From positions 496,001-560,000 of the forward strand of contig NZ_FZPD01000005.1 of assembly GCF_900188325.1 (NCBI RefSeq): DNA of 64,000 bases. The letters are read 5' to 3'. This document shows, one piece after another, positions 1 to 64,000 of this stretch; the first letter of the stretch is position 1; every line of letters starts with the position of its first letter. The DNA comes from Ekhidna lutea (GTDB taxonomy: Bacteria; Bacteroidota; Bacteroidia; Cytophagales; Cyclobacteriaceae). Below the pieces are notes generated by a model. It was not told the origin of the DNA, ran no database searches, and saw only the letters and a list, made by a program, of their open reading frames with translations. A program made the position numbers and the translations under genes.

Positions 1-24
1 GATGATGGTGCTCAGGATAACTAG
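1..24 (+). CDS. Possible C-terminal tail of a gene cut by the window edge
   Basis: The first 24 bases read in frame as DDGAQDN followed by TAG, with the next gene beginning two bases later. The tight spacing fits the end of an upstream gene in the same operon as the YceI protein, but eight codons cannot prove coding. Nothing can be said about its function. Confidence 0.3.
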   Translation, partial: DDGAQDN

Positions 25-26
25 AC

Positions 27-569
27 ATGATAAAAAAAATAGTATTTCTTATCTTCTTGTTCAGTTGTCTAGCTGGACTTAGTCAGAAATTTAAAAGTAG
101 TTCGTCACTTATAAGCTTTTATTCTGAGGCTACATTGGAGGATATCACAGCATCAAATAAGTCAGCAAGTAGCTTAATTGACCTCAACAATAAGGCGATT
201 GTAATAGTAGTTCCAATCAAATCATTTTCATTCAAGAAGAAATTAATGCAGGAGCATTTCAATGAGAATTACCTGGAATCTCACAAATATCCGAATGCTA
301 CATTCAAAGGAAAAATTGTTGAATGGGATGGTTCCGTAGGAGAAACCGAAGCTACTGCTGAAGGTACACTTGAAATACATGGAATCACTAAGGAGGTGTC
401 AATTGTCGGAGATATTAATTATCAGGGAGATAATATTCGTTTAAACACCACATTCCCAGTCCGTCTCGAGGACTTTAAAATAAAAATACCAAAAGCAGTT
501 TTTTATAATATTGCTGAGGTAGTGGAAGTAACGGCTACTTTTGATTACAAGCCATATGAAAAGAATTAG
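27..569 (+). CDS. YceI family exported protein
   Basis: A 180-residue protein with a signal peptide (about residues 1-19, hydrophobic core ending in a small-residue cleavage region) followed by a YceI-like lipocalin-fold domain. Seen features typical of YceI: the segment EHFNENYLESHKYPNATFKG, the GTLEIHGITKEV stretch, and a final short beta-strand pattern. Known YceI proteins are periplasmic and bind polyisoprenoid-type lipids; the ligand here is unknown. The downstream gene overlaps its 3' end by 14 bases, so the two are probably translated together. In Bacteroidota YceI and DUF5777 genes are often neighbours; that is family knowledge, not shown by this sequence. Confidence 0.85.
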   Translation: MIKKIVFLIFLFSCLAGLSQKFKSSSSLISFYSEATLEDITASNKSASSLIDLNNKAIVIVVPIKSFSFKKKLMQEHFNENYLESHKYPNATFKGKIVEWDGSVGETEATAEGTLEIHGITKEVSIVGDINYQGDNIRLNTTFPVRLEDFKIKIPKAVFYNIAEVVEVTATFDYKPYEKN

Positions 570-1413
570 CACATTCATTCTTACATTAATTGCACTCCAA
601 GCTTTTAGTCAGGATGAACTTTTGGAGATACTCGAGTCTGAGCAAGGAGATGATAAAGGATATGCAACCGCAACATTTAAAAGTACACGAGTAATCAATG
701 GACATTCAATAGAGACCAGGTCAAATGGGGTATTAGAATTTATTATTAGCCATCGGTTTGGTACACTTGATTCCGGATATGATGGTTTTTATGGGTTGGA
801 TTTTTCAACTATCCGATTGGGATTGGAGTATGGCTTGACTGATAACCTAAACATAGGACTAGGCCGTGCTTCCTTTGATAAGTCGGTTGACTTCTTTGCA
901 AAATACAGGATTGTACGTCAGTCTAACGATTTCCCTTTTACCGCTACTGCATTTGCCAGCATGGTACGTAAGACAGCTGATATTGTAGGGTTAGATGGTT
1001 TAGATAGAAATTACTACACTGCCCAAGTTCATTTAGGAAGAAAATTCAATTCAAACTTTAGCCTTCAGATTTCTCCAACACTCATCCAAAGGAATTTGGT
1101 GCCTACTAATGCCGATGACAACCTCTTAATAGCAATTGGAATAGGAAGCAGGTATAAGGTGTCTAATAGAATAGCGATTGTAACAGAATATTACCCTCAA
1201 CTTTCCAATAAATCAGACCAATTTCAAAATGCATTCGCTGTTGGAGTAGATATTGAAACTGGAGGACATGTTTTTCAGCTTCATTTCACAAATGCAGTGC
1301 AAATGAACGAGAAAGGTTTCATTGGCGAGACCACTGATGATTTTTGGGATGGTGAAATTCACTACGGGTTTAACATCACACGGGTATTTGATCTCAGACC
1401 TAATAGGCAGTAA
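556..1413 (+). CDS. DUF5777-like outer-membrane beta-barrel protein
   Basis: About 285 residues, starting at the ATG that gives a clean signal peptide (MKRISTFILTLIALQAFSQ); a TTG 15 bases upstream is in frame but would disrupt that signal. The mature part consists of alternating hydrophobic and polar strands with many aromatic and glycine positions, as in outer-membrane barrels, and resembles the Bacteroidota DUF5777 family (for example GLDFSTIRLGLEYGLTDNLN). It overlaps the YceI gene by 14 bases, which implies translational coupling. Function is unknown; a role tied to the YceI partner is inference. Confidence 0.7.
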   Translation: MKRISTFILTLIALQAFSQDELLEILESEQGDDKGYATATFKSTRVINGHSIETRSNGVLEFIISHRFGTLDSGYDGFYGLDFSTIRLGLEYGLTDNLNIGLGRASFDKSVDFFAKYRIVRQSNDFPFTATAFASMVRKTADIVGLDGLDRNYYTAQVHLGRKFNSNFSLQISPTLIQRNLVPTNADDNLLIAIGIGSRYKVSNRIAIVTEYYPQLSNKSDQFQNAFAVGVDIETGGHVFQLHFTNAVQMNEKGFIGETTDDFWDGEIHYGFNITRVFDLRPNRQ

Positions 1414-1520
1414 TATTTCTACCTTCACATTGGCTTATTATTTTGTAGTCTATCAAAAAGATTAAATTGATCTAAAATAGGTTTATTTAGTCTCGTCATT
1501 GTTGTAGGTATATCAGGTGT

Positions 1521-2375
1521 ATGAAACAGGTACTATTTTTCCTTATTCTTTTTCTGGCCTTTCACATCGCCATATCCCAGGATACCGTGGTGACGACAAA
1601 AGGTGATACGATTGATTGCAAGATCACAAGAGTAACAGATGAGTTTATCCATTTTTCAGTTTTTGATAAGAGTGGAATACTGCTCATGAGATCCAGGATT
1701 CCTTTGGTAAATGTTCAACATTATGAGCAAAGCACTGAAGAACAAAAGGAGGAGCCGAGTCCACCTGTGATACCTGTAGAAGACAGAATAATATTGGATG
1801 AGTTTGAGCCATCCTTAATTAGGTTATCATTAAATACAGGCTATACCCATCAGTTTGAAGGTTATGACTATTGGCCTGATGCATACAAAAATCAGCTGCA
1901 ATCGTTATGGTATTTAGGAAGTGATGTACACTATTTCCCATCTGAGACCCTTGGGGTGGGACTTAAGTACAACTTTATCTTTACAAATGCTGAAGGAGAT
2001 TTTGACCCCCAGATATATAATATCTCAACCATTCGGGATGAGAGAGTAAGGTTTTCTTACGCAGCTGTATCGCTGATGTATAGAAATTTTCTTTATGATG
2101 ATCAGGTTGTACAGTATTTCATTTCGGGTGGGGTAGTAACATATAAAACAGACGGTAAAGTTGATGGTTTCCCTTTCTATCAGGAGGGTGACACCTTTGG
2201 ACTTGGGCTAGGCGTAAGCTACGACTTTATTTTGGTTGAAAGTTTTGGGATAGGTGTTGGAGCTGAAGTCAACATAGCCAGGCTAACTGAATTTGACAAC
2301 AATGGAACAATAGTGCCTGCAGATTTTGGTTTAAACAGAATTGATTTAACAGTAGGTCTTAGATTTTTCAAGTAA
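1521..2375 (+). CDS. Outer-membrane beta-barrel protein of unknown function
   Basis: A 284-residue exported protein. Residues 1-19 form a signal peptide. Residues about 20-65 form a small domain seen in many Bacteroidota envelope proteins (TTKGDTIDCKITRVTDEFIHF), followed by a proline- and glutamate-rich linker (EEQKEEPSPPVIPVED) and then a C-terminal barrel of about 190 residues with repeated aromatic/glycine strands ending in FFK. It is convergent with the TonB receptor gene, one base apart. No specific substrate or role can be assigned. Confidence 0.7.
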   Translation: MKQVLFFLILFLAFHIAISQDTVVTTKGDTIDCKITRVTDEFIHFSVFDKSGILLMRSRIPLVNVQHYEQSTEEQKEEPSPPVIPVEDRIILDEFEPSLIRLSLNTGYTHQFEGYDYWPDAYKNQLQSLWYLGSDVHYFPSETLGVGLKYNFIFTNAEGDFDPQIYNISTIRDERVRFSYAAVSLMYRNFLYDDQVVQYFISGGVVTYKTDGKVDGFPFYQEGDTFGLGLGVSYDFILVESFGIGVGAEVNIARLTEFDNNGTIVPADFGLNRIDLTVGLRFFK

Positions 2376-2376
2376 T

Positions 2377-4773
2377 CTAAATGTTCGCTCTCACCGCCAG
2401 GATAAAATTTCTTCCCGGCGCACTGATTCCAGAAGAATACGGACGGTAGTGTTTATCCAGAATGTTTTCTATACCTCCATTTATTTTAAAGTGTTCATTG
2501 ATCTGATAGCTGGATTTCAGATTTAATGTATACCATCCCGGGCTGCCATTGGCAGTATATAAATAAGGTTTACGATCTATTTCTGCGCTAGGAATTTCAT
2601 CTCTATCCCGGTCGCTATTGTATTCAATATAAAATTCTGATCTGAACTTTTTGTCCTGATGAGTTACCGATACTTTGCCAAACACAGGTGTGGTGTGCCT
2701 TAATGGTTCTTCATTAGTAATGTCCTTTCCTCCAGTGTAGCTTATGGTCTTTGAGAGTGCCCAATTGTCAGCTATTTCTGCTCGATACATCATGCTACCT
2801 CCATAGATTTCAGCATCTCCGGTATTCACTTTAGCAAATACATCCAAGGTTTCTCCATTGATGTTTGCAGTACTACTTCCATTTAAAGTAAACGGCCCGT
2901 CTACAATGGCATCAAACAAGCGACTGTGAAAAGCCACTATTTTGAATAGTGATCTGTCTGTTTTCCTTTGATAGGCTATCTCATAGCTTAACGAGTATTC
3001 AGGTTTTAAATCCGGATTAGGTACCACCAGGCTGTTACCTATATCAAAGACTTTTCCAACATCATCCACATTTGGTGAACGGAATCCTGATGAAATATTG
3101 TAGCTAATCTTACTTTCTTCATTCAAATTGATAGCAAGCCCAAGAGATCCGTTAAAAGCCGAGTTCTGTAGGTCTATTTCTGAAGCGTTATTTGAAAAAG
3201 CCTCCGCCTCTGTTGTCTTAGCTTTTAAACGAATTGTATTGAAACGCAATCCGCTATTGAATGTAACCTGATCAGTTAGTTCATTTACAAAACTTGCATA
3301 TGCAGCAAGTGAAGTGAAATCACTTCCTCCGTCCGGATATCGGCTGCTCGTTGATGTGATTTCTCCTGACTCAATATTCCTTCTAAATGCATCGGAAGAA
3401 ATATCGTTGTGATAGAAATCTATACCATAGTAGAGATTTGATGCACTAAATTCTTTGTCAAAATCAAACGATAGTGAATACATATCCACTTGTTCGGTTC
3501 TAACCCTTAGTTGGTTATCACCAAACCTTCTGTCATTTCTACTTTCCTCAAAATCCTGATAGGCCAGTGTTACTTTACCTTGATCAAACAACGCGTTACG
3601 CTTGTAAAAATTGAGTTTGAGGTTGTGCATTTGCCATTTCTGTGGTCCATAGTACCACTCTGCTGCAGCCAATGAATCAGAACCAGGTCGGATGGTTTCT
3701 GTCAGATTATCATACCGAGGTATATCAGATGTGGTGCTATAATAGAATCCGTAGCTTATATCTGCATTCTTACTGATTCGGTACTTAGTTTTTGAAATAG
3801 TATTAAACAGATCGTACCCAGAAAACTTCTGCACATTGATATCAGAGTTCCTAACCAATTGATCTTCACCGTTTATTCTTTGAGCATAGAACGTCCGTTC
3901 AAACTCTCCTTCATAGCCACCAGTTCGTTTACCACCGGCTCTCAAATCGCCGAATGCTGTGAATGAAGACGAATGAAAAAAGGTAAATTTTTCTTTTGCT
4001 ACAGACACATCTAAATGTCCGGTTCGCTCATTTGCTGCAGTACTGTATCGTGCCATTGCATTGGCACTAACGTCAGCGATGTGATCTGAAGACCACTTTG
4101 GATCGATGGTATGGAAGTCCATGACACCACCCAAAGCATCACTTCCATAGATGACTGATCCAGGGCCGAAAATCACCTCTGAGCTTGCAAGCGCATTTGG
4201 GTCAATATTTATTACGTTTTGAAGGTTTCCACTTCTGAATATCGCATTATTCATGCGTACGCCATCTACGACAAGGAGTACTGAGTTGGCAGCAAAACCT
4301 CGGATTTTAGGCGAACCACCTCCGAGCTGACTTTTTTGAACATAAACCTGCCCTGAACCAGCTAGTAAATCAGCCGAAGTTTGAGGGTTTTGAAACTCAA
4401 CCGTCTTTCTGTTAACCGTCATAATTTGCTGGGAGACACTTTCTTCATTTTGCTCCCATTTGTTGGCAGAGATTACCACCTCATTAAAAGACATGATCTT
4501 TTCTTCCAGCGCGATTTTGAGGTCATTTCCAAGATAGGCAACTGACTGTTGATGGAAGGAGGGATGCTGAAAAAAGACCAACCCTTTCGGAAATTCAGAA
4601 ATATCTGCAATTCCTTTTTCATTTGTATAGGCAACATCCTCTTTATTTTCATGATAGATAAAGACATCTACAATGGGTTTTCTGGATGCTTCATCTACGA
4701 TCAATGCGTTTTGTGAAAAAGAAAATAAGGTAGTAATGAAAAGAAGAACAGAGATTTTGAGTTTAAGTCTCAT
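2377..4773 (-). CDS. TonB-dependent receptor with N-terminal CarboxypepD_reg-like domain
   Basis: A 798-residue outer-membrane active-transport receptor. Order seen: signal peptide (1-20); a short regulatory-like beta-domain (about 21-90); a plug with the pattern IRGFAANSVLLVVDGVRMNN and the segment GPGSVIYGSDALGGVMDF (about 145-220); a long barrel ending GRNFILAVRANI. The plug wording is close to that of receptors for haem or haem-carrying proteins, so haem or another iron compound is a plausible ligand, but this is inference. No TonB, ExbBD or iron regulator lies nearby. A short hydrolase gene begins divergently 63 bases away. Confidence 0.88.
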   Translation of the reverse strand: MRLKLKISVLLFITTLFSFSQNALIVDEASRKPIVDVFIYHENKEDVAYTNEKGIADISEFPKGLVFFQHPSFHQQSVAYLGNDLKIALEEKIMSFNEVVISANKWEQNEESVSQQIMTVNRKTVEFQNPQTSADLLAGSGQVYVQKSQLGGGSPKIRGFAANSVLLVVDGVRMNNAIFRSGNLQNVINIDPNALASSEVIFGPGSVIYGSDALGGVMDFHTIDPKWSSDHIADVSANAMARYSTAANERTGHLDVSVAKEKFTFFHSSSFTAFGDLRAGGKRTGGYEGEFERTFYAQRINGEDQLVRNSDINVQKFSGYDLFNTISKTKYRISKNADISYGFYYSTTSDIPRYDNLTETIRPGSDSLAAAEWYYGPQKWQMHNLKLNFYKRNALFDQGKVTLAYQDFEESRNDRRFGDNQLRVRTEQVDMYSLSFDFDKEFSASNLYYGIDFYHNDISSDAFRRNIESGEITSTSSRYPDGGSDFTSLAAYASFVNELTDQVTFNSGLRFNTIRLKAKTTEAEAFSNNASEIDLQNSAFNGSLGLAINLNEESKISYNISSGFRSPNVDDVGKVFDIGNSLVVPNPDLKPEYSLSYEIAYQRKTDRSLFKIVAFHSRLFDAIVDGPFTLNGSSTANINGETLDVFAKVNTGDAEIYGGSMMYRAEIADNWALSKTISYTGGKDITNEEPLRHTTPVFGKVSVTHQDKKFRSEFYIEYNSDRDRDEIPSAEIDRKPYLYTANGSPGWYTLNLKSSYQINEHFKINGGIENILDKHYRPYSSGISAPGRNFILAVRANI

Positions 4774-4836
4774 TCAGTCGTTAATTTCGATTTTGATGTT
4801 TTTAAGTCCTTTTGTAGAGCAAAAATTGCGCCGTTC

Positions 4837-5820
4837 ATGCCTATTTTAAAATCTAATTACCATAAGAGGCCGTGGTACTTTTTTAACGGTCACTTTGAAA
4901 CGATTTTACCTTCGCTTTTTTATGAAGTTGATGGTGTCAAGTATTCGCGTGAGCGTTTGGAGCTGCAAGATGGTGATTTTCTTGATATTGACTGGGTCAA
5001 GGGTAACAATAATCGGCTGATTATACTCAGCCATGGATTGGAAGGAAATTCAGAAAGACATTATATAAAACGCCCCGCAAAGCTTTTTTCAAACAAAGAC
5101 TGGGACATCCTGGCATGGAACAACAGGAGCTGTAGTGGTGAGATGAATCGACTGCCCCGATTTTACCATCATGGAGCTACGGAAGACATTGCAGCTGTAA
5201 TCGATAGAGGACTAGAAGAAGGCTATAAGGAGGTGGTATTAATTGGTTACTCCATGGGCGGTGGTATGCAACAGAAGTATTTGGGCGAACGATTGCCTGA
5301 TGAACGTATAAAAGGTGCAATCTCTTTTTCTGTGCCTTGTAACGTACAAGACAGTGCCAATATGCTTCGAAAAGGTGCCGCTAGAATATACGAGAATCGA
5401 TTCGTTAGCAAATTGAAAAAGAAGATTTTAGCAAAGGCTGAAATTGTTGAAATGGATGTTGATGGCATCAAAGATGTAAAGAACTTCAGGCAGCTGGATG
5501 AACGGTTTACACTAAAAGTTCATCGGGAGTATTCTAGTGCTGACGATTTCTACTCAAAAATCACGAGTGATCAGTTTTTACCAGACATTAAAATCCCTTT
5601 GCTGATTGTCAACGCCATCAACGACCCGATGTTGGGCGAAAAATGCTATCCGATAGAACTCGCTGAGAAAAGTGAAAATATCTATCTTGAGATGCCTGAA
5701 AAAGGCGGGCATGTGGGTTTTACGATCCCAAATAGTGAATGGAGCTATATGGAATATGCTGCGGATAGGTTTATTGAGGAAGTTATTCTTTCTCCACAAA
5801 CTTCAATGCAGCCCCGTTGA
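4837..5820 (+). CDS. YheT-type alpha/beta hydrolase
   Basis: 327 residues of alpha/beta hydrolase fold, cytoplasmic (no signal peptide). Visible catalytic triad: nucleophile Ser138 in GYSMGGG, Asp263 in NAINDPML and His292 in GGHVGF. The N-terminal segment [18 protein letters not shown] and the SHGLEG oxyanion region are typical of the YheT/EMB8 branch of esterase-like proteins. Substrate unknown. Its last 38 bases overlap the convergent msrB gene, so both coding ends constrain the same DNA. Confidence 0.85.
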
Positions 5821-6271
5821 TGCAATACCGCATACCTGTAGGTTTAGGGCCATCAGGGAATACATGGCCAAGATGCCCGTCGCATCGGGCGCATAATACT
5901 TCGGTACGCACCATACCAAAGGAAAGATCGTCTTCTTCGGCCACATTCACTTTATTGATTGGTTCATAGAACGATGGCCATCCGGTACCGGATTTAAACT
6001 TGGTGGAGGATTCGAAAAGTGGCAGCTTACATGCAGCGCATATAAACAGGCCATCCTCCTTAATGTTGTTTAAAGGGCTGGTGAAGGCACGCTCAGTTCC
6101 TTTTTCGCGTAAGACATAGTATTCTAACTCTGTTAGCTCTTTTTTCCATTCGGATTCTTGTTTCTGGATTTTTTCAGCTGCAGGAAATGTTGATTTGGTT
6201 CCATCTTTTGCTTGTTGGGCACAAGAGGTGCCTGAGAATAAGATTGCACAGAGTACGATTAGATTTTTCAT
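5783..6271 (-). CDS. msrB: Peptide-methionine (R)-S-oxide reductase MsrB, exported lipoprotein form
   Basis: Reduces methionine-R-sulfoxide in proteins. Seen: a lipoprotein signal (cleavage before Cys17, FSGTSC), then the SelR/MsrB domain from about residue 38, with two CxxC zinc pairs (CAAC and CARC), the [11 protein letters not shown] segment, [11 protein letters not shown], and the catalytic Cys150 in RYCINGAAL. The lipid anchor implies repair of envelope proteins, in contrast to the second MsrB in this window, which lacks a signal peptide. It overlaps the convergent hydrolase gene by 38 bases. Confidence 0.93.
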
Positions 6272-6341
6272 GTGTAATAAACGACATGAATATGCAATTT
6301 AGTTTCCCTTTTAGATTGCATGTGTCATTGAACCGACTAAG

Positions 6342-6860
6342 TTATGCTTGCAGTGTACGATATTCTTCAGAAGCTTCTTTGAGATAGGCAGCTAATTCAG
6401 CGGATGAACCTTTAATCTCTTCGATGATTTGCTTAGAGGATGTATCTTCTGGTTTGCAATTTAAATTGTCTGTTAGTGAGATAATATTGTCAAGCTTGTT
6501 TGATATACTATGAGTGAAATCAAAAAGAATTTTATTTAAGATTTGTTTTTGATTTATTCTTATTGTGTTGTCTTCAAAGCAGCCCTTGAAAAAAACGCTC
6601 CCATCTTCATTCTCACTAGAAATCGCTTTACAAGAAACATATCTAACTGATCGACTTCCGGTTAGGCGAAAATCAATGTTTAAAACCTCATTTTTCGTAG
6701 ATCTCAAATGATTTTTAACATCGTCTATATCATCAGAGTGAATGTAGTTAAAAAATGGTTTTGCGTCATTTTTGAGAATCTCTTCTGTCAGTGTTGGATG
6801 TAGTCGTTCAGGCTTATCTATGAAATCAAATGAATAATTATTCAATCCACGAAATTTCAA
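6342..6860 (-). CDS. PAS-domain protein with degenerate histidine-kinase dimerisation helix
   Basis: 172 residues with no signal or membrane segment. The first about 100 residues look like a PAS_3-type sensor fold (FNYIHSDDIDDVKNHL matches the usual IHPDD motif; later VRYVSCKAI and FFKGCFEDNT). Residues about 108-165 form helices with DFTHSISNKLDNIISLTDNL, which resembles the H-box helix of sensor kinases, His included, but no ATPase domain follows. It may be a phosphotransfer-type or dimerisation protein, or a truncated kinase. The start chosen is the only good ATG. A GAF protein is encoded just upstream on the same strand. Confidence 0.6.
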   Translation of the reverse strand: MKFRGLNNYSFDFIDKPERLHPTLTEEILKNDAKPFFNYIHSDDIDDVKNHLRSTKNEVLNIDFRLTGSRSVRYVSCKAISSENEDGSVFFKGCFEDNTIRINQKQILNKILFDFTHSISNKLDNIISLTDNLNCKPEDTSSKQIIEEIKGSSAELAAYLKEASEEYRTLQA

Positions 6861-6938
6861 TTGAAAAGGAATTAACTGTGAATGATCAGTGATGTGATCA
6901 AAATGGGAGCCAAGCTGTGTTAAAATCGATTGCTGTTG

Positions 6939-7418
6939 TTAAATTAATTTTCTCGTCTCCAGAAATCTCATGACTTTTTCTGCCAAAATTGACAAGGATT
7001 TTTTTTGCTTGCTTGTTGGTTGGTGGGGTTTGGTATCCAGTACACACAAGGTTCCTAACACATTTCCATTCACGGTTTTCAATGGTGCGCCTGCATAAAA
7101 AGCAATGTTTTCTTTGCCCATAACCAAAGGATTATCCTTAAAGAGGGGATCATTTTTTGCATCATCCACAATAAATAGCTCATTTGGTTTATTTAGCGTA
7201 TGTCGGCAAAATGAGTCTTCCCGACGAGTTTCATGAAAATCAAAACCTTTGCAAGACTTAAACCATTGTCGTTTTTTATCAATGAATGTAACCAGTGAAA
7301 TGGGTGTTTCATAAATAGTAGACGCGAGAAATGTAATTTCATCCAGTTCCTTTTCAGGTTGAGTGTCAAGTATTTGATAACTCAAAAGTTCTGATAAGCG
7401 ATCGTTTTCTTTTATCAT
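6939..7418 (-). CDS. GAF domain protein
   Basis: About 159 residues forming one GAF domain and nothing else. Motifs: RLSELLSYQILDTQPEKELDE at the front, TPISLVTFIDKKRQWFKSC, DSFCRHTL, FYAGAPLKT and GTLCVLDTKPHQPT, the wording seen in many free-standing or kinase-attached GAF sensors. The start at MIKENDRL is preferred because family members begin there; an ATG ten codons earlier is possible. It lies upstream of the PAS/dimerisation-helix gene on the same strand, so together they could form a split sensory pair (inference). Confidence 0.75.
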   Translation of the reverse strand: MIKENDRLSELLSYQILDTQPEKELDEITFLASTIYETPISLVTFIDKKRQWFKSCKGFDFHETRREDSFCRHTLNKPNELFIVDDAKNDPLFKDNPLVMGKENIAFYAGAPLKTVNGNVLGTLCVLDTKPHQPTSKQKKSLSILAEKVMRFLETRKLI

Positions 7419-7519
7419 TAGGTGATTATTAGGTATGAAGCAAATCAAAGAATCCTTTTGTTAAGAGTCAAAATAATTCGATCAGACACACTTTATTTCA
7501 AACCAAATCATCCCTCTTC

Positions 7520-8041
7520 TTACTTTAAAATACTCATGTATTCGGTCCAAGGACCTACTTCAACAGTGTATTGTTTAGCCATAACCCTGGAAATCTGAGC
7601 TACGTGTCCCAAATCATGTACGACCCATCCGGAAAGTAGATTTCTAAGTGTTACCGGTCCTAAACCTGGGTGCATTCCTGTTTTATTTAGATCATTCTCA
7701 GAGATACTTAGTGACTGTAATTCTTTTAGATTAGCTACTCTAAGTCGTTCGAACTCATCCAGCAACTCATTGATGGTTTTGCCCTTGCTTTTCTCAAATT
7801 GAGCAAACCGATCGAATGGATCAAAAGGCCTGGATTCACCGTGCTCTAAAATGGTTTTTGTTCTTGCAATCCAGTCGGTTTGTTCCCCATGGATCAGATG
7901 TCCTACCACATCAAACGGACTCCAGGTTTCCGCGCCTTCATTGGGAGTAGTCCAGTCTTCAGGCAGGTCTTTTAGAATTTCTTGAAGTACACTTGGCGTA
8001 CGCTCCAGAATAAGGATAGATTTTTTAAGGTTGAATTGCAT
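7520..8041 (-). CDS. DinB-like protein
   Basis: 173 residues of the DinB/YfiT four-helix bundle family. Visible are the metal-ligand type histidines: the first in the GHLIHGEQTDW helix and a second group in WVVHDLGHVAQISRVM. Such proteins are small cytosolic metal-binding proteins, some of them thiol-dependent transferases; the substrate here is unknown. A structured 180-base gap with two palindromes separates it from the upstream DUF2306 gene. Confidence 0.8.
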   Translation of the reverse strand: MQFNLKKSILILERTPSVLQEILKDLPEDWTTPNEGAETWSPFDVVGHLIHGEQTDWIARTKTILEHGESRPFDPFDRFAQFEKSKGKTINELLDEFERLRVANLKELQSLSISENDLNKTGMHPGLGPVTLRNLLSGWVVHDLGHVAQISRVMAKQYTVEVGPWTEYMSILK

Positions 8042-8150
8042 ACTTAAAGATATACAGGGTCTTTTACTTCCCGATATTCCCTTGCGATCAACGGGAAGAT
8101 AGACTTGGGATCTTAGTTTCTTGAAATTTCCAGAGACTCATAGGTCTACC

Positions 8151-8203
8151 TATCCTCCTCAAGGAGGATAACAGGTTGATTTAAGGGACGAATTTGTAGT
8201 CCC
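8151..8203. repeat. Two adjacent short palindromes in the DUF2306-DinB gap
   Basis: A perfect 9-bp stem (TATCCTCCT, 2-nt loop, AGGAGGATA) is followed after 14 bases by GGGAC-N9-GTCCC. They lie downstream of the DUF2306 gene on its strand and could stop or slow its transcript, although no run of T follows. They also have the look of REP-like intergenic repeats. Confidence 0.4.
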
Positions 8204-8221
8204 GAATAGCTTGGGGCGGGA

Positions 8222-8857
8222 TTAACTTTTCCTCAGACTCATAATCACCTCTGCAACTAACAGTGGAACTGACCATGATGCCCATAACAATGTAGATCCG
8301 GCTATATCAACTCCAAAGTAGGTGTCAAATGGGATGTCATTTAAAATGCGAAATGTGATGAAACCAAAGGTTACAATATAACTTCTGATCATCCATACCT
8401 GATGTTGTTGAATCTTTTTCTTTCGGATGGAAATGTATGCCATAGCTGTAGTCACAATCCAGGCAATACCTAATCCCTGTAGACCTAAAGTCCAATTGAC
8501 GTTTAAGGCAAACCCACTTGTCCATGCCAGATAAGAAGAAGAAATAAATCCGATCACAATGGCTATAACATAAATCCGACCCAGTAGCCGATGCAGCTGC
8601 AGGTACTTATTTCTAAAGGCTTTCCAAAACTGAAAAGGGCCAACAACGGTTGCAATGAGCCCTCCGGAAATATGGCCGATCAGTGACCATTTATAGTTCC
8701 ACCATCTGCCCATCGCGCTTTCATTAAAACCAAAATAGGGCAGAACATCTTTAAAGATAAAAGTGACAGCCGTGAAAATGATGAGGACCCAGCATAGACG
8801 CATAACAGCATCTGAGGCATTCTTTGGCCTGGAAAATAAGGTTAGGATAAGTTTCAT
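8222..8857 (-). CDS. DUF2306 family membrane protein
   Basis: About 211 residues with six or so membrane-spanning segments, for example LCWVLIIFTAVTFIF, LIGHISGGLIATVVGPFQFW and LLGRIYVIAIVIGFISSSYL. The GHISGGLIATVVGPFQFW...LHRLLGRIYV block is the signature of DUF2306, a family with conserved histidines of unknown role, possibly haem-related. An in-frame ATG 13 codons upstream would add a basic, hydrophilic leader; the internal ATG was chosen. Function not known. Confidence 0.75.
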   Translation of the reverse strand: MKLILTLFSRPKNASDAVMRLCWVLIIFTAVTFIFKDVLPYFGFNESAMGRWWNYKWSLIGHISGGLIATVVGPFQFWKAFRNKYLQLHRLLGRIYVIAIVIGFISSSYLAWTSGFALNVNWTLGLQGLGIAWIVTTAMAYISIRKKKIQQHQVWMIRSYIVTFGFITFRILNDIPFDTYFGVDIAGSTLLWASWSVPLLVAEVIMSLRKS

Positions 8858-8914
8858 AAAAGGCGGTGATAGGGATTTTTTGATAAAAATAGTCACTTTC
8901 CCATTAAGAAAACC

Positions 8915-9312
8915 AACTTATTAAAATCACATTGGATCGATTTATTCGTAAGGTCCGAATACGCTGAAGTCCTTATATATAACTAAAGCATTGCCAGAAG
9001 AAAAAAAGGATGGGAGGTTTAGCATGGTGTCTGATGCCAAGTCATATTCACTTGATCATAGGGACCATTGATAAGCCAATGCAGGATATTTTAAGTGACT
9101 TGAAAAAGTTATACATCTAGAATGCTGAAAGAAACAATCCAAACAAATCCAATAGAATTGAATAATAATGAATGCTTGATCAGCGATTGGATTACTTACA
9201 TATGAATCCAGTGGTTTCAGGGTTTGTCAGTGAACCTACACATTGGAACTGGAGTAATGTAATTGATTATTCTGGTGGTAAAGGGTTGCTTGATGTTCTA
9301 ATCATTGAATAG
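8915..9312 (+). pseudogene. Decayed REP-associated tyrosine transposase (RAYT, Y1_Tnp/IS200-like)
   Basis: Pieces of one transposase can be read on the plus strand across frameshifts and stops. In order: HWIDLFVRSEYAEVLIYN, then LKHCQ, then LAWCLMPSHIHLIIGT with the HUH metal-binding motif His-Ile-His, then MQDILSDLKKLYI ending at TAG, then NPIELNNNE in another frame, then MLDQRLDYLHMNPV continuing through GGKGLLDVLIIE to TAG. This is the family order, but the middle section, which normally carries the catalytic tyrosine, is deleted and at least two frameshifts and several stops are present. The element is therefore dead. Confidence 0.8.
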
Positions 9313-9356
9313 GTACAAGCGGACGCTTACGCCAGTTGGGGGCTTGCTGTACGCAG
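9313..9356. repeat. Imperfect hairpin between transposase fossil and hydrolase gene
   Basis: Outer arms GTACAAGC and GCTTGCTGTAC pair with a small bulge around a GC-rich centre. The hairpin directly abuts the stop codon of the hydrolase gene on the minus strand and begins one base after the last stop codon of the transposase fossil. It could be a terminator, a boundary of an acquired segment, or a recombination site; the canonical integron core GTTRRRY is not present. Confidence 0.4.
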
Positions 9357-10403
9357 TTATTTTTTTAGCCCATATAAATAATCCGCAGCAGCTTTACTCA
9401 TTCCTTTATAATCGTGCCCGACATTTGGGATAATTTCTAGTTTCCAATTGAAATCATAGTCTAATTCAGATGCAATTTTCTTTGATTCATTATAAAAATA
9501 TGTCCCTCTTTCAAGCCTATGCATACCTTGCTTGTCAACTTCTGGTGATCGCCTTAAGTCTCCTCTTGTTTCATTGGCATCATCTTTTTCTCCAAGAAAG
9601 AGTACAAGGTTTTTACTGAAGACCATTTCCTTTTCTGTAATATAACTGCCTTTTAAACCTGTTGGGAATTCTTCTTTATCTGTTGGGACTGTGTACCAAC
9701 CAGAATTAGATGACAAAATTCTATTGGCTTTATTATCTGACTTAAAAATTGCAAGACGATGTAAAATTTGTCCACCAGCGGAATGTCCGAACAAATCGTA
9801 AGTATCTGTTTTAAGATTCAGTTTATCTTTTATTAAATCGAAAATTCGGTCAAAATCGTCGAAAATCCATTTATTAGGATTTACGCTAATTTTAAATCCT
9901 GTCATAGTAGTTCTTTCGTCATTTATTTCCACATCTGAAATCATTCCTGCCAAATTGTAGCTCCAAAATTCAGGATAATATTTTTCTGAGTATTCAGGTG
10001 AAAGAACAAGAACATTATATTTTTCAGCTTTTTCAATCCAAGCATCCCGATATTCATCTCCATTTCGGCCGGCTCCAGGTAATACAATCACAACTTGCGT
10101 TTCGGATTTTAGATTCTTAGGTCTGTAGTAATGAATGATTATTTGTTTTTCTTTTTGTAAGCCTCCATCAATCAAAAATTTCCCACTTCCTTCTTGAATC
10201 GTTATTTCATTTATGGTTAGTTCTTTTTCTGGAATTAAATCACTTTTTTTAATAAGGTCCATTTTACAATGTGGACAAATTCCAGATTCGTTAAAAGTCA
10301 ATTCATCACAAGATAAATCACAAGGTTTGCACACATATTCTTCTGTTTTATTTTGACAAGAAAGTGTCAATAGAATTAGGATGAATAGAATTTTTGATTT
10401 CAT
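9357..10403 (-). CDS. Lipoprotein alpha/beta hydrolase with Cys-rich metal-binding head
   Basis: About 348 residues. The start is placed at MKSKILFILILL because it gives a lipoprotein signal ending LTLSC; earlier in-frame ATGs would spoil it. After the lipid anchor comes a short Cys cluster (CKPC, SC, then GICPHCKMDL) like the heavy-metal-binding domain of copper-resistance proteins. The rest is an alpha/beta hydrolase with VVIVLPGAGRNGDEYR, nucleophile GHSAGGQ and a late GHDYKG histidine. Dienelactone-hydrolase or esterase-like activity is plausible; substrate unknown. The gene looks more AT-rich than its neighbours and sits beside a dead transposase, so it may be acquired. Confidence 0.7.
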   Translation of the reverse strand: MKSKILFILILLTLSCQNKTEEYVCKPCDLSCDELTFNESGICPHCKMDLIKKSDLIPEKELTINEITIQEGSGKFLIDGGLQKEKQIIIHYYRPKNLKSETQVVIVLPGAGRNGDEYRDAWIEKAEKYNVLVLSPEYSEKYYPEFWSYNLAGMISDVEINDERTTMTGFKISVNPNKWIFDDFDRIFDLIKDKLNLKTDTYDLFGHSAGGQILHRLAIFKSDNKANRILSSNSGWYTVPTDKEEFPTGLKGSYITEKEMVFSKNLVLFLGEKDDANETRGDLRRSPEVDKQGMHRLERGTYFYNESKKIASELDYDFNWKLEIIPNVGHDYKGMSKAAADYLYGLKK

Positions 10404-10425
10404 AATTGATTGATGTTCGTTCATA

Positions 10426-10887
10426 TCACAACACCTTTTGCATAAGTGCATTGGTGAATGCAATGTCATTTATGTTTTTGTGCTCCTGATCATATACCTC
10501 AAATCCTTGCGATTTAAAAAATGGTTGTGCGGTGCTGCTTACCGAAGAGTGAATCTTTGTCAGTTCCAACTCCCTGGCTTTCAATTCTATCTGATTAAGT
10601 AACGACTTGGCAATGCCATGCCCCTGAAAGTCCTTGTGGACATACATAAAGTCAAGATATCCGGAATTGTCAATCGAGGAGAAGCCAACAATCTCATTAC
10701 CAATCTTAGCGAGATAGAAGTTCTGACTTTTCACCTTCTCAGACCAGATATTCTGATCCTTGGCGCTAGTCCAGACGGCTATTTGTTCAGGAGAGTAGTC
10801 TTTTTTATTTACTGCTTTCACAGTGGATTCGAAGAGATCAATGATCTCGTCTACATCATCAACTTTTGCTTCTTTGATGGTAATCAC
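10426..10887 (-). CDS. GNAT family N-acetyltransferase
   Basis: 153 residues covering a single GNAT fold: an N-terminal ITIKEAKVDDVDEIIDLF strand-helix, the central GFSSIDNSGYLDFMYVHKDFQ and the acetyl-CoA loop QGHGIAKSLL, then a C-terminal FFKSQGFEVYD. This resembles the YafP/putative acetyltransferase branch. Its ATG overlaps the stop of the LhgO gene by four bases, so it is the second gene of that operon. Acceptor unknown. Its last codons abut the possibly acquired hydrolase gene. Confidence 0.85.
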   Translation of the reverse strand: MITIKEAKVDDVDEIIDLFESTVKAVNKKDYSPEQIAVWTSAKDQNIWSEKVKSQNFYLAKIGNEIVGFSSIDNSGYLDFMYVHKDFQGHGIAKSLLNQIELKARELELTKIHSSVSSTAQPFFKSQGFEVYDQEHKNINDIAFTNALMQKVL

Positions 10888-12080
10888 TTCAATCTTTCTA
10901 TAGCCATCTGTGCTACACGGTCGCCAATCGCTAATGAAGATGTAGCGGCTGGAGAGGGGGCGTTTCCTACGTTGATGAATTTATCATGCTCTACAACCAG
11001 GAAGTCATCAATCAAACCGCCTTTTCGATCACAGGCTTGTGCACGCACACCGGCTCCACCTTTGACCAAATCTCTCTTTTGAATTTCGGGGATTAGCTCT
11101 TGCAGTGCTTTGGTGAAGGCTCCCTTCGAATACGAGCGATACATTTCTCCAAAACCAGTTTTCCAGTACTTGTAGGCCACTCGCATAAACCCGGGATAGA
11201 AGAGCGTGCCCATCAGTTCTTTCATATTGATCTGACTCTTTTTGTACCCTTCTCTGGCAAAAGCTAAAACAGCATTAGGTCCTGCTTCAATGCCCCCATC
11301 GATGTGACGCGTAAAATGCACTCCAAGGAATGGAAAGCTTGGATCAGGAACCGGGTATATCAGGTTTTTAACCAGGTGTTCTTTCTCCGGCTTGATTTTA
11401 TAGTATTCGCCTCTGAATGGTACAATTTTGTAATCAATTTTCGCCCCGGAAAGTTTGGCAATTTTGTCGGTGTAAAGCCCGGAACAGTTGACAACTACGC
11501 GAGTGGTCAGACGCTCATTTTCTGTGTGAACGTGGATGAATCCTCGCTCTTCTTTGAAGGAAACTAGTTTGTTAGAAGAGAAGATTTCTCCTCCAAAATG
11601 CTTGAATTTTTCAGCGTATTTATCTGCTACGAGTTTGTAATCAATAATTCCCGTTTGAGGAACGTAAAGCCCACTTACACCAGCCACATGTGGCTCATAT
11701 TCTTTAAGTTCCTCCGCCGTAAGTTTTTTAATACCTTTCAAGCCATTCGCTTGACCTCTTTCATGCAAGGTGTTCAGTGCTCCCAGCTGAGATTCTTTCG
11801 TGGCAACAACTATTTTCCCGCATAGCTCATAAGGAATCTCTTCTTCGTTGCAGAAGTCAATCAGCATATTGTACCCATCCACACAATTCTTCGCCTTGAA
11901 GCTGTCAGGCTTGTAGTAGAGCCCAGAGTGTATCACTCCACTATTGTGACCGGTCTGATGCTGAGCGATGGTTCGCTCTTTCTCAATGACAGCTACTTTG
12001 TAGTTAGGATTCTTTTCTTTGATCTTTAGTGCGGAGGCAAGCCCAACAATACCACCACCAATCACAACAACGTTGTACAT
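10884..12080 (-). CDS. lhgO: L-2-hydroxyglutarate oxidase
   Basis: 398-residue FAD-dependent oxidase of the DAO family that oxidises L-2-hydroxyglutarate to 2-oxoglutarate, a metabolite-repair step. Seen: dinucleotide-binding VVVIGGGIVGLASALKI at the N-terminus, HQTGHNSGVIHSGLYYKPDS (a family hallmark), NCSGLYTDKIAKLSG, VPFRGEYYKI and the C-terminal GGAGVRAQACDR and NAPSPAATSSLAIG. Length fits the family. It is followed by the GNAT gene with a four-base overlap. Confidence 0.92.
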   Translation of the reverse strand: MYNVVVIGGGIVGLASALKIKEKNPNYKVAVIEKERTIAQHQTGHNSGVIHSGLYYKPDSFKAKNCVDGYNMLIDFCNEEEIPYELCGKIVVATKESQLGALNTLHERGQANGLKGIKKLTAEELKEYEPHVAGVSGLYVPQTGIIDYKLVADKYAEKFKHFGGEIFSSNKLVSFKEERGFIHVHTENERLTTRVVVNCSGLYTDKIAKLSGAKIDYKIVPFRGEYYKIKPEKEHLVKNLIYPVPDPSFPFLGVHFTRHIDGGIEAGPNAVLAFAREGYKKSQINMKELMGTLFYPGFMRVAYKYWKTGFGEMYRSYSKGAFTKALQELIPEIQKRDLVKGGAGVRAQACDRKGGLIDDFLVVEHDKFINVGNAPSPAATSSLAIGDRVAQMAIERLK

Positions 12081-12136
12081 ATACCTGATTAAATGACAGC
12101 TGCAAAGATGTTACGGTTTCACGTGATAGGCAAGGC

Positions 12137-12616
12137 TTATTCAGGCCACTTAATGGTGTGTTCATCTTGAAAGAGTGGCCCCCACTGTATTTCTTCTAAA
12201 ATACCTTTGTGTAGCCAAAAGTTGACACCTAATTCTTCAGCGGCTATCAGCAGTTGCTCCGGATGATCTTCAGAAGACAAATCTTCCATTTCGAGCTCCT
12301 TTACGCCTAATAGCTCGAGCTCTTCCATCAACTCTTCCTGATTTAAACCAATCAGGGAGCTGCCTTTTAATAAGTAATCGTCGGAAGAAACCGAAAGGAT
12401 GGTTAATCGCCAATCTTCTGCTTCTTCGAAGCTTAAATCTAGACGTAATGGATGATATTCCCAGGCGTCACTTTGATCAGAATCATCCTCTCCATAATGG
12501 GTAATTTCCTGATGATCGGGCTCACCAAGAATTGATTTTACTTCTTCACGATTCATTCCGAACTTAAGTGCTCCTAATCCAATGCCCGGTACTATTTCTA
12601 TTTGAGTTTTTTCCAT
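12137..12616 (-). CDS. Hypothetical acidic cytosolic protein
   Basis: 159 residues, no signal peptide or membrane segment, strikingly acidic. The opening IVPGIGLGALKFGMNREEVKSILGEPD is of the type seen in small Bacteroidota proteins where an FGM-x4-V-x3-LG-P motif starts a SmpA/BamE-like or SMI1-like fold, but I cannot place it in a family with confidence. It is divergent from the beta-helix gene, 84 bases apart. Function unknown. Confidence 0.6.
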   Translation of the reverse strand: MEKTQIEIVPGIGLGALKFGMNREEVKSILGEPDHQEITHYGEDDSDQSDAWEYHPLRLDLSFEEAEDWRLTILSVSSDDYLLKGSSLIGLNQEELMEELELLGVKELEMEDLSSEDHPEQLLIAAEELGVNFWLHKGILEEIQWGPLFQDEHTIKWPE

Positions 12617-12700
12617 AATCGTCGGTAAAAGTATTGATTGAAAATGGATTCATTTCATTCCAGCTTAAAACCATCTAAATTTGATAAGATACAACCTAGT

Positions 12701-13921
12701 ATGAAGTACTTATTAATTTTTGCTTTGGCTCTCACAGTAGCTTGTGGTCAAAAAGAAGAAACACCCCTTTCATGGAAATCTATAGAGGCTGACTTACAAA
12801 CCTGGCTGATCCAGGCACAGGATGGAGATACCATTGCTATTCCGGAAGGTAATTTCATGTTTGAAAATCCATTAATACTAGATGGTCTATCAGATGTGAT
12901 TATCAAAGGAGCAGGAATGGGTAAAACCATTCTTTCTTTTGAAATGCAGGAGAGTGGGGCCGAAGGTATCCGTGCTGCAAATTGTAAAAATCTTGTTTTT
13001 CAGGATTTTACCGTACAAGATGCTGCGGGCGATAACATCAAAATCACAGATACGAATGGTATTCGGTTTACCAATGTAAAATCACAATGGACAGGAGAGC
13101 CTAGCCAGGAAAATGGGGCTTATGCGTTTTATCCGGTGCTATGCAAAAATGTAGTAGTTGAGAATTGCATTGCCATTGGTTCATCAGATGCTGGGATTTA
13201 CGTTGGGCAGTCGGATAGTGTGATCATTCGAAACAATGAAGTCTACCACAATGTAGCCGGAATTGAAAGTGAGAATAGCAGATGGGTTGAGATCTATGCC
13301 AACAATGCACACCATAATACCGGGGGAATCCTGATTTTTGATTTGCCAGGGTTGACCCAAAGTGGACATACCACACGCGTATATGACAATGATGTAATTA
13401 GCAACAATCATGAAAATTTTGCGCCGGAAGGCAATGTAGTGGCTATTGTCCCTCCGGGTACCGGAATTATGATGATGGCCACACGTAACATCGAGGTGTT
13501 CAATAACCGCATTCATCACAATCGAACGATCGGAACTGCTCTCATAAGCTACGTATTGGTTGAAATATTTGGAGCAGAAGAAGGCTCACAACTTGATTCT
13601 GCCAATGCAAAAGTCAATGAGGAATATGATCCTTATCCGAACTATGTCTACTTCCATGACAATGAGTTCAAGAACAAGCATTGGTTTCCAACTTTTGAGA
13701 ATGATTTTGGATTGCTTTTCTTGAGGTACTTCACCTTTAATCTACCGGATTTCGCCATGGATGGCATCTGGCCAGAGGACGAGGAATTCGTAATGTGTCT
13801 GCAAAACAATGGGGAGTTCAACTTCGCCAACATTGACGCAGCAAATGATTTAGAAGGCCGTTCTACTAATTGGCGTGATTATGATTGTGAATATGGAGTC
13901 ATAGACCCCATTTATCCATGA
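12701..13921 (+). CDS. Parallel beta-helix repeat lipoprotein (TIGR03805-like)
   Basis: About 406 residues. The ATG chosen gives a lipoprotein signal (MKYLLIFALALTVACGQ); an upstream in-frame ATG would add 21 residues in front of it. The body is a right-handed beta-helix with turns such as NGIRFTNVKSQW, CKNVVVENCIAIGSSDAG, DSVIIRNNEVYHNVAGI and RNIEVFNNRIHHN. This protein type is known to occur next to the diheme cytochrome family encoded immediately downstream, and here the two genes overlap by four bases (ATGA). The pair's physiological role is unknown; polysaccharide or small-molecule oxidation at the envelope is only a guess. Confidence 0.8.
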   Translation: MKYLLIFALALTVACGQKEETPLSWKSIEADLQTWLIQAQDGDTIAIPEGNFMFENPLILDGLSDVIIKGAGMGKTILSFEMQESGAEGIRAANCKNLVFQDFTVQDAAGDNIKITDTNGIRFTNVKSQWTGEPSQENGAYAFYPVLCKNVVVENCIAIGSSDAGIYVGQSDSVIIRNNEVYHNVAGIESENSRWVEIYANNAHHNTGGILIFDLPGLTQSGHTTRVYDNDVISNNHENFAPEGNVVAIVPPGTGIMMMATRNIEVFNNRIHHNRTIGTALISYVLVEIFGAEEGSQLDSANAKVNEEYDPYPNYVYFHDNEFKNKHWFPTFENDFGLLFLRYFTFNLPDFAMDGIWPEDEEFVMCLQNNGEFNFANIDAANDLEGRSTNWRDYDCEYGVIDPIYP

Positions 13922-14958
13922 GGTATTTACTCTTCATATTGGTAGCTGCTGCATGCACATCTCCGGAGAAAAAGCAGCCGGCTCTAGTTGAGAAGGTAAG
14001 TCTTGGGGTATCGGAGGTCGAAGATTACCCGAAATATCTTAGTGACTGGAACCTTTACAAGGAGCCAATGAACGAGCTTATACCGATAAATGACCGGATG
14101 TTTCCTTATGAAATAAATGCTGCATTATTCTCTGACTATGCCTTTAAAGCTCGGTTTATAATGCTCCCAGAGAATACTGGCATTACCTATGATTCAAGTG
14201 AAGTGCTGGATTTTCCGATAGGCACCTTGTTGATTAAGAATTTTTACTATCCAGAAGATTTTAAGAATTCAAAAAGTAAAAGACGGATTTTAGAAACCCG
14301 ATTACTCATACGCGAGGAAAATAAGTGGGAAGCGATTGTGTATGCGTGGAACGATGAGCAAACGGAAGCTAAACGCGTCATTCTCGGGAAGAAAGTTCCG
14401 GTGGAATGGACAGATCGATACGGGGAGCTTCAACGAATTGACTATTCCATACCTTCACAACCCCAATGTAAAAGCTGCCATGATTTGGGTGGTAAGCTCG
14501 TTCCTATCGGGCCTTCTGCACGACAGTTGAATCGAGATAATCAGCTTACAGATTGGGTTGAAAAGGGCTGGCTGGAGGTGCCTGAAAATGTGCATTATCC
14601 TCAGCTTGCCAATTTCGAAAATAAAGATGCTGCACTTGAAGATCGAGCGAGAGCCTGGCTTGAGGTCAACTGTGCCCACTGCCACAGGAGGGAAGGCCCA
14701 GCTAAAAACTCCGGACTGTATCTTCTTGCATCTCAAACCGATCCTTATCGATTGGGTGTTAATAAGCCACCTATTGCAGCAGGGAAGGGATCAGGGGGAT
14801 TAAAGTACAGTATTGTTCCAGGAAAGCCTGATCAATCAATATTGATTCATCGCATTGAATCTTTAGAGCCCGGAGAGATGATGCCTGAATTGGGAAGGAA
14901 GATGACCCACACAGAAGGAGTGGAATTGATTCGGGAGTGGATAAGCGAGATGGAATAA
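13918..14958 (+). CDS. SO2930-family diheme c-type cytochrome lipoprotein (TIGR03806-like)
   Basis: 346 residues with a lipoprotein signal (LLFILVAAAC). Two haem c attachment motifs are visible: CKSCH at Cys184-His188 and CAHCH at Cys252-His256. The segments NAALFSDYAFKARFIMLP and the end GEMMPELGRKMTHTEGVELIREW are typical of the SO_2930/HNE_0200 cytochrome family; late Met residues may be distal haem ligands. Located at the envelope, it would pass electrons for the partner beta-helix protein or another oxidase (inference). Start codon lies inside the stop of the upstream gene. Confidence 0.88.
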   Translation: MRYLLFILVAAACTSPEKKQPALVEKVSLGVSEVEDYPKYLSDWNLYKEPMNELIPINDRMFPYEINAALFSDYAFKARFIMLPENTGITYDSSEVLDFPIGTLLIKNFYYPEDFKNSKSKRRILETRLLIREENKWEAIVYAWNDEQTEAKRVILGKKVPVEWTDRYGELQRIDYSIPSQPQCKSCHDLGGKLVPIGPSARQLNRDNQLTDWVEKGWLEVPENVHYPQLANFENKDAALEDRARAWLEVNCAHCHRREGPAKNSGLYLLASQTDPYRLGVNKPPIAAGKGSGGLKYSIVPGKPDQSILIHRIESLEPGEMMPELGRKMTHTEGVELIREWISEME

Positions 14959-14961
14959 TTT

Positions 14962-15071
14962 AATCGCTGAGAACATTGAGAAAAACACAGAGAGCACAGA
15001 GCCTATCAATTTCAAGTTAATATGCCTTGTGCTCTCCGCGAATAATCTCTCATTACGCTGTGGTTAAGGTT
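14962..15071. repeat. Long imperfect inverted repeat between convergent genes
   Basis: The gap between the cytochrome stop and the BNR-protein stop folds back on itself. The core is a perfect 9-bp arm GAGAGCACA (14990-14998) against TGTGCTCTC (15028-15036), and similarity continues outward with mismatches for about 30 bases to TTAA on both sides. It could terminate both transcripts, and its sequence is like the degenerate intergenic palindromes found in many genomes. Confidence 0.5.
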
Positions 15072-18000
15072 CTACTCATCCAGTTTCACTGCATCCACCT
15101 CAGCTTCTTTGACTGCCTTATTGAATTCATCTATTCTGGTATCAAAAATGGTGTTCAGCATATCAAGTTGTACATCAATCATTGCAGTCACTTCATCATA
15201 GAATTCCAGTGCTGAGTCTGTCGGACGATTATTGCCCATACCCATGAGAGACCCCAGGTGACCGAGTTTATTATTCAGTCGGATTGGGAAGTTCAGTGGG
15301 TCCTGACCACTTTCATTCTTGGTTTGGTAAAGTGCCTTTTCAATCTCAGACATTTCTTTGACTATCTCTTTTCCAAGTTTTGAAATACTGTCATTGTCGG
15401 CCTTTTTCATCACATCACTGATTTGTGCTTTTGCTTTTCTGATGTTGATGATCGCCTCATGCGTCTCGGTGAGTTTATCTCTTACTTTGATCAGGAAGTC
15501 AAACTGGGCCTGATAATCTGCCTGCGTTGATTCACTTCTTGGATCAGCTAGTAATTTGAAGCTTTGCTCTGCCTCATTTCCATTAACCGTCATTTTCACT
15601 TTGTAATCGCCAGGAGTGGCAGTCGGTCCACCAGTGCCAGCCCACCATAAGATCATTCCGTCAAAGGTTTTTGCTCCGGGATATTCCATGTCCCAGTTCA
15701 TGGTGTTGTATCCGGGCTTAACTTCTAGTTTTTCCTCCTTGGCTTCTTTATCGGGATGGGTTGAGTAGGTTTTGATCGCACCATTTGCATCATGGAAGCT
15801 AATTGCAATGGTGTCGGTGCTCGCCGTGTCTTTCACAAAGTAATTAACCAAAACGCCTCCAGGATGATTGGTGCCTGCAGTCTTTGAAGTCCTTCCATTT
15901 CCACCGCCCATTCGGTAACTGTCCATTGGTTTAAATAGATGGTGAGATTTACCATTTACTTCGTTCAGTTGGTGAAGAGGAGTGAGGTCGTCAATGATCC
16001 AGAAACTTCTTCCCTGAGTAGCTGCAATAAGGTTATTGTTTTTGATTGCTAAATCCGTAATAGGAACAATTGGTAGGTTCATCTGGAATGGTTGCCAGCT
16101 GGCGCCATCATTAAATGAAACATACATTCCTGCTTCTGTTCCGGCATAGAGCAATCCCTTTTGATTTGGATCAGCTCTTAGAACCCGAGTAAAGTGCTCG
16201 GATGCAATTCCATTTGTGATTTTCTTCCAGGTCTGTCCGTAATCGTCTGTCTTATACAGATAGGGAGCATAGTCGCCGGATTTGTATTTTGTACCTGCGA
16301 TGTACAGTCCACCTTTGTTAAACGGATCAATCTCTACGCTATTGATCATCATCCATTCCGGCATACCCGATGGAGTCACATTCGTCCAGTTTTCTCCTCC
16401 ATCTTTGGTCACATGTACCAATCCATCATCCGATCCCGTCCAGATTACACCCTCTTCGTGATAAGATTCAACTGCTGCGAAAATGGTGCAGTAGTACTCT
16501 ACGCTCGTATTATCCTTGGTTATGGGTCCGCCTGAAGGCCCAAGTTTGCTTGGATCGTTTCTGGTCAGGTCGGGACTGATAACCTCCCAACTCTGTCCTT
16601 CGTTGGTGGTGACATGAAGCTGGTTTGAAGCCGTATATAGCTTATCAGAATTGTGGGGTGAGAAGAAGATGGGGAAATTCCATTGGAATCTGTATTTGAA
16701 TCCTTCTGCACCGTGACCCATCGGGTTATCCGGCCATACATTCACCGCTCTAATTTGCTCATTTTCATGGTCTACTCTGGTTAAAAATCCATCGTAGCTA
16801 CCACCATATACAATTTCATTATTGTCGGGATCAGGTGCAATGTGTGCACTTTCTCCACCGGCTGTTGATTCCCAGTCACCTTCATCTATATATCTGCCAT
16901 TTGTTCTGTGATCGATGCGTACCGTTGAGTTATCCTGCTGTGCTCCGTAGATTCTGTAAGGAAACGAATCATCTGTAGTGACTCTGTAAAACTGAGAAGT
17001 AGGCTGGTTATGATAGGTTGACCAGTTTTCGCCGGCATCAAATGATACCTGAGCGCCACCATCATCACCAATGATCATTCGCTGATTGTCTTCTGGTGCG
17101 ATCCATAAGTCATGGTGATCACCATGAGGGGCATTGTACGTTTCATATGTCTTTCCACCATCGGTTGATTTATGGTATCTAACATTCAAGACATAGACGC
17201 CATCCTCATCCTGCGAATCGGCATAGATTCGGGTGTAGTACCAAGCTCTTTGTCTTAATTTCCTTTCTTTATTTATCAACTTCCAGGTTTTACCAGCATC
17301 ATCAGAGCGATAAACACCACCGTCATTATTTTCGATAATCGCCCAGACCCTGTTGGAATTCGCTGGCGATACAGTCACTCCGGAAATACCCCAGATTCCT
17401 CCAGGTAAACCTTCGTTTTTAGAGATGTTGGTCCAGGTGTCGCCACCGTCTGTACTTTTCCATAGTCCTGATCCTTCTCCACCGCTTTCCAGGCTGTAAG
17501 GTGTTCGTCTGATTCGCCATGTTGACGCATATAGAATGCGAGGGTTATTTGGATCAAACGTAAGATCTACGGCTCCTGCATCTGCATTCGCAAAGAGAAC
17601 TCTTTCCCAGTTTTGACCACCGTCTTTACTCCGGTAAACGCCACGCTCCGAGCTGGATTTATAAAGGTCTCCCATTACCGCAGCATACACTAAGTCAGGG
17701 TTTTTAGGGTGAATTCTGATCCGAGCAATATGTCTGGAATTCTTCATTCCAATTTCTTGCCAGGTAGTGCCGGCATCTACCGATTTCCACATTCCCCAGC
17801 CTGAAGAAACATTTCCCCTGACCGTTTTCTCTCCACCTCCAACATAGATCACGTTGTTATCCCACTCACTCACAGCTACTGCTCCAATCGATCCTCCAAA
17901 GTATCCATCAGAAATGTTTCCCCAGGTCTGGCCACCGTCTTTGGTTCGCCATACACCTCCTCCGGTTGATCCCATATAGAAAAGGTTGGTTTTACCGGGA

Positions 18001-18182
18001 ACGCCAGTTACAGCAGCGGATCTTCCACCTCGGAAGGGGCCAATGTTTCTCCACTGCATCCCATCGTAGAGTTTACTATCGTAGGTTGGTGAAACGTTGG
18101 ATGATTTGCCTTGTCTACGTTGTGATTCTCCATCAAAGGAAATGAAGGCGATAATGAATAACGCCAAGAAAATCTTCTTCAT
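15072..18182 (-). CDS. VPS10/sortilin-like BNR-repeat exported protein
   Basis: 1036 residues with a signal peptide (1-20). Residues about 40-730 hold two beta-propellers rich in Asp-box (BNR) motifs, including TKDGGQTW, SVDAGTTW, SKDGGQNW, STDGGDTW, SDDAGKTW, SFDAGENW, TKDGGENW and SFNDGASW. The C-terminal third has a beta-sandwich region (about 780-880) and a helical tail (about 890-1020). Such proteins are annotated as VPS10-domain or glycosyl-hydrolase-like proteins in Bacteroidota; no glycosidase active site can be identified here. Periplasmic or outer-membrane location is expected. Confidence 0.85.
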   Translation of the reverse strand: MKKIFLALFIIAFISFDGESQRRQGKSSNVSPTYDSKLYDGMQWRNIGPFRGGRSAAVTGVPGKTNLFYMGSTGGGVWRTKDGGQTWGNISDGYFGGSIGAVAVSEWDNNVIYVGGGEKTVRGNVSSGWGMWKSVDAGTTWQEIGMKNSRHIARIRIHPKNPDLVYAAVMGDLYKSSSERGVYRSKDGGQNWERVLFANADAGAVDLTFDPNNPRILYASTWRIRRTPYSLESGGEGSGLWKSTDGGDTWTNISKNEGLPGGIWGISGVTVSPANSNRVWAIIENNDGGVYRSDDAGKTWKLINKERKLRQRAWYYTRIYADSQDEDGVYVLNVRYHKSTDGGKTYETYNAPHGDHHDLWIAPEDNQRMIIGDDGGAQVSFDAGENWSTYHNQPTSQFYRVTTDDSFPYRIYGAQQDNSTVRIDHRTNGRYIDEGDWESTAGGESAHIAPDPDNNEIVYGGSYDGFLTRVDHENEQIRAVNVWPDNPMGHGAEGFKYRFQWNFPIFFSPHNSDKLYTASNQLHVTTNEGQSWEVISPDLTRNDPSKLGPSGGPITKDNTSVEYYCTIFAAVESYHEEGVIWTGSDDGLVHVTKDGGENWTNVTPSGMPEWMMINSVEIDPFNKGGLYIAGTKYKSGDYAPYLYKTDDYGQTWKKITNGIASEHFTRVLRADPNQKGLLYAGTEAGMYVSFNDGASWQPFQMNLPIVPITDLAIKNNNLIAATQGRSFWIIDDLTPLHQLNEVNGKSHHLFKPMDSYRMGGGNGRTSKTAGTNHPGGVLVNYFVKDTASTDTIAISFHDANGAIKTYSTHPDKEAKEEKLEVKPGYNTMNWDMEYPGAKTFDGMILWWAGTGGPTATPGDYKVKMTVNGNEAEQSFKLLADPRSESTQADYQAQFDFLIKVRDKLTETHEAIINIRKAKAQISDVMKKADNDSISKLGKEIVKEMSEIEKALYQTKNESGQDPLNFPIRLNNKLGHLGSLMGMGNNRPTDSALEFYDEVTAMIDVQLDMLNTIFDTRIDEFNKAVKEAEVDAVKLDE

Positions 18183-18315
18183 ACATTTAGGTTTTTAGTT
18201 TATTTGAAGTTAATGTTTCAACGACAATCCTCAAGGCCCTAACTACACTAGAGGTATTTTAATCGTTTAGATGGATCGAATGAACTTTTCTAAGCAGATT
18301 AACTTTATCTTTTGA

Positions 18316-18323
18316 TAATTTTG
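18316..18323 (+). promoter_or_regulatory. Possible -7 promoter element
   Basis: TAATTTTG fits the Bacteroidota -7 consensus TAnnTTTG and lies 25 bases before the CheC-like gene's GTG. No matching TTTG was found 17-23 bases upstream, so support is partial. Confidence 0.3.
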
Positions 18324-18348
18324 TAAAAAAAACCGCCATAGATCAGTT

Positions 18349-18960
18349 GTGAGCAGAGGGAGTTTGTCAGATATACATTTGGAGATTATAGAGGAAATGA
18401 TCTCAGAGTCGCTAGCAAAAGCGGCCAAATCCATGGAGCAGATGCTTCGAATTCGTGTAAATCCTGAATTGATTCAGTTCGGGGAAGGGGTGCTTAAGCC
18501 ACTTCATGAGTTTGACGACCTTGGTAGGTTTAAAGTTAACCTAATGAAAGTGGCATTTAAAGGAGAGATTAATGGAGCTTTTTACTTTATAATCAACAGC
18601 CATGAGATGGATTTGATCAATCAGGTGAACCTTCCTGATGACATCACCTATTCCCGGTCTTCACACCATAAAATGATGAGAAATGACTTTATGGCTGAGA
18701 TTGAAAACCTGATAGCCAACATGTCTATTTCTGCTCTTTCGGAGTTTCTGGGAGTAGAAGTCACTGGTGAGGTTCCAATTGTAAGAAATATGAAGGGAGA
18801 GCTTGTAAATGCTTACCTCGAAAACGAGAATGAGCAAAACGAAACGGCCTTTTTTGTGAAATCTACATTGGATGGAGTAGTAGTCAATATATCACCTCAT
18901 TTTCTCTGGATGATAGATGAAAATTTTGTACGGATTACGAAGCTAAATACCGTCGCTTAA
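18349..18960 (+). CDS. CheC/CheX-fold protein, GTG start
   Basis: 203 residues, cytosolic. The segment [25 protein letters not shown] carries the Glu-x2-Asn motif of CheC-type phosphatases, and a related helix near the N-terminus ([20 protein letters not shown]) could be the second copy with a degenerate motif; the C-terminus ends with the CheC-type [12 protein letters not shown]. CheC proteins dephosphorylate CheY or act as receiver-domain partners. No chemotaxis or response-regulator gene is adjacent. The GTG start is used because no ATG occurs earlier in frame. It converges with msrB, sharing four bases. Confidence 0.65.
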
Positions 18961-19352
18961 TCCTTCTTCTTAAAACTCAAAGCCCCTGAATTCATGCAGT
19001 AACGTTGACCGCTTGGTTCCGGACCATCAGGAAAAATATGACCTAAGTGCCCCCCGCATTTCCCACATTTTACTTCTGTTCTCGTCATACCAAACGATTT
19101 GTCTGTTTCAAAATCTACAGCATCAGCAGAAATAGGGTCATAAAAACTCGGCCATCCTGAGCCAGATTCATATTTGGTTTCTGAAGAATAAAGTGCATTT
19201 CCGCAGGCAGCACATTCGTAAATCCCTTTTTCTTTGTTTTCCAAAAGCGCACCTGTCCATGGCCGCTCAGTTCCTTTTTCGCGTAGAATGTGATATTGTT
19301 CATCCGACAACTCTTTTCTCCATTCCTCTTCAGATTTGTTGATTTTTTCCAT
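18957..19352 (-). CDS. msrB: Peptide-methionine (R)-S-oxide reductase MsrB, cytosolic form
   Basis: 131 residues, an almost minimal SelR domain with no export signal. Seen: [19 protein letters not shown], zinc pairs CAAC and [30 protein letters not shown] and the catalytic Cys119 in RYCMNSGAL. It would repair methionine sulfoxide in the cytoplasm and complements the lipoprotein MsrB about 13 kb away. The stop overlaps that of the convergent CheC-like gene by four bases. Confidence 0.93.
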
Positions 19353-19485
19353 AATTATTTCAATTAGGTATTTGACTGCTTATGAACGGAAAATTCCTTT
19401 CATCAAATAATTTCAAATAAACGCAACTAAGTAAGTCAATTTTGCATTAGAAAGTTCGGAACCTTTCTTAAAAGGACAATCGCAA

Positions 19486-20676
19486 ATGAAGAAGAGACAA
19501 ATTATTATTGTAATTGCTGTAGGAATTGTTTTAGCCTCTTATGGCTTAAGTGAATATCTGGGTACGCTAAAAGAGGAACCTGAAATACGGAAACCACCAC
19601 AGGCTAAAAAATACGTTACAACTACACCGGTTAAGTATAACGACCTCAAAACGGATGTTATCACCTACGGACGGGTAGAAAACGCGCAGGTTTTAGATTT
19701 AATATCTGAGGTTTCCGGACGAATGACAAGAGGAAATGTAAAATTGAAGGCAGGTGAATCTTTTAATAAAGGACAACTTATCTATAAGGTTGACGATGAA
19801 GAAGCTTCATTGAATTTAAAGTCTCAGAAAAGTAATTTCCTAAGAGATTTAGCTGGTATACTGCCTGATTTGAAGATTGATTTTAGTGAGAATTATGATC
19901 GCTGGCAGCAATATTTTGATGGGCTTAGTATAAACAAGTCGTTTCCAGATCTTCCGGAAACCAAAACTTCCAAAGAGAAGACCTTCCTGGCTACAAAAGG
20001 AATTTACTCATCGTATTACTCCATTAAAAGCGCAGAAGTCAGATTGAGCAAGCACAAATACTTTGCACCCTTCTCTGGTAGTATCATGGAAGTAGCAATG
20101 CAGTCTGGGTCTTATGTCAATCCAGGAACCAGGATAGGAAAAATATTGAGATCCGGCATTTATGAAATGAAAGCTGCTGTTGAAACACGGGATATTCCCT
20201 GGATTCAGGTAGGGTCTGAAGTGGAAATTTACTCGAAAGAATCTCAGCAGTATTGGAAAGGTGAGGTTACCAGAATCAGTGATTATGTTAATCAAAACAC
20301 CCAGTCGGTAGATGTGTTTGTATCCATTTTTCCAAATGGTCAAAAGATCTATGACGGACAATTTTTCCAGGCGGCAATTCCGGCCCGAACGGTTAAGAAC
20401 GGTATGATTATGCCAAGGAATGCCATTTATAATGGAAATGAAGTTTTTGTATTGAAAGACACACTGCTAAAAAAGAAGCGTATCAATGTGATTCGATTAT
20501 CTGAGGAAGACGCCATTTTCAACGGGCTGGATTCCGGTGAAGAGCTGGTAATTGAACCATTACTAGGTGCTTACAATAATATGAAAGCATTCAAAAGAGA
20601 ACAGGAAGACATCAACCTGGAAACAGGTGAAAGTAAGGATGTGCAGCTGAGCGCTGATCAGGCATCCACCAATTAA
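19486..20676 (+). CDS. RND efflux periplasmic adaptor (membrane-fusion protein)
   Basis: 396 residues with one N-terminal membrane anchor (IIIVIAVGIVLASYGLSEYL). It shows the usual half-lipoyl pattern (VLDLISEVSGRMTRGNVKLKAGESFNKG and later FAPFSGSIMEVAMQSGSYVNPGTRIGKI) around a short alpha-hairpin, then beta-barrel and membrane-proximal domains (AVETRDIPWIQVGSEVEIY). The acidic tail is unusual but unremarkable. First gene of a three-gene operon with the RND pump and a TolC-like channel, 11 and 20 bases apart. Confidence 0.9.
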   Translation: MKKRQIIIVIAVGIVLASYGLSEYLGTLKEEPEIRKPPQAKKYVTTTPVKYNDLKTDVITYGRVENAQVLDLISEVSGRMTRGNVKLKAGESFNKGQLIYKVDDEEASLNLKSQKSNFLRDLAGILPDLKIDFSENYDRWQQYFDGLSINKSFPDLPETKTSKEKTFLATKGIYSSYYSIKSAEVRLSKHKYFAPFSGSIMEVAMQSGSYVNPGTRIGKILRSGIYEMKAAVETRDIPWIQVGSEVEIYSKESQQYWKGEVTRISDYVNQNTQSVDVFVSIFPNGQKIYDGQFFQAAIPARTVKNGMIMPRNAIYNGNEVFVLKDTLLKKKRINVIRLSEEDAIFNGLDSGEELVIEPLLGAYNNMKAFKREQEDINLETGESKDVQLSADQASTN

Positions 20677-20687
20677 AAAACACAGTC

Positions 20688-23600
20688 ATGAGTACAATAA
20701 AGGGCCTCATAGAGTACTTCGTAAAGTACCCGATTTTAGCGAATATCCTTATCGCACTTACCCTGGTGGGTGGTGTGGTGAGCTTGATAAATACCAAAAA
20801 ATCATTCTTTCCAACGCTGGCCGACAAGAATATCACGGTATCCGTTTCTTATCCTGGAGCCTCTCCGGATGAGATGGAAGAAGGGGTAACCCTTAAGATT
20901 GAAGAAGCCCTGAAAGGAGTGATCGGGATCTACCAGGTGACATCTACTTCTTCGGAAAACTTTGCGAATATCAATATTCAGAAAATTGACGGGTATGATA
21001 TCGATGAGCTTTATACGGATGTGAAAAACGCTGTTGATGGCATCAGCTCGTTTCCTGCAGGCGCGGAAAAGCCGATCATTGTTAAGCAAAAATCAAGAAC
21101 CACGGCTCAGTGGCTGGCATTAACCGGAGATGTAGATCTAGCAACACTAAAACAATTTGCGGAGGATATAGAAGATGAGCTGTTGGCTACCGGGGTGATT
21201 TCTCAGGTCGGGATATCAGGGTTTCCGCCACTTGAGATTTCAATTGAGGTGGCAGAAGATGTGCTACGCAGGTATAACCTGACATTTACGGAAGTAGCAA
21301 ATGCGGTTCGGGTAAATAACCGGGATGTATCAGCCGGATCGGTAAAAACAAGTACGGAAGAGATTCTGATACGCGCCCGGTCAAAAGATACCGATGCTGA
21401 CAAAATAGGTGATATCGTTATCAGAAGTAATGATAATGGTCAAAATCTATTACTAAGAGATATAGCCACTATTGAAGAAAAATTTGCTGATCAGCCCAAT
21501 AAATCATTTTTAAGCGGAGAAAGAGCAGTATTCGTTGAAGTGAGAAGGCTTGAACGCGAAGATCTTGAGCAGATTTCTCTGACGGTCAATAACTATGTAG
21601 AGGAATTCAATGAAAGGAATGATGCAGTTAAACTGACCATGACCTGGGACTTTATGTCGATGCTCAATCAACGCCTTGACATGCTTACTTCCAATGGGAT
21701 GATCGGACTGCTTTTGGTCTTGATTTCATTGGGTCTCTTCTTAAGTCTTCGCCTTTCCTTTTGGGTGGCATGGGGTATACCTTCTTCATTTCTTGGGATG
21801 TTCATATTGGGAACATTTGTAGGTCTAACGATCAACATGATTTCGCTTTTCGGGATGATCCTTGTAATTGGCATTCTGGTGGATGATGGGATTGTGATTG
21901 CAGAGAATATTTACTCCCACTTTGAAAAGCATGGCAACCCGATAAAAGCGGCAGTGCAGGGTACCATGGAAGTAGTTCCGGCTGTTTTCACTTCCATTCT
22001 TACCACTATGGTGGCATTCACACCACTGCTTTTATTAACAGGTGGTTTCGAAATGCTAAGAGATATGGCCATAGTCGTAATCTTCAGTCTTGGATTTTCG
22101 CTTATAGAAGCCTTTTTTGTACTCCCGGCTCACCTGTCCAGTAAGCACGTGCTCTCAGTCAAAAAAGAGGATACCAGAAGCTTTAGGATCAGATCTTTCT
22201 TAAATGGAATTATTGATTACCTGCGATATAAAGTTTATGGTAAAGCCTTACAGTTTACCATGAAATTTCGCGCCGTTTCAGTGTCAATAGTTATCGCATT
22301 CATTTTGATTATTGTCGGAATGATGAAAGGGGGTATTATCCCATCTACACTATTCCCACCTATTGCATTTAATAGTGTGAACGTGGAGATCGCATTCAAG
22401 CCGGGTGAGCGAGAAGATAAAGTGGAGGCCTATCTTAAACGCTTCGAAGAGGCTGTATGGAGGGTAAATGACCAACTGAAAAAGGAGGCGGGTACAGATA
22501 AGACAATTGTGAGACATACGTTCACAAGCATTGGAAGCTCATCGTTTGAGTCAGGGTCACACACTGGGTTTGTCAATATTTTTCATGAGGAGCTGGATGA
22601 ATTTGACCTCAACCAATATGATCTCATCAATAAGATGCGAGCCGAGATAGGACCGGTACCTGAAGCTGAAAAATTTGCTATAGGAGGCAGAAGCCGATGG
22701 GGAAAACCCGTTTCTGTGAGAATCCTTGGTAAAAACTATGAGGAACTGGCAGTTGCCAAAGAATTCCTGATTGAGGAACTGGATCAGATGCCTGCCTTAA
22801 AGGATGTGACCGATGATATCCCGATTGGGAACAGAGAAGTGCAGTTGGATTTGATGTCACAGGCTTACTTCCTTGGTCTTACCAATAGCGATATCACACA
22901 GCAATTACGTCAGGGTTTCTTTGGAGAAGAAGTTCAGCGATTCATGAAAGGCAATGATGAGATCAGAGTATGGGTGAGGTATCCAAAAGAAGATCGGAAA
23001 AGCATCGAACAATTGGAAACAGTGAAGATCAAAGATGGGGGGAAAGAGTACCCGCTCACTCAGCTTGCTAACTATGAAATTAACCGCGGGGTTTCCGGTA
23101 TCAAGCATTACGAAGCATCTCGATCTGTAACGGTAGAAGCAGACATGGTGGATCCGTTTGGAGACGCCAATGTAATTCTGGAAAAAGTGGAAAAAGACAT
23201 TGTACCAAAAATGCTGGCAAAGTTCCCAACTGTAAAGGTGGACTATGGCGGTCAGGCTGAGGAACGATCCAGATCCGCAGGGGAGATGGCGACCTTTTTT
23301 GTCGGGGCTTTTGTTTGCATCCTTTTCATTCTTATGATCAATTTTAGGTCGTTTTATCAGGCTGTATTGGTTCTGATGATGGTGCCATTAGGATGGTTTT
23401 CGGGCATACTCGGGCATGGAATTGAAACATGGATCAGTGCGACTCCAAAACCGGTCTCTATGCTTAGTCTATGGGGGATGATTGCACTAATGGGGGTCAT
23501 CATCAATGATGCTGTAGTGTTCCTTTCTAAGTTTAACACACTCGTAAAGGAGGAAGGTCAGTCCGTTTATCAGGCGGCCTATAATGCCGGTATCGCCAGA

Positions 23601-23891
23601 TTTAGACCGATTATGCTGACATCTCTTACCACTGTGTTGGGGCTTTATCCATTGATTAAAGAAACGAGCTTCCAGGCCCAGTTCCTGATTCCAATGGCGA
23701 TTTCAGTAGCTTATGGTGTTCTGTTTGGAACAATCATTATTCTTCTGTTTTTCCCAGTATTTATTCTGATAGCCAATGATCTAAGAAGATATGCGAAGTG
23801 GCTATGGACAGGGGATAAGCCAAGTCGCGAAGATGTGGAGCGGGTGCTTATCGATGAGCGAAGAATGGAGGAATACAAAGAATCAGCTTAA
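20688..23891 (+). CDS. RND efflux pump permease (AcrB/HAE1 type)
   Basis: 1067 residues with the expected duplicated architecture: TM1 near residue 20, a large porter domain, TM2-6 from about residue 340, a second porter domain and a final five-helix set. Seen are the SVSYPGASPDEMEEGVTLKIEEAL porter segment and the TM4 motif GILVDDGIVIAEN, whose paired Asp residues are the proton-relay acids. Later GMIALMGVIINDAVVFLSKF and RFRPIMLTSLTTVLGL are characteristic. Broad export of hydrophobic or toxic compounds is likely; the substrate is not visible from sequence. Confidence 0.95.
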   Translation: MSTIKGLIEYFVKYPILANILIALTLVGGVVSLINTKKSFFPTLADKNITVSVSYPGASPDEMEEGVTLKIEEALKGVIGIYQVTSTSSENFANINIQKIDGYDIDELYTDVKNAVDGISSFPAGAEKPIIVKQKSRTTAQWLALTGDVDLATLKQFAEDIEDELLATGVISQVGISGFPPLEISIEVAEDVLRRYNLTFTEVANAVRVNNRDVSAGSVKTSTEEILIRARSKDTDADKIGDIVIRSNDNGQNLLLRDIATIEEKFADQPNKSFLSGERAVFVEVRRLEREDLEQISLTVNNYVEEFNERNDAVKLTMTWDFMSMLNQRLDMLTSNGMIGLLLVLISLGLFLSLRLSFWVAWGIPSSFLGMFILGTFVGLTINMISLFGMILVIGILVDDGIVIAENIYSHFEKHGNPIKAAVQGTMEVVPAVFTSILTTMVAFTPLLLLTGGFEMLRDMAIVVIFSLGFSLIEAFFVLPAHLSSKHVLSVKKEDTRSFRIRSFLNGIIDYLRYKVYGKALQFTMKFRAVSVSIVIAFILIIVGMMKGGIIPSTLFPPIAFNSVNVEIAFKPGEREDKVEAYLKRFEEAVWRVNDQLKKEAGTDKTIVRHTFTSIGSSSFESGSHTGFVNIFHEELDEFDLNQYDLINKMRAEIGPVPEAEKFAIGGRSRWGKPVSVRILGKNYEELAVAKEFLIEELDQMPALKDVTDDIPIGNREVQLDLMSQAYFLGLTNSDITQQLRQGFFGEEVQRFMKGNDEIRVWVRYPKEDRKSIEQLETVKIKDGGKEYPLTQLANYEINRGVSGIKHYEASRSVTVEADMVDPFGDANVILEKVEKDIVPKMLAKFPTVKVDYGGQAEERSRSAGEMATFFVGAFVCILFILMINFRSFYQAVLVLMMVPLGWFSGILGHGIETWISATPKPVSMLSLWGMIALMGVIINDAVVFLSKFNTLVKEEGQSVYQAAYNAGIARFRPIMLTSLTTVLGLYPLIKETSFQAQFLIPMAISVAYGVLFGTIIILLFFPVFILIANDLRRYAKWLWTGDKPSREDVERVLIDERRMEEYKESA

Positions 23892-23911
23892 TTTTTATAA
23901 ACAACTAGTTA

Positions 23912-25288
23912 ATGAAGTATCTAATACTTTCAATAAGTTTATTAAGTGCATTGAGCATCCATGCTCAAGAGCCACTTTCACTATCCGATGCAATCCAAAT
24001 CGGATTGGAACGAAATTATGGGATTCGCATTGAGCATCGAAATGTTCAGGTTGCCGAGAATAACAATACATGGGGTGAAGCGGGTAGGCTGCCTACCGTC
24101 AATCTAACATTGCAAAGTCAAAATTCAGTAAGGAATCAGCAATCCGATAATCTGTTTTTCGGAGGTCAGCTTTTTCCGGGATTCGAGCTAAATAATCAGC
24201 AAACATATGGGATGACTCCTGGAGTGACTGTTACATGGAATATTTTCCAGGGAAACAGGGCAATTATCAGCAAAAGAAGGTTGGATCAGTTGCATGCTGA
24301 GTCTGAACAAAATGCGGAAGTGGTAGTCGCTAACACCATTCAATCTATCATTTTGGGTTACTATCTGGCTGTGTTGGAGCAACAGCGGCTAAGTGAGTTT
24401 AAAAAGCAACTTTCACTTTCTGGTGACAAGTTTGAATACATTCAGACGAAATACGACTTAGGCGGAGCTGTAACATCCGATAAATTATTGGAAGAGAATA
24501 ACTACCTGACAGACTCGGCTTCTGTTTTGAATCAGCAGCTTGCATTAAATAATGCTTTTAGGAACCTTAACCTATTGCTTGCTAAGGATGATATAAATAC
24601 AAAATATCTCCTTACAGACTCGCTTGCCATTGAGGATATAACTTATGCTTATGATGATTTGGTTGATGCTGCATTCAACCAAAATGTTGATTTAAAAAAG
24701 ATTTACATTTCGCAGGCCATACTTGGAGCAAATACTGCTCTTCAAGAGTCATCGAGATATCCAACTGTATCTCTAAATGGTGGTTATAATTGGAATCGGA
24801 ATGTAAGTAATCTGACAGATGCTCGTTACTCTGGCCCTAACCCTGATTATCAAAATCCTCCAGAACCACTTGTATCCAAAACGGGCACCTACTTCGCTAA
24901 TTTTACGGTAAGCTTCACATTGTTTGATGGGAACAGGATAAACCGGGCAATAAAAAATGCTATGGTTCAGGAAGATATCGGAAATATCCGCATCGATCAG
25001 TTAAAGAAAAATGTAGAGCGTGATTTGGCGACAGCTTATGATCAGTACCTGGTCAGAAAACAACTGTTGGCTATAAACGAGCGCAGGAGGGAAGCAGCAG
25101 AGATTAACCTACAGAATTCAGAAGAGAAATTCAGGAATGGATCTATCAATTCATTCGACTATCGTGATGTACAAAACAACTACCTCTCAGCGGCAATTTT
25201 AGAACTTCAGGCTACCTATAACCTGATTGATTCTAAAGTCTCTTTGATGCGATTAACTGGGGGTTTAGTACGAGCGTATAATCCGTAA
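23912..25288 (+). CDS. TolC family outer-membrane efflux channel
   Basis: 458 residues with a signal peptide (1-18) and two repeats of the OEP fold. The N-terminal LSLSDAIQIGLERNYGIRI and internal FTVSFTLFDGNRINRAIKNA are hallmark TolC segments; long coiled-coil helices follow each. It completes the tripartite efflux system with the upstream adaptor and RND pump. The next gene lies 61 bases downstream and is not obviously part of the pump. Confidence 0.92.
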   Translation: MKYLILSISLLSALSIHAQEPLSLSDAIQIGLERNYGIRIEHRNVQVAENNNTWGEAGRLPTVNLTLQSQNSVRNQQSDNLFFGGQLFPGFELNNQQTYGMTPGVTVTWNIFQGNRAIISKRRLDQLHAESEQNAEVVVANTIQSIILGYYLAVLEQQRLSEFKKQLSLSGDKFEYIQTKYDLGGAVTSDKLLEENNYLTDSASVLNQQLALNNAFRNLNLLLAKDDINTKYLLTDSLAIEDITYAYDDLVDAAFNQNVDLKKIYISQAILGANTALQESSRYPTVSLNGGYNWNRNVSNLTDARYSGPNPDYQNPPEPLVSKTGTYFANFTVSFTLFDGNRINRAIKNAMVQEDIGNIRIDQLKKNVERDLATAYDQYLVRKQLLAINERRREAAEINLQNSEEKFRNGSINSFDYRDVQNNYLSAAILELQATYNLIDSKVSLMRLTGGLVRAYNP

Positions 25289-25349
25289 AAACCCTCATTT
25301 TTCAGTAGAAACGAACAAAAATCATGCATTTTAACTATGTTAACAGTGT

Positions 25350-25979
25350 ATGAAATTTCGAAAATTACCGTATTATCTTTCCGTTTTGGCGGCAGTAATT
25401 GTTGCTTTTCATATCGCTGGATTTATTAGTGCAGAGCGATCGCCGATTTCTATTAGTGCTAAAGCGTCTGTTCCGGGATATGCATTACAAAATGCTCGAC
25501 TTTATTTAGAAGAAAAAATACATTCAAGAAGCCTACTGCATCTGAATGAAGCGATCCATTCTATTGAGTTCCTTCGAGATCACGCAGATGAGGCCAGCAG
25601 AAAGCTTATATCAACGGGTTTAATTGGCCTATATCAGGTTAAAAATGAAATGACTGATGGACGTTTTGATAGAAAGAAGCTCAATGAAAGCAGTGTGATT
25701 GTCTTAAATGCACTTATTTATTACGAAATAGCCAGTGCTCGTGCGTTCATTTTGGAAGAGAAACGTCCGGAAACGATGAAAGCACTTGATAAAGCAATTG
25801 AGAATTTGAGAAATGCACTGGATTTTGCGGAGGGCAATAGGAAAGAGTATGAGGTCCAGATTTTTTCCGATATGAATACGATCACTTCTAACTACTATGC
25901 TGATAAGGAAGTGATGGTTCAAACGCTAGACAATATTCTATTGGAGCTATCTGATCTGGACGTTTCTTACAGTCAATAA
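25350..25979 (+). CDS. Helical exported or membrane-anchored protein, unknown
   Basis: 209 residues beginning with a hydrophobic segment (YYLSVLAAVIVAFHIAGF) that is either a signal peptide or an anchor. The remainder is almost entirely helical, with TPR-like spacing in RPETMKALDKAIENLRNALDFAEGN. It follows the efflux operon on the same strand and ends overlapping the convergent dacB-like gene by seven bases. I do not recognise the family. Confidence 0.6.
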   Translation: MKFRKLPYYLSVLAAVIVAFHIAGFISAERSPISISAKASVPGYALQNARLYLEEKIHSRSLLHLNEAIHSIEFLRDHADEASRKLISTGLIGLYQVKNEMTDGRFDRKKLNESSVIVLNALIYYEIASARAFILEEKRPETMKALDKAIENLRNALDFAEGNRKEYEVQIFSDMNTITSNYYADKEVMVQTLDNILLELSDLDVSYSQ

Positions 25980-27310
25980 GCATTTCTAATTTCTTGTAAA
26001 AAGGCTTCCATTGCCTTCTTAACTTCAGTTGTAGGTCGTATATAATGATTGCTCATAAATGAAAAGATGAGACGCTTTCCTGATTTTGTGATTAAATAGC
26101 CACTCAGATTATGATTGTTACTCAGAGTGCCTGTTTTAGCGAAAATGAAGGGTTCTTCCTCTTCAAGAGGAAGATATAAATCTTTCAAGGTTCCTTCACC
26201 ACCTGAAGGTAATAGAGCAGTCATTCTTTCCCATCCAAACTCATCAAGGCAATTCTTTAGCAACCGAACCTGATCAACCGGGGCAATGAGATTGTACCTG
26301 GATAATCCTGAACCATCCACCCAGACCATATCAGAAAGGTGTGCTAGCCAGGTGGTCTTAATGTGTTTTATGAATGGCTTGACCTCATCAAAGCCACTCT
26401 GTCTTGCGGACATGAGCAATAACTGTTCAGCCAGGAAATTATCGCTCGGTTTGAGCATCTTGACTAATACCGAATCGATATGCTGAGCATATAATGTGTC
26501 TGTAAGAATAGCTTCCCCATCGTACCAATTCACTTCATTTGCCAGCGTATCATTCAGCAACTGTAGGAGTAGTTCATTTGAGTATTCAAAGGGTATAATT
26601 CGTTCGAAATCCGAGGTGTCGCTTTCCAGGTACGCTTTAAATAGATTGAACTTCAACTCTCTGTCAATCAGCTCTCCAGGTCGTTGCTGCTTCAGTATTT
26701 CTACATAGTCCTTAAAAAAAGGAGGGGTGATCGTAAGCGTGTCACCAGCTTTTTTAATACTGACAGTATTGCCATAAATGGGCCATAAACTTCGCTGAGG
26801 TTGATAATTATAGATGTAATCATCCCAGGCCCAGCCACTACCATAGGGTGAAACTTCACTTTCTGGTAAATGTATGAGGATTTTTTTGGCAGATTTTAGT
26901 TTTTCAAATACGGTTTGGTTTTTGAATGGGCTATACAAAAAGGAGGGATCTCCAAGTGGAGACACGATGAACCCAGAGTCTATACCTTGCAACGCAAGCG
27001 AAGGAATAGAATCACTAAAGGTCCTCAGGGTAGTGTATGCAGTCAGAAGTTTAGTATTTGATGCCGGTGTAAACTTCAGTGTGGAATTATGGCTGGCAAT
27101 GAATTGATTTAGCTCAATATCATAGATGCTAAATCCCGTGAAATGACTGGAGAAAATCGGCGATTGGTTGAGTAAGCGGCTAGCGTCTTTTTCAATTGCA
27201 ATTTGTTTAACGCTTGCACAACTTGTGAGTATTAATAGAATAAGGAAGGAAATTGTACTATTTGAATAAGGATTTTTAGTGAGTTTTCTTAGTGGAAAAT
27301 ACTGAATCAT
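25973..27310 (-). CDS. dacB: D-alanyl-D-alanine carboxypeptidase/endopeptidase, PBP4 (DacB) family
   Basis: 445 residues, S13 peptidase family; cleaves D-Ala-D-Ala ends or cross-links of peptidoglycan in the periplasm. A lipoprotein-like signal ends at Cys31 (ILTSC). The SxxK motif is Ser84-Lys87 (ASNTKLL), the family's VDGSGLSRYN segment is present, and the third motif is KTGTLSNNHNLSGY. The protein is somewhat shorter than E. coli PBP4. It may act as a lipoprotein anchored to a membrane (inference). Confidence 0.88.
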   Translation of the reverse strand: MIQYFPLRKLTKNPYSNSTISFLILLILTSCASVKQIAIEKDASRLLNQSPIFSSHFTGFSIYDIELNQFIASHNSTLKFTPASNTKLLTAYTTLRTFSDSIPSLALQGIDSGFIVSPLGDPSFLYSPFKNQTVFEKLKSAKKILIHLPESEVSPYGSGWAWDDYIYNYQPQRSLWPIYGNTVSIKKAGDTLTITPPFFKDYVEILKQQRPGELIDRELKFNLFKAYLESDTSDFERIIPFEYSNELLLQLLNDTLANEVNWYDGEAILTDTLYAQHIDSVLVKMLKPSDNFLAEQLLLMSARQSGFDEVKPFIKHIKTTWLAHLSDMVWVDGSGLSRYNLIAPVDQVRLLKNCLDEFGWERMTALLPSGGEGTLKDLYLPLEEEEPFIFAKTGTLSNNHNLSGYLITKSGKRLIFSFMSNHYIRPTTEVKKAMEAFLQEIRNAY

Positions 27311-27441
27311 AAGTTTAAATTGGTGGGATGCAGATTTTAGAGCTATTTTGCCATTTACAGAGAACGATTTTTTTCGTATTCTGAATTTATTTATTTTGCT
27401 ACACTAATCTAAACCAAAAGAAACTTCTACCCAGATAACCG

Positions 27442-28722
27442 ATGAGTATCTTAGAACTAATCACACTCCTAATTTTCATGGCCGCCGCTTTTACGCTAAT
27501 CAATATTACCGTACTAAAGCTGCCATCCACAATCGGACTAATGTTGATCGCTCTTATCATGTCGATATCGATCCTGATATTGGGCTACTTTGTCCCCTCC
27601 ATTACGGAAGGAGCAGAACATATAATAGCCGAATTCGACTTTGAGGAAGTGCTCATGAATGTCATGCTGAACTTCCTGTTGTTTGCGGGTGCTTTATCAA
27701 CCAACCTGAATAAGTTGATTGAAGAGCGGGTTCCGGTTATAATCCTCGCAACCATTGGTACGTTAATGTCCACGTTTTTAGTTGGTTTTCTCGTCTATAA
27801 CATTTTCCCTTTACTGGGGTATGAAATCGATCTGATATACTGCTTGTTATTTGGTGCTTTAATATCACCTACAGATCCGATTGCAGTTTTAGCGCTTACT
27901 AAACAGTTTGGGCTTTCGAAGAAATTAGAAATCAAGATTGCAGGTGAGTCGTTATTCAACGATGGTGTAGGGGTTGTAATATTCCTTACCATTTTAGGAA
28001 TTGCCAAAGCTCAGGCGGGTATACATGAGCCAGGTGGACATGGAGCAGGAGAGATAACCGCAGCTAGTGTTGCAATGCTATTTAGTGTTGAAGTGTTTGG
28101 TGGATTGCTGTTAGGAGCTGTCTTTGGCTTCTGTGGATTTAAGTTGCTCAACTTTATCGATAATGACCATGTGGAACTGGAAGTGCTGGTAACGCTTACA
28201 CTCGTGATGGTGGGTGGGCGAATCTCAGAAATGATCCACGTATCTGCACCACTTGCTATGGTGGTAATGGGACTTTTCATTGGTAATCAGGGTCGAGATG
28301 AAAAACTCGCTAACGCAACAGGAGAGTATGTATTCAAATTCTGGCATTTGTTGGATGAAGCCTTGAATGCAATCCTTTTCATACTTATCGGACTTGAAAT
28401 GTTGGTAATTGCGGAATCATTTACCGTGAGTAATCTGGCTATTGGAGGAATTGGAATTGTGATTGTATTATTTGCCAGGTTCATCGGTGTAAGTATTCCA
28501 ATTACCGTGATGAAACGATTTAGAGAGTTTGAACCTAAAACCATTCAGATACTGACTTGGGGTGGACTTAGAGGAGGAATTTCAGTAGCGTTGGCACTAT
28601 CGCTTACCGACATTGCTTTTCCGGATGAGGTGAAAGACACTATTCTATTCACCACCTATTGTGTGGTTGTATTCTCAATATTGGTTCAGGGAATGACTAT
28701 AGGCTCTTTACTGAAAAAATAG
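27442..28722 (+). CDS. CPA1-type Na+(K+)/H+ antiporter
   Basis: 426 residues with 11-12 predicted membrane helices. The two half-helix signatures of CPA1 exchangers are present: [14 protein letters not shown] and [13 protein letters not shown], including the paired Asn-Asp of the ion site. Other conserved stretches are [14 protein letters not shown] and [16 protein letters not shown]. Expected to sit in the inner membrane and export Na+ or K+ in exchange for protons, a useful role in saline habitats. No C-terminal regulatory domain. Confidence 0.93.
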
Positions 28723-28804
28723 GCGTTTACACGTGATGAATTCACTAAAATTTATGAAATTCGCCTTTTGAGAAACACATCAATTTTTTAAAAACTAACC
28801 AACT

Positions 28805-29431
28805 ATGAAACTAAGCATCGCTGAGGGATTTTACTTAATAGCTTTAGATGACGAAGAAGGACGAATTTTAGCAGCTGCTGAGAAGACGGTAGTACCCGGA
28901 GTAATTGCAGCATGCATTCTTGAGCTATACCTACTTAAGAAAATCAAGCTTGATGGCGGTAACGTTTCAGTAATCGATACCATAGGAACCGGAAACGGCA
29001 TTTTGGATAATGTTTTGAAGAAACTTCAGACAGGTCCCTCTATGCTTGATCAGATAAAGACACTATCCGGAAAGTTTAAAGACATTCAGGAAGATTTGAA
29101 TGCTTTGCTTGCTCAGAGAGGTATCCTGAAGAAGGAAGAGACCAAATTGCTCTGGATTCCACTTTCAGACAGAATGGACAATGCAAACTATGCCTTTGAG
29201 CAGGAGATAAGAAATAATCTTAAAGCGATTGTTTTTAAGAGCGCTAAGCCATCTCCAGCATTCACGGTTCTATTCTCTCTGATTGATGACTGTAATATCT
29301 TAAGTGAAGTCTTTAAGGATAAAGATGAGTTAATAGATGCAGAGAAAGTTGGAAAAGAAATAATTGAGCGCGCTGGTATTGATGAAGATTTAGCGAATGC
29401 ACTTAGACAACTAAAGTCTTTCTTCGGATAA
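28805..29431 (+). CDS. GPP34 (GOLPH3/Vps74-like) family protein
   Basis: 208 residues. The beginning KLSIAEGFYLIALDDEEGRIL and the segment GVIAACILELYLLKKIKLDGG match the bacterial members of the GPP34 family, whose eukaryotic relatives bind phosphatidylinositol-4-phosphate at the Golgi. The bacterial role is not established. It is followed by a strong terminator and preceded by the antiporter gene, 82 bases away. Confidence 0.85.
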   Translation: MKLSIAEGFYLIALDDEEGRILAAAEKTVVPGVIAACILELYLLKKIKLDGGNVSVIDTIGTGNGILDNVLKKLQTGPSMLDQIKTLSGKFKDIQEDLNALLAQRGILKKEETKLLWIPLSDRMDNANYAFEQEIRNNLKAIVFKSAKPSPAFTVLFSLIDDCNILSEVFKDKDELIDAEKVGKEIIERAGIDEDLANALRQLKSFFG

Positions 29432-29458
29432 GATTTTATAAGATATGAGAATGTTGGA

Positions 29459-29490
29459 AAGGAAGGAGAGTTAATCTTCTTCCTTTTTTT
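29459..29490 (+). terminator. Rho-independent terminator after the GPP34 gene
   Basis: An 11-bp stem (AAGGAAGGAGA with TCTTCTTCCTT, one G-T pair) with a 5-nt loop, followed by T7. It ends the plus-strand transcript just before the convergent lipoprotein gene. Confidence 0.8.
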
Positions 29491-29498
29491 GTTTCAAC

Positions 29499-29924
29499 TT
29501 ATTCTGGTTTTGTATTCGAAAGATCCTCACGCTCAAGCTCTTCCAGTTCCTTGGTCTCAAGTAGGAAGAACTCCTGAAGTTTATCTTCGAATTCAGCTTG
29601 ACCGGAATCAGCAGAGATGCCATACATTCTAGCGTATACTTTATTTTGGAAAAACTGCATGGCTTTCAGGTAGGATATGATGGTGTCTTGCTTTTCCATT
29701 AGCTTATTAGCTCTGAATGCCATAAACCCAAATCCTTCATGGGGGTTGTTGTTATCTCTCTCGGTCATGAGGTATTCTACTCCGTCGACCGTTATTTTAG
29801 TGAAATGAGTGTCGTCAAAACTGTCGTTCACAGCTCTGGGTCTAAATTCCTCACCCTCATTTATGTCTTTGTTTTCACAACCTGCTAAGAGTATTGTAAG
29901 CCCGATAAATATGATCTTTTTCAT
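29499..29924 (-). CDS. Small lipoprotein of unknown function
   Basis: 141 residues with a clear lipobox (ILLAGC, Cys16). The mature part is acidic and mostly helical with a beta-hairpin (FTKITVDGVEYLMTERD). It lies two bases downstream of the potassium-channel gene on the same strand and is probably co-transcribed. I do not recognise the family. Confidence 0.7.
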   Translation of the reverse strand: MKKIIFIGLTILLAGCENKDINEGEEFRPRAVNDSFDDTHFTKITVDGVEYLMTERDNNNPHEGFGFMAFRANKLMEKQDTIISYLKAMQFFQNKVYARMYGISADSGQAEFEDKLQEFFLLETKELEELEREDLSNTKPE

Positions 29925-29926
29925 GT

Positions 29927-31006
29927 TTATTCCTTTACAGCTCCTTCTTCTACAGCAAAGATTCGCTTCAACAGTTTGAATGCCTTACCATTCAGAATTA
30001 TGATCAGATAATCTCCTGTATGAATTTTTAAATCTCCTAATGGATTTTTAATCAACTTCTTCTGCCCGAATTTATCTCGCTTTGTAATACCAATTAGTAC
30101 GGAATTATAACGCTTCTTCAAATCAAAGAATACGTCCTGATATGACTTTCCATTATAAGGATTATTGGGAGTAATTAAGAGCTGCTTAATGTCATAGTCT
30201 GTGTCAGATTTTGCGTAACTGAGGATAGATTCACTATATGTGGCTACATCCGGTTCAAACATATATGAAGCGAGCAATTTTGAAGATATCTCCTGCGTGG
30301 AAATGGTGTTGCTAACTCCGGCGGCCAGGAATGTGTTCTTTAAATCCCCATTTTCAAGTGTCACCACAAACTCTGTTTCAGGGAATACTTTCTTGAGATT
30401 GAGAACATAGACTAACTTATCCGTATCGTCTTCCATGTTTACAAATACGATAGTAGCCTCTTCAATATTCGACTTTTTGATCAGGTCATGATTGTTGTAA
30501 TCACTAAACAATACGAAGACGTTTTTTGAGCTATACTTTTCTCGTATCAGGTCTACATCATCTTTCTTATTTGTCACAACAGCGACCCTTCTTCCTACAC
30601 CGACCAACTGATCTACGACATGCCATCCAAACTCATTCCATCCAATAATTACCGCGTGATTGGTAAAACCGGTTCCAGTGTAACCAAGCTTTTTGTTTTC
30701 CTTTATTGTTGTCATAAGCGTTGTAAGTTGTCCAATTAAAATTCCGAAAATTCCAATACTAGTTAAAATGAATATTAAAGAAATATACCGACCCCATACA
30801 GTAGCAGGGAAGATATCTCCGTAACCAACCGTCGTAAGTGTGACCAGGGAGTACCAAATAGCATTTGAATAGGTGTTCAGTGCAGTTTGGCCACTGTCCT
30901 TTTCAACATAAACTAAGAGCCACACCAATATCAGATAGATAGAAATGACAAGCGCTATAAGTAAGACGAGTCTGAGGCTGGCGTTCTTTTTAAAGGTAGT
31001 AGACAT
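29927..31006 (-). CDS. Kch/TrkA-type potassium channel with RCK domain
   Basis: 359 residues. TM1 (LRLVLLIALVISIYLILVWL), a pore helix with selectivity filter TTVGYGD (residues 58-64), TM2, then an RCK Rossmann domain starting HAVIIGWNEFGWHVVDQL and a TrkA_C-type end (KIHTGDYLIIILNGKAF). This is the architecture of MthK-like channels that gate K+ flux by ligand binding to the RCK ring. Its gene has a good -7 promoter element a few bases upstream. Confidence 0.92.
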   Translation of the reverse strand: MSTTFKKNASLRLVLLIALVISIYLILVWLLVYVEKDSGQTALNTYSNAIWYSLVTLTTVGYGDIFPATVWGRYISLIFILTSIGIFGILIGQLTTLMTTIKENKKLGYTGTGFTNHAVIIGWNEFGWHVVDQLVGVGRRVAVVTNKKDDVDLIREKYSSKNVFVLFSDYNNHDLIKKSNIEEATIVFVNMEDDTDKLVYVLNLKKVFPETEFVVTLENGDLKNTFLAAGVSNTISTQEISSKLLASYMFEPDVATYSESILSYAKSDTDYDIKQLLITPNNPYNGKSYQDVFFDLKKRYNSVLIGITKRDKFGQKKLIKNPLGDLKIHTGDYLIIILNGKAFKLLKRIFAVEEGAVKE

Positions 31007-31019
31007 AGGCTAGGTAAAA

Positions 31020-31052
31020 GTCAAATGTAATATAATAAACGTGTTATTTGAC
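31020..31052 (-). promoter_or_regulatory. Promoter-like region with inverted repeat before the K+ channel gene
   Basis: On the minus strand TACATTTG (31029-31022) matches the Bacteroidota -7 consensus and is 15 bases from the channel ATG. It is framed by a 7-bp inverted repeat, GTCAAAT and ATTTGAC, 19 bases apart. No TTTG at -33 is visible, which may indicate activator dependence (inference). Confidence 0.4.
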
Positions 31053-31135
31053 TAAGTAATTTTTCGGATCATTTAGCTCTAAAATAGTTAAGATATTTTT
31101 CTTAGAAGTGTAAATGGATGACAAGAGAGATTTTC

Positions 31136-31429
31136 TTACAAAGAAATGATTATTTCTGTTGTCGTTCCCTGATGCAATACAGCTTTGGTACACTTAAGCA
31201 AATCAGCTTTGATTAAAATGCTTTTAATTTCTTCAAAAAGTAGCTGAGCATCTGGACCGTAAAAGAAAATATATCCATGACTGCAATCCATTGCGATCTC
31301 ATGGCCATCAAGTAGGCCAAGAGGATTATTATCCAATACCTCCCTCAGTTGTTCAGTTAACCTATGTATAGGTTCGAGACTATCAATCCATCCCTTAAAA
31401 TGGACTATTATAGATTGCTGATCATGCAT
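31136..31429 (-). CDS. Small hypothetical protein coupled to an exonuclease gene
   Basis: 97 residues, no export signal. Mixed alpha/beta with LGLLDGHEIAMDCSHGYIFFYGPDAQLLFEEIKSIL as its most distinctive run, a pattern I associate with short uncharacterised Bacteroidota proteins. Its ATG starts one base after the exonuclease TGA, so translation is coupled. Function unknown. Confidence 0.7.
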   Translation of the reverse strand: MHDQQSIIVHFKGWIDSLEPIHRLTEQLREVLDNNPLGLLDGHEIAMDCSHGYIFFYGPDAQLLFEEIKSILIKADLLKCTKAVLHQGTTTEIIISL

Positions 31430-31430
31430 A

Positions 31431-32282
31431 TCATTGGTTAAATCTTCTCAGCTTAATTTTAGTAAGCTTCCTTTTAGTGTCAAGTGGAAAATCACCTTTC
31501 ATCATCCAATCGTAGAAGCTTGGTTCTTTTTGAAGAACTTCAGTTACAGACTTTCCACGGTGTTTTCCAAAATTGAAAACCTCTTTTCCATCTTTGTATA
31601 TCATTCTACCTGCAAAATCAACGCGGGATGAAGTTGTAAGATCATGTAGAACATTCATATCATTCTCGATAGTAGCAAGTTTTTTACCAAGCGTATCGAA
31701 TGCATCTTGTCCTTCATACTTTTCAATTTGTCCAAGCAATACCTCATAAGTTGCTTGTGTATCGGCCAGAGCACTATGAGCATTTTCCAGTTCTTTTCCG
31801 GTGTAAAATTTAAGCGCAGCAGAGAGGTTACGCTTCTCCATGAGATGGAAGATTTTTTGTGCATCTACGATTTTTCGTTGCTCAGTGTCAAAGTCAACAT
31901 TTGCTCTTAGAAATTCTTCCACAAGCATTGGGACGTCAAACCCTAGTACATTAAATCCGGCCAGATCACATCCTTCCAGATATTTAGCTAGTGATTTTGC
32001 CACTTGAGCAAATGTGGGTTCGTCTTTTACATCCTCATCATAAATACCATGTATTAAGCTGGTCTCATGCGGAATGGGTATAGTTGGGTTAATTTTTCTG
32101 CACTTCTCTTCGACAGAACCATCGGGCATTACTTTCACCATGGCCATCTCTACAATTCGATCCTGTGAAATATTGGTGCCGGTTGTTTCTAAATCGAATA
32201 CAACCAAGGGATTTTTTAGATTGAGTTTGAACAAAATGTTGCGTTTAAAAGGTAAGCGATCAAAGATAGTATAATGCACCAA
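31431..32282 (-). CDS. DEDDh 3'-5' exonuclease, DnaQ-like with ExoX-type tail
   Basis: 283 residues. Exonuclease motifs: I VVFDLETTG (Asp, Glu), II FNVLGFDVPML (Asp), III HSALADTQATYEVL (His, Asp). The C-terminal about 60 residues (FNFGKHRGKSVTEVLQKEPSFYDWMM) form the small GKHRG domain found after some ExoX-like nucleases. A role in DNA repair or proofreading is likely. Homologues tend to start close to the core motif, so a TTG start 16 codons inside is possible. It is divergent from dnaB, sharing its upstream region. Confidence 0.85.
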   Translation of the reverse strand: MVHYTIFDRLPFKRNILFKLNLKNPLVVFDLETTGTNISQDRIVEMAMVKVMPDGSVEEKCRKINPTIPIPHETSLIHGIYDEDVKDEPTFAQVAKSLAKYLEGCDLAGFNVLGFDVPMLVEEFLRANVDFDTEQRKIVDAQKIFHLMEKRNLSAALKFYTGKELENAHSALADTQATYEVLLGQIEKYEGQDAFDTLGKKLATIENDMNVLHDLTTSSRVDFAGRMIYKDGKEVFNFGKHRGKSVTEVLQKEPSFYDWMMKGDFPLDTKRKLTKIKLRRFNQ

Positions 32283-32358
32283 AGGATTTGAATAATCGTT
32301 GTGGATAAGTGGGGGGTAAATCGTTGATGAAATGACGTCATTATCATTTGCTAAAATT

Positions 32359-32366
32359 TAAGTTTG
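32359..32366 (+). promoter_or_regulatory. Possible -7 promoter element for dnaB
   Basis: TAAGTTTG matches TAnnTTTG and ends 32 bases before the dnaB ATG. No well-spaced TTTG at -33 was found. Confidence 0.3.
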
Positions 32367-32398
32367 TATGACCAATAACAACAAATAGAATTCTCTTA

Positions 32399-33931
32399 AT
32401 GGAAGGAGCTAAACAATCATCATCTGCATCTGCAAAAAGCCGTCGAATTGGCCTTTCCACACTTACAGATCATTTGGGTAAACTGCCACCACAGGCAGTT
32501 GAAATAGAAGAAGCAGTACTTGGAGCTCTCATGCTGGAGCGGGATGCACTTTCCAACGTGATTGACATTTTGCATGCTAAAAGTTTCTACAAGGATGCAC
32601 ATCAGGAAATTTATGCGGCTATCGTTACACTTTTCAACGACAGTCAACCGATAGATATAAAGACGGTCACGCATCAGCTTCGCAAAGAAGCAAAGCTGGA
32701 AGTGGTCGGTGGTGCTCACTTTGTAGCAGAGCTCACAACGAAAGTGAATTCAGCTGCCAATATCGAGTATCACTCGCGGATCATTGCTGAGCAGTCTATC
32801 AAAAGGGAATTGATTCGAATCTCTTCTGAGATTCAAAAAGATGCATATGAAGATACCATTGACGTATTTAAGTTATTAGATCGGGCAGAGCAGTCACTAT
32901 TTGATGTGTCTGAGTCTCACATCAGAAAGAACTATGATAAAATGAGTTCATTGATGCATCAGGCCATTGATGAGATTCAGATCAGAAAAGATCGTAAAGA
33001 CGGACTCACTGGTGTGCCTAGTGGGTTCTCAGCGCTGGATCGAGTTACCTCCGGGTGGCAGCCATCAGATTTAGTCATCATTGCTGCACGGCCGGGTATG
33101 GGTAAAACCGCCTTTGTGGTTTCTGCATTACGAAATGCAGCCATTGACTTCAATACACCCGTGGCGATTTTCTCATTGGAGATGTCATCCGTTCAGTTGG
33201 TCAATCGTCTGATTTCTTCCGAAGCAGAGCTGCCAAGTGAAAAAATTAAGAAAGGCGACCTGGCCGACTATGAGTGGGAGCAGATGATCCACAAAACCCG
33301 AAAACTTTCGGAAGCACCGATCTTTATTGACGACACACCTGCTCTTAGTATTCTAGAGCTCCGAGCTAAGTGTAGAAGGCTGGCTGCACAGCACGGCGTG
33401 AAGCTGATTATCATTGACTACCTACAGTTGATGAGTGGAGACAGTAGCAAAGGTGGTGGAAACCGGGAGCAGGAAATTGCTTCCATCTCAAGGGCATTGA
33501 AAGGAATTGCTAAAGAACTAAATGTACCTGTAATTGCTCTTTCTCAGTTGAGTAGGGCGGTGGAAACCAGGGGAGGTGATAAACGCCCACAACTTTCTGA
33601 CCTTAGGGAATCAGGGTCGATTGAGCAGGATGCAGATATGGTAATGTTCCTGTATCGTCCGGAATACTACGGGCTGGATACGGACGAGTCGGGCATGCCG
33701 CTACAAGGACTAGGCGAGGTGATTATTGCTAAGCACAGAAACGGATCACTGGATACGGTCAATCTCAAGTTCATCGGCAAGTTCACGAAATTTACAGATT
33801 GGGATGGAGATCAGGGGAATGGCTTTGGAGGCTTCCCAACATCTGGTCCATCCAATGATGATTTCACAATCACACTTCCAAGTAAAGCGAATGATGGTGG
33901 TCAGAGTCCAGAAGATGATGCGCCGTTTTAA
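32399..33931 (+). CDS. dnaB: Replicative DNA helicase DnaB
   Basis: 510 residues. An N-terminal DnaB helical domain (PPQAVEIEEAVLGALMLERDAL), a linker, and a RecA-fold motor with Walker A RPGMGKT near residue 232, Walker B IIIDYLQLM, and SQLSRAVETRGGDKRPQLSDLRESGSIEQDAD. No intein interrupts it. It unwinds DNA ahead of the replication fork as a hexamer. The glycine-rich C-terminus ends EDDAPF, a common acidic tip. The MDR gene follows after 20 bases. Confidence 0.97.
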   Translation: MEGAKQSSSASAKSRRIGLSTLTDHLGKLPPQAVEIEEAVLGALMLERDALSNVIDILHAKSFYKDAHQEIYAAIVTLFNDSQPIDIKTVTHQLRKEAKLEVVGGAHFVAELTTKVNSAANIEYHSRIIAEQSIKRELIRISSEIQKDAYEDTIDVFKLLDRAEQSLFDVSESHIRKNYDKMSSLMHQAIDEIQIRKDRKDGLTGVPSGFSALDRVTSGWQPSDLVIIAARPGMGKTAFVVSALRNAAIDFNTPVAIFSLEMSSVQLVNRLISSEAELPSEKIKKGDLADYEWEQMIHKTRKLSEAPIFIDDTPALSILELRAKCRRLAAQHGVKLIIIDYLQLMSGDSSKGGGNREQEIASISRALKGIAKELNVPVIALSQLSRAVETRGGDKRPQLSDLRESGSIEQDADMVMFLYRPEYYGLDTDESGMPLQGLGEVIIAKHRNGSLDTVNLKFIGKFTKFTDWDGDQGNGFGGFPTSGPSNDDFTITLPSKANDGGQSPEDDAPF

Positions 33932-33951
33932 TTTCTAATCAAATTTTGTAG

Positions 33952-34932
33952 ATGAAAGCGATTACGATTACGCAAGAATCGGAACCGATTCAATTAGTAG
34001 ATATAGATAAGCCTAAAGTATCAGGTGACAAGTGTTTGGTGAAAATTTCAGCTGCTGCCCTTAACCGACGAGATCAATGGATCCGGGAAGGCATGTATCC
34101 GGGCATTCAGTTTGGGACTGTGCTTGGTTCGGACGGGTGTGGAGTTGTGGAAGAAGGACCTACTGAATGGAAGGGTAAAGAGGTAATCATTAATCCAAAT
34201 GTAAACTGGGGAAATAACCCGGAAGTTCAGTCTTCAGACTACTCGGTGCTTGGCATGCCAACCAATGGAACCCTTGCAGAATACATCAAAGTACCTGCTC
34301 ATCGATTGCAGCAAAAGCCCCCACATTTGAGTGCTGAAGAGGCAGCCGCATTACCGCTTGCCGGTCTCACTGCTTTCCGAGCTGCTATTAAAAAAGGAGG
34401 AGCAAAAGCCAAAAAAAGGGTACTTGTTACGGGTGCAGGCGGTGGAGTGAGCCAATTTGCTATTGCTTTTGCCTTTGCTTCAGGTGCTGAGGTTTATGTC
34501 ACAAGTGGCAGTAATGAGAAGATTGAGCGCGTAAAAGAAATGGGAGTGAAGGGAGGCTTCAACTACAAAGATGAGAAGTGGTTTAAGGAGGCCGGACAGG
34601 TGGGAGGATTTGATGCCATCATTGATAGCGCAGGAGGAAACCAGTTAAATAATTACCTAAAGATCGTGAAACCAGCCGGACGAATTGTGATGTATGGGAG
34701 CACTACCGGACACCCTGAAAAAGTAGATGTGTTCAGGCTCTTTTGGTCACAAGCTCAGATCATGGGCTCCACCATGGGAAGTGATGATGAGTTTGTAGAG
34801 ATGCTGGAATTTGTGAACAAGCATCAGATCAAACCAACCGTTGATCAAGTATATAAAGTGGACGATTACTTAAACGCTTTTGATCGATTCAAAGCCTCGG
34901 ATCATTTTGGGAAGATTGTGGTTAAGTTTTGA
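33952..34932 (+). CDS. Zinc-independent MDR oxidoreductase (quinone-oxidoreductase-like)
   Basis: 326 residues: an N-terminal GroES-like catalytic domain (VKISAAALNRRDQWIREG, GSDGCGVVEEG) and a Rossmann domain with VLVTGAGGGVSQFAIAFAFASGAEVYVTSGS. The structural-zinc cysteines of classical alcohol dehydrogenases are absent, so this belongs to the quinone reductase/enoyl-reductase side of the MDR family. Uses NAD(P)H; substrate unknown. Two REP-like palindromes follow it. Confidence 0.85.
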   Translation: MKAITITQESEPIQLVDIDKPKVSGDKCLVKISAAALNRRDQWIREGMYPGIQFGTVLGSDGCGVVEEGPTEWKGKEVIINPNVNWGNNPEVQSSDYSVLGMPTNGTLAEYIKVPAHRLQQKPPHLSAEEAAALPLAGLTAFRAAIKKGGAKAKKRVLVTGAGGGVSQFAIAFAFASGAEVYVTSGSNEKIERVKEMGVKGGFNYKDEKWFKEAGQVGGFDAIIDSAGGNQLNNYLKIVKPAGRIVMYGSTTGHPEKVDVFRLFWSQAQIMGSTMGSDDEFVEMLEFVNKHQIKPTVDQVYKVDDYLNAFDRFKASDHFGKIVVKF

Positions 34933-34941
34933 AATCACGTC

Positions 34942-35018
34942 ATTCTGAACTGTTTCAGAATCTATGTGTCATGGCAATCATTTTTAGATAGTGTCCCTTG
35001 GGGGGACTAAGGGTGTCA
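34942..35018. repeat. Two REP-like palindromes in the gap between convergent genes
   Basis: First, ATTCTGAA-CTGT-TTCAGAAT, an 8-bp perfect stem. Second, a double-layered hairpin starting GTGTCCCTTGG and ending GGGTGTCAC, with GTCCC/GGGAC inside. The first motif is similar to intergenic repeats I associate with Bacteroidota genomes. They may act as transcription stops for both flanking genes. Confidence 0.45.
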
Positions 35019-35603
35019 CTTATACTTATCATATAATCCAACTTTCTCCAATATCATCGGCTTGATTTTCTCCAGCCTTTTTTGTTTGGTTTCCGGTCGT
35101 TTCGCTTCAGCAATGTGCTCCGCATATTCTCTCTTGCAAGAAAGCGATAGCGATTCAAAAGCTTCTGCAAGTTGACTGCTGGAAGCTAGGGCTTCTTTCA
35201 GGTCATCTGGAATAATCAGTGGCTTTTTCTCCGGCTTGATTTCTTTACCATCCTTTTGATTTTGAATGGCTTCCTTAATGTATGCGCTAACTAATTGTTC
35301 GTCAATATCATCAATGGATTCAAAATGCCACTGGCGCATACCTTTCGTTTTTCTTTCCTGAGCGTTGATTAATACATTGGCTGAGTCTTTCAGAAACACA
35401 CCATTAAAAAACCAGAGTCCGGCATAGCTTTTGAAAGCACCAATGCCAGCCACATTTTTATTCTTCCAGCAATAAGTAGGAATGCCCCACTTCATTTTCT
35501 CCTCAAGTTCGGTTGACTGTAAAATCGATTGCAGCTTTTCAAGTAGTGGGCGGTATTCTTCATTCCTCGAAAAATATTCGTCAGGTGATTTGGCCATTTT
35601 CAT
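35016..35603 (-). CDS. DUF1801/YdeI (OmpD-associated-like) protein
   Basis: 195 residues. The N-terminal about 110 residues form a DUF1801 domain (LEEKMKWGIPTYCWKNKNVAGIGAFK, LWFFNGVFLKD), and the C-terminal helices (KPLIIPDDLKEALASSSQLAEAFESL, YAEHIAEAKRPETKQKRLEKI) match the YdeI-type extension. Cytosolic; function unknown. It follows the TPR gene by 12 bases and is likely co-transcribed. Confidence 0.8.
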   Translation of the reverse strand: MKMAKSPDEYFSRNEEYRPLLEKLQSILQSTELEEKMKWGIPTYCWKNKNVAGIGAFKSYAGLWFFNGVFLKDSANVLINAQERKTKGMRQWHFESIDDIDEQLVSAYIKEAIQNQKDGKEIKPEKKPLIIPDDLKEALASSSQLAEAFESLSLSCKREYAEHIAEAKRPETKQKRLEKIKPMILEKVGLYDKYK

Positions 35604-35615
35604 AATCCAAAAATA

Positions 35616-35939
35616 TCAATCGCGATCAAACTGAAAGTTCTGATATGCCGACTTCAATTCCAATATGGCTTTTTGATCTTCTTGCTTCTCAGCCAGTTCA
35701 ATTCCGTTTGTAAAAACTTCGTCCGCTTCTTCCCACAATTCTTCTTCCCATAATAGATGGGCAGCTTTGAAGTAGGTTGGTAGATAGTCTGCGTGTTCAC
35801 TGATAAGTGATCTGAGCAGTTCCAATGATTTGATTGGTTGTGCATCATAATACTCCATCGCCAGCGCATATTTATTGAACGGATTTGTGGGTTCATCTTT
35901 GATAAAGTCCTTTAGCATGGAGATTCTGGCATCATTCAT
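35616..35939 (-). CDS. Small TPR-like protein
   Basis: 107 residues made of about three helical hairpins with TPR-type spacing (NPFNKYALAMEYYDAQPIKSLELLRSLI, YFKAAHLLWEEELWEEADEVFTNGIELA). Presumably a protein-protein adaptor; partner unknown. First of a two-gene operon with the YdeI-like gene, and divergent from the SUMF1 protein gene. Confidence 0.75.
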   Translation of the reverse strand: MNDARISMLKDFIKDEPTNPFNKYALAMEYYDAQPIKSLELLRSLISEHADYLPTYFKAAHLLWEEELWEEADEVFTNGIELAEKQEDQKAILELKSAYQNFQFDRD

Positions 35940-36032
35940 TTGAAAAATATTTTGATCTAATTTGAACCCCGCTTGTTTTCAAGTGTATTCCTTCATGTCG
36001 GGCCCATTTTAACAAACCCAAACGTAATTAAA

Positions 36033-37970
36033 ATGAAGAATCTAAAAATAAGTTACCTCTTAGTTTTTCTAAGTATTACCACATTCGCCAAAGTAAGGCC
36101 TGAGCCAATCCCTTCTAAATTGACTGAGTTGAAGTCAAAAGGTTGGTACAACGAAAGGTTTACCTTATGGAAAAAATTTATGAATGATAATCCAACTGAT
36201 AAAAATGGATGGATAGAGCTTTTTAAATCAGCAAAGTATAGTGGAGCCTCTGATGAAGAACTTCAAATAATAAGCACTGATGTAAATAAGTATCATCCAG
36301 AGTCGGCAGAAGCTGAATATGTGAAAGCAAGCCTTATAGGGTGGACGGATGAAGGTGTTAGTTCCCTAGAAAACGCACTGATAAAAAGTAACACAGATGA
36401 TTTTTTGGAAGCCAGAGTCTTACTGGCCGAGTTCAAATTATCAGATGATAGAGAAATCTATTCGGACAAGGTATTTGAAAGTGGACTTGTACATAGCAGC
36501 ACTTTAAACTATGCATATAATGTTTTGATGTCTGTAGTCGATAATGGAATTCTGATTACAGAGGCTACTCACACAACCATTCCGCTTTGGGTTCTTCAGG
36601 ATGTCATGTCAGTGCGGGAAGATGTAGAAATAATTAATTTGGAGTTAGCTGAAAACAGCTCTTACCTATCCAGAAAATTTGAAGATCTGGGAATCAAAAG
36701 TTCTGAGACTATTTTCGATTTACCTGAGTCTAATCCTGACAGTGATTTTTTTTACGCATTGACTTTACCTCGGAAACATATTAGTGCTATTGATAGTCGA
36801 CTGTATGTGGTTGGATTAGCCTCGCAGTATGAATCTGATCGATTGGATCAGTATGGGTCACTTAAGGAAAATCTTGAAAATCGATTCCTATTAGACTATC
36901 TAACCATTGATTTTAATGGAGAACCGAATAGCTCCACAGGCAAAGTTTTGGAGGCTAACTACCTTGTACCACTTGTCTTGCTTAAAGAATATTATGATGA
37001 GTATCAGCAATTTGAAAAGTCTGATTTTTTTAAAGATCGCTTGTTACTAATTGCAGATAGAAATCAGCTCAAGTCACAAGTAGATATTTTGCTTGCAAAA
37101 GGATCTAAAAATCCTACTGATTTTAAGAAAGTGGAAATTGACATCAAAACTTTAGATCGAAAGCTACAAAAGGTGAAAGGAAATATTTATGCCTCACACG
37201 TTGAATTGACAAATAAGGAATTCGAGTTTTTTCTGAAGTACTTAAAGGATAATGAGTATGACGATATTTTTGAAAAGGTGAACATTGATCTCTCCAAGTA
37301 CGAAGGGTTTTCCTACAACTTTCACAAAAGCTATCATTTTATGGGAAGACCAGACATGAAAAAGGGAAATTATGGGGATTACCCTACTATGGATATTACT
37401 TACGAGGCAGCCAAGATATATTGTGAATGGCTAACAGCACAATATAATGCTCAGGAGGGAAGAGAATTTGAGAAGGTTAAATTTCGATTACCTTCTAAAA
37501 ACGAATGGACAATGGCTGCATTGGGATACACAGAGTTTCAGTCTTGGAACTTGTCGGAAAATACGGTAACAGCATACTATGGAGAGAAAAACAAAAAGCA
37601 GAATTTTTCATTGAACGAGCATAAGGTTTCATATCCCTGGTATGGTGAGTGGGAGTTTAGAAATACTGTTATGAACAACAAAGGTTGCTATTTGGCTAAT
37701 GTGAAGGTTAGTGATGAGAAAACCTGCCCTGCAGAAATTAATGGTGATGGTTTTGAAATAACCTCCCCAGTAGGCACATATTTCTCTAATGGTATGGGGC
37801 TATACGATGTGATTGGCAATGTGGCGGAAATGACAGATATTAATGGGATCGCCATGGGTGGCAGCTGGAATCATCTGCCGGAAGAAAGCACAATAACCAG
37901 TGAGGTCAGTTATAGCGGACCAGATACGACAGTTGGTTTTAGATTGTTCATGGAGGTAATCGAGGAATAG
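36033..37970 (+). CDS. Exported SUMF1/formylglycine-generating-enzyme-like protein
   Basis: About 645 residues, starting at the ATG that opens a signal peptide (MKNLKISYLLVFLSITTFA); an upstream in-frame ATG would bury it. The long N-terminal part (about 20-400) has TPR-like helices. The C-terminal about 220 residues are an FGE-sulfatase fold: YPTMDITYEAAKIYCEWL, FRLPSKNEWTMAALG, GMGLYDVIGNVAEMT, GGSWNH and VGFRLFMEV. The catalytic cysteine pair of true FGEs is not obvious, so a structural role like GldJ/GldK is as likely as enzyme activity. An ECF sigma gene begins immediately after its stop codon. Confidence 0.8.
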   Translation: MKNLKISYLLVFLSITTFAKVRPEPIPSKLTELKSKGWYNERFTLWKKFMNDNPTDKNGWIELFKSAKYSGASDEELQIISTDVNKYHPESAEAEYVKASLIGWTDEGVSSLENALIKSNTDDFLEARVLLAEFKLSDDREIYSDKVFESGLVHSSTLNYAYNVLMSVVDNGILITEATHTTIPLWVLQDVMSVREDVEIINLELAENSSYLSRKFEDLGIKSSETIFDLPESNPDSDFFYALTLPRKHISAIDSRLYVVGLASQYESDRLDQYGSLKENLENRFLLDYLTIDFNGEPNSSTGKVLEANYLVPLVLLKEYYDEYQQFEKSDFFKDRLLLIADRNQLKSQVDILLAKGSKNPTDFKKVEIDIKTLDRKLQKVKGNIYASHVELTNKEFEFFLKYLKDNEYDDIFEKVNIDLSKYEGFSYNFHKSYHFMGRPDMKKGNYGDYPTMDITYEAAKIYCEWLTAQYNAQEGREFEKVKFRLPSKNEWTMAALGYTEFQSWNLSENTVTAYYGEKNKKQNFSLNEHKVSYPWYGEWEFRNTVMNNKGCYLANVKVSDEKTCPAEINGDGFEITSPVGTYFSNGMGLYDVIGNVAEMTDINGIAMGGSWNHLPEESTITSEVSYSGPDTTVGFRLFMEVIEE

Positions 37971-38528
37971 TTGAAACTGTTCAGAAAATATAAAAGTAAG
38001 ACCGACGAGCAATTGATGATCCTCATTAAAGATGGGGATCATCGTGCTTTTACATTGCTTTATGATCGCTACGCTAGCCGAATTAAAGCATTTTTTTATC
38101 GAATGCTTTGGTCAGATAGTTCTGTAGCTGAAGATCACTTACATGATCTTTTTGCAAAGCTGATAGAGCGACCTGAGTTATATAATGAACATAGCCTTGT
38201 ACGGCCGTGGTTATTTCAAATAGCACATAATATGTGTAAGAATGCATATCGGAAAAAAGGCTTTGAAACGCAATACCTCAGCCAACTCGAAGAAGGTGTT
38301 GTGTATTCAGAAGCGGAACGTTCAATAGATGAAGGGTTTATAAAAGACGAGGTTTACAAGCTGCTTGATATGCTGGATGAAGAACGAAGATCAATGTTTC
38401 TGTTACGTTATCAGCAGGATATGTCATTAAGAGAATTAGCTGAGATCTATGATATCCCCTCCGGAACGGTAAAATCGAAGCTTTTTTACATTCGAAAGTT
38501 TGTTGTTGATCGCGTGGAATTAGATTAA
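37971..38528 (+). CDS. ECF RNA polymerase sigma factor, TTG start
   Basis: 185 residues. Region 2 is seen as DGDHRAFTLLYDRYASRIKAFFYRM and AEDHLHDLFAKLIE with RPWLFQIAHNMCKNAYRKK; region 4 is LDEERRSMFLLRYQQDMSLRELAEIYDIPSGTVKSKLFYIRK. The TTG directly follows the SUMF1 gene's TAG, so it is probably translated by coupling; an internal ATG 15 codons on is an alternative but cuts into region 2. The next gene probably encodes its anti-sigma factor. Confidence 0.88.
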   Translation: MKLFRKYKSKTDEQLMILIKDGDHRAFTLLYDRYASRIKAFFYRMLWSDSSVAEDHLHDLFAKLIERPELYNEHSLVRPWLFQIAHNMCKNAYRKKGFETQYLSQLEEGVVYSEAERSIDEGFIKDEVYKLLDMLDEERRSMFLLRYQQDMSLRELAEIYDIPSGTVKSKLFYIRKFVVDRVELD

Positions 38529-38539
38529 AAGGAAGGATT

Positions 38540-39079
38540 ATGAAAAACTTTGAAAAATTAGATAAGCTGCTAAGGTCAACACCATTTGAATCGCTTTCAA
38601 ATGAAGATCGCGAATGGGTAGAGCATGAAATTAGCGAGGAGGAGTACAAAGGAATGTTCAGAGCGATCCATCAATTGCGAGCTGAAAAAGAAATGCAGCC
38701 AAGTGGTCGTACAAAAGCACAACTTATAAGTCTAATAAAAGGAAAGCAGCAATCAAATAGAAATAGTTGGATCTATACAAAAACTCCTCTCTATGCCAAT
38801 TTCATTATTCTTTTGGTAGTTATCCCATTAATTTGGGTATTGCTTCCGCAAAAAGAGGTCATAGTGGAAAAACCTGTCGCTGTGAATGTCCCTGTTTATG
38901 ATACTGTGCTCGTTCACTTACCACCAGATACAGTGTTAGTTGAAAAGACGGTTCGAGTGGAAGTTCCGATATACCTGACTAGAAACTCTGAACCTAAATC
39001 CGTCGATTCTGGTGTCCTAAAAAAGGAATCTTTTGCTGAACAGAAAGCTTTACATGATTTACTAGTAAGCGGAGAATAG
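38540..39079 (+). CDS. Single-pass membrane protein, probable anti-sigma factor
   Basis: 179 residues: a cytosolic helical N-terminus (about 1-75), one membrane helix (ANFIILLVVIPLIWVLL, about 88-105) and a periplasmic tail with repeated valine/proline strands (VIVEKPVAVNVPVYDTVLVHLPPD). Position 11 bases after an ECF sigma gene and this topology fit an anti-sigma factor; no zinc-binding ZAS motif is visible, so the call rests on context. Confidence 0.6.
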   Translation: MKNFEKLDKLLRSTPFESLSNEDREWVEHEISEEEYKGMFRAIHQLRAEKEMQPSGRTKAQLISLIKGKQQSNRNSWIYTKTPLYANFIILLVVIPLIWVLLPQKEVIVEKPVAVNVPVYDTVLVHLPPDTVLVEKTVRVEVPIYLTRNSEPKSVDSGVLKKESFAEQKALHDLLVSGE

Positions 39080-39119
39080 CAAGGGGGGTAATGTGGTTGG
39101 TTGTTTACTAATAAACAGG

Positions 39120-39149
39120 TTTGTAATTCACTCTTGTAAACTACTTTTG
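39120..39149 (+). promoter_or_regulatory. Consensus Bacteroidota promoter
   Basis: TTTG (39120-39123), an 18-base spacer, then TACTTTTG (39142-39149). This matches TTTG-N19-TAnnTTTG and lies 22 bases before the ATG of the exported DinB-like gene, which it should drive. Confidence 0.75.
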
Positions 39150-39171
39150 GGATTAACCAACTAAACCAATC

Positions 39172-39753
39172 ATGTGTAAAGGATATTTTTTTTTCTCTTT
39201 TCTATTTACAATCACTTCAACGTTTGCTCAACAAGCAGACTCCACAGACTATTACTACCAAATTCCTGAATACCCCGATGAATACAATGCAGGAACCACC
39301 TCTGCAAGAATAGTCGACGGACTTGGTTTTAGATACTATTGGGGAACTGCCGGCCTCACTGAAAGTGACCTGAACTATCGGCCCAGCGAGGGTGCACGAA
39401 ATGTAGAAGAAACCATAGATCATATTCTTTCATTGACCCAAATCCTGGTGGATGCTGTTAATGAAAAACCATTTGAAGGTGTGGAAATTGAGGGATTATC
39501 ATATCAGGAAAAAAGAAGTAAAACATTAGAAAACATTCGTGAAGCCAGTGATGTCCTGAAAAAATCTAGCGGTGAAGATTTAGATAGATTCGACATGGTT
39601 TTTCCGTCGGCAGAGTTTCCTTTTTGGAACTTGCTAAATGGCCCGATCGCTGATGCGATCAATCATGTTGGGCAAATAATTACATTGAGAAGAACAAACG
39701 GAAATCCAATCGACCAGAATATCAGTGTTTTGCAAGGAAGGGTGAGAGATTAA
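39172..39753 (+). CDS. Exported DinB-like protein
   Basis: 193 residues with a signal peptide (1-20, ending STFAQQ), unusual for the normally cytosolic DinB/DUF664 bundle. The body shows the family's helices and metal-ligand type histidines: ARNVEETIDHILSLTQILVD and IADAINHVGQIITLRRTNGNPI. Function unknown; periplasmic location is inferred from the signal. Served by a well-formed promoter of its own. It converges with the SemiSWEET gene, sharing four bases. Confidence 0.75.
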   Translation: MCKGYFFFSFLFTITSTFAQQADSTDYYYQIPEYPDEYNAGTTSARIVDGLGFRYYWGTAGLTESDLNYRPSEGARNVEETIDHILSLTQILVDAVNEKPFEGVEIEGLSYQEKRSKTLENIREASDVLKKSSGEDLDRFDMVFPSAEFPFWNLLNGPIADAINHVGQIITLRRTNGNPIDQNISVLQGRVRD

Positions 39754-39995
39754 CCATGCTTAATCTTCAAAGCTAGAATGGTTCCTGTCAATAGGAGTGT
39801 GATTGAATTTGCGAAAATGATGGGAGCATCTCCCAGATGTATTCCGTAAGCAAGCCAGCAAGCAACTCCGATTGTGAATATCAGATACATCCCAAGTGAA
39901 AGGCTCTCGGTGCTTTTGGTTCGTATGGTTTTAATTGCCTGAGGTGCAAATGATATAGTGGTCAGGAAAGCAGCAATAAATCCGATATAATCCAT
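39750..39995 (-). CDS. SemiSWEET sugar transporter (PQ-loop)
   Basis: 81 residues with three membrane helices, the size of bacterial SemiSWEETs. The start is the ATG overlapping the previous gene's TAA by one base (TAATG). The core IAAFLTTISFAPQAIKTIRTKS contains the Pro-Gln of the PQ loop. Such proteins dimerise to carry sugars across the inner membrane. Its transcript continues from the YpdA-like reductase gene. Confidence 0.85.
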   Translation of the reverse strand: MDYIGFIAAFLTTISFAPQAIKTIRTKSTESLSLGMYLIFTIGVACWLAYGIHLGDAPIIFANSITLLLTGTILALKIKHG

Positions 39996-40960
39996 TAGTT
40001 GACTATGTGGTTGATGATAATCTCTGCATGCTCTCTGGAATTTTCTATAAACCAGGCATTCGTTTTCAGTCCACCACAAATTACTCCCGCTAGATAAACT
40101 CCGGGAACATTCGTTTCCATGGTCTTCTCATTGTAGTTAGGTGTTTGAAACTCATCATCACCAATCTCAACTCCTACATGCTTCAGGAATGAAAAATCAG
40201 GCTGATAGCCGGTCATAGCCAGTACAAAATCATTTGGAATAGTCAACTGCTCCTTTGGCGTTTGAATGTCAATGGAGTGTTCCTCTATTCTCGTAATGTT
40301 ACTTTCAAAATAGGCTTTAATTGAACCTTCTGCAATTCGATTATCAATATCAGGTTTTACCCAGTATTTCACTCGTGGGTTGATTTCTTCTTCCCGAATG
40401 ACCATGGTCACACTTTTGGCACCTTTCCGATACACCTCCAGTGCTACATCTACCGCAGAGTTAGCAGCTCCAACGACTGCAACATCCATATCATAATAGG
40501 GGTGTGGTTCGTCGTAATAATGTTTCACTTTCGGCAAATCTTCACCAGGAGCATTGAGCATGTATGGTAAATCATAGAAACCAGTTGCTATGATTAGTTT
40601 TTTAGCAGTATATGTTCGCCGGCTTGAGTGAACCTGAAATAGTTCATCTTCCTTTTTTACTTCTTCTATGCGCTCATACAATCGGGTGTTCAATTTCCAA
40701 GAAGAAGCAACTCGTCGATAATATTCCAGGGCTTCCGGTCGGGTAGGCTTAGGATTATGCGAAATGAATGGAACTCCACCAATTTCCAGTCGATCAGACG
40801 TGGAAAAGAAGGTCATGTTTCGGGGGTAATTGTATAGTGAATTGACCAGACAGCCTTTGTCAACAATGACATAGGAAAGGTTGGTTTTCTCACATTCAAT
40901 GCCGCAAGCCAGCCCTATAGGTCCGGCTCCCACAATTAAAACATCAACTGCTTCGCTCAT
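39995..40960 (-). CDS. YpdA-family FAD/NAD(P)-dependent oxidoreductase
   Basis: 321 residues with two dinucleotide-binding sites: VDVLIVGAGPIGLACGIECEK at the N-terminus and VAVVGAANSAVDVALEVYRKGAKSVTMVIREEE in the middle, plus the late GVYLAGVICGG. This matches the YpdA/bacillithiol-disulfide reductase family found in Firmicutes and Bacteroidota. It lacks a CxxC redox pair, as YpdA does. A thiol-disulfide role is inferred from the family. Overlaps the SemiSWEET start by one base. Confidence 0.85.
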   Translation of the reverse strand: MSEAVDVLIVGAGPIGLACGIECEKTNLSYVIVDKGCLVNSLYNYPRNMTFFSTSDRLEIGGVPFISHNPKPTRPEALEYYRRVASSWKLNTRLYERIEEVKKEDELFQVHSSRRTYTAKKLIIATGFYDLPYMLNAPGEDLPKVKHYYDEPHPYYDMDVAVVGAANSAVDVALEVYRKGAKSVTMVIREEEINPRVKYWVKPDIDNRIAEGSIKAYFESNITRIEEHSIDIQTPKEQLTIPNDFVLAMTGYQPDFSFLKHVGVEIGDDEFQTPNYNEKTMETNVPGVYLAGVICGGLKTNAWFIENSREHAEIIINHIVN

Positions 40961-40977
40961 AAGGTGCGAAGGTACAG

Positions 40978-42201
40978 CTAGAGTGATTTTTCTTCCAACC
41001 TTTTGATGAAAGCGTTTACAATCGGTGTGATGTAATCAAATAATTCAAACCTTCCTTCCTGTCCTGTCTTGTTTATAGTAATGGCAATTACCAGATCAAA
41101 CTCAGGATAAACTGCCAATAAAGCCAATCCACCAACAGCCATCCCTCCGTGGTGAATAACCGCTACTTTTCGCTCGCCATTAAAATACCTTTCCGAGTAA
41201 TTATGTCGCCAGCCTAGGGCATAATATTGTTCATTGATAGAATCGCTTTTCAATCGTTGCGGGGATGTAAGCAATTCTATTGTTTCCGAATTTAAATACC
41301 CGGAATCCAGTAGTGCATTCCCAGCCCTGACCAGGTCAGAAGGAGCGGAGAGGAATCCACCTCCGGCCCATTTGTTGCTGAGATTTACATCAACCGTTTT
41401 TTTAAAGAGATTCCCATCCACATCATACGGAACAGCCTTATTAGGTATAGGTACATCATGCTTATCTGGCATGGTGTGGATCATTCCCAAGGGCTTAAAC
41501 ACGCCATCCTCCATAAGGCTAAGGAAATCCATGTTTGAGGCCTTCTCCATAGCATGACTCAATGCGGTATAGTTGAAGGAACTATAGGAGAATCCCTCGC
41601 CGGGATTGAATAACAATCCATCGCTTTCAAAATCACTCAGGCTTTCTTCCACGCTTTCAAATTCCTTATTCCGATAATATTCCCAAACAGGAAAGCAAAA
41701 GCATGTTCCATAATTTCGAATTCCTGATTGGTGAGAAGCCAATTGTCGAATGGTTATTTTGGGTTTTTCCTGAAAGAAATTAGTATAATACTGAATCGAA
41801 GAGTTAAGGTAGATTTGGTTACTTTCTATCATCTTACCCAACCCTAATGAAGTAAGAGCTTTTGATACACTACCTACCCTGTATCGAGTGGCTGTATCAG
41901 CAGGCAACATAACATCCAGGTCCTTAAAACCAATAGCATAGGTCCACACCATTTTGCCATTTATCATAGCGGCAACAGAAATGGAGGGTGCGTTACTAAT
42001 GGTGAGAATACTATCTAAATGCAGTTTAGATGAATGAATAGGTTGCAGGTATTTCTCATCTTCTACACCCTTAAACATCGTATTATTCCGGTTTTCTGGG
42101 AGATCTTTCCATCCAAAATTCCAGTCAACAATCGGTTGAAAAAGGCAATAGAGCAACCACCCCAGTCCGAGAAGACTGAGTAAACAACTGAATCTTTTCA
42201 T
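40978..42201 (-). CDS. Serine hydrolase, beta-lactamase class C fold
   Basis: 407 residues with an N-terminal anchor or signal (FSCLLSLLGLGWLLYCLF). Active-site motifs: SxxK in RVGSVSKALTSLG, the second motif as YSSFNY, and HHGG near the C-terminus as the third. This is the PF00144 family of envelope peptidases/esterases rather than a proven beta-lactamase. It begins four bases after the XRE-regulator gene, and the run continues to the reductase and SemiSWEET genes. Confidence 0.85.
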   Translation of the reverse strand: MKRFSCLLSLLGLGWLLYCLFQPIVDWNFGWKDLPENRNNTMFKGVEDEKYLQPIHSSKLHLDSILTISNAPSISVAAMINGKMVWTYAIGFKDLDVMLPADTATRYRVGSVSKALTSLGLGKMIESNQIYLNSSIQYYTNFFQEKPKITIRQLASHQSGIRNYGTCFCFPVWEYYRNKEFESVEESLSDFESDGLLFNPGEGFSYSSFNYTALSHAMEKASNMDFLSLMEDGVFKPLGMIHTMPDKHDVPIPNKAVPYDVDGNLFKKTVDVNLSNKWAGGGFLSAPSDLVRAGNALLDSGYLNSETIELLTSPQRLKSDSINEQYYALGWRHNYSERYFNGERKVAVIHHGGMAVGGLALLAVYPEFDLVIAITINKTGQEGRFELFDYITPIVNAFIKRLEEKSL

Positions 42202-42205
42202 GGTC

Positions 42206-43009
42206 TTAACTTTTTAGTCGCTCAGATTTAATGAACTCATACCCTTTGTAGAGAAGGATAATTTCGATGATGGTTGCTGGAACTAACATCATGTATCCGA
42301 GCAAAAAGAGGATTACTACAGCGAAAAAGAATCCGGCTACTATTTCTATAATCCCGGCAATTTTTGCGAGCTGCCCCATACTATCTTGAAGGCGCATAAG
42401 TCCTATTCCAAAAACAATTCCTGTAGCACCAACACAAATAGATTCACCCGCTCCCAATGTCATCAGGTTGAATTCACTCATTGAGTAGAAAATGGAGAAA
42501 ATGTCAAAGAAAGTTATGATGGCGAATAAGCCTACCATTAAATACCCTGTAATCTTTAATAGATAATTGGTAAAGTAGTCGCCCAGCCTAATCAGGCCAA
42601 ACATGAAAAAAGAATAGGAGACGAAATATAATAGTTTAGAAAATGCGTAAAACGTTACCGAATCGACTTCAAATTCATTTTCATACCTTCCATATTCTAG
42701 TGCGGCATCCAGAAACCCCAACACAAAGTAAACGATTCCCGAAATCCATGCTACATGAAGCCAGGACTCAGAGGTTCGGAGTTTTTCGTCCGATTTTGTG
42801 ATTTCTATTGTACTCTTGAAGCTTTCAAGATCAGCACCCAGTGCAGATAGCAATATCTTCACAGTGGAAGTTCGAGGAGTCACTTCGCCAGACTCAATGC
42901 GCTGTATGGTTCTTACGCTAACATTGCAAGCTTCTACCAGCTCTTCCTGGGTCATGCTTTTCTGCTGCCTCAGGTCTGCCAGCCTTTTACCAAGTTCGGG
43001 TTGTTTCAT
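42206..43009 (-). CDS. XRE-family regulator with C-terminal membrane domain
   Basis: 267 residues: an N-terminal helix-turn-helix (GKRLADLRQQKSMTQEELVEACNVSVRTIQRIESGEVTPR, residues about 5-45), a linker with KSDEKLRTSESWLHVAWI, and six or so membrane helices from about residue 90 to the end. It is thus a membrane-tethered DNA-binding protein. The structured region upstream of its start may be its own operator. Probably controls the four genes it leads (inference). Confidence 0.82.
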   Translation of the reverse strand: MKQPELGKRLADLRQQKSMTQEELVEACNVSVRTIQRIESGEVTPRTSTVKILLSALGADLESFKSTIEITKSDEKLRTSESWLHVAWISGIVYFVLGFLDAALEYGRYENEFEVDSVTFYAFSKLLYFVSYSFFMFGLIRLGDYFTNYLLKITGYLMVGLFAIITFFDIFSIFYSMSEFNLMTLGAGESICVGATGIVFGIGLMRLQDSMGQLAKIAGIIEIVAGFFFAVVILFLLGYMMLVPATIIEIILLYKGYEFIKSERLKS

Positions 43010-43056
43010 TTTCAGATTAATTTTTCAGCAATTCTATTTCGAACATAGACTGTTTG

Positions 43057-43110
43057 CCAAAAAAACGCATTGCAATATACCCGTCATTTACCCGTCAAAT
43101 TGCTTTTTGG
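43057..43110. promoter_or_regulatory. Operator-like nested repeats upstream of the XRE gene
   Basis: Two copies of ACCCGTCA start 11 bases apart (43079 and 43090), about one helical turn. They sit between a nested inverted repeat: CCAAAAA/TTTTTGG outside and GCAAT/ATTGC inside. This is 48 bases from the XRE start codon and is a candidate autoregulatory site. Confidence 0.45.
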
Positions 43111-43191
43111 TCTATAAACATAGAAAAACCACCCCCGAAATTTACGAGGATGGCCTCTACTATGATACGTATTAATATGAAGAGGATTCAA

Positions 43192-43923
43192 TCAATACGT
43201 ACGCTCCACCTTACCTAATCCGTATTCTTTTTTAGTTACTTCTTTCGTGTTTCCTTTAAAGCTGATTGTGCCATCACCATAGACAAAAGCCTCAAGCTGT
43301 TCATCCACTTTGATTTCAACATCTCCTGATCCAGTCAATTTGGTTTTGGCTGACTTTAAATCGAGTTCATAACCTTCAATTTTTCCATAGCCGGATAGTG
43401 ATACATCTGCATGATCAGCATACCCTTTGATTTTCATCAATCCACCTCCAGAGTGATTAATGGCTAGTTTTCCACCTTTAATGTCAGCAGCTAAAGATCC
43501 TGATCCTGAAAGTGTTATATCTAACCTGTTAGAGGAAATAGAATTTTCAGTTATGATTTTACCATTTCCATAAACATTTAAAGCATTCACTTCTTTCATT
43601 GAAACAAATACATCCAGTTTTGGAGCTATTTTGATATCATCGATTTGTTCCCAAACGCTTTTGTTCTTTTTGTCTCTCTTGATATTGATATTAAGCACAC
43701 CATCCTCTACTTTAAATTCAGAGATATCCAATATCTCCTTCAAAGCACGGACTTCAATTTTAGTCTCATTGGATTGCTTCAAATAGACAGTATATCTGGA
43801 ATTGACATTGATGGAGTGAAATTCCTCAATAATCTCAATGTCTTCATTGACCACCTGTGATGATTGAGCAGGAGAGAGGAATGGAATCGAAATAAGTAAT
43901 GTGGCTATTAGTAGATTTTTCAT
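43192..43923 (-). CDS. DUF2807 (head GIN domain) exported protein
   Basis: About 243 residues from the ATG that opens the signal peptide (MKNLLIATLLISIPFLSPAQ); an in-frame ATG ten codons earlier precedes it. The mature chain is a repetitive beta-helix-like fold with a period of about 20 residues (SGSGSLAADIKGGKLAINHSGGG, SLSGYGKIEGYELDLKSAKTKLTGSG), the feature of DUF2807. Function unknown; an envelope or adhesin-like role is usual speculation for the family. Confidence 0.85.
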   Translation of the reverse strand: MKNLLIATLLISIPFLSPAQSSQVVNEDIEIIEEFHSINVNSRYTVYLKQSNETKIEVRALKEILDISEFKVEDGVLNINIKRDKKNKSVWEQIDDIKIAPKLDVFVSMKEVNALNVYGNGKIITENSISSNRLDITLSGSGSLAADIKGGKLAINHSGGGLMKIKGYADHADVSLSGYGKIEGYELDLKSAKTKLTGSGDVEIKVDEQLEAFVYGDGTISFKGNTKEVTKKEYGLGKVERTY

Positions 43924-44062
43924 AGTTACATTTTTTAAACTACAAAATGCCACTAGTGTGCCAATGTGGCTTATTTGCCTATAAGTGCAATTTCAGATTG
44001 AATGGTATTCCCAATTTGAGAATACGAATGTTTTTCTGAGAATCAAAATTCTGGGATGAAAT

Positions 44063-44101
44063 AAAAAAAAGTCGTCCAACCACTTGAGTGATGGGACGAC
44101 T
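44063..44101 (-). terminator. Rho-independent terminator after the M57 protease gene
   Basis: On the minus strand, AGTCGTCC and GGACGACT form an 8-bp stem with an inner CACT/AGTG pairing, followed by T8. It lies about 70 bases past the protease stop codon and separates it from the DUF2807 gene. Confidence 0.85.
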
Positions 44102-44169
44102 AAATACAGAAAAGAGCTACTACATTAAGTCCAACAGATCTAATGAGGCAGCTTCATATTACTTACGGA

Positions 44170-44970
44170 TCAATAGACGTACCCCAAAGCTGTTTTGTCA
44201 TCAGCTGTGAAAGGTCGATCTCCTTCAGGACTGCCACACGCTAGCATCCAGCTATTCGCGCTTGGTCCGGTTGGTGTTCCCGGGATATGATTGGCACCTA
44301 CACCACCATCGCCTTCATTGTCAGGAGCACCACCGCAGCTGTAACTTCTGTCCATGTAATCTGTATGACGAAATCCGATGCAATGCCCCATCTCATGGGC
44401 AATGGTAGTCGCTAGCCCATTGATGTTAGATACATTATCATAGTAGCCTCTGGTCATCAGGATCGTGCCGTATGGATCTCCATTTTCAGGGAATCCAGCT
44501 GAGCCCAATATTCCAAACCAGTAATAGTACCATGGTGAGGCTTTTATGGTGATGTCTGCCTGTCCTGAGCTAGATACTCGATTAAAGGTTAAGTTCAGGC
44601 TTTCATTGTTGTATCGGTCAATTGCAATGTCAGTCGCATCTTTATACTTCTGCGGCATGTTTACAAAAACATTAATCGTTCGTGGGGTTCCGGTTACAAG
44701 ATTATCTGTATGATAATGTTCTTCTACCGGTAATCCTTCACTTGGGGACATGCGGTCCAACTGATCCAATGAAATTCTAATGTCACCTTCAATAAACAGA
44801 TTGCCATCATACATTTTCACCTCATCGGCATTAAAGCCAAGGACCGCTACTTTTTCTAGAACTTCTTGCGGGACCTCTTCTAGTTCCGGTCTTTGTGTTT
44901 CATTTTCCTGGCAAGACCATAGCATTACCAGAGATAGGGCGAGGATGCCCAACTGATTAAATCTTCTCAT
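44170..44970 (-). CDS. M57 family zinc metalloprotease lipoprotein
   Basis: 266 residues. A lipoprotein signal ends MLWSC (Cys20). The catalytic motif HEMGHCIGFRHTDYMD (His near residue 191) is the metzincin-like HExxHxxGxxH, followed by a loop with SYSCGG and a C-terminus FTADDKTALGYVY. This matches the M57 peptidases of Bacteroidota. Expected to be tethered at the envelope surface and to cleave proteins; target unknown. A well-formed terminator follows. Confidence 0.88.
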   Translation of the reverse strand: MRRFNQLGILALSLVMLWSCQENETQRPELEEVPQEVLEKVAVLGFNADEVKMYDGNLFIEGDIRISLDQLDRMSPSEGLPVEEHYHTDNLVTGTPRTINVFVNMPQKYKDATDIAIDRYNNESLNLTFNRVSSSGQADITIKASPWYYYWFGILGSAGFPENGDPYGTILMTRGYYDNVSNINGLATTIAHEMGHCIGFRHTDYMDRSYSCGGAPDNEGDGGVGANHIPGTPTGPSANSWMLACGSPEGDRPFTADDKTALGYVY

Positions 44971-45333
44971 AATATTAAAAATTTGGTTCTTGTACCGAAA
45001 TTTAGAAAGAATGATTAAAAGATAAAACCATTGTAAAAGAAAATACTTAAATGAGTTAAAATCCCTAAGGAAGATAAGAGTCGTGTCAGGCAGGTTTCCT
45101 TATTTTATCAAAAGGCTCTAATATAGGCTTCCCAAATTCGTCAATATTGCTAACTTCGAGGTTCGAAAATCAGCGGTTGAACCGATTGATTTCTTACTTG
45201 TTTCTTATACAAAACACTTGATTAGATAAATGAAATGAGCATGATTTTGATAAATACCAATCTAGGATGAATATCACTCATGCGAATTCCATCGCGCCGG
45301 CGAACCGGTGACTATTAAAAATTATTTATACAC
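44971..45333. other. 363-base divergent intergenic region, M57 protease and etfB
   Basis: AT-rich and without a convincing gene. It holds a weak GGTTC/GAACC inverted repeat near the middle, a GC-rich CCGG-N4-CCGG hairpin close to etfB, and a 14-codon open frame (45267-45311, ending in TGA 22 bases before the etfB ATG) that could be a short upstream reading frame. No clear -33/-7 pair was found, although the etfBA operon must start here. Confidence 0.5.
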
Positions 45334-46071
45334 ATGAAAATATTAGTTTGTATTACGCATGTGCCTGATACCACATCGCGCATTGCTTTCACTGACGGAG
45401 ACACTAAGTTCGACAAGAATGGTGTCCAATTTATCATAGGTCCGTACGATGATTATGCATTAGCTAGAGCTGTAGAATTGAAAGAACAGTCTGGAGGTAG
45501 CATTACCGTCCTTAATGTTGGAGAAGCTGAAACGGAACCTACCATACGAAAAGCCTTAGCCATTGGCGCTGATGATGCTATAAGAATCAATGCTTTTCCA
45601 GAGGATGCACTTTTTGTAGCGAAGCAGATTGCTGCAGTAGCAAAGGATGGTGGCTTTGACCTAATCCTTATGGGACGAGAGTCAATCGATTTTAATGGTG
45701 GTCAGGTTCATGGAATGGTAGGGGAGCTTTTAGGGATTCCTTCTGTTTCACCGGTAATGACGCTAGATATCGATGGTGATACCGCTAAAATTTCAAGAGA
45801 GATTGAGGGTGGTAAGGAATACATGGAATTACCACTTCCATTTGTAGCGGGATGTCAGGAGCCGATTGCAGAATGGAAGATACCAAATATGCGTGGAATA
45901 ATGAGTGCTAGAACCAAACCTTTAGAAGTGAAAGATCCTACAGGTGATGCACCAAAAACGAAAGTGAGCAAGTTTGAATTGCCACCTGCAAAAGGAGATG
46001 TGAAGTTGGTTGATCCTGACAACATGGATGAATTAGTTAATCTATTGAAAAACGAAGCAAAAGTTATATAA
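45334..46071 (+). CDS. etfB: Electron transfer flavoprotein beta subunit
   Basis: 245 residues. Begins MKILVCITHVPDTTSRIAF and contains DDYALARAVELKE and GRESIDFNGGQVHGMVGELLG, the beta-subunit signatures, with a C-terminal arm (PPAKGDVKLVDPDN) that wraps the alpha subunit. Carries AMP and, with EtfA, one FAD; passes electrons from acyl-CoA dehydrogenases to the quinone pool. One base separates its stop from etfA. Confidence 0.95.
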   Translation: MKILVCITHVPDTTSRIAFTDGDTKFDKNGVQFIIGPYDDYALARAVELKEQSGGSITVLNVGEAETEPTIRKALAIGADDAIRINAFPEDALFVAKQIAAVAKDGGFDLILMGRESIDFNGGQVHGMVGELLGIPSVSPVMTLDIDGDTAKISREIEGGKEYMELPLPFVAGCQEPIAEWKIPNMRGIMSARTKPLEVKDPTGDAPKTKVSKFELPPAKGDVKLVDPDNMDELVNLLKNEAKVI

Positions 46072-46072
46072 C

Positions 46073-47023
46073 ATGGCAGCATTAGCATTTGTAGAATTAG
46101 ATGAAGGAAAAGTAAAGAAGTCATCGTTGGAGGCTGTTAGTTATGCGCATGCTGTTGCAGGCGATGTTACAGCTATTGTTTTTGGCAAAACCGATGATAT
46201 GGATGAGGTCGGTAAAGCCGGAGCAAGTAAGGTGCTGAGCGTAACAGATGACAAACTGTCTGCACCAAATATTATGGCTTATGCTTCAGCAATAGCAGAA
46301 GCGATGAACCAGGAAGGCTCTGATCTTCTTGTTTTAGCAAAAAGCTCATTAGGCGATCCTGTTTCAGCAAGAGTATCCATTAAAGTAGACGCATCATTGG
46401 CTTCAAATGTCACTGATCTACCTGATACTTCAGGAGGGTATTCAGTTAAGAAAAGTATTTACACAGGTAAAGCGTTTGCTAATACCAACCTTGAAGGGGA
46501 TAAGAAAATCATCATTATTAAGAAAAATGCAATTGCCATCAAGGAAGATGGAGGCTCTCCTGAGGTAGTTGATTTTGCTCCAGCAACGAATGATTCAGAT
46601 TTCACAGTAAAGACAACCAAGGTAGAAAAGGCAGAAGGAGATATTTTACTCCCCGAAGCTGATTTAGTTGTCTCAGGCGGTAGAGGATTGAAAGGACCGG
46701 AAAACTGGGGAATGATTGAGGAGCTAGCGAAGACTCTAGGCGCTGCAACTGGTTGTAGCAAGCCTGTTTCTGATATGGACTGGAGGCCTCACCACGAGCA
46801 CGTAGGTCAGACAGGCATTAAAGTAAGTCCATCATTGTATATTGCTATCGGAATTTCAGGAGCTATTCAGCATTTAGCAGGAGTGAACTCCTCAAAGTAT
46901 ATTCTTGTAATTAATAAGGATCCGGAAGCTCCGTTTTTCAAAGCTGCAGATTATGGTGTCGTTGGTGATGCCTTTGATGTAGTTCCAAAACTTACTGAAG
47001 CAATCAAGAAGGCACAGGGTTAA
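46073..47023 (+). CDS. etfA: Electron transfer flavoprotein alpha subunit
   Basis: 316 residues: N-terminal AMP-domain-like fold (ALAFVELDEGKVKKSSLEAVSYA), then the FAD-binding domain with VVSGGRGLKGPENWGMIEELAK, GQTGIKVSPSLYIAIGISGAIQH and the C-terminal INKDPEAPFFKAADYGVVGD. Pairs with EtfB. The next gene's ATG overlaps its TAA by one base. Confidence 0.95.
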   Translation: MAALAFVELDEGKVKKSSLEAVSYAHAVAGDVTAIVFGKTDDMDEVGKAGASKVLSVTDDKLSAPNIMAYASAIAEAMNQEGSDLLVLAKSSLGDPVSARVSIKVDASLASNVTDLPDTSGGYSVKKSIYTGKAFANTNLEGDKKIIIIKKNAIAIKEDGGSPEVVDFAPATNDSDFTVKTTKVEKAEGDILLPEADLVVSGGRGLKGPENWGMIEELAKTLGAATGCSKPVSDMDWRPHHEHVGQTGIKVSPSLYIAIGISGAIQHLAGVNSSKYILVINKDPEAPFFKAADYGVVGDAFDVVPKLTEAIKKAQG

Positions 47024-47607
47024 TGGCCAATGATAAAATAAAATTAGAGATATTGGGACTGTCTTCAAGTCAGTCCCAATCAGGCTCTTTTGCGCTTGTA
47101 TTGGGAGAGTCCGGCGGAAACAGAAGGTTGCCGATCATCATTGGAATGTTCGAAGCTCAGGCAATAGCCATCGAGATCGAGAAGATTGTCCCAAATCGTC
47201 CAATGACTCACGACCTGTTCAAAGCGTTTTCCCACAATTTTGATATATCAATAAAGGAAGTCTACATCTCAGACCTTAAAGAAGGAGTCTTTTTCGCTCG
47301 GATCATTTGTGAGCATGATGGTAAAATTTTCGAAATAGACTCCAGACCATCTGATGCTATCGCCATAGGTCTTCGGTTTAACGTGGATTTCTTTACCAAC
47401 GAAAGTATTATGACCGAGGCAGGTATAGTGCTGACCGATGAATACGAGGAAGAAATAGTACAGAAAGAGGCATCAAAGCCAGAAGAGAAGACTAGTATTG
47501 AAGATTTGTCATCTAGCGAACTTGAGAAACTGCTCACTGACGCCCTGGACAAAGAAGACTATGAAAAGGCCGCTCGAATCAGGGACGTGCTGAATAAGCG
47601 AAATTAA
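47023..47607 (+). CDS. Bifunctional nuclease (DUF151) with C-terminal UVR motif
   Basis: 194 residues. The DUF151 core includes LGESGGNRRLPIIIGMFEAQAIAIEIEK and IFEIDSRPSDAIAIGLRF; the tail SELEKLLTDALDKEDYEKAARIRDVLNKR is a UvrB/C-interaction-type motif. Bacterial relatives have both RNase and DNase activity in vitro. Its presence inside the Etf operon, joined by a TAATG overlap, is notable; the reason is unknown. Confidence 0.9.
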   Translation: MANDKIKLEILGLSSSQSQSGSFALVLGESGGNRRLPIIIGMFEAQAIAIEIEKIVPNRPMTHDLFKAFSHNFDISIKEVYISDLKEGVFFARIICEHDGKIFEIDSRPSDAIAIGLRFNVDFFTNESIMTEAGIVLTDEYEEEIVQKEASKPEEKTSIEDLSSSELEKLLTDALDKEDYEKAARIRDVLNKRN

Positions 47608-47608
47608 C

Positions 47609-48922
47609 ATGGAGTACATAAGAGGAATAGCCGGATTATTGGGGCTTGTTGCTATCGCATGGGCGCTTTCCGGTAACAGAAAACGAGTTGACTTCCGGCT
47701 TGTTGGAATCGGTATATTTATCCAAGTAGTGATTGGATTGATGATTGCAAATGTGGAATTCGTTAATCAGCTCTTTAGCTGGATGAGTTCGGGTTTTGTT
47801 AAATTCCTCAATTTTGGTCTCAAAGGAGCAGAGTTCCTGTATGGTGATTTAGCTAAAAATAGTAATGCAGTTCAGGATGCCAATCATAATCTAGGCTTTT
47901 TGTTTGTCTTTCAAGCTTTGCCTACAGTCATCTTCTTTTCTGCTGTTACAGCAGGACTTTATTATTTAGGTCTCCTTCAAAAAATCGTCTACGGTTTTGC
48001 CTGGATTATGGCCAAGACGATGCGACTGTCTGGAGCGGAGAGTTTATCTGCCGCAGGAAATATCTTTTTAGGACAAACAGAAGCACCACTTTTGGTACGT
48101 CCGTTTATTGGAAAAATGACCAATTCAGAGCTGAATTGTCTCATGACAGGGGGGATGGCAACAATAGCGGGTAGTGTTCTAGGTGCGTATGTTTCGTTTC
48201 TTGGTGGTGGCGATGTAGCGCAGCAAGAAGTTTTTGCTACCTATCTGTTAAGTGCTTCTATCATGAATGCACCTGCCGCGATCGTTATGGCAAAAATTTT
48301 CTTACCTGAAGACCAACCAGAAAAGATTGACAGTAGTCTTAAGGTAAACAAGGAAAATATTGGTGTAAATCTGGTGGATGCATTAGCGCGAGGGGCTTCA
48401 GATGGGGTAAAGCTTGCATTGAATATTGCCGGAATGCTATTGGCCTTCATTGCTGTGATTTTTGCACTGAACTGGATTTTGGTGGATGGAATCGGTGAGT
48501 TGTTCGGACTAAACGAGTTTGTTATAAGGACAACTGATGGAGCTTTTGAAGGGTTTTCATTGCAATATATACTCGGCCAGGTATTCAGAGTTTTTGCATT
48601 TATCATGGGTGTAGATTGGGCGGAAACCATAAAAGTAGGATCCTTGTTAGGACAGAAAACGGTAATTAATGAGTTTGTTGCGTATTTGAGTTTGGCGGAT
48701 ATGAAAGCTGCTGGTTTACTGTCGCAGAAATCAATTGTGATTTCAACATACGCACTTTGTGGATTTGCTAATTTCAGCTCTATCGCCATTCAGATCGGTG
48801 GAATTGGAGGGATGGCTCCTGGAAGGCAGGCCGACTTGTCTAAGCTTGGATTCCGAGCCTTAGTTGCAGCGACACTTGCCACAATGATGACGGCAACCAT
48901 TGCCGGCGCTTTATTTGGATAA
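47609..48922 (+). CDS. CNT-family concentrative nucleoside transporter
   Basis: 437 residues, about eight to ten membrane helices. Substrate-site signatures are present: FLGQTEAPLLVRPFI, GGMATIAGSVLGAYVSFLG, NEFVAYLSL and CGFANFSSIAIQIGGIGGMAP. It imports nucleosides using a Na+ or proton gradient. One base after the nuclease gene; a nucleic-acid scavenging link between the two is tempting but inferred. Confidence 0.94.
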   Translation: MEYIRGIAGLLGLVAIAWALSGNRKRVDFRLVGIGIFIQVVIGLMIANVEFVNQLFSWMSSGFVKFLNFGLKGAEFLYGDLAKNSNAVQDANHNLGFLFVFQALPTVIFFSAVTAGLYYLGLLQKIVYGFAWIMAKTMRLSGAESLSAAGNIFLGQTEAPLLVRPFIGKMTNSELNCLMTGGMATIAGSVLGAYVSFLGGGDVAQQEVFATYLLSASIMNAPAAIVMAKIFLPEDQPEKIDSSLKVNKENIGVNLVDALARGASDGVKLALNIAGMLLAFIAVIFALNWILVDGIGELFGLNEFVIRTTDGAFEGFSLQYILGQVFRVFAFIMGVDWAETIKVGSLLGQKTVINEFVAYLSLADMKAAGLLSQKSIVISTYALCGFANFSSIAIQIGGIGGMAPGRQADLSKLGFRALVAATLATMMTATIAGALFG

Positions 48923-48936
48923 TAGTGAAATTTGAT

Positions 48937-49797
48937 ATGAAAAAAATACTTTTACTAATCACAGTTTTTGGAATCGCACTCATTAGTGGATGTGGTAAAG
49001 ATGAAGAAGGACTTACAGAAGAAGAGCAACTTGCTTTAGATCTGGAAATAATTGATAGTCATTTATCAGCGAATGGGATAACAGCACAGGAGCATGAGTC
49101 CGGCATACGATACGTTGTGGATCGGGAGGGGGACGGAGAGTCACCAACAGCTTCCGGCAATGTAATTGTTAAATACAAGGGGACCTTTTTGAATGGCGAA
49201 ATTTTCGACAGAAATGACTTAGGAGTTAATTTCAACTTGGGAGCACTGATTGAAGCCTGGGCGTTGATGATTCCTGAAATGAAAGAAGGTGGTAAAATGA
49301 CTATGTATGTGCCATCTAAGTATGCGTATGGTTCTAGAGGGAGCGGGCCCATTCCTCCTAATACGGTTTTGATTTTTGAAATGGAGCTTGTTTCACTTGT
49401 TAGGTCGGCCAGCGAACAATTGGAAATCGATCTGGCAAGAATAGATCAGCATTTGGAAGGTAATAATATAAATGCCCAGATTCACAGCTCTGGAATTCGC
49501 TATCGAGTACTTGAAGAAGGAACAGGATTGAATCCAACGCTTACGGATTTAGTCACTGTGACATACACAGGTCAGTTTCTTGAAGGAGAAATATTTGATG
49601 AAGCAGAAAATGTAGATTTTAGGCTAAACTCACTAATTGATTCATGGAAAACAATGCTTCCAACCATGCAGGAAGGTGGAAGAATTATCATGTATGCGCC
49701 TTCAGGCATGTGCTACGGAAATGAAGGGAATGGTATAAATATCCCTCCCAATGCTGTTTTGATCTTTCAAATTGAATTGATTGAAATAAATAAATAA
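48937..49797 (+). CDS. Lipoprotein with two tandem FKBP-type PPIase domains
   Basis: About 286 residues from the ATG that opens a lipobox (ALISGC); an in-frame GTG four codons earlier is less likely. Two FKBP domains follow, each preceded by the same helical lead (ELDLEIIDSHLSANGI versus EIDLARIDQHLEGNNI). Domain 1 (about 45-152) has VIVKYKGTFLNGEIFD and YGSRGSGPIPPNTVLIFEMEL; domain 2 (about 165-286) has VTVTYTGQFLEGEIFD and YGNEGNGINIPPNAVLIFQIEL. The pocket segments read LIEAWALMIP and LIDSWKTMLP instead of the usual VIxGW. A periplasmic folding role is expected. Confidence 0.88.
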   Translation: MKKILLLITVFGIALISGCGKDEEGLTEEEQLALDLEIIDSHLSANGITAQEHESGIRYVVDREGDGESPTASGNVIVKYKGTFLNGEIFDRNDLGVNFNLGALIEAWALMIPEMKEGGKMTMYVPSKYAYGSRGSGPIPPNTVLIFEMELVSLVRSASEQLEIDLARIDQHLEGNNINAQIHSSGIRYRVLEEGTGLNPTLTDLVTVTYTGQFLEGEIFDEAENVDFRLNSLIDSWKTMLPTMQEGGRIIMYAPSGMCYGNEGNGINIPPNAVLIFQIELIEINK

Positions 49798-49801
49798 CAA
49801 T

Positions 49802-49820
49802 CATCCGCCCAAGGCGGATG
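49802..49820. terminator. Hairpin between convergent genes
   Basis: A perfect 8-bp stem CATCCGCC/GGCGGATG with a 3-nt loop, in the 29-base gap between the FKBP and adhesin-like genes. No long T run, but position suggests termination of both transcripts. Confidence 0.5.
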
Positions 49821-49826
49821 ACCTAT

Positions 49827-51134
49827 TTAATCAATTACAACATCTACTTCATATCCCTTTACTGATATTTGAAGCGGGCTTTTGCTGGTCTTTTTTGATT
49901 GGGCTTCAATTTCAAGTTGATCACCATCTTTTATGTAGCGTTTGATATCTATGGAGTCCTCATCATATTCGACCTTACCGTATTTCACATCAGTTTTCAA
50001 GAAGAATGGTATATCACTCACTCCAATAAATAGATCTATGTATTTACCATCGACTGAGATTTTAGTGGCTGATGGATCAACCCGATCAATTTTCACCTCG
50101 TCTTCATAGGCATTCAATTCTAGTGATTGGGTTAGCTCATCAAACGCATGATTGCCATACTTAGAGTTAAGGCTTTTAAATAGACCAACAGACATTGCTT
50201 CTGTTTCATCCTCATATGATTGCTCGAAAACAATAGACTGCACTCTACCCATATCAAACTTGCTGTACTTGCTGTTTTTGAGTCGAATTGATGCTATTTC
50301 TTTTGCTTCGATATCTACTTCATAGAGCGTCATTTCAGCGGTACCCAACTTTTCTTCTATCGTGATTTCTCCATATTTGAAGTCACCTTTAAGCTCATCT
50401 ATAACCCTTATTTGAAAATCAGACTCATAGGATTCTGCCTTCATAGCCCCAACGCTGTTAAACTCATGATCAGAGTACTTTGTGTTGATGGTTAGCTCGT
50501 CAATTTCATTGATATCCAGCTCTTGCTCATAGATTTGCATCTCTGCAACACCGATAGTTCGAATACTTGCCGAGCCATACTTTAAATTCATCTTGGCATT
50601 TTGAATGGTTTCTGCTTCCAGGTCACCGGAGTATTGGGTGAAGTCGATATCCTTAAAGGATCCAATCAATCTTACATCCTCATATGAGTTGTTTATCGTA
50701 TAGCTATTCGTGCCAGGTGCTTTGATTTTATATTCAAGCTTTGCCTCATCAAAGTCACCAAGATTAATTTCCATCACGAGACCAAAAAAGCTCTTTTTGA
50801 CACCTCGGTTTGGAAAATCAAGATCAGAATTGATAGACAGTCCTGCAGTCCCCTTACTGATGTTATCATTCACTAAGGTCTCAAACTGATCCAGAAACTC
50901 CTGGATTTTATCAGTCATTTTCCCATCATATCTTACCGTTGCTTCTATTTCTATCTCATTTTTATTCCATGTTTCCACAGTCAGCTCTGTGTACTTCGCC
51001 TGAATATTAATCCTGTCGGATGATGAGATGCTTACATTAACGGTAGTGGTTCTGGATTCTCCATCACCTTTTGCCAGTGCAAGCATTGATAAGCTACATA
51101 CGAATGCTATTAGTATCAGTCGTTTCATTTTCAT
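49827..51134 (-). CDS. Exported beta-rich protein, DUF4097-like
   Basis: 435 residues with a signal peptide (1-21). The rest is a long repetitive beta-strand array (TVETWNKNEIEIEATVRYDGK, AETIQNAKMNLKYGSASIRTIGVAE, LKGDFKYGEITIEEKLGTAEMTLYE), of the kind seen in DUF4097/DUF2807 adhesin-like proteins. It overlaps the upstream anti-sigma gene by 41 bases, so it belongs to the sigma operon, and its product may be the envelope output or signal of that regulon (inference). Confidence 0.72.
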   Translation of the reverse strand: MKMKRLILIAFVCSLSMLALAKGDGESRTTTVNVSISSSDRINIQAKYTELTVETWNKNEIEIEATVRYDGKMTDKIQEFLDQFETLVNDNISKGTAGLSINSDLDFPNRGVKKSFFGLVMEINLGDFDEAKLEYKIKAPGTNSYTINNSYEDVRLIGSFKDIDFTQYSGDLEAETIQNAKMNLKYGSASIRTIGVAEMQIYEQELDINEIDELTINTKYSDHEFNSVGAMKAESYESDFQIRVIDELKGDFKYGEITIEEKLGTAEMTLYEVDIEAKEIASIRLKNSKYSKFDMGRVQSIVFEQSYEDETEAMSVGLFKSLNSKYGNHAFDELTQSLELNAYEDEVKIDRVDPSATKISVDGKYIDLFIGVSDIPFFLKTDVKYGKVEYDEDSIDIKRYIKDGDQLEIEAQSKKTSKSPLQISVKGYEVDVVID

Positions 51135-51630
51135 TTAGTTTATTGTTCCTTTTTATTTCGAGTTCGAGTTTCTTGAGTAGTCTTATTTTCTTTTCATAAT
51201 AATCGATTAGAATACCGGTTAACTCATGAGAATTGATTGTTCCTATATCTTTTCTATACATTTCATTGATTTCATCGAGCGTATTTAGCTCTTGAAAAAT
51301 CCACTCAAAGTCATTCTGAGACTTCACTTTTTCAATTTCAAGACCAGCCTCGATCGTACTTATCTGCGCGATAAAGTCATCCTCCATCACTCTATAGTCT
51401 TCGGAGATGTCACCCAAGGATGCCAGTTCATCTACCTGACTTTGGAGCGATATGTTATGAAGCAGGAGTCCAATAGACAGTGTGATAAATACTGCCGCAG
51501 CTATCTTCCACCATTGAGACGTTGGCTTTTCATTTTTCCAGCTCTTTTGAATGTTTCCCCACACTTCATCTGGTGGGAATTCTACATTCAACTGATCCTT
51601 TCTGTTTTTTATTAGCTCTTCAATATTCAT
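51094..51630 (-). CDS. Membrane-anchored protein, probable anti-sigma factor
   Basis: 178 residues: cytosolic N-terminus (EELIKNRKDQLNVEFPPDEVWGNIQKSW), one membrane helix (WWKIAAAVFITLSIGLLLHN, about 40-59), then a long periplasmic coiled-coil region. Overlaps both neighbours (11 bases with the sigma gene, 41 with the beta-rich gene). Topology and context support an anti-sigma role; no ZAS zinc motif is seen. Confidence 0.65.
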   Translation of the reverse strand: MNIEELIKNRKDQLNVEFPPDEVWGNIQKSWKNEKPTSQWWKIAAAVFITLSIGLLLHNISLQSQVDELASLGDISEDYRVMEDDFIAQISTIEAGLEIEKVKSQNDFEWIFQELNTLDEINEMYRKDIGTINSHELTGILIDYYEKKIRLLKKLELEIKRNNKLNENETTDTNSIRM

Positions 51631-52150
51631 AGTGATGTTGAAGTTTAGTTTTCAATAATTGTTTTGCATGCCTGAATTGAGTCTTGGATGTTGATTCAGA
51701 AATACCGAGCTGTTCAGCTATTTCCTTATGCTTATAACCTTCCAGTAAATGAAGACAAAGCACAGTTCGGCATCCTTCCGGCAGCTCCTTTATGGCATTA
51801 TGTAATGTTTTATTATCAACAAGCTTTTCGTCCACCTCTTCCGATTCCAGATCTTGTTGCTCTGTGATATCCTCAAAGTAGACTTTCTTTTTCCGCAGGT
51901 ACTCCAACCCCATATTTATCACAATGCGTTTAAGCCATCCTGCAAACGCCATTGGATCTTCCAGATCACCAATTTTTCGAAAAGCTTTAACGAATGCTTC
52001 CTGAAGCAGATCTTTAGCTACATCGTTATCATTAGTCATCCTTGTGAGTGTACTATACATGGCTTTAGCATAACTGTTATATAGGTTGAAAGCCGCCAAC
52101 TCGTTTCCCTTCTTTAGTTGTTTGATCCAGACAATTTGAGTTTCGGTCAC
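51620..52150 (-). CDS. ECF RNA polymerase sigma factor
   Basis: 176 residues. Region 2: NELAAFNLYNSYAKAMYSTLTRM and NDVAKDLLQEAFVKAFRKI; then FAGWLKRIVINMGLEYLRKKK; region 4: LPEGCRTVLCLHLLEGYKHKEIAEQLGISESTSKTQFRHAKQLLK. Likely controls its own operon with the anti-sigma and beta-rich protein genes, all three overlapping. Confidence 0.92.
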   Translation of the reverse strand: MTETQIVWIKQLKKGNELAAFNLYNSYAKAMYSTLTRMTNDNDVAKDLLQEAFVKAFRKIGDLEDPMAFAGWLKRIVINMGLEYLRKKKVYFEDITEQQDLESEEVDEKLVDNKTLHNAIKELPEGCRTVLCLHLLEGYKHKEIAEQLGISESTSKTQFRHAKQLLKTKLQHHYEY

Positions 52151-52222
52151 AGGCTATTGGCGTTTTCTATGGGTAGGATGATCTAAAGTCTAAAAGGTTG
52201 TATGAAGATAAAAGTTTAGACA

Positions 52223-52253
52223 TAAAAAAACCCTGAGCTACTCACTCAGGGTT
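52223..52253 (-). terminator. Rho-independent terminator after pckA
   Basis: On the minus strand, AACCCTGAG and CTCAGGGTT form a 9-bp stem around a 7-nt loop, followed by T7. It lies 25 bases past the pckA stop codon. Confidence 0.9.
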
Positions 52254-52277
52254 CAGTTGATCTTTAAAAAAGCCTAA

Positions 52278-53894
52278 TTACTTATAGCTCGTATTTTGCT
52301 TTGGAGCTCCTGCCATGATATCGTCACTGGCAAATTCCTCAAACTTCTTGAAGTTTTCTACAAATCGAGAGGCCAGATCGTTAGCTTTTTGATAGAAGCC
52401 CTGGTCGTTCTTCCATGTTTCTCTCGGACTCAAGATTGCATTTGGTACACCAGGACATGTTGTTGGAATCTCCGCTCCAAAAATTGAGTGGGTTCTGTAT
52501 CCAACGTTATCAAGCTGTCCGTTCAATGCTGCTGTAATCATTGCTCGCGTATACTTCAGGCTAATTCTGTTCCCAACACCATAAGGACCACCTGTCCATC
52601 CGGTGTTTATCAACCAAACATTCACTTCATGCTTGTCCATCTTGGCACCCAACATTTCAGCATACTTGGTAGGATGAAGAGGAAGGAATGGAGCTCCAAA
52701 ACAAGCGGAGAATACCGGTTCCGGCTCAGTAACTCCAGCTTCTGTTCCAGCCACCTTAGAGGTATATCCTGAAATGAAGTGATACATCGCCTGACCTTTA
52801 TTCAATCGCTGAATAGGAGGGATCACGCCGAACGCATCACAAGTAAGGAAGAAAATATTCTTAGGAATACCACCGATCGACGGCTCCATCGCATTTCTGA
52901 TGTGATGGATAGGGTATGATGCTCTGGTATTTTCTGTTACAGATGAGTTTTCATAATCGACCTCTCTTGTTCCTTCTTTGAATCTTGTATTCTCAAGAAT
53001 TGCTCCATATTGGATAGCCTTGTAGATATCCGGTTCTTTCTCTTCTGTAAGGTCAATCACTTTAGCATAGCATCCACCTTCAAAATTAAAGACGTTTTTT
53101 TCTGTCCAGCCATGCTCATCGTCACCGATCAATAGCCTGTTCGGATCAGCCGAAAGGGTAGTTTTTCCTGTTCCTGAAAGTCCGAAAAAGATCGCAGTGT
53201 CTTTTTGTTCTATTCCCATGTTCGCAGAACAGTGCATACTGAGTACACCTTGCTCATGTGGAAGCATGTAGTTAAGAACAGAGAAAATTCCTTTTTTCAT
53301 CTCGCCAGAGTAAGCGGTTCCTCCAATAAGGATCATGCGCTTGGTGAAGTTGATGATGGCGAAGTTTGACTGACGTGTACCATCTGTTTCAGGATCAGCC
53401 TGAAATTCCGGAACACACAGAATAGTAAAATTCGGATCGAAATCCTTGATCTTATATTCATCCGGGCGAAGGAACATGTTGTAAGCAAACAAGTTGTGCC
53501 ACGCCATGGTATTGATTACACGTACTCTTAATCTGTGAGTCTTATCCGCACCAGCGTACGCTTCACGCACATATACTTTTTTGTCCTCTACAAACTTTAC
53601 CATCTTGTTGTAAAGCTTGTCGAAGTTATCTTCTGAAAAAGGAATGTTGATATTGCCCCACCAGACTGAATCTTTGGTGTTGGCATCTTCCACTACGAAG
53701 CGATCTTTTGGAGATCTTCCGGTGAATTTACCTGTATCGCACATCAAAGCTCCGGTAGAAGTAAGTACGCCTTCTCCGCTCTTCAATGTCTCCTCAATGA
53801 GTTCTGATTGGCTCAGGTTCCAATGAGCTTCTTTTACTTTAATTCCTAAGTCTGAAAGATCGCTTTTGCTGGATTTTACGCCGTATTCTTGCAT
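52278..53894 (-). CDS. pckA: Phosphoenolpyruvate carboxykinase (ATP)
   Basis: 538 residues. Converts oxaloacetate and ATP to PEP, CO2 and ADP in gluconeogenesis. Visible: CDTGKFTGRSPKDRF, the kinase-1a P-loop GLSGTGKTT near residue 240, the kinase-2 IGDDEHGW, NFEGGCYAKVIDL and WLINTGWTGGPYGVGNRISL. Length fits the ATP-dependent class. A short hairpin (53925-53941) lies in its 5' region and a strong terminator follows it. Confidence 0.97.
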   Translation of the reverse strand: MQEYGVKSSKSDLSDLGIKVKEAHWNLSQSELIEETLKSGEGVLTSTGALMCDTGKFTGRSPKDRFVVEDANTKDSVWWGNINIPFSEDNFDKLYNKMVKFVEDKKVYVREAYAGADKTHRLRVRVINTMAWHNLFAYNMFLRPDEYKIKDFDPNFTILCVPEFQADPETDGTRQSNFAIINFTKRMILIGGTAYSGEMKKGIFSVLNYMLPHEQGVLSMHCSANMGIEQKDTAIFFGLSGTGKTTLSADPNRLLIGDDEHGWTEKNVFNFEGGCYAKVIDLTEEKEPDIYKAIQYGAILENTRFKEGTREVDYENSSVTENTRASYPIHHIRNAMEPSIGGIPKNIFFLTCDAFGVIPPIQRLNKGQAMYHFISGYTSKVAGTEAGVTEPEPVFSACFGAPFLPLHPTKYAEMLGAKMDKHEVNVWLINTGWTGGPYGVGNRISLKYTRAMITAALNGQLDNVGYRTHSIFGAEIPTTCPGVPNAILSPRETWKNDQGFYQKANDLASRFVENFKKFEEFASDDIMAGAPKQNTSYK

Positions 53895-53924
53895 TTTTTA
53901 ATGGGGTGTTGATAAATAATAAAA

Positions 53925-53941
53925 TCCCGAACTGATCGGGA
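53925..53941. repeat. Short palindrome upstream of pckA
   Basis: TCCCGA-ACTGA-TCGGGA, a 6-bp stem. On the minus strand it is followed by a T-rich stretch and could end a transcript from the symporter side; it also resembles REP-like units. Confidence 0.35.
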
Positions 53942-53970
53942 CTCAAACGTTTGCGCGAAGTTACTTGAAG

Positions 53971-54030
53971 TCAGTCTTTCTCAAAAAAAGGATCGACTAT
54001 TTCTTTTTTATTCTTCTAACAAAGGCACAC
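53971..54030 (-). pseudogene. C-terminal stub of a second symporter
   Basis: On the minus strand these 20 codons read, with one internal stop, CLC-stop-KNKKEIVDPFFEKD and then TGA. This aligns with SLLTKPTPKEVVDPFFEKG at the end of the intact symporter about 180 bases away. The rest of the second copy is gone. It is best explained as a decayed tandem duplicate. Confidence 0.6.
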
Positions 54031-54154
54031 TATTCCCTTGCCGATGAGGTACGAATCGGACTTGGGAATCTCAATTCAAGTAGTGAGAAGATGCCCAAGT
54101 CTACGGCTTTTTTCAAAAGCCTTCGCGAGGGCATACTGTTTTAGTAATAGCCAC

Positions 54155-55654
54155 TTAATCGTCTTGCTCACCCTTCTCAAAAAAGGGATCAACAACCTCC
54201 TTTGGAGTTGGCTTGGTAAGCAAGCTAACAATGACCAATGCAAGTATTGAAGTGATCAATGCAGGGATAGCCACCATCTTTGAATCATAAGGAAACGACA
54301 TAAAACCAAGATCAACCACTGTGCCTGTTTTATTCAACACTTCAATAACGATTACAGATAGCATTCCTGCAAGAATAGAGGCAACTCCACCTTGCTTGGT
54401 TACTCGCTTCCAGAAGAAGGTTGCTAACAGAGGAGGGGCCAGAGCAGCTCCGATCATGGTATAGGAGATAAAGGCCATTGACAATATCTCTTCAAACTGT
54501 GTCATAATTAGGTAGGCTATGAATCCAAGGATTACAATGGCTGTTCGCTGGATGATCAATTTTGTTTTATCCGAAGCATTCTTAATGAAATACTTTTCCA
54601 GTATATCGCGTGAAAGATTGGTTGAGGTCACCATCAGGAAGGTATTTCCTGTCGATAAAATGATGGCTGCCCCTCCGGCAAAAAGTAATGATCCGACAAA
54701 TGCCGGCAGTTGTTCAAACCCAATTCGAAGAATGATCTCTTCTGACATGGGAGCATTAACCGACCCATCAGGCATAAAAAACCTCGGATCGTGTGCGTAA
54801 ATAGCAAAACCTACTACTGCTAAAAGACACATAAGGAATTCGATTCCTACCACCCCGATGAACATACCCATTACTGCTTTTTTTGCTGATTTGGCATCTT
54901 TCGCTGAAGAAAATTTTTGATAGACACTGCTTTCACTAAGCATGAGTATGAGTGTTGGTAGCATGATTCCTATGTACCACGTAGGTTCGTGACCTTCAAA
55001 TACCGAAAGGTGATTTGGACTAACCTCGTTGATGGTATCTACCACATTTTCCCAGCCACCAAAACCAGATATGGCAAATGGAACCGCCAGAATAATAGCG
55101 AGAATCATAATGATGCCATTGAATATATCGATGGACACAATTGAAACCATTCCTGCCAGAGCAGTAAAAGCAATGATGAGTAAAAAGGTGATTAGCGTAC
55201 CTTGCTCTACTGAAATGCCACCTTCTGTTAAAATAGATAAGAACCTACCACCCCCTTTAAACTGGTAGCCTGCAATGATGAGGTATGCAACAATGATGGT
55301 AATAGTTCCTAATAAACGTGCAAGTGGTGAATAGCGCTTTTCCAGTATGTCTGTAAGGGTATACTGAGATATTCTGCGAACTCTTGCGGCAATGAAGTAA
55401 ACAGCTAATATGCCGATCCATGCACCAAGTGAAAACCATAGCTCGGAAAACCCAACCTGAAAAGTGAGCCCGGCAGTACCGAACAAGCTACCAGATCCTA
55501 TCCAGGTTGTCACCAAGGTTCCTACAAGTAAATAAACCGGTACATTTCTTCCGGCTACTACAAAGTCTTCTTCGTTCTTTACTCCTCTGCTTTTGTAAAT
55601 AATGATTCCTGCTAGAATCAGAATGTATCCAATGGTTACTATTAAATAGGTCAT
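54155..55654 (-). CDS. Sodium:solute symporter (SSS family)
   Basis: 499 residues, about 13 membrane helices. SSS hallmarks: the N-terminal VAGRNVPVYLLVGTLVTTWIGSGSLFG, SILTEGGISVEQGTLITFLLIIAFTALAGM and the mid-protein FAGGAAIILSTGNTFLMVTSTNLSRD. Uses Na+ to import an organic solute; substrate cannot be read from sequence. Gap to the upstream hydrolase gene holds a perfect palindrome CTTATTT/AAATAAG. A fossil of its last codons lies downstream. Confidence 0.92.
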   Translation of the reverse strand: MTYLIVTIGYILILAGIIIYKSRGVKNEEDFVVAGRNVPVYLLVGTLVTTWIGSGSLFGTAGLTFQVGFSELWFSLGAWIGILAVYFIAARVRRISQYTLTDILEKRYSPLARLLGTITIIVAYLIIAGYQFKGGGRFLSILTEGGISVEQGTLITFLLIIAFTALAGMVSIVSIDIFNGIIMILAIILAVPFAISGFGGWENVVDTINEVSPNHLSVFEGHEPTWYIGIMLPTLILMLSESSVYQKFSSAKDAKSAKKAVMGMFIGVVGIEFLMCLLAVVGFAIYAHDPRFFMPDGSVNAPMSEEIILRIGFEQLPAFVGSLLFAGGAAIILSTGNTFLMVTSTNLSRDILEKYFIKNASDKTKLIIQRTAIVILGFIAYLIMTQFEEILSMAFISYTMIGAALAPPLLATFFWKRVTKQGGVASILAGMLSVIVIEVLNKTGTVVDLGFMSFPYDSKMVAIPALITSILALVIVSLLTKPTPKEVVDPFFEKGEQDD

Positions 55655-55681
55655 GCTGCTTATTTAAAATAAGCCGCCAAT

Positions 55682-56401
55682 TTAATCATTCTCCACTTCT
55701 TGGATAATCTGTTTGATAATATCATTAAACTTTTTCGGTGCTTCTATGGAGGCGTAATGTCCGCATTGATCAATTTGAAAAATCTTATTGATTCCTTTTA
55801 GCTTTTTGATGTAATCTATGTTTGGGGTGGGGTCTTGTTTTCCGTGTATTACATAGGCAGGAACAGATAGCTTTTCAAGTATTTTAATTTCATCCATGAG
55901 TTCACCGTTTAAGATGGATTTGCCAAGAATCTCTCTGAATTTCGGATCTGTATTCTTAAAGTCGCTCAATAGCAATGGCCATACTTTTTCATTGACAGCA
56001 ATCTCCTTCATAGCGTTTTCAATAACTTCCTGGGTGTAATCTGCCTCCAGGAATATTCCGAGTATATCTGTAGGCATAAAGGCCTCCTCAATATTCAACG
56101 GTCTTTTCAATGGAGGTGAGGCGAAAAACACGAGCCCTACGCAGTTTTTGAGCTGAGGAGTGACTTCAATGGCAATATGACCACCCAATGAATTTCCGAT
56201 CAGGAGAAATGGTTCATCCTGAGGGATATGGCGAATGGCAAAAGCTCGAAGTTCATCCAGGCTATAATCACTCTCCGGGTTACTGGAAAAATCCCCTCCA
56301 TGACCGGGAAATGTAATGGTGTGAACATCTTCAAATACATCTCTCAGATCATTAAAAACCGCTGGTGATGACGAATTTCCATGTAAGCAGACTAGTCTCA
56401 T
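55682..56401 (-). CDS. Alpha/beta hydrolase
   Basis: 239 residues. LVCLHGNSSSPAVFNDL gives the oxyanion region, nucleophile Ser71 in GNSLGGH, acid Asp in VIHGKQDPTPN and His in QCGHYASIEAP. A small cytosolic esterase- or MenH-like enzyme of unknown substrate. Divergent from the PAS-LuxR array, 71 bases apart. Confidence 0.87.
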   Translation of the reverse strand: MRLVCLHGNSSSPAVFNDLRDVFEDVHTITFPGHGGDFSSNPESDYSLDELRAFAIRHIPQDEPFLLIGNSLGGHIAIEVTPQLKNCVGLVFFASPPLKRPLNIEEAFMPTDILGIFLEADYTQEVIENAMKEIAVNEKVWPLLLSDFKNTDPKFREILGKSILNGELMDEIKILEKLSVPAYVIHGKQDPTPNIDYIKKLKGINKIFQIDQCGHYASIEAPKKFNDIIKQIIQEVEND

Positions 56402-56472
56402 AGGTGAAAACTGGTTTAGTTATTAGCTAAAATTTAAGTAAATTGATATTGATCAACGAATGAAATCAAAAA

Positions 56473-57162
56473 ATGGACATTTCACATTTGGTTTCAAGGT
56501 TCTCGCAAGAGCCAACCGATAGCTACCTGAGTCCACAGTCTCTGGATAAAAAGCCTGAATATGAGATTAGGGAGCAGTCCATTATTTGTCTGACCAAACA
56601 AAAGTTATTTGGATATGCACCTGCAGAAATAAAGCGTATTTCTCAGCTATATGAAGTGATCCATCCCGAAGATCGGGATATGGTCATCCGGTTTTCAAAA
56701 GCATCTATAGATCACTTTAATAATGGCAATCTGAAACCGGGCCGTTCTCAAACAAAAATTGTATTTCGGGTCATTGGTAAGAACAGCAAACAGTACTACT
56801 ACTTGAGGCACGCCATTATAAATGGTGTCAAAAACAATGAGATCGCATCTAATTATACTTACTTGAGTGATCTGACCTGGTTAAAGCCTAAGGTCGGTTC
56901 ATGGAAGTTAAATGGGCCAGGAGCAGAACATTTTAGGTTTCACCGGTCAAATGGAACTGAATATGAATGTGTTTTCACAAAACGTGAAAAGGAAATCCTG
57001 AGATTGTTGGCTCGTGGATTTTACTCGAAAGATATTGCTCAAGGTCTGAAACTTTCCAAACATACTGTAGATACGCATCGAAGAAATATGATTCGCAAGG
57101 CTAAGGTGGCCAATACTGCTGAACTATTATCATTAGCATGGGATATGAATCTAAAAATATAG
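56473..57162 (+). CDS. PAS-LuxR regulator, array member 1
   Basis: 229 residues. N-terminal PAS_3-like fold (about 25-155) with LYEVIHPEDRDMVIRFS and KIVFRVIGKNSKQYYYLRHA; C-terminal LuxR-type helix-turn-helix (about 165-229) with FTKREKEILRLLARGFYSKDIAQGLKLSKHTVDTHRRNMIRKAKV. No receiver domain, so it probably senses a ligand or partner through PAS. First of four tandem paralogues; its last 25 bases also encode the start of the next. Confidence 0.85.
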   Translation: MDISHLVSRFSQEPTDSYLSPQSLDKKPEYEIREQSIICLTKQKLFGYAPAEIKRISQLYEVIHPEDRDMVIRFSKASIDHFNNGNLKPGRSQTKIVFRVIGKNSKQYYYLRHAIINGVKNNEIASNYTYLSDLTWLKPKVGSWKLNGPGAEHFRFHRSNGTEYECVFTKREKEILRLLARGFYSKDIAQGLKLSKHTVDTHRRNMIRKAKVANTAELLSLAWDMNLKI

Positions 57163-57860
57163 GCTGGATCGATACGGAATATCTTTTCCAGGTTGAAGCA
57201 TCTGAAAAAGAGATCATCCGTAATTTTTGGGACGCTGAATTTAACCGGCCCTTTTATGAAGTTGGGCAAGATGTTTTCTTAACACAAGCTAAATCTAAAC
57301 TGGCTGGATTCGCAGCTTCTGATTTTAAATCTGTAGATGACATATATGCATTAATTCATCCTGATGATGTGAATCATGTCGTGAATTTTTCAATTCGTGG
57401 GTTAGATTTTGTCAATCATGAAATGAAAATGCCACTCTTATGCAGGTCTCAGTTTGTTTTACGCTTAAAATCAAAATGCGGTTCCTACAAAACATACCTT
57501 AGGGAATGCTTCATAAATGGAGTTAAAGGAGGAAAGGCGACCCGAAATGTAGGATATTTAAAGGATATCTCATGGATGAACGGGGTGCAAATCAGGGCAT
57601 GGAAAATGGACGGTGAAGGCGCGGAGTTTTTCGATTACAGTTTTCCTGAAGCCAGGAAATTCACTAAGACACTAACATCTCGGGAAATTGAAATATTGAG
57701 ACTCCTCGCCCGAGGCTTCCACTCCAGGGATATTGCCGAAGCTCTTAAGATTTCGCGACTTACAGTAGATACACATCGCAGGAATATGCTCAGAAAGGTA
57801 GAAGCGGCAAACACACCCGAATTACTCACTTTAGCATGGGATATGAATCTAAAAATATAG
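57138..57860 (+). CDS. PAS-LuxR regulator, array member 2
   Basis: 240 residues. The same layout: PAS-like part with IYALIHPDDVNHVVNFS and VLRLKSKCGSYKTYLRE, then LuxR HTH LTSREIEILRLLARGFHSRDIAEALKISRLTVDTHRRNMLRKV. Its start ATG and first codons (MGYESKNI) lie within member 1, in another frame from that gene's AWDMNLKI end. Closest relative is member 3. Confidence 0.85.
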   Translation: MGYESKNIGWIDTEYLFQVEASEKEIIRNFWDAEFNRPFYEVGQDVFLTQAKSKLAGFAASDFKSVDDIYALIHPDDVNHVVNFSIRGLDFVNHEMKMPLLCRSQFVLRLKSKCGSYKTYLRECFINGVKGGKATRNVGYLKDISWMNGVQIRAWKMDGEGAEFFDYSFPEARKFTKTLTSREIEILRLLARGFHSRDIAEALKISRLTVDTHRRNMLRKVEAANTPELLTLAWDMNLKI

Positions 57861-58561
57861 CGATAGATGACTTGAAAGGGGTCTTTGAACCGAGTGCCAA
57901 TTCGGAGGAACAGGTTGTTCGTGATTACTTTTCTGTAGAATCCCAGGGACCAACATATGAGGTAGGCAAAGATCAATTTCACATAAACAAAAGAGTGCGA
58001 CGAATTGTAGGTTATTCAACCTCTGAACTTAAGTCTTTGGATGATCTATATGCATTAATTCATCCAAACGACCTGGATTTTGCGCTGGACTTTTCAATTA
58101 AAGCGATTAGTTTTTCGAATCGTAAAATCGATGATTTGTTCACTTGTCGGACACAATCAGTTTTTAGGATGAAGGGAAAAGGGGGAAACTACAGACTTGT
58201 GAATCGAGAATCGTTGATCAGTGGGGCAAAAGATGGAAAAATCACTCGAAATGTGACCTACCTGAATGACATTTCCTGGATGAAAGGTGTAAAAAGTGGC
58301 TCGTGGAAAGTTGAAGGTGATCATGCCGAATTGTTTGATTACAAGTATTCTGAAATTGAAGGCTTTTCCGATGTATTAACAAGTCGCGAAGCTGAGATAT
58401 TGAGACTCCTGGCCCGCGGCTTTCACTCCAGGGATATTGCTGAAGCCCTCCAAATCTCAAGACTAACAGTAGATACACATCGAAGAAATATGCTCCGAAA
58501 GGTAGATGTGGCAAACACACCCGAATTACTCACTTTGGCGCGGGATATGAATCTTTTCTAA
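57836..58561 (+). CDS. PAS-LuxR regulator, array member 3
   Basis: 241 residues. PAS-like with LYALIHPNDLDFALDFS and VFRMKGKGGNYRLVNRE, then HTH LTSREAEILRLLARGFHSRDIAEALQISRLTVDTHRRNMLRKV, nearly identical in DNA to member 2 over the last about 150 bases. It starts inside member 2 in the same 25-base overlap, again with MGYESKNI. Its own end has changed to LARDMNLF, so no further overlap occurs. Confidence 0.85.
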   Translation: MGYESKNIAIDDLKGVFEPSANSEEQVVRDYFSVESQGPTYEVGKDQFHINKRVRRIVGYSTSELKSLDDLYALIHPNDLDFALDFSIKAISFSNRKIDDLFTCRTQSVFRMKGKGGNYRLVNRESLISGAKDGKITRNVTYLNDISWMKGVKSGSWKVEGDHAELFDYKYSEIEGFSDVLTSREAEILRLLARGFHSRDIAEALQISRLTVDTHRRNMLRKVDVANTPELLTLARDMNLF

Positions 58562-59344
58562 ATGATTGATAATAAATCAAACGCAGTGGCCATGAACAAG
58601 GTGTGGCAAACCTTCAAATCCAACTTTGGAGAAGTAACTCCTCTTAAAAGGCCTCAACTTGAAAAGTACTTGGGTGACCTGTTTTGTGTGGGCGATTTTT
58701 ATTATTACGTAATTGACTTTTCATCTTTTCCTGAGCTTAACCTGTCTTACATAGACCAAACTGCACTTGATTACCACGGTGTTTCAAAGGAGCAATTTTC
58801 ATTAGACTATGTTCTATCGTCCGTTCATAAAGAGGACATGCCTTTTTGTACAGCCTGTGAAAATGTAATTATGGAATATTTTGCAAGCCTGGAAAAGGGA
58901 GAAATGCTGAATTATAAAAGTAGCTATACGCTACGAATAAAAGATGCCTCTAATGAGTTTCAGTTCATCCAGCATCAGGGGGTTCCAATCGCGCTGGATG
59001 CAGATGGTGGAATGACGCATGCCCTGAATGTACATACCAATGTGAGTCACATCACCAATGAATCCTGTGGGAGTATGTCGCTTCTTGGACTCAACGGACG
59101 ACCCTCATTTGTAGGAATAGATCCTTTCAATCCTTCGTTTAGCAAAAAATCCAACCCACTATCAAACAGAGAGCGGGAAGTGCTGTCATTACTGTCTCGC
59201 TGGTTTACCTCAAAAGACATAGGCAAGTCTTTGAAGATTTCTGAACACACCGTCGGCACGCACCGAAGGGCCATGCTGCGAAAATTGGATGTAGCCAACA
59301 CAATAGAGTTGATCCAAAGAGCGAAAGCCATGCTCTTGTTCTAA
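58562..59344 (+). CDS. PAS-LuxR regulator, array member 4 (divergent)
   Basis: 260 residues, starting at ATG directly after member 3's TAA. The PAS-like part is more diverged (VLSSVHKEDMPFCTACENVIMEYF, YTLRIKDASNEFQFIQHQG). HTH: LSNREREVLSLLSRWFTSKDIGKSLKISEHTVGTHRRAMLRKLDV. Probably the oldest paralogue of the array (inference). The downstream gap carries a GTCAATACC/GGTATTGAC inverted repeat. Confidence 0.82.
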   Translation: MIDNKSNAVAMNKVWQTFKSNFGEVTPLKRPQLEKYLGDLFCVGDFYYYVIDFSSFPELNLSYIDQTALDYHGVSKEQFSLDYVLSSVHKEDMPFCTACENVIMEYFASLEKGEMLNYKSSYTLRIKDASNEFQFIQHQGVPIALDADGGMTHALNVHTNVSHITNESCGSMSLLGLNGRPSFVGIDPFNPSFSKKSNPLSNREREVLSLLSRWFTSKDIGKSLKISEHTVGTHRRAMLRKLDVANTIELIQRAKAMLLF

Positions 59345-59361
59345 TATTTTCTCCACACAAA

Positions 59362-59419
59362 GTCAATACCAATTAAGGGTTATTTAGCACCTAATCAATA
59401 CTCATTGTTGGGTATTGAC
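59362..59419. promoter_or_regulatory. Spaced inverted repeat upstream of the PKD-SusD gene
   Basis: GTCAATACC (59362-59370) and its exact complement GGTATTGAC (59411-59419) flank a third CAATAC (59396-59401). The set lies about 70-120 bases before the lipoprotein gene and just after the LuxR array. It could be an operator for one of those regulators, or a hairpin ending the array transcript. Confidence 0.4.
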
Positions 59420-59484
59420 ATTTATTATTCGCTTCACAAACTTGATGAATCAAATTTTCACTCATTAATAAGAATAAAAATGTC

Positions 59485-61197
59485 ATGAAAGCTTTAACCC
59501 TCATCGCCCTGTTTGTAACTATGATAACTTTTCAATGCTGTGATTTAGGCTCAGATGAAGATAATTCACTGCTTGAAGCAAATTTTAGTGTGGTTGAAAG
59601 AAATGTAGGCACGGACGAGCAAGTGCTATTTCAAGATGAATCCACAGGCAATCCTTCTACATGGCTGTGGGAGTTTCCCGGAGGCTCCCCGGAAACATCT
59701 ACAGAGCAGAATCCTACGGTGACATATGCAGAGGAAGGTTTTAAATCAGTTACGCTTACTGTTTCTAATGGAAGTGAAACTGATATGGTGGAAAAAATAG
59801 ATTACATAGAGGTGGACTCAGATCCAACTGTTGAAGATGATTTTGTAGCTGAATTTGAAGTGGATAAAAATGTGGTTGAAGTTGGAGAGGAAGTTCAATT
59901 CACAGATATTACTGAAGGAGCTACTTCATGGGAGTGGGAATTTCCCGGTGGTAATCCGGAAGTTTCGACTGAACAAAATCCAATTGTCACATATTCAACT
60001 GCCGGCTTCAAGACTGTTGTTTTAGTTGTCACTAATGGTGAGGGTAAGACTAGTGTGAGTGAGAATGAAAACTTTATTGAAGTAATTACCCCACAACTAA
60101 CTGAGAGTGAGCTTATAGAGAAGTATGATCAGGCTTTGATAGACTTGAAGCAATTCATTCAATATACTTATCTCTTTGATGCAGTGCTCACAAATCAATA
60201 TGAACTCAGCGGGGATTGGTCAGACATTTACAATCATACATATTCTCCAAACAGTGTTAAAGTGGAGAAGTTATGGAATGATGGTTTCCAAATATTAGAT
60301 GATATCGCATTGATGTATTTGAATCTTTCAAATATTTCAGATCAAGAACTAATGAATCTGTACGATAGTAGATTGATTATAGTGGATTCATATGTTAGAC
60401 ATAGTCTATTAAACTATTTTGGATACATTCCTTTTTACGGACCCCTGAAAACAGATGAACTCAGTTGGAGGGTTGCGACGTTGGCAACAATCGAGGATAC
60501 AGATCTGTTGATATACGATATTTCAGGACAGGCAAACAGTCTACCGGAATTTGATAATGGCTATTATGTAGAATATGGCTCTGAGGTAACATTCACAGAC
60601 GCGTTCCTTAAAGCTTTTAGAATGCGATTTAGCCTGACGTCTATAAGCGGTTTAACGCTGAGAGACCCTTTTGATATAGAAGCTGATTTTGAAGACATAG
60701 CGCTAAATCATGTTTATATACAGAGTCCTTATGAGGAAATTTTTGATAACGGATGGAGACGTGAAAGTATTTTGGGTTTTGCAGCTGACGGGGATGCAGA
60801 ATTCAGTAGTTTTTTCAACATAGGCGATTATGTGCCGGTTATTCGAGCAACAGAACCCACACTTATTTATTTAGAGACCTATTTGAGGCAAAGAAATCCA
60901 GATGAGATTATTGGTGATGAGGCTGATGAAATAAATGATTTTGAAGCCATTTATAATGAATTAGCCACTTATCATGGATACGAAGGCTTGCCAACAACTA
61001 CAAATGAAGAAATTCTGGATATTTTATTTGAGGTTTGGATAGAGGATTTTAGGTATGAAGGAAGAGCATTCCAGGTGATGAAGCGCTTTGACAAAGCCAG
61101 AGATATGCTTGGCATAGAAGATTACCAACAATTGCTTCCAATTCCACAATCTGCGATTGATGCTAATGTAAATATTGTTCAGAATGAGGGGTATTGA
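59485..61197 (+). CDS. SusD/RagB-family lipoprotein with two PKD domains
   Basis: 570 residues. A lipoprotein-type signal ends at a Cys-Cys (ITFQCC). Two PKD domains follow (about 33-112 and 120-205), each with the WxWEFPGGxPExSTEQNPxVTY pattern. From about residue 210 a SusD-like helical fold continues to the diagnostic end LLPIPQSAIDANVNIVQNEGY. SusD proteins sit on the outer membrane beside a SusC TonB receptor and capture glycans or peptides; no SusC gene is adjacent here. The ligand is unknown. A bidirectional terminator follows. Confidence 0.88.
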   Translation: MKALTLIALFVTMITFQCCDLGSDEDNSLLEANFSVVERNVGTDEQVLFQDESTGNPSTWLWEFPGGSPETSTEQNPTVTYAEEGFKSVTLTVSNGSETDMVEKIDYIEVDSDPTVEDDFVAEFEVDKNVVEVGEEVQFTDITEGATSWEWEFPGGNPEVSTEQNPIVTYSTAGFKTVVLVVTNGEGKTSVSENENFIEVITPQLTESELIEKYDQALIDLKQFIQYTYLFDAVLTNQYELSGDWSDIYNHTYSPNSVKVEKLWNDGFQILDDIALMYLNLSNISDQELMNLYDSRLIIVDSYVRHSLLNYFGYIPFYGPLKTDELSWRVATLATIEDTDLLIYDISGQANSLPEFDNGYYVEYGSEVTFTDAFLKAFRMRFSLTSISGLTLRDPFDIEADFEDIALNHVYIQSPYEEIFDNGWRRESILGFAADGDAEFSSFFNIGDYVPVIRATEPTLIYLETYLRQRNPDEIIGDEADEINDFEAIYNELATYHGYEGLPTTTNEEILDILFEVWIEDFRYEGRAFQVMKRFDKARDMLGIEDYQQLLPIPQSAIDANVNIVQNEGY

Positions 61198-61300
61198 TGA
61201 TGATTATTTGATTTAAATAATCAATTGATTATTCTGAATTATTCCTAGAGACTTTATAAAAAAAATAAAACTAAGGCAGATTCAACCATTGTGTTGATCT

Positions 61301-61329
61301 AAAAACCAGCCCAAGGGGCTGGTTTTTTT
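61301..61329. terminator. Bidirectional terminator after the PKD-SusD gene
   Basis: CCAGCCC/GGGCTGG, a 7-bp GC-rich stem with a 3-nt loop, extended by five A-T pairs; A5 on one side and T7 on the other. It insulates thrA's promoter from upstream transcription. Confidence 0.9.
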
Positions 61330-61402
61330 GTTTAATAATAAATTTAGGATGGGCACACAGGCTGAGATTACAAAATGAATATGCAATATTCACCTGGATT
61401 AT

Positions 61403-61432
61403 TTTGATTATCCAATTACAACATTACATTTG
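61403..61432 (+). promoter_or_regulatory. Consensus promoter of the thrA attenuator
   Basis: TTTG (61403-61406), an 18-base spacer, then TACATTTG (61425-61432). It fits the Bacteroidota consensus. The -7 element ends eight bases from the leader peptide's ATG, so transcription must begin at or next to that ATG. Confidence 0.8.
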
Positions 61433-61439
61433 GCATCAA

Positions 61440-61514
61440 ATGAAAACGATTACAACAACTATTATTTCTAGAACGACAGGTACCACCGAGTATCCCTGTC
61501 ACAAGGAATGGTAG
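61440..61514 (+). CDS. thrL: Threonine-rich attenuator leader peptide
   Basis: A 24-codon reading frame beginning MKTITTTIISRTTGTT and ending in Trp-TAG. Eight of 24 codons are Thr (positions 3, 5-7, 12, 13, 15, 16) and three are Ile, as in the E. coli thr leader in concept though not in sequence. It lies between a consensus promoter and a strong terminator in front of the aspartokinase/homoserine dehydrogenase gene, which makes thr-operon attenuation its likely role. Ribosomes stalling on Thr codons would prevent terminator formation. No Shine-Dalgarno is possible because the transcript starts at about the ATG. Confidence 0.85.
   Translation: MKTITTTIISRTTGTTEYPCHKEW
61475..61500 (+). promoter_or_regulatory. 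Possible pause hairpin in the leader
   Basis: GACAGG (61475-61480) can pair with CCTGTC (61495-61500) inside the leader coding region. In classical attenuators an early hairpin pauses RNA polymerase until the first ribosome loads. This one is only 6 bp with a 14-nt loop, so the role is tentative. Confidence 0.4.
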
Positions 61515-61552
61515 TTGCTGAAGTATAAAAACTGTATCCAAAAGCGCCATTC
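61505..61552 (+). promoter_or_regulatory. Candidate antiterminator pairing
   Basis: GAATGG (61506-61511), lying over the last two sense codons, right before the TAG of the leader, is complementary to CCATTC (61547-61552) in the 5' arm of the terminator. Pairing would break the terminator. A ribosome reaching the leader stop would cover GAATGG and let the terminator form; a ribosome stalled at upstream Thr codons would leave it free. Confidence 0.6.
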
Positions 61553-61575
61553 TAGATTAGAATGGCGCTTTTTTT
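61543..61575 (+). terminator. Attenuator terminator before thrA
   Basis: AGCGCCATTCTA (61543-61554) and TAGAATGGCGCT (61558-61569) form a perfect 12-bp stem with a 3-nt loop, followed by T7. It ends at the base before the thrA ATG and is the off-switch of the threonine leader. Confidence 0.92.
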
Positions 61576-64000
61576 ATGTCTGAGCTTATGAAAGTATTAA
61601 AATTTGGTGGTACTTCCCTGAAGAATAAGGAAGCAATCAAGCAGGTAGTTGAGATTGTTGCTTCATCAGACTCAGCAGTCTGTATGGTTGTTTCAGCTAC
61701 CGGACATACCACGGATGAACTTCAGCAGGTTGCAGATGCTGCCAAAAAAGGCGATGAGAGCTATCTAAGATTACTTGAAAAGGTGGAGAAAAGGCACAAA
61801 AGCCTTTATGAGGCATTAACCGGTTCCAAAGAATCGGCTGATCTTTTGTCGTGCTTTTCTCAACTCAAGCGAGTTTGTGAGGGAGTGTATCTTCTTAAAG
61901 AACTCACCGCGAAAAGTCTGGACTTCATATTGGGAACGGGAGAAGTCGCTTCTTCCATTGTTGTGGCTGATTTTTTCAGCACGCAAGGGCTTGATGTGAT
62001 TCGGTTTGATACAAGGGAATTGATTGTCACGGATCAGCGATTTGGTGGGGCTAATGTAGATTTTGATAAAACATCAGTACAATTTCAAAATCGAAGAGAG
62101 CATTTTAAACAGGTTAATGTCTTTCCCGGCTTTATTGCTTCTACAGATACCGGTGAAACCACAACGCTTGGTAGAGGAGGGTCGGATTATACCGCATCAA
62201 TTATTGCTTCCATTCTAAATGCTGATTCACTTGAAATTTGGACCGATGTGGATGGGATCATGACTGCTGACCCTAATAGAGTGAAGCGATCACACACACT
62301 GGAGCAGGTATCCTATGACGAGGCACTCGAGCTTTCCTACTTTGGTGCTAAAGTAATCTACCCGCAAAGTATAGATCCGGTCTTGAAAGCGTCCATCCCG
62401 GTTTGGGTTAAAAACACGTTTCACCCTGAAAGAGCCGGAACACTGATCTCTAATGAAAATACAGACCAGCATCTCATTAAAGGGATTTCGAGTATTGATG
62501 AAGTGACAATTCTGTCAGTTAGCGGGAATACGCTGCGAAATGATAGTGCCTTTTTCCCACGCATATTCAGTGTACTGGCAAGGGAGGAAATACCCATTGT
62601 CTTTATGACTCACAGTAATGCAGGTCTAACGGTCACCATCGGGTTTACTCCGGATGATGCACAATTAGCATTGCAGACATTGAAAAGCGAATTTGCTGGC
62701 TCAGATGAGACGCATGTCATCAACTCTATCATAGTAGAGGATGGTTATTCGCTACTTGCACTTGTGGGGTCCAATATGAAAGATCAGATAGGTGTGAGCG
62801 GCAACATGTTTAATGTGCTGGGAAGAAATGGCATAAGCATTAAAGCAATCTCACAAGGCTCATCAGAGCGGAATATTTCTGCAATCATTCCCAACTCAGA
62901 TTTGGATAAAGCATTAAACGTTTTGCATGAAGGGTTTTTCCTTTCGTTGACCAAGCGGATTAACTTATTCATCATTGGTACTGGAAATGTAGGTAAGGCT
63001 TTTCTCGGACAATTGAAGAAACAGTTTAGTTTTTTGAAGGAGCATCATCATTTGAATATTAAAGTGATTGGTGTAGCAAACTCAAGGCAAATGGCTTTTG
63101 AAAAGGATGGGATTCCATTGTCGAAATGGGAAGAACATCTTAATAAAGGAGAGCCATTTGATAAAGAATCATTCGTTCAGCAAATGACTGAACTGAACTT
63201 CCGAAATTCGGTATTCATTGATATTACGGCTTCTGCAGATATTTCATCCATGTATAAAGAAGTTTTGGAACAAAGTATATCTGTGGTAACACCCAATAAA
63301 ATTGCTGCTACCAGATCTTATGAAGAGTACCTGGAATTGAAAGCGGTAGCAAAGAAATATAAGAGCCAGTTTTACATTGAAACAAATGTGTGTGCAGGTC
63401 TTCCTGTGTTGTCAACACTACATGACCTGGTGAGAAGTGGCGATCAGGTCATTAAACTCAAGGCTGTACTTTCCGGGACCTTGAATTTTCTTTTTAATGA
63501 ATACGACACAAAACAACCATTCGCTGATGTAATCAGAAAAGCAAAGGATATGGGCTATACAGAACCGGATCCGAGGCTGGACATTTCAGGAGAAGATGTG
63601 ATGCGAAAGCTGCTTATCTTGATTCGGGAAAGTGGCTACCCGATGGAAGCATCTCAAATAGCATTAACTTCCTTTTTACCTGACAGCTGTCAGCAAAGTA
63701 CGGATCTGAATGATTTTTATAATAAAATTGAATCAGCAGAATCGTATTTCAAGGAACTGTATGAGCGGTCTATGTCGAATGGCACACGGTTGAAGGTAGT
63801 AGCATCCTATGAAAATGGAAAGGGTAAAGTAAGTCTGGAGGAAGTGCCTGATTCTCATCCATTTTATCACCTGGAGGGAAAAGACAATGTAGTGCTTTTT
63901 TATACGCAGCGATATTCAGAACAGCCATTAGTCATTAAAGGAGCGGGGGCAGGAGCAGAGGTTACTGCTTCAGGGATATTTGCGGATGTATTACGTATTG
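61576..64000 (+). CDS. thrA: Bifunctional aspartokinase/homoserine dehydrogenase (3' end cut off)
   Basis: At least 808 residues, running off the window probably only a handful of codons before its stop (it ends TASGIFADVLRI, close to the family's C-terminus). Residues about 5-290 are aspartokinase (MKVLKFGGTSLKN, TTTLGRGGSDYTASIIA, IWTDVDGIMTADPN); then ACT regulatory domains (about 300-455); then homoserine dehydrogenase from FIIGTGNVGKAF near residue 465, with SGTLNFLFNEYD and GYTEPDPRLDISGEDVMRKL. It catalyses the first and third steps from aspartate to threonine. The ATG touching the terminator is used; a second ATG four codons later matches the usual family start. Confidence 0.97.
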   Translation, partial: MSELMKVLKFGGTSLKNKEAIKQVVEIVASSDSAVCMVVSATGHTTDELQQVADAAKKGDESYLRLLEKVEKRHKSLYEALTGSKESADLLSCFSQLKRVCEGVYLLKELTAKSLDFILGTGEVASSIVVADFFSTQGLDVIRFDTRELIVTDQRFGGANVDFDKTSVQFQNRREHFKQVNVFPGFIASTDTGETTTLGRGGSDYTASIIASILNADSLEIWTDVDGIMTADPNRVKRSHTLEQVSYDEALELSYFGAKVIYPQSIDPVLKASIPVWVKNTFHPERAGTLISNENTDQHLIKGISSIDEVTILSVSGNTLRNDSAFFPRIFSVLAREEIPIVFMTHSNAGLTVTIGFTPDDAQLALQTLKSEFAGSDETHVINSIIVEDGYSLLALVGSNMKDQIGVSGNMFNVLGRNGISIKAISQGSSERNISAIIPNSDLDKALNVLHEGFFLSLTKRINLFIIGTGNVGKAFLGQLKKQFSFLKEHHHLNIKVIGVANSRQMAFEKDGIPLSKWEEHLNKGEPFDKESFVQQMTELNFRNSVFIDITASADISSMYKEVLEQSISVVTPNKIAATRSYEEYLELKAVAKKYKSQFYIETNVCAGLPVLSTLHDLVRSGDQVIKLKAVLSGTLNFLFNEYDTKQPFADVIRKAKDMGYTEPDPRLDISGEDVMRKLLILIRESGYPMEASQIALTSFLPDSCQQSTDLNDFYNKIESAESYFKELYERSMSNGTRLKVVASYENGKGKVSLEEVPDSHPFYHLEGKDNVVLFYTQRYSEQPLVIKGAGAGAEVTASGIFADVLRI

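Follow-up and report, generated by a model that had tools for sequence, protein, structure and literature searches.

What controls expression of the threonine operon of Ekhidna lutea? The window, by which we mean the whole stretch of 64,000 nt analysed, ends within thrA; thrB and thrC follow outside it. All three genes are NCBIfam equivalogs, and the order thrA, thrB, thrC makes up an operon for threonine synthesis. The original prediction held that a complete ribosome-mediated attenuator lies in front of thrA. All of its parts were found, the three-state folding gives a clean switch, and thrABC is very probably controlled by a classical ribosome-mediated transcription attenuator.

The leader region and the start of thrA

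The features on which the argument turns are these (window coordinates unless stated otherwise).

59485–61197: PKD/SusD-type gene, upstream of the leader region
61301–61327: terminator closing the PKD/SusD-type gene, separate from the leader terminator
61403–61406, + strand: TTTG, the -33 element of the leader promoter, Bacteroidota type
61425–61432, + strand: TACATTTG, the -7 box, 18 nt after TTTG
61440–61514, + strand: threonine leader ORF MKTITTTIISRTTGTTEYPCHKEW, 24 codons, ATG at 61440, TAG at 61512–61514
61456–61469, + strand: segment 1, Thr/Ile codons; 5' arm of the protector helix in the MFE fold of the untranslated leader
61475–61500, + strand: small hairpin GACAGG/CCTGTC inside the protector, the possible pause hairpin of the original prediction
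61504–61517, + strand: segment 2, the last leader codons, the stop codon and 3 nt; partner of segment 1 or segment 3
61540–61575, + strand: intrinsic terminator with T7, between leader and thrA
61546–61553, + strand: segment 3, part of the terminator 5' arm; pairs with 61505–61512
61569–61575, + strand: T run (T7), 3' end of the terminator
61588–64000 and past the window end, + strand: thrA, fused aspartate kinase/homoserine dehydrogenase I
L187:3020–3943, outside the window, after thrA: thrB
L187:3946–5214, outside the window, after thrB: thrC

Computation establishes each part, the fact that they exclude one another, their conservation and the operon. Ahead of the thrA start, the original prediction had named a consensus promoter, a 24-codon leader with eight Thr and three Ile codons, a possible 6-bp pause hairpin, a GAATGG segment able to pair with the 5' arm of the terminator, and a terminator with T7. 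Each was recovered. The promoter boxes are of the Bacteroidota type, and a recount of the leader codons places Thr at positions 3, 5, 6, 7, 12, 13, 15 and 16 and Ile at positions 4, 8 and 9. The small hairpin joins GACAGG (61475–61480) to CCTGTC (61495–61500) by six pairs, with a probability of 0.98 when no ribosome is present. GAATGG (61506–61511) finds its complement CCATTC at 61547–61552, and together they form the core of the antiterminator. The terminator stem (61540–61572) has 15 pairs, including A–T pairs with the T run, and a loop of 3.

Where does thrA itself begin? It had been placed directly after T7, at 61576. We put the start most likely at the ATG at 61588 (MKVLKFGG...) because the relatives align there rather than at the in-frame ATG upstream. 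The ATG that directly follows the T run is in frame with thrA in the window only; in three relatives (L067, L084 and L086) the matching ATG lies 11 nt upstream of the thrA start, out of frame, and L085 has no ATG at the matching position. The closest thrA genes among named records are those of Ekhidna MAGs.

Might the terminator instead be fixed and partial, lowering thrABC or insulating it from upstream transcription, with the Thr-rich ORF before it incidental? Intergenic terminators are ordinary enough, but the upstream gene is already closed by its own terminator, and of 200 dinucleotide-shuffled versions of the upstream region none attained seven Thr in 12 codons. A composite scan of the window found three strict terminators on the + strand and four on the - strand; an amino-acid-rich short ORF lies directly before a strict terminator once in the 64 kb, both strands considered, and that one is the thr leader. 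Thr-rich leaders (at least five Thr in 12 codons) precede thrA in 58 of 159 distinct, hand-filtered upstream regions. The same genome argues in the same direction. With the his, ilv, trp, phe and leu genes located by Pfam families, leaders with many codons for the appropriate amino acid, each followed by a terminator, were found before hisG (MRTQQLHHHVHHMLHSEETV), ilvD (MQNIIVNIVSILNVIIIYDMR, with a GTG start), trpE (MITTKTYWWWHVDNFDC) and pheA (MNAQVSFYFSYYFFYPERIMGWL). Inspection by eye of 400 nt upstream of leuA revealed no such leader or terminator; attenuator-type leaders are thus present in five of the six amino-acid pathways examined in this genome, thr included. A fixed terminator with a chance ORF is therefore a very improbable account of the locus.

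A metabolite-binding riboswitch or a T-box before thrA would also explain why the 5' region is long and structured and has a terminator. A cmscan search of positions 60500–62500 against 4227 Rfam families gave six matches up to E = 1; no riboswitch or T-box was among them, and the only fitting match was Thr_leader. We consider this explanation less probable still, and hardly worth entertaining.

The folding switch

How do the segments behave as a ribosome moves along the leader? We folded a transcript ending at 61556, short of the 3' arm of the terminator, and, as a simplification, represented the ribosome by masking everything as far as 12 nt past the first nucleotide of the A-site codon. With the ribosome stalled at each of the eight Thr codons in turn, the antiterminator probability is 0.69, 0.95, 0.98, 1.00, 0.99, 0.99, 0.99 and 1.00. 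It falls to 0.30 at codon 20 and is 0.00 from codon 21 onward, the stop codon included. In the window it is also 0.00 when no ribosome is present, because the Thr/Ile codons at 61456–61469 then pair with 61504–61517. This 14-bp protector, which in the MFE fold of the untranslated leader hides the segment that would disarm the terminator, is the main alternative hairpin of the model and was absent from the original prediction. The duplex of segments 2 and 3 is worth -12.8 kcal/mol, and segment 2 prefers its own arm over nine of nine foreign arms.

A second measure, for which the ends differ slightly, scored how far all 8 nt of the arm pair with any upstream sequence. Its mean for the window is 0.88 across the Thr codons, the first of them scoring only 0.3; the value is 0.03 at the stop codon and, with no ribosome, 0.15. 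The thr leader of E. coli K-12, a proven attenuator, served as positive control: it scores 1.00 on its Thr codons except the last (0.62), 0.06 at the stop codon and 0.69 in the ribosome-free state. In three congeneric leaders the second measure does not predict the ribosome-free state to be off (L067, 0.82; L085, 0.63; L084, 0.51). Shuffled spacers also pair with the arm upon stalling (mean 0.66), and six of 60 do so as strongly as the window; 0 of 60 match the whole switch.

The following sequence of events may be proposed. RNA polymerase would start about 3 nt upstream of the leader ATG, and translation of the leader would begin. When Thr-tRNA (or Ile-tRNA) is short, the ribosome would stall on the Thr/Ile run and cover segment 1; segment 2 would then be free to pair with the 5' arm of the terminator, permitting read-through into thrA. 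When threonine is plentiful, the ribosome would reach the stop codon and cover segment 2, so that the terminator forms. If the leader is not translated, segment 1 would pair with segment 2 and the terminator would form as well. By this scheme the leader and terminator would almost certainly switch thrABC on only under threonine scarcity, a response that we infer from the model.

A promoter close to the leader ATG

How much RNA precedes the leader ATG? The promoter has the form TTTG-18-TAnnTTTG. In all four congeneric leaders TTTTG lies 33 nt from the leader ATG, at the same distance, and the -7 box ends 7 nt upstream of that ATG. The match to TAnnTTTG is 6/6 in the window, L067 and L084, and 5/6 in L085. 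In Flavobacterium psychrophilum the box is reported to occupy positions -12 to -5 (excerpt of PMC9723704). In each of the four species transcription would accordingly begin 5 nt after the box, leaving some 3 nt ahead of the ATG; for the window the predicted start is about 61437. The leader RNA may therefore be nearly leaderless.

If so, the switch might depend on Thr-tRNA and, in addition, on the supply of ribosomes able to initiate on such an RNA. Specificity would come from the Thr codons and the ground level from initiation, which makes this a variant of the attenuator reading and not its opposite. The constant short gap in four species speaks for it, as does the rarity of such RNAs in two members of the phylum: in the excerpts of the two transcriptome reports, leaderless mRNAs are put at only 5.5% in F. 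psychrophilum (PMC9723704) and 5' UTRs of less than 10 nt at about 3.7% in Bacteroides thetaiotaomicron (PMC7366714). The his leader of the same genome also has a perfect box, at 9 nt. Against it, the boxes at the trp (5/6) and phe (4/6) leaders are imperfect and ilv has none close by; perfect boxes stand before six of the 53 ORFs of the window at 4–32 nt, too few to serve as a baseline. We regard a role for the supply of initiating ribosomes as possible but rather unlikely.

Conservation among congeners

Is the arrangement kept in relatives? Promoter, leader and terminator occur together in three of nine congeners: G002 (L067, a sequence that lies within L189), G007 (L085) and G009 (L084). 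The thr leader is absent from the other six searched. Neither leader nor terminator is present in G008 (L086), the sister of G009 on the ThrA tree; in G001, G004 and G006 the ThrA is more distant (46–47% identity) and no leader precedes it; G003 and G005 gave no full-length fused ThrA match. In the window, L067, L085 and L084 the leader has 24, 23, 21 and 19 codons, with the frame kept, and the Thr codons, counted from the peptides, number 8, 7, 6 and 3.

Over these four sequences, 94.2% of the cells of the terminator are paired, against 36–67% when the alignment is slid, and 2 of its 13 pairs changed on both sides, a count equalled in 131 of 500 shuffles with only four sequences to compare. 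For the antiterminator the corresponding values in the four sequences are 87.5% of cells paired and 0 pairs changed on both sides (500 of 500 shuffles as high); for the protector they are 78.6% and two pairs (69 of 500). Changes on both sides are no more numerous than in shuffles, and the genus alone therefore yields no statistical covariation. The original prediction had proposed to look in relatives for a conserved Thr-rich frame and for covariation in the terminator: frame and terminator are indeed kept in the three congeners, but the covariation does not rise above that of shuffles in four sequences. We set genus covariation aside as evidence, four sequences being too few.

A second threonine leader in the phylum

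What form do the 58 Thr-rich thrA leaders take? In 45 of them a hairpin (z below -1.5) is situated at the leader stop codon. Eight of the 58 bear a terminator, and among these eight such a stop hairpin is found in L222 only. In the hairpin-at-stop layout the stop codon lies within a short GC hairpin or directly next to it, and a clear intrinsic terminator is mostly absent. We chose 63 leaders of this form for their Thr codons and stop hairpin. CATAT lies within 20 nt of the hairpin in 38 of the 63 (shuffle mean 2.8, maximum 9 of 63), and at 8–10 nt from it in 28 of the 38; the sequences are related, and these counts are therefore not independent. Several also show, by eye, a putative alternative hairpin pair downstream of CAUAU.

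Consensus folding of the hairpin-at-stop leaders returned only the stop hairpin, in which no pair had changed on both sides (two in a larger alignment), and among the 24 loci scanned with Rfam the 14 of this kind gave no fitting match for the element. A loose terminator rule admits six of the 63 (L101, L130, L138, L139, L151 and L162), three of them (L101, L151 and L162) through the stop hairpin itself, so that a reading of the element as a weak terminator is possible. Hairpin-stabilised polymerase pauses are known in E. coli his and trp. Their spacing resembles the 8–10 nt between hairpin and CAUAU, so this leader may time polymerase and ribosome rather than act through a U-run terminator. 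The terminator form in the window might then be a local replacement of this different, phylum-wide threonine leader, a suggestion that we offer tentatively and think somewhat more probably wrong than right.

Recurrence of the terminator form

Does the terminator form occur in other lineages? Terminator-bearing Thr leaders also precede thrA in L220–L223 (family f23), in L243 (f35), in L224 (f24), where Thr codons are few, and in L042, a contig that carries the label Patescibacteria. Across the 13 leaders examined, 20–34 nt separate the leader stop from the terminator. We compared each leader end with foreign terminator arms, leaving out as foreign those rows judged related by our own grouping; L042 and the phe leader stood outside the comparison. 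The leader end prefers its own arm over every foreign arm in eight of ten thr leaders, and in the exceptions the own arm beats 8 of 9 (L085) and 10 of 12 (L221). In the reverse swap, with foreign leader ends set against the own arm, all are weaker in seven of ten; L084 and L223 beat 7 of 9 and L243 beats 11 of 12. The pairing of leader end and terminator arm claimed for the window is thus matched in other lineages despite their differing sequences. Within the same genome, the ilv leader scores 12 of 12 both ways, the his leader 1 and 3 of 12, and the trp leader 8 and 1 of 12; in these last two the second segment is therefore either weak or located elsewhere. For the 13 leaders together the mean own duplex is -11.2 kcal/mol, against -7.9 kcal/mol when permuted (0 of 20,000 permutations as low, kinship ignored).

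How often did the form arise? We placed 104 ThrA proteins on a quick IQ-TREE tree, in which 11 rows carry the terminator form and 'none' denotes that no leader was recognised in up to 400 nt upstream. The form changes four times, each change forced by strongly supported branches; three gains and a single loss would account for them. The clade of the window (four with the leader, one without) sits inside a strongly supported clade of 20 rows, 16 of which have no recognised leader, and this larger clade is separate from that of f23 and f24. The join of L265 and L042 rests on long branches. The original prediction had left the choice between independent origin and deep divergence: the separate ThrA clades favour repeated origin of the terminator form, while an old presence with many losses would be the remaining alternative.

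Relation to known leaders

How closely does the leader resemble that of E. coli, whose thr operon has the same order, thrABC? Like thrL (RF00506), it has a run of Thr/Ile codons, a leader end and stop complementary to the 5' arm of the terminator, and a terminator that precedes a fused thrA; the GC arm of the terminator follows the stop codon after 24 nt in E. coli and after 29 nt in the window. Beyond the Thr/Ile run, on the other hand, the sequences are unlike, and in the window a Bacteroidota promoter lies close to the ATG. The RF00506 model gives the window 27.1 bits, below the curated cut-off of 55, and L067, L220, L221 and L222 reach 30.4, 36.5, 36.0 and 31.7 bits. L085 and L084 gave no match up to E = 0.5, nor did L223, L224 and L243 up to E = 1. 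These scores are unspecific, because leaders of other amino acids cross-match about as strongly: Thr_leader gives this genome's his leader 24.5 bits, His_leader its ilv leader 42.8 bits, and Phe_leader 30.2 bits with L067 and 33.7 bits with L220. We therefore dropped the Rfam score as an argument for homology to the E. coli leader.

Should an attenuator in this phylum surprise us, as the original prediction supposed? Bacteroidetes/Chlorobi were reportedly among the groups with such attenuators in a comparative study of 2004. A survey of 2010, in the portion available, assigns leader-peptide systems before its own Firmicutes case only to Proteobacteria and Actinobacteria (PMC2965389). For F. 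psychrophilum, leader-peptide attenuation of amino-acid operons has been deduced from transcriptome and structure, and the excerpt of that report names pheA and hisG elements, not thrA (PMC9723704); the excerpt for B. thetaiotaomicron describes short ORFs reminiscent of attenuation leaders (PMC7366714). Rfam further holds Bacteroid-trp (RF01692), the Bacteroidete tryptophan peptide leader RNA, listed in PMC2864571 and discussed in PMC6414381 (excerpts of both), a leader of this kind from the same phylum that senses Trp, not Thr. The trpE leader of this genome scores 43.2 bits with it (cut-off 49); the window leader gave no match up to E = 1. Among the matches listed in our literature search, no title or opening of an abstract held a Bacteroidota threonine attenuator. 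Leader-peptide attenuation in Bacteroidota was thus already in print, and four more leaders stand in this genome; since the kind is known, the thr leader is an added case.

What, then, does the leader add? It provides, outside the Proteobacteria, a threonine attenuator that is complete and can be tested, and it sets this classical form in contrast with a second threonine leader that is widespread in the phylum. It also suggests that leader peptides in these bacteria may be translated from nearly leaderless RNAs.

Other probable leader-peptide attenuators in the genome

Is threonine the only amino acid whose genes are preceded by such a leader in this genome? Four further probable leader-peptide attenuators were found, ahead of hisG, ilvD, trpE and pheA:

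L182:1182-1306, plus strand, attenuator ahead of hisG
L183:2708-2581, minus strand, attenuator ahead of ilvD
L184:2967-2856, minus strand, attenuator ahead of trpE
L283:1324-1451, plus strand, attenuator ahead of pheA

The thr, his and ilv attenuators have in common a T7-ATG-YCT tail 3' of the terminator (window 61569-61581 for thr).

Neighbouring genes

Elsewhere around the operon we noted the following:

Window 57836-59344, two adjacent LuxR-type regulators whose C-termini resemble each other; the first carries a PAS domain
Window 59485-61197, a protein containing PKD repeats, whose C-terminus matches SusD marginally
L187:6856-7164 and L187:7684-8115, two similar ORFs downstream of thrC

Both ORFs of the last pair begin MMPNHLHLLVYVQKDCKGLNSVLGEGKRFMAYEIISRL; together they look like a duplicated REP-associated transposase.

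Threonine leaders elsewhere

In the sister MAG of G009, one of the leader-bearing Ekhidna congeners, the region upstream of thrA (L086/L004) contains neither leader nor terminator. An out-of-frame ATG 11 nt 5' of the thrA start is retained there, as it is in G009 itself (L084).

A second, widespread Thr leader precedes thrA at 63 loci (for example L197-L202, L209-L219, L103-L111, L147-L164 and L225-L229), its stop codon lying inside or adjoining a GC hairpin. CATAT often follows 8-10 nt after the hairpin, and most of these leaders lack a clear terminator. An Rfam scan of 14 such loci returned no fitting match.

On a contig labelled Patescibacteria, a Thr leader, MFRIISTTTTTTLSPLLRS, is followed by a terminator and, directly 3' of it, a ThrA homologue (L042:1375-1485). 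By eye, the leader end, GAGGTCGTA, could form 9 bp with the terminator arm.
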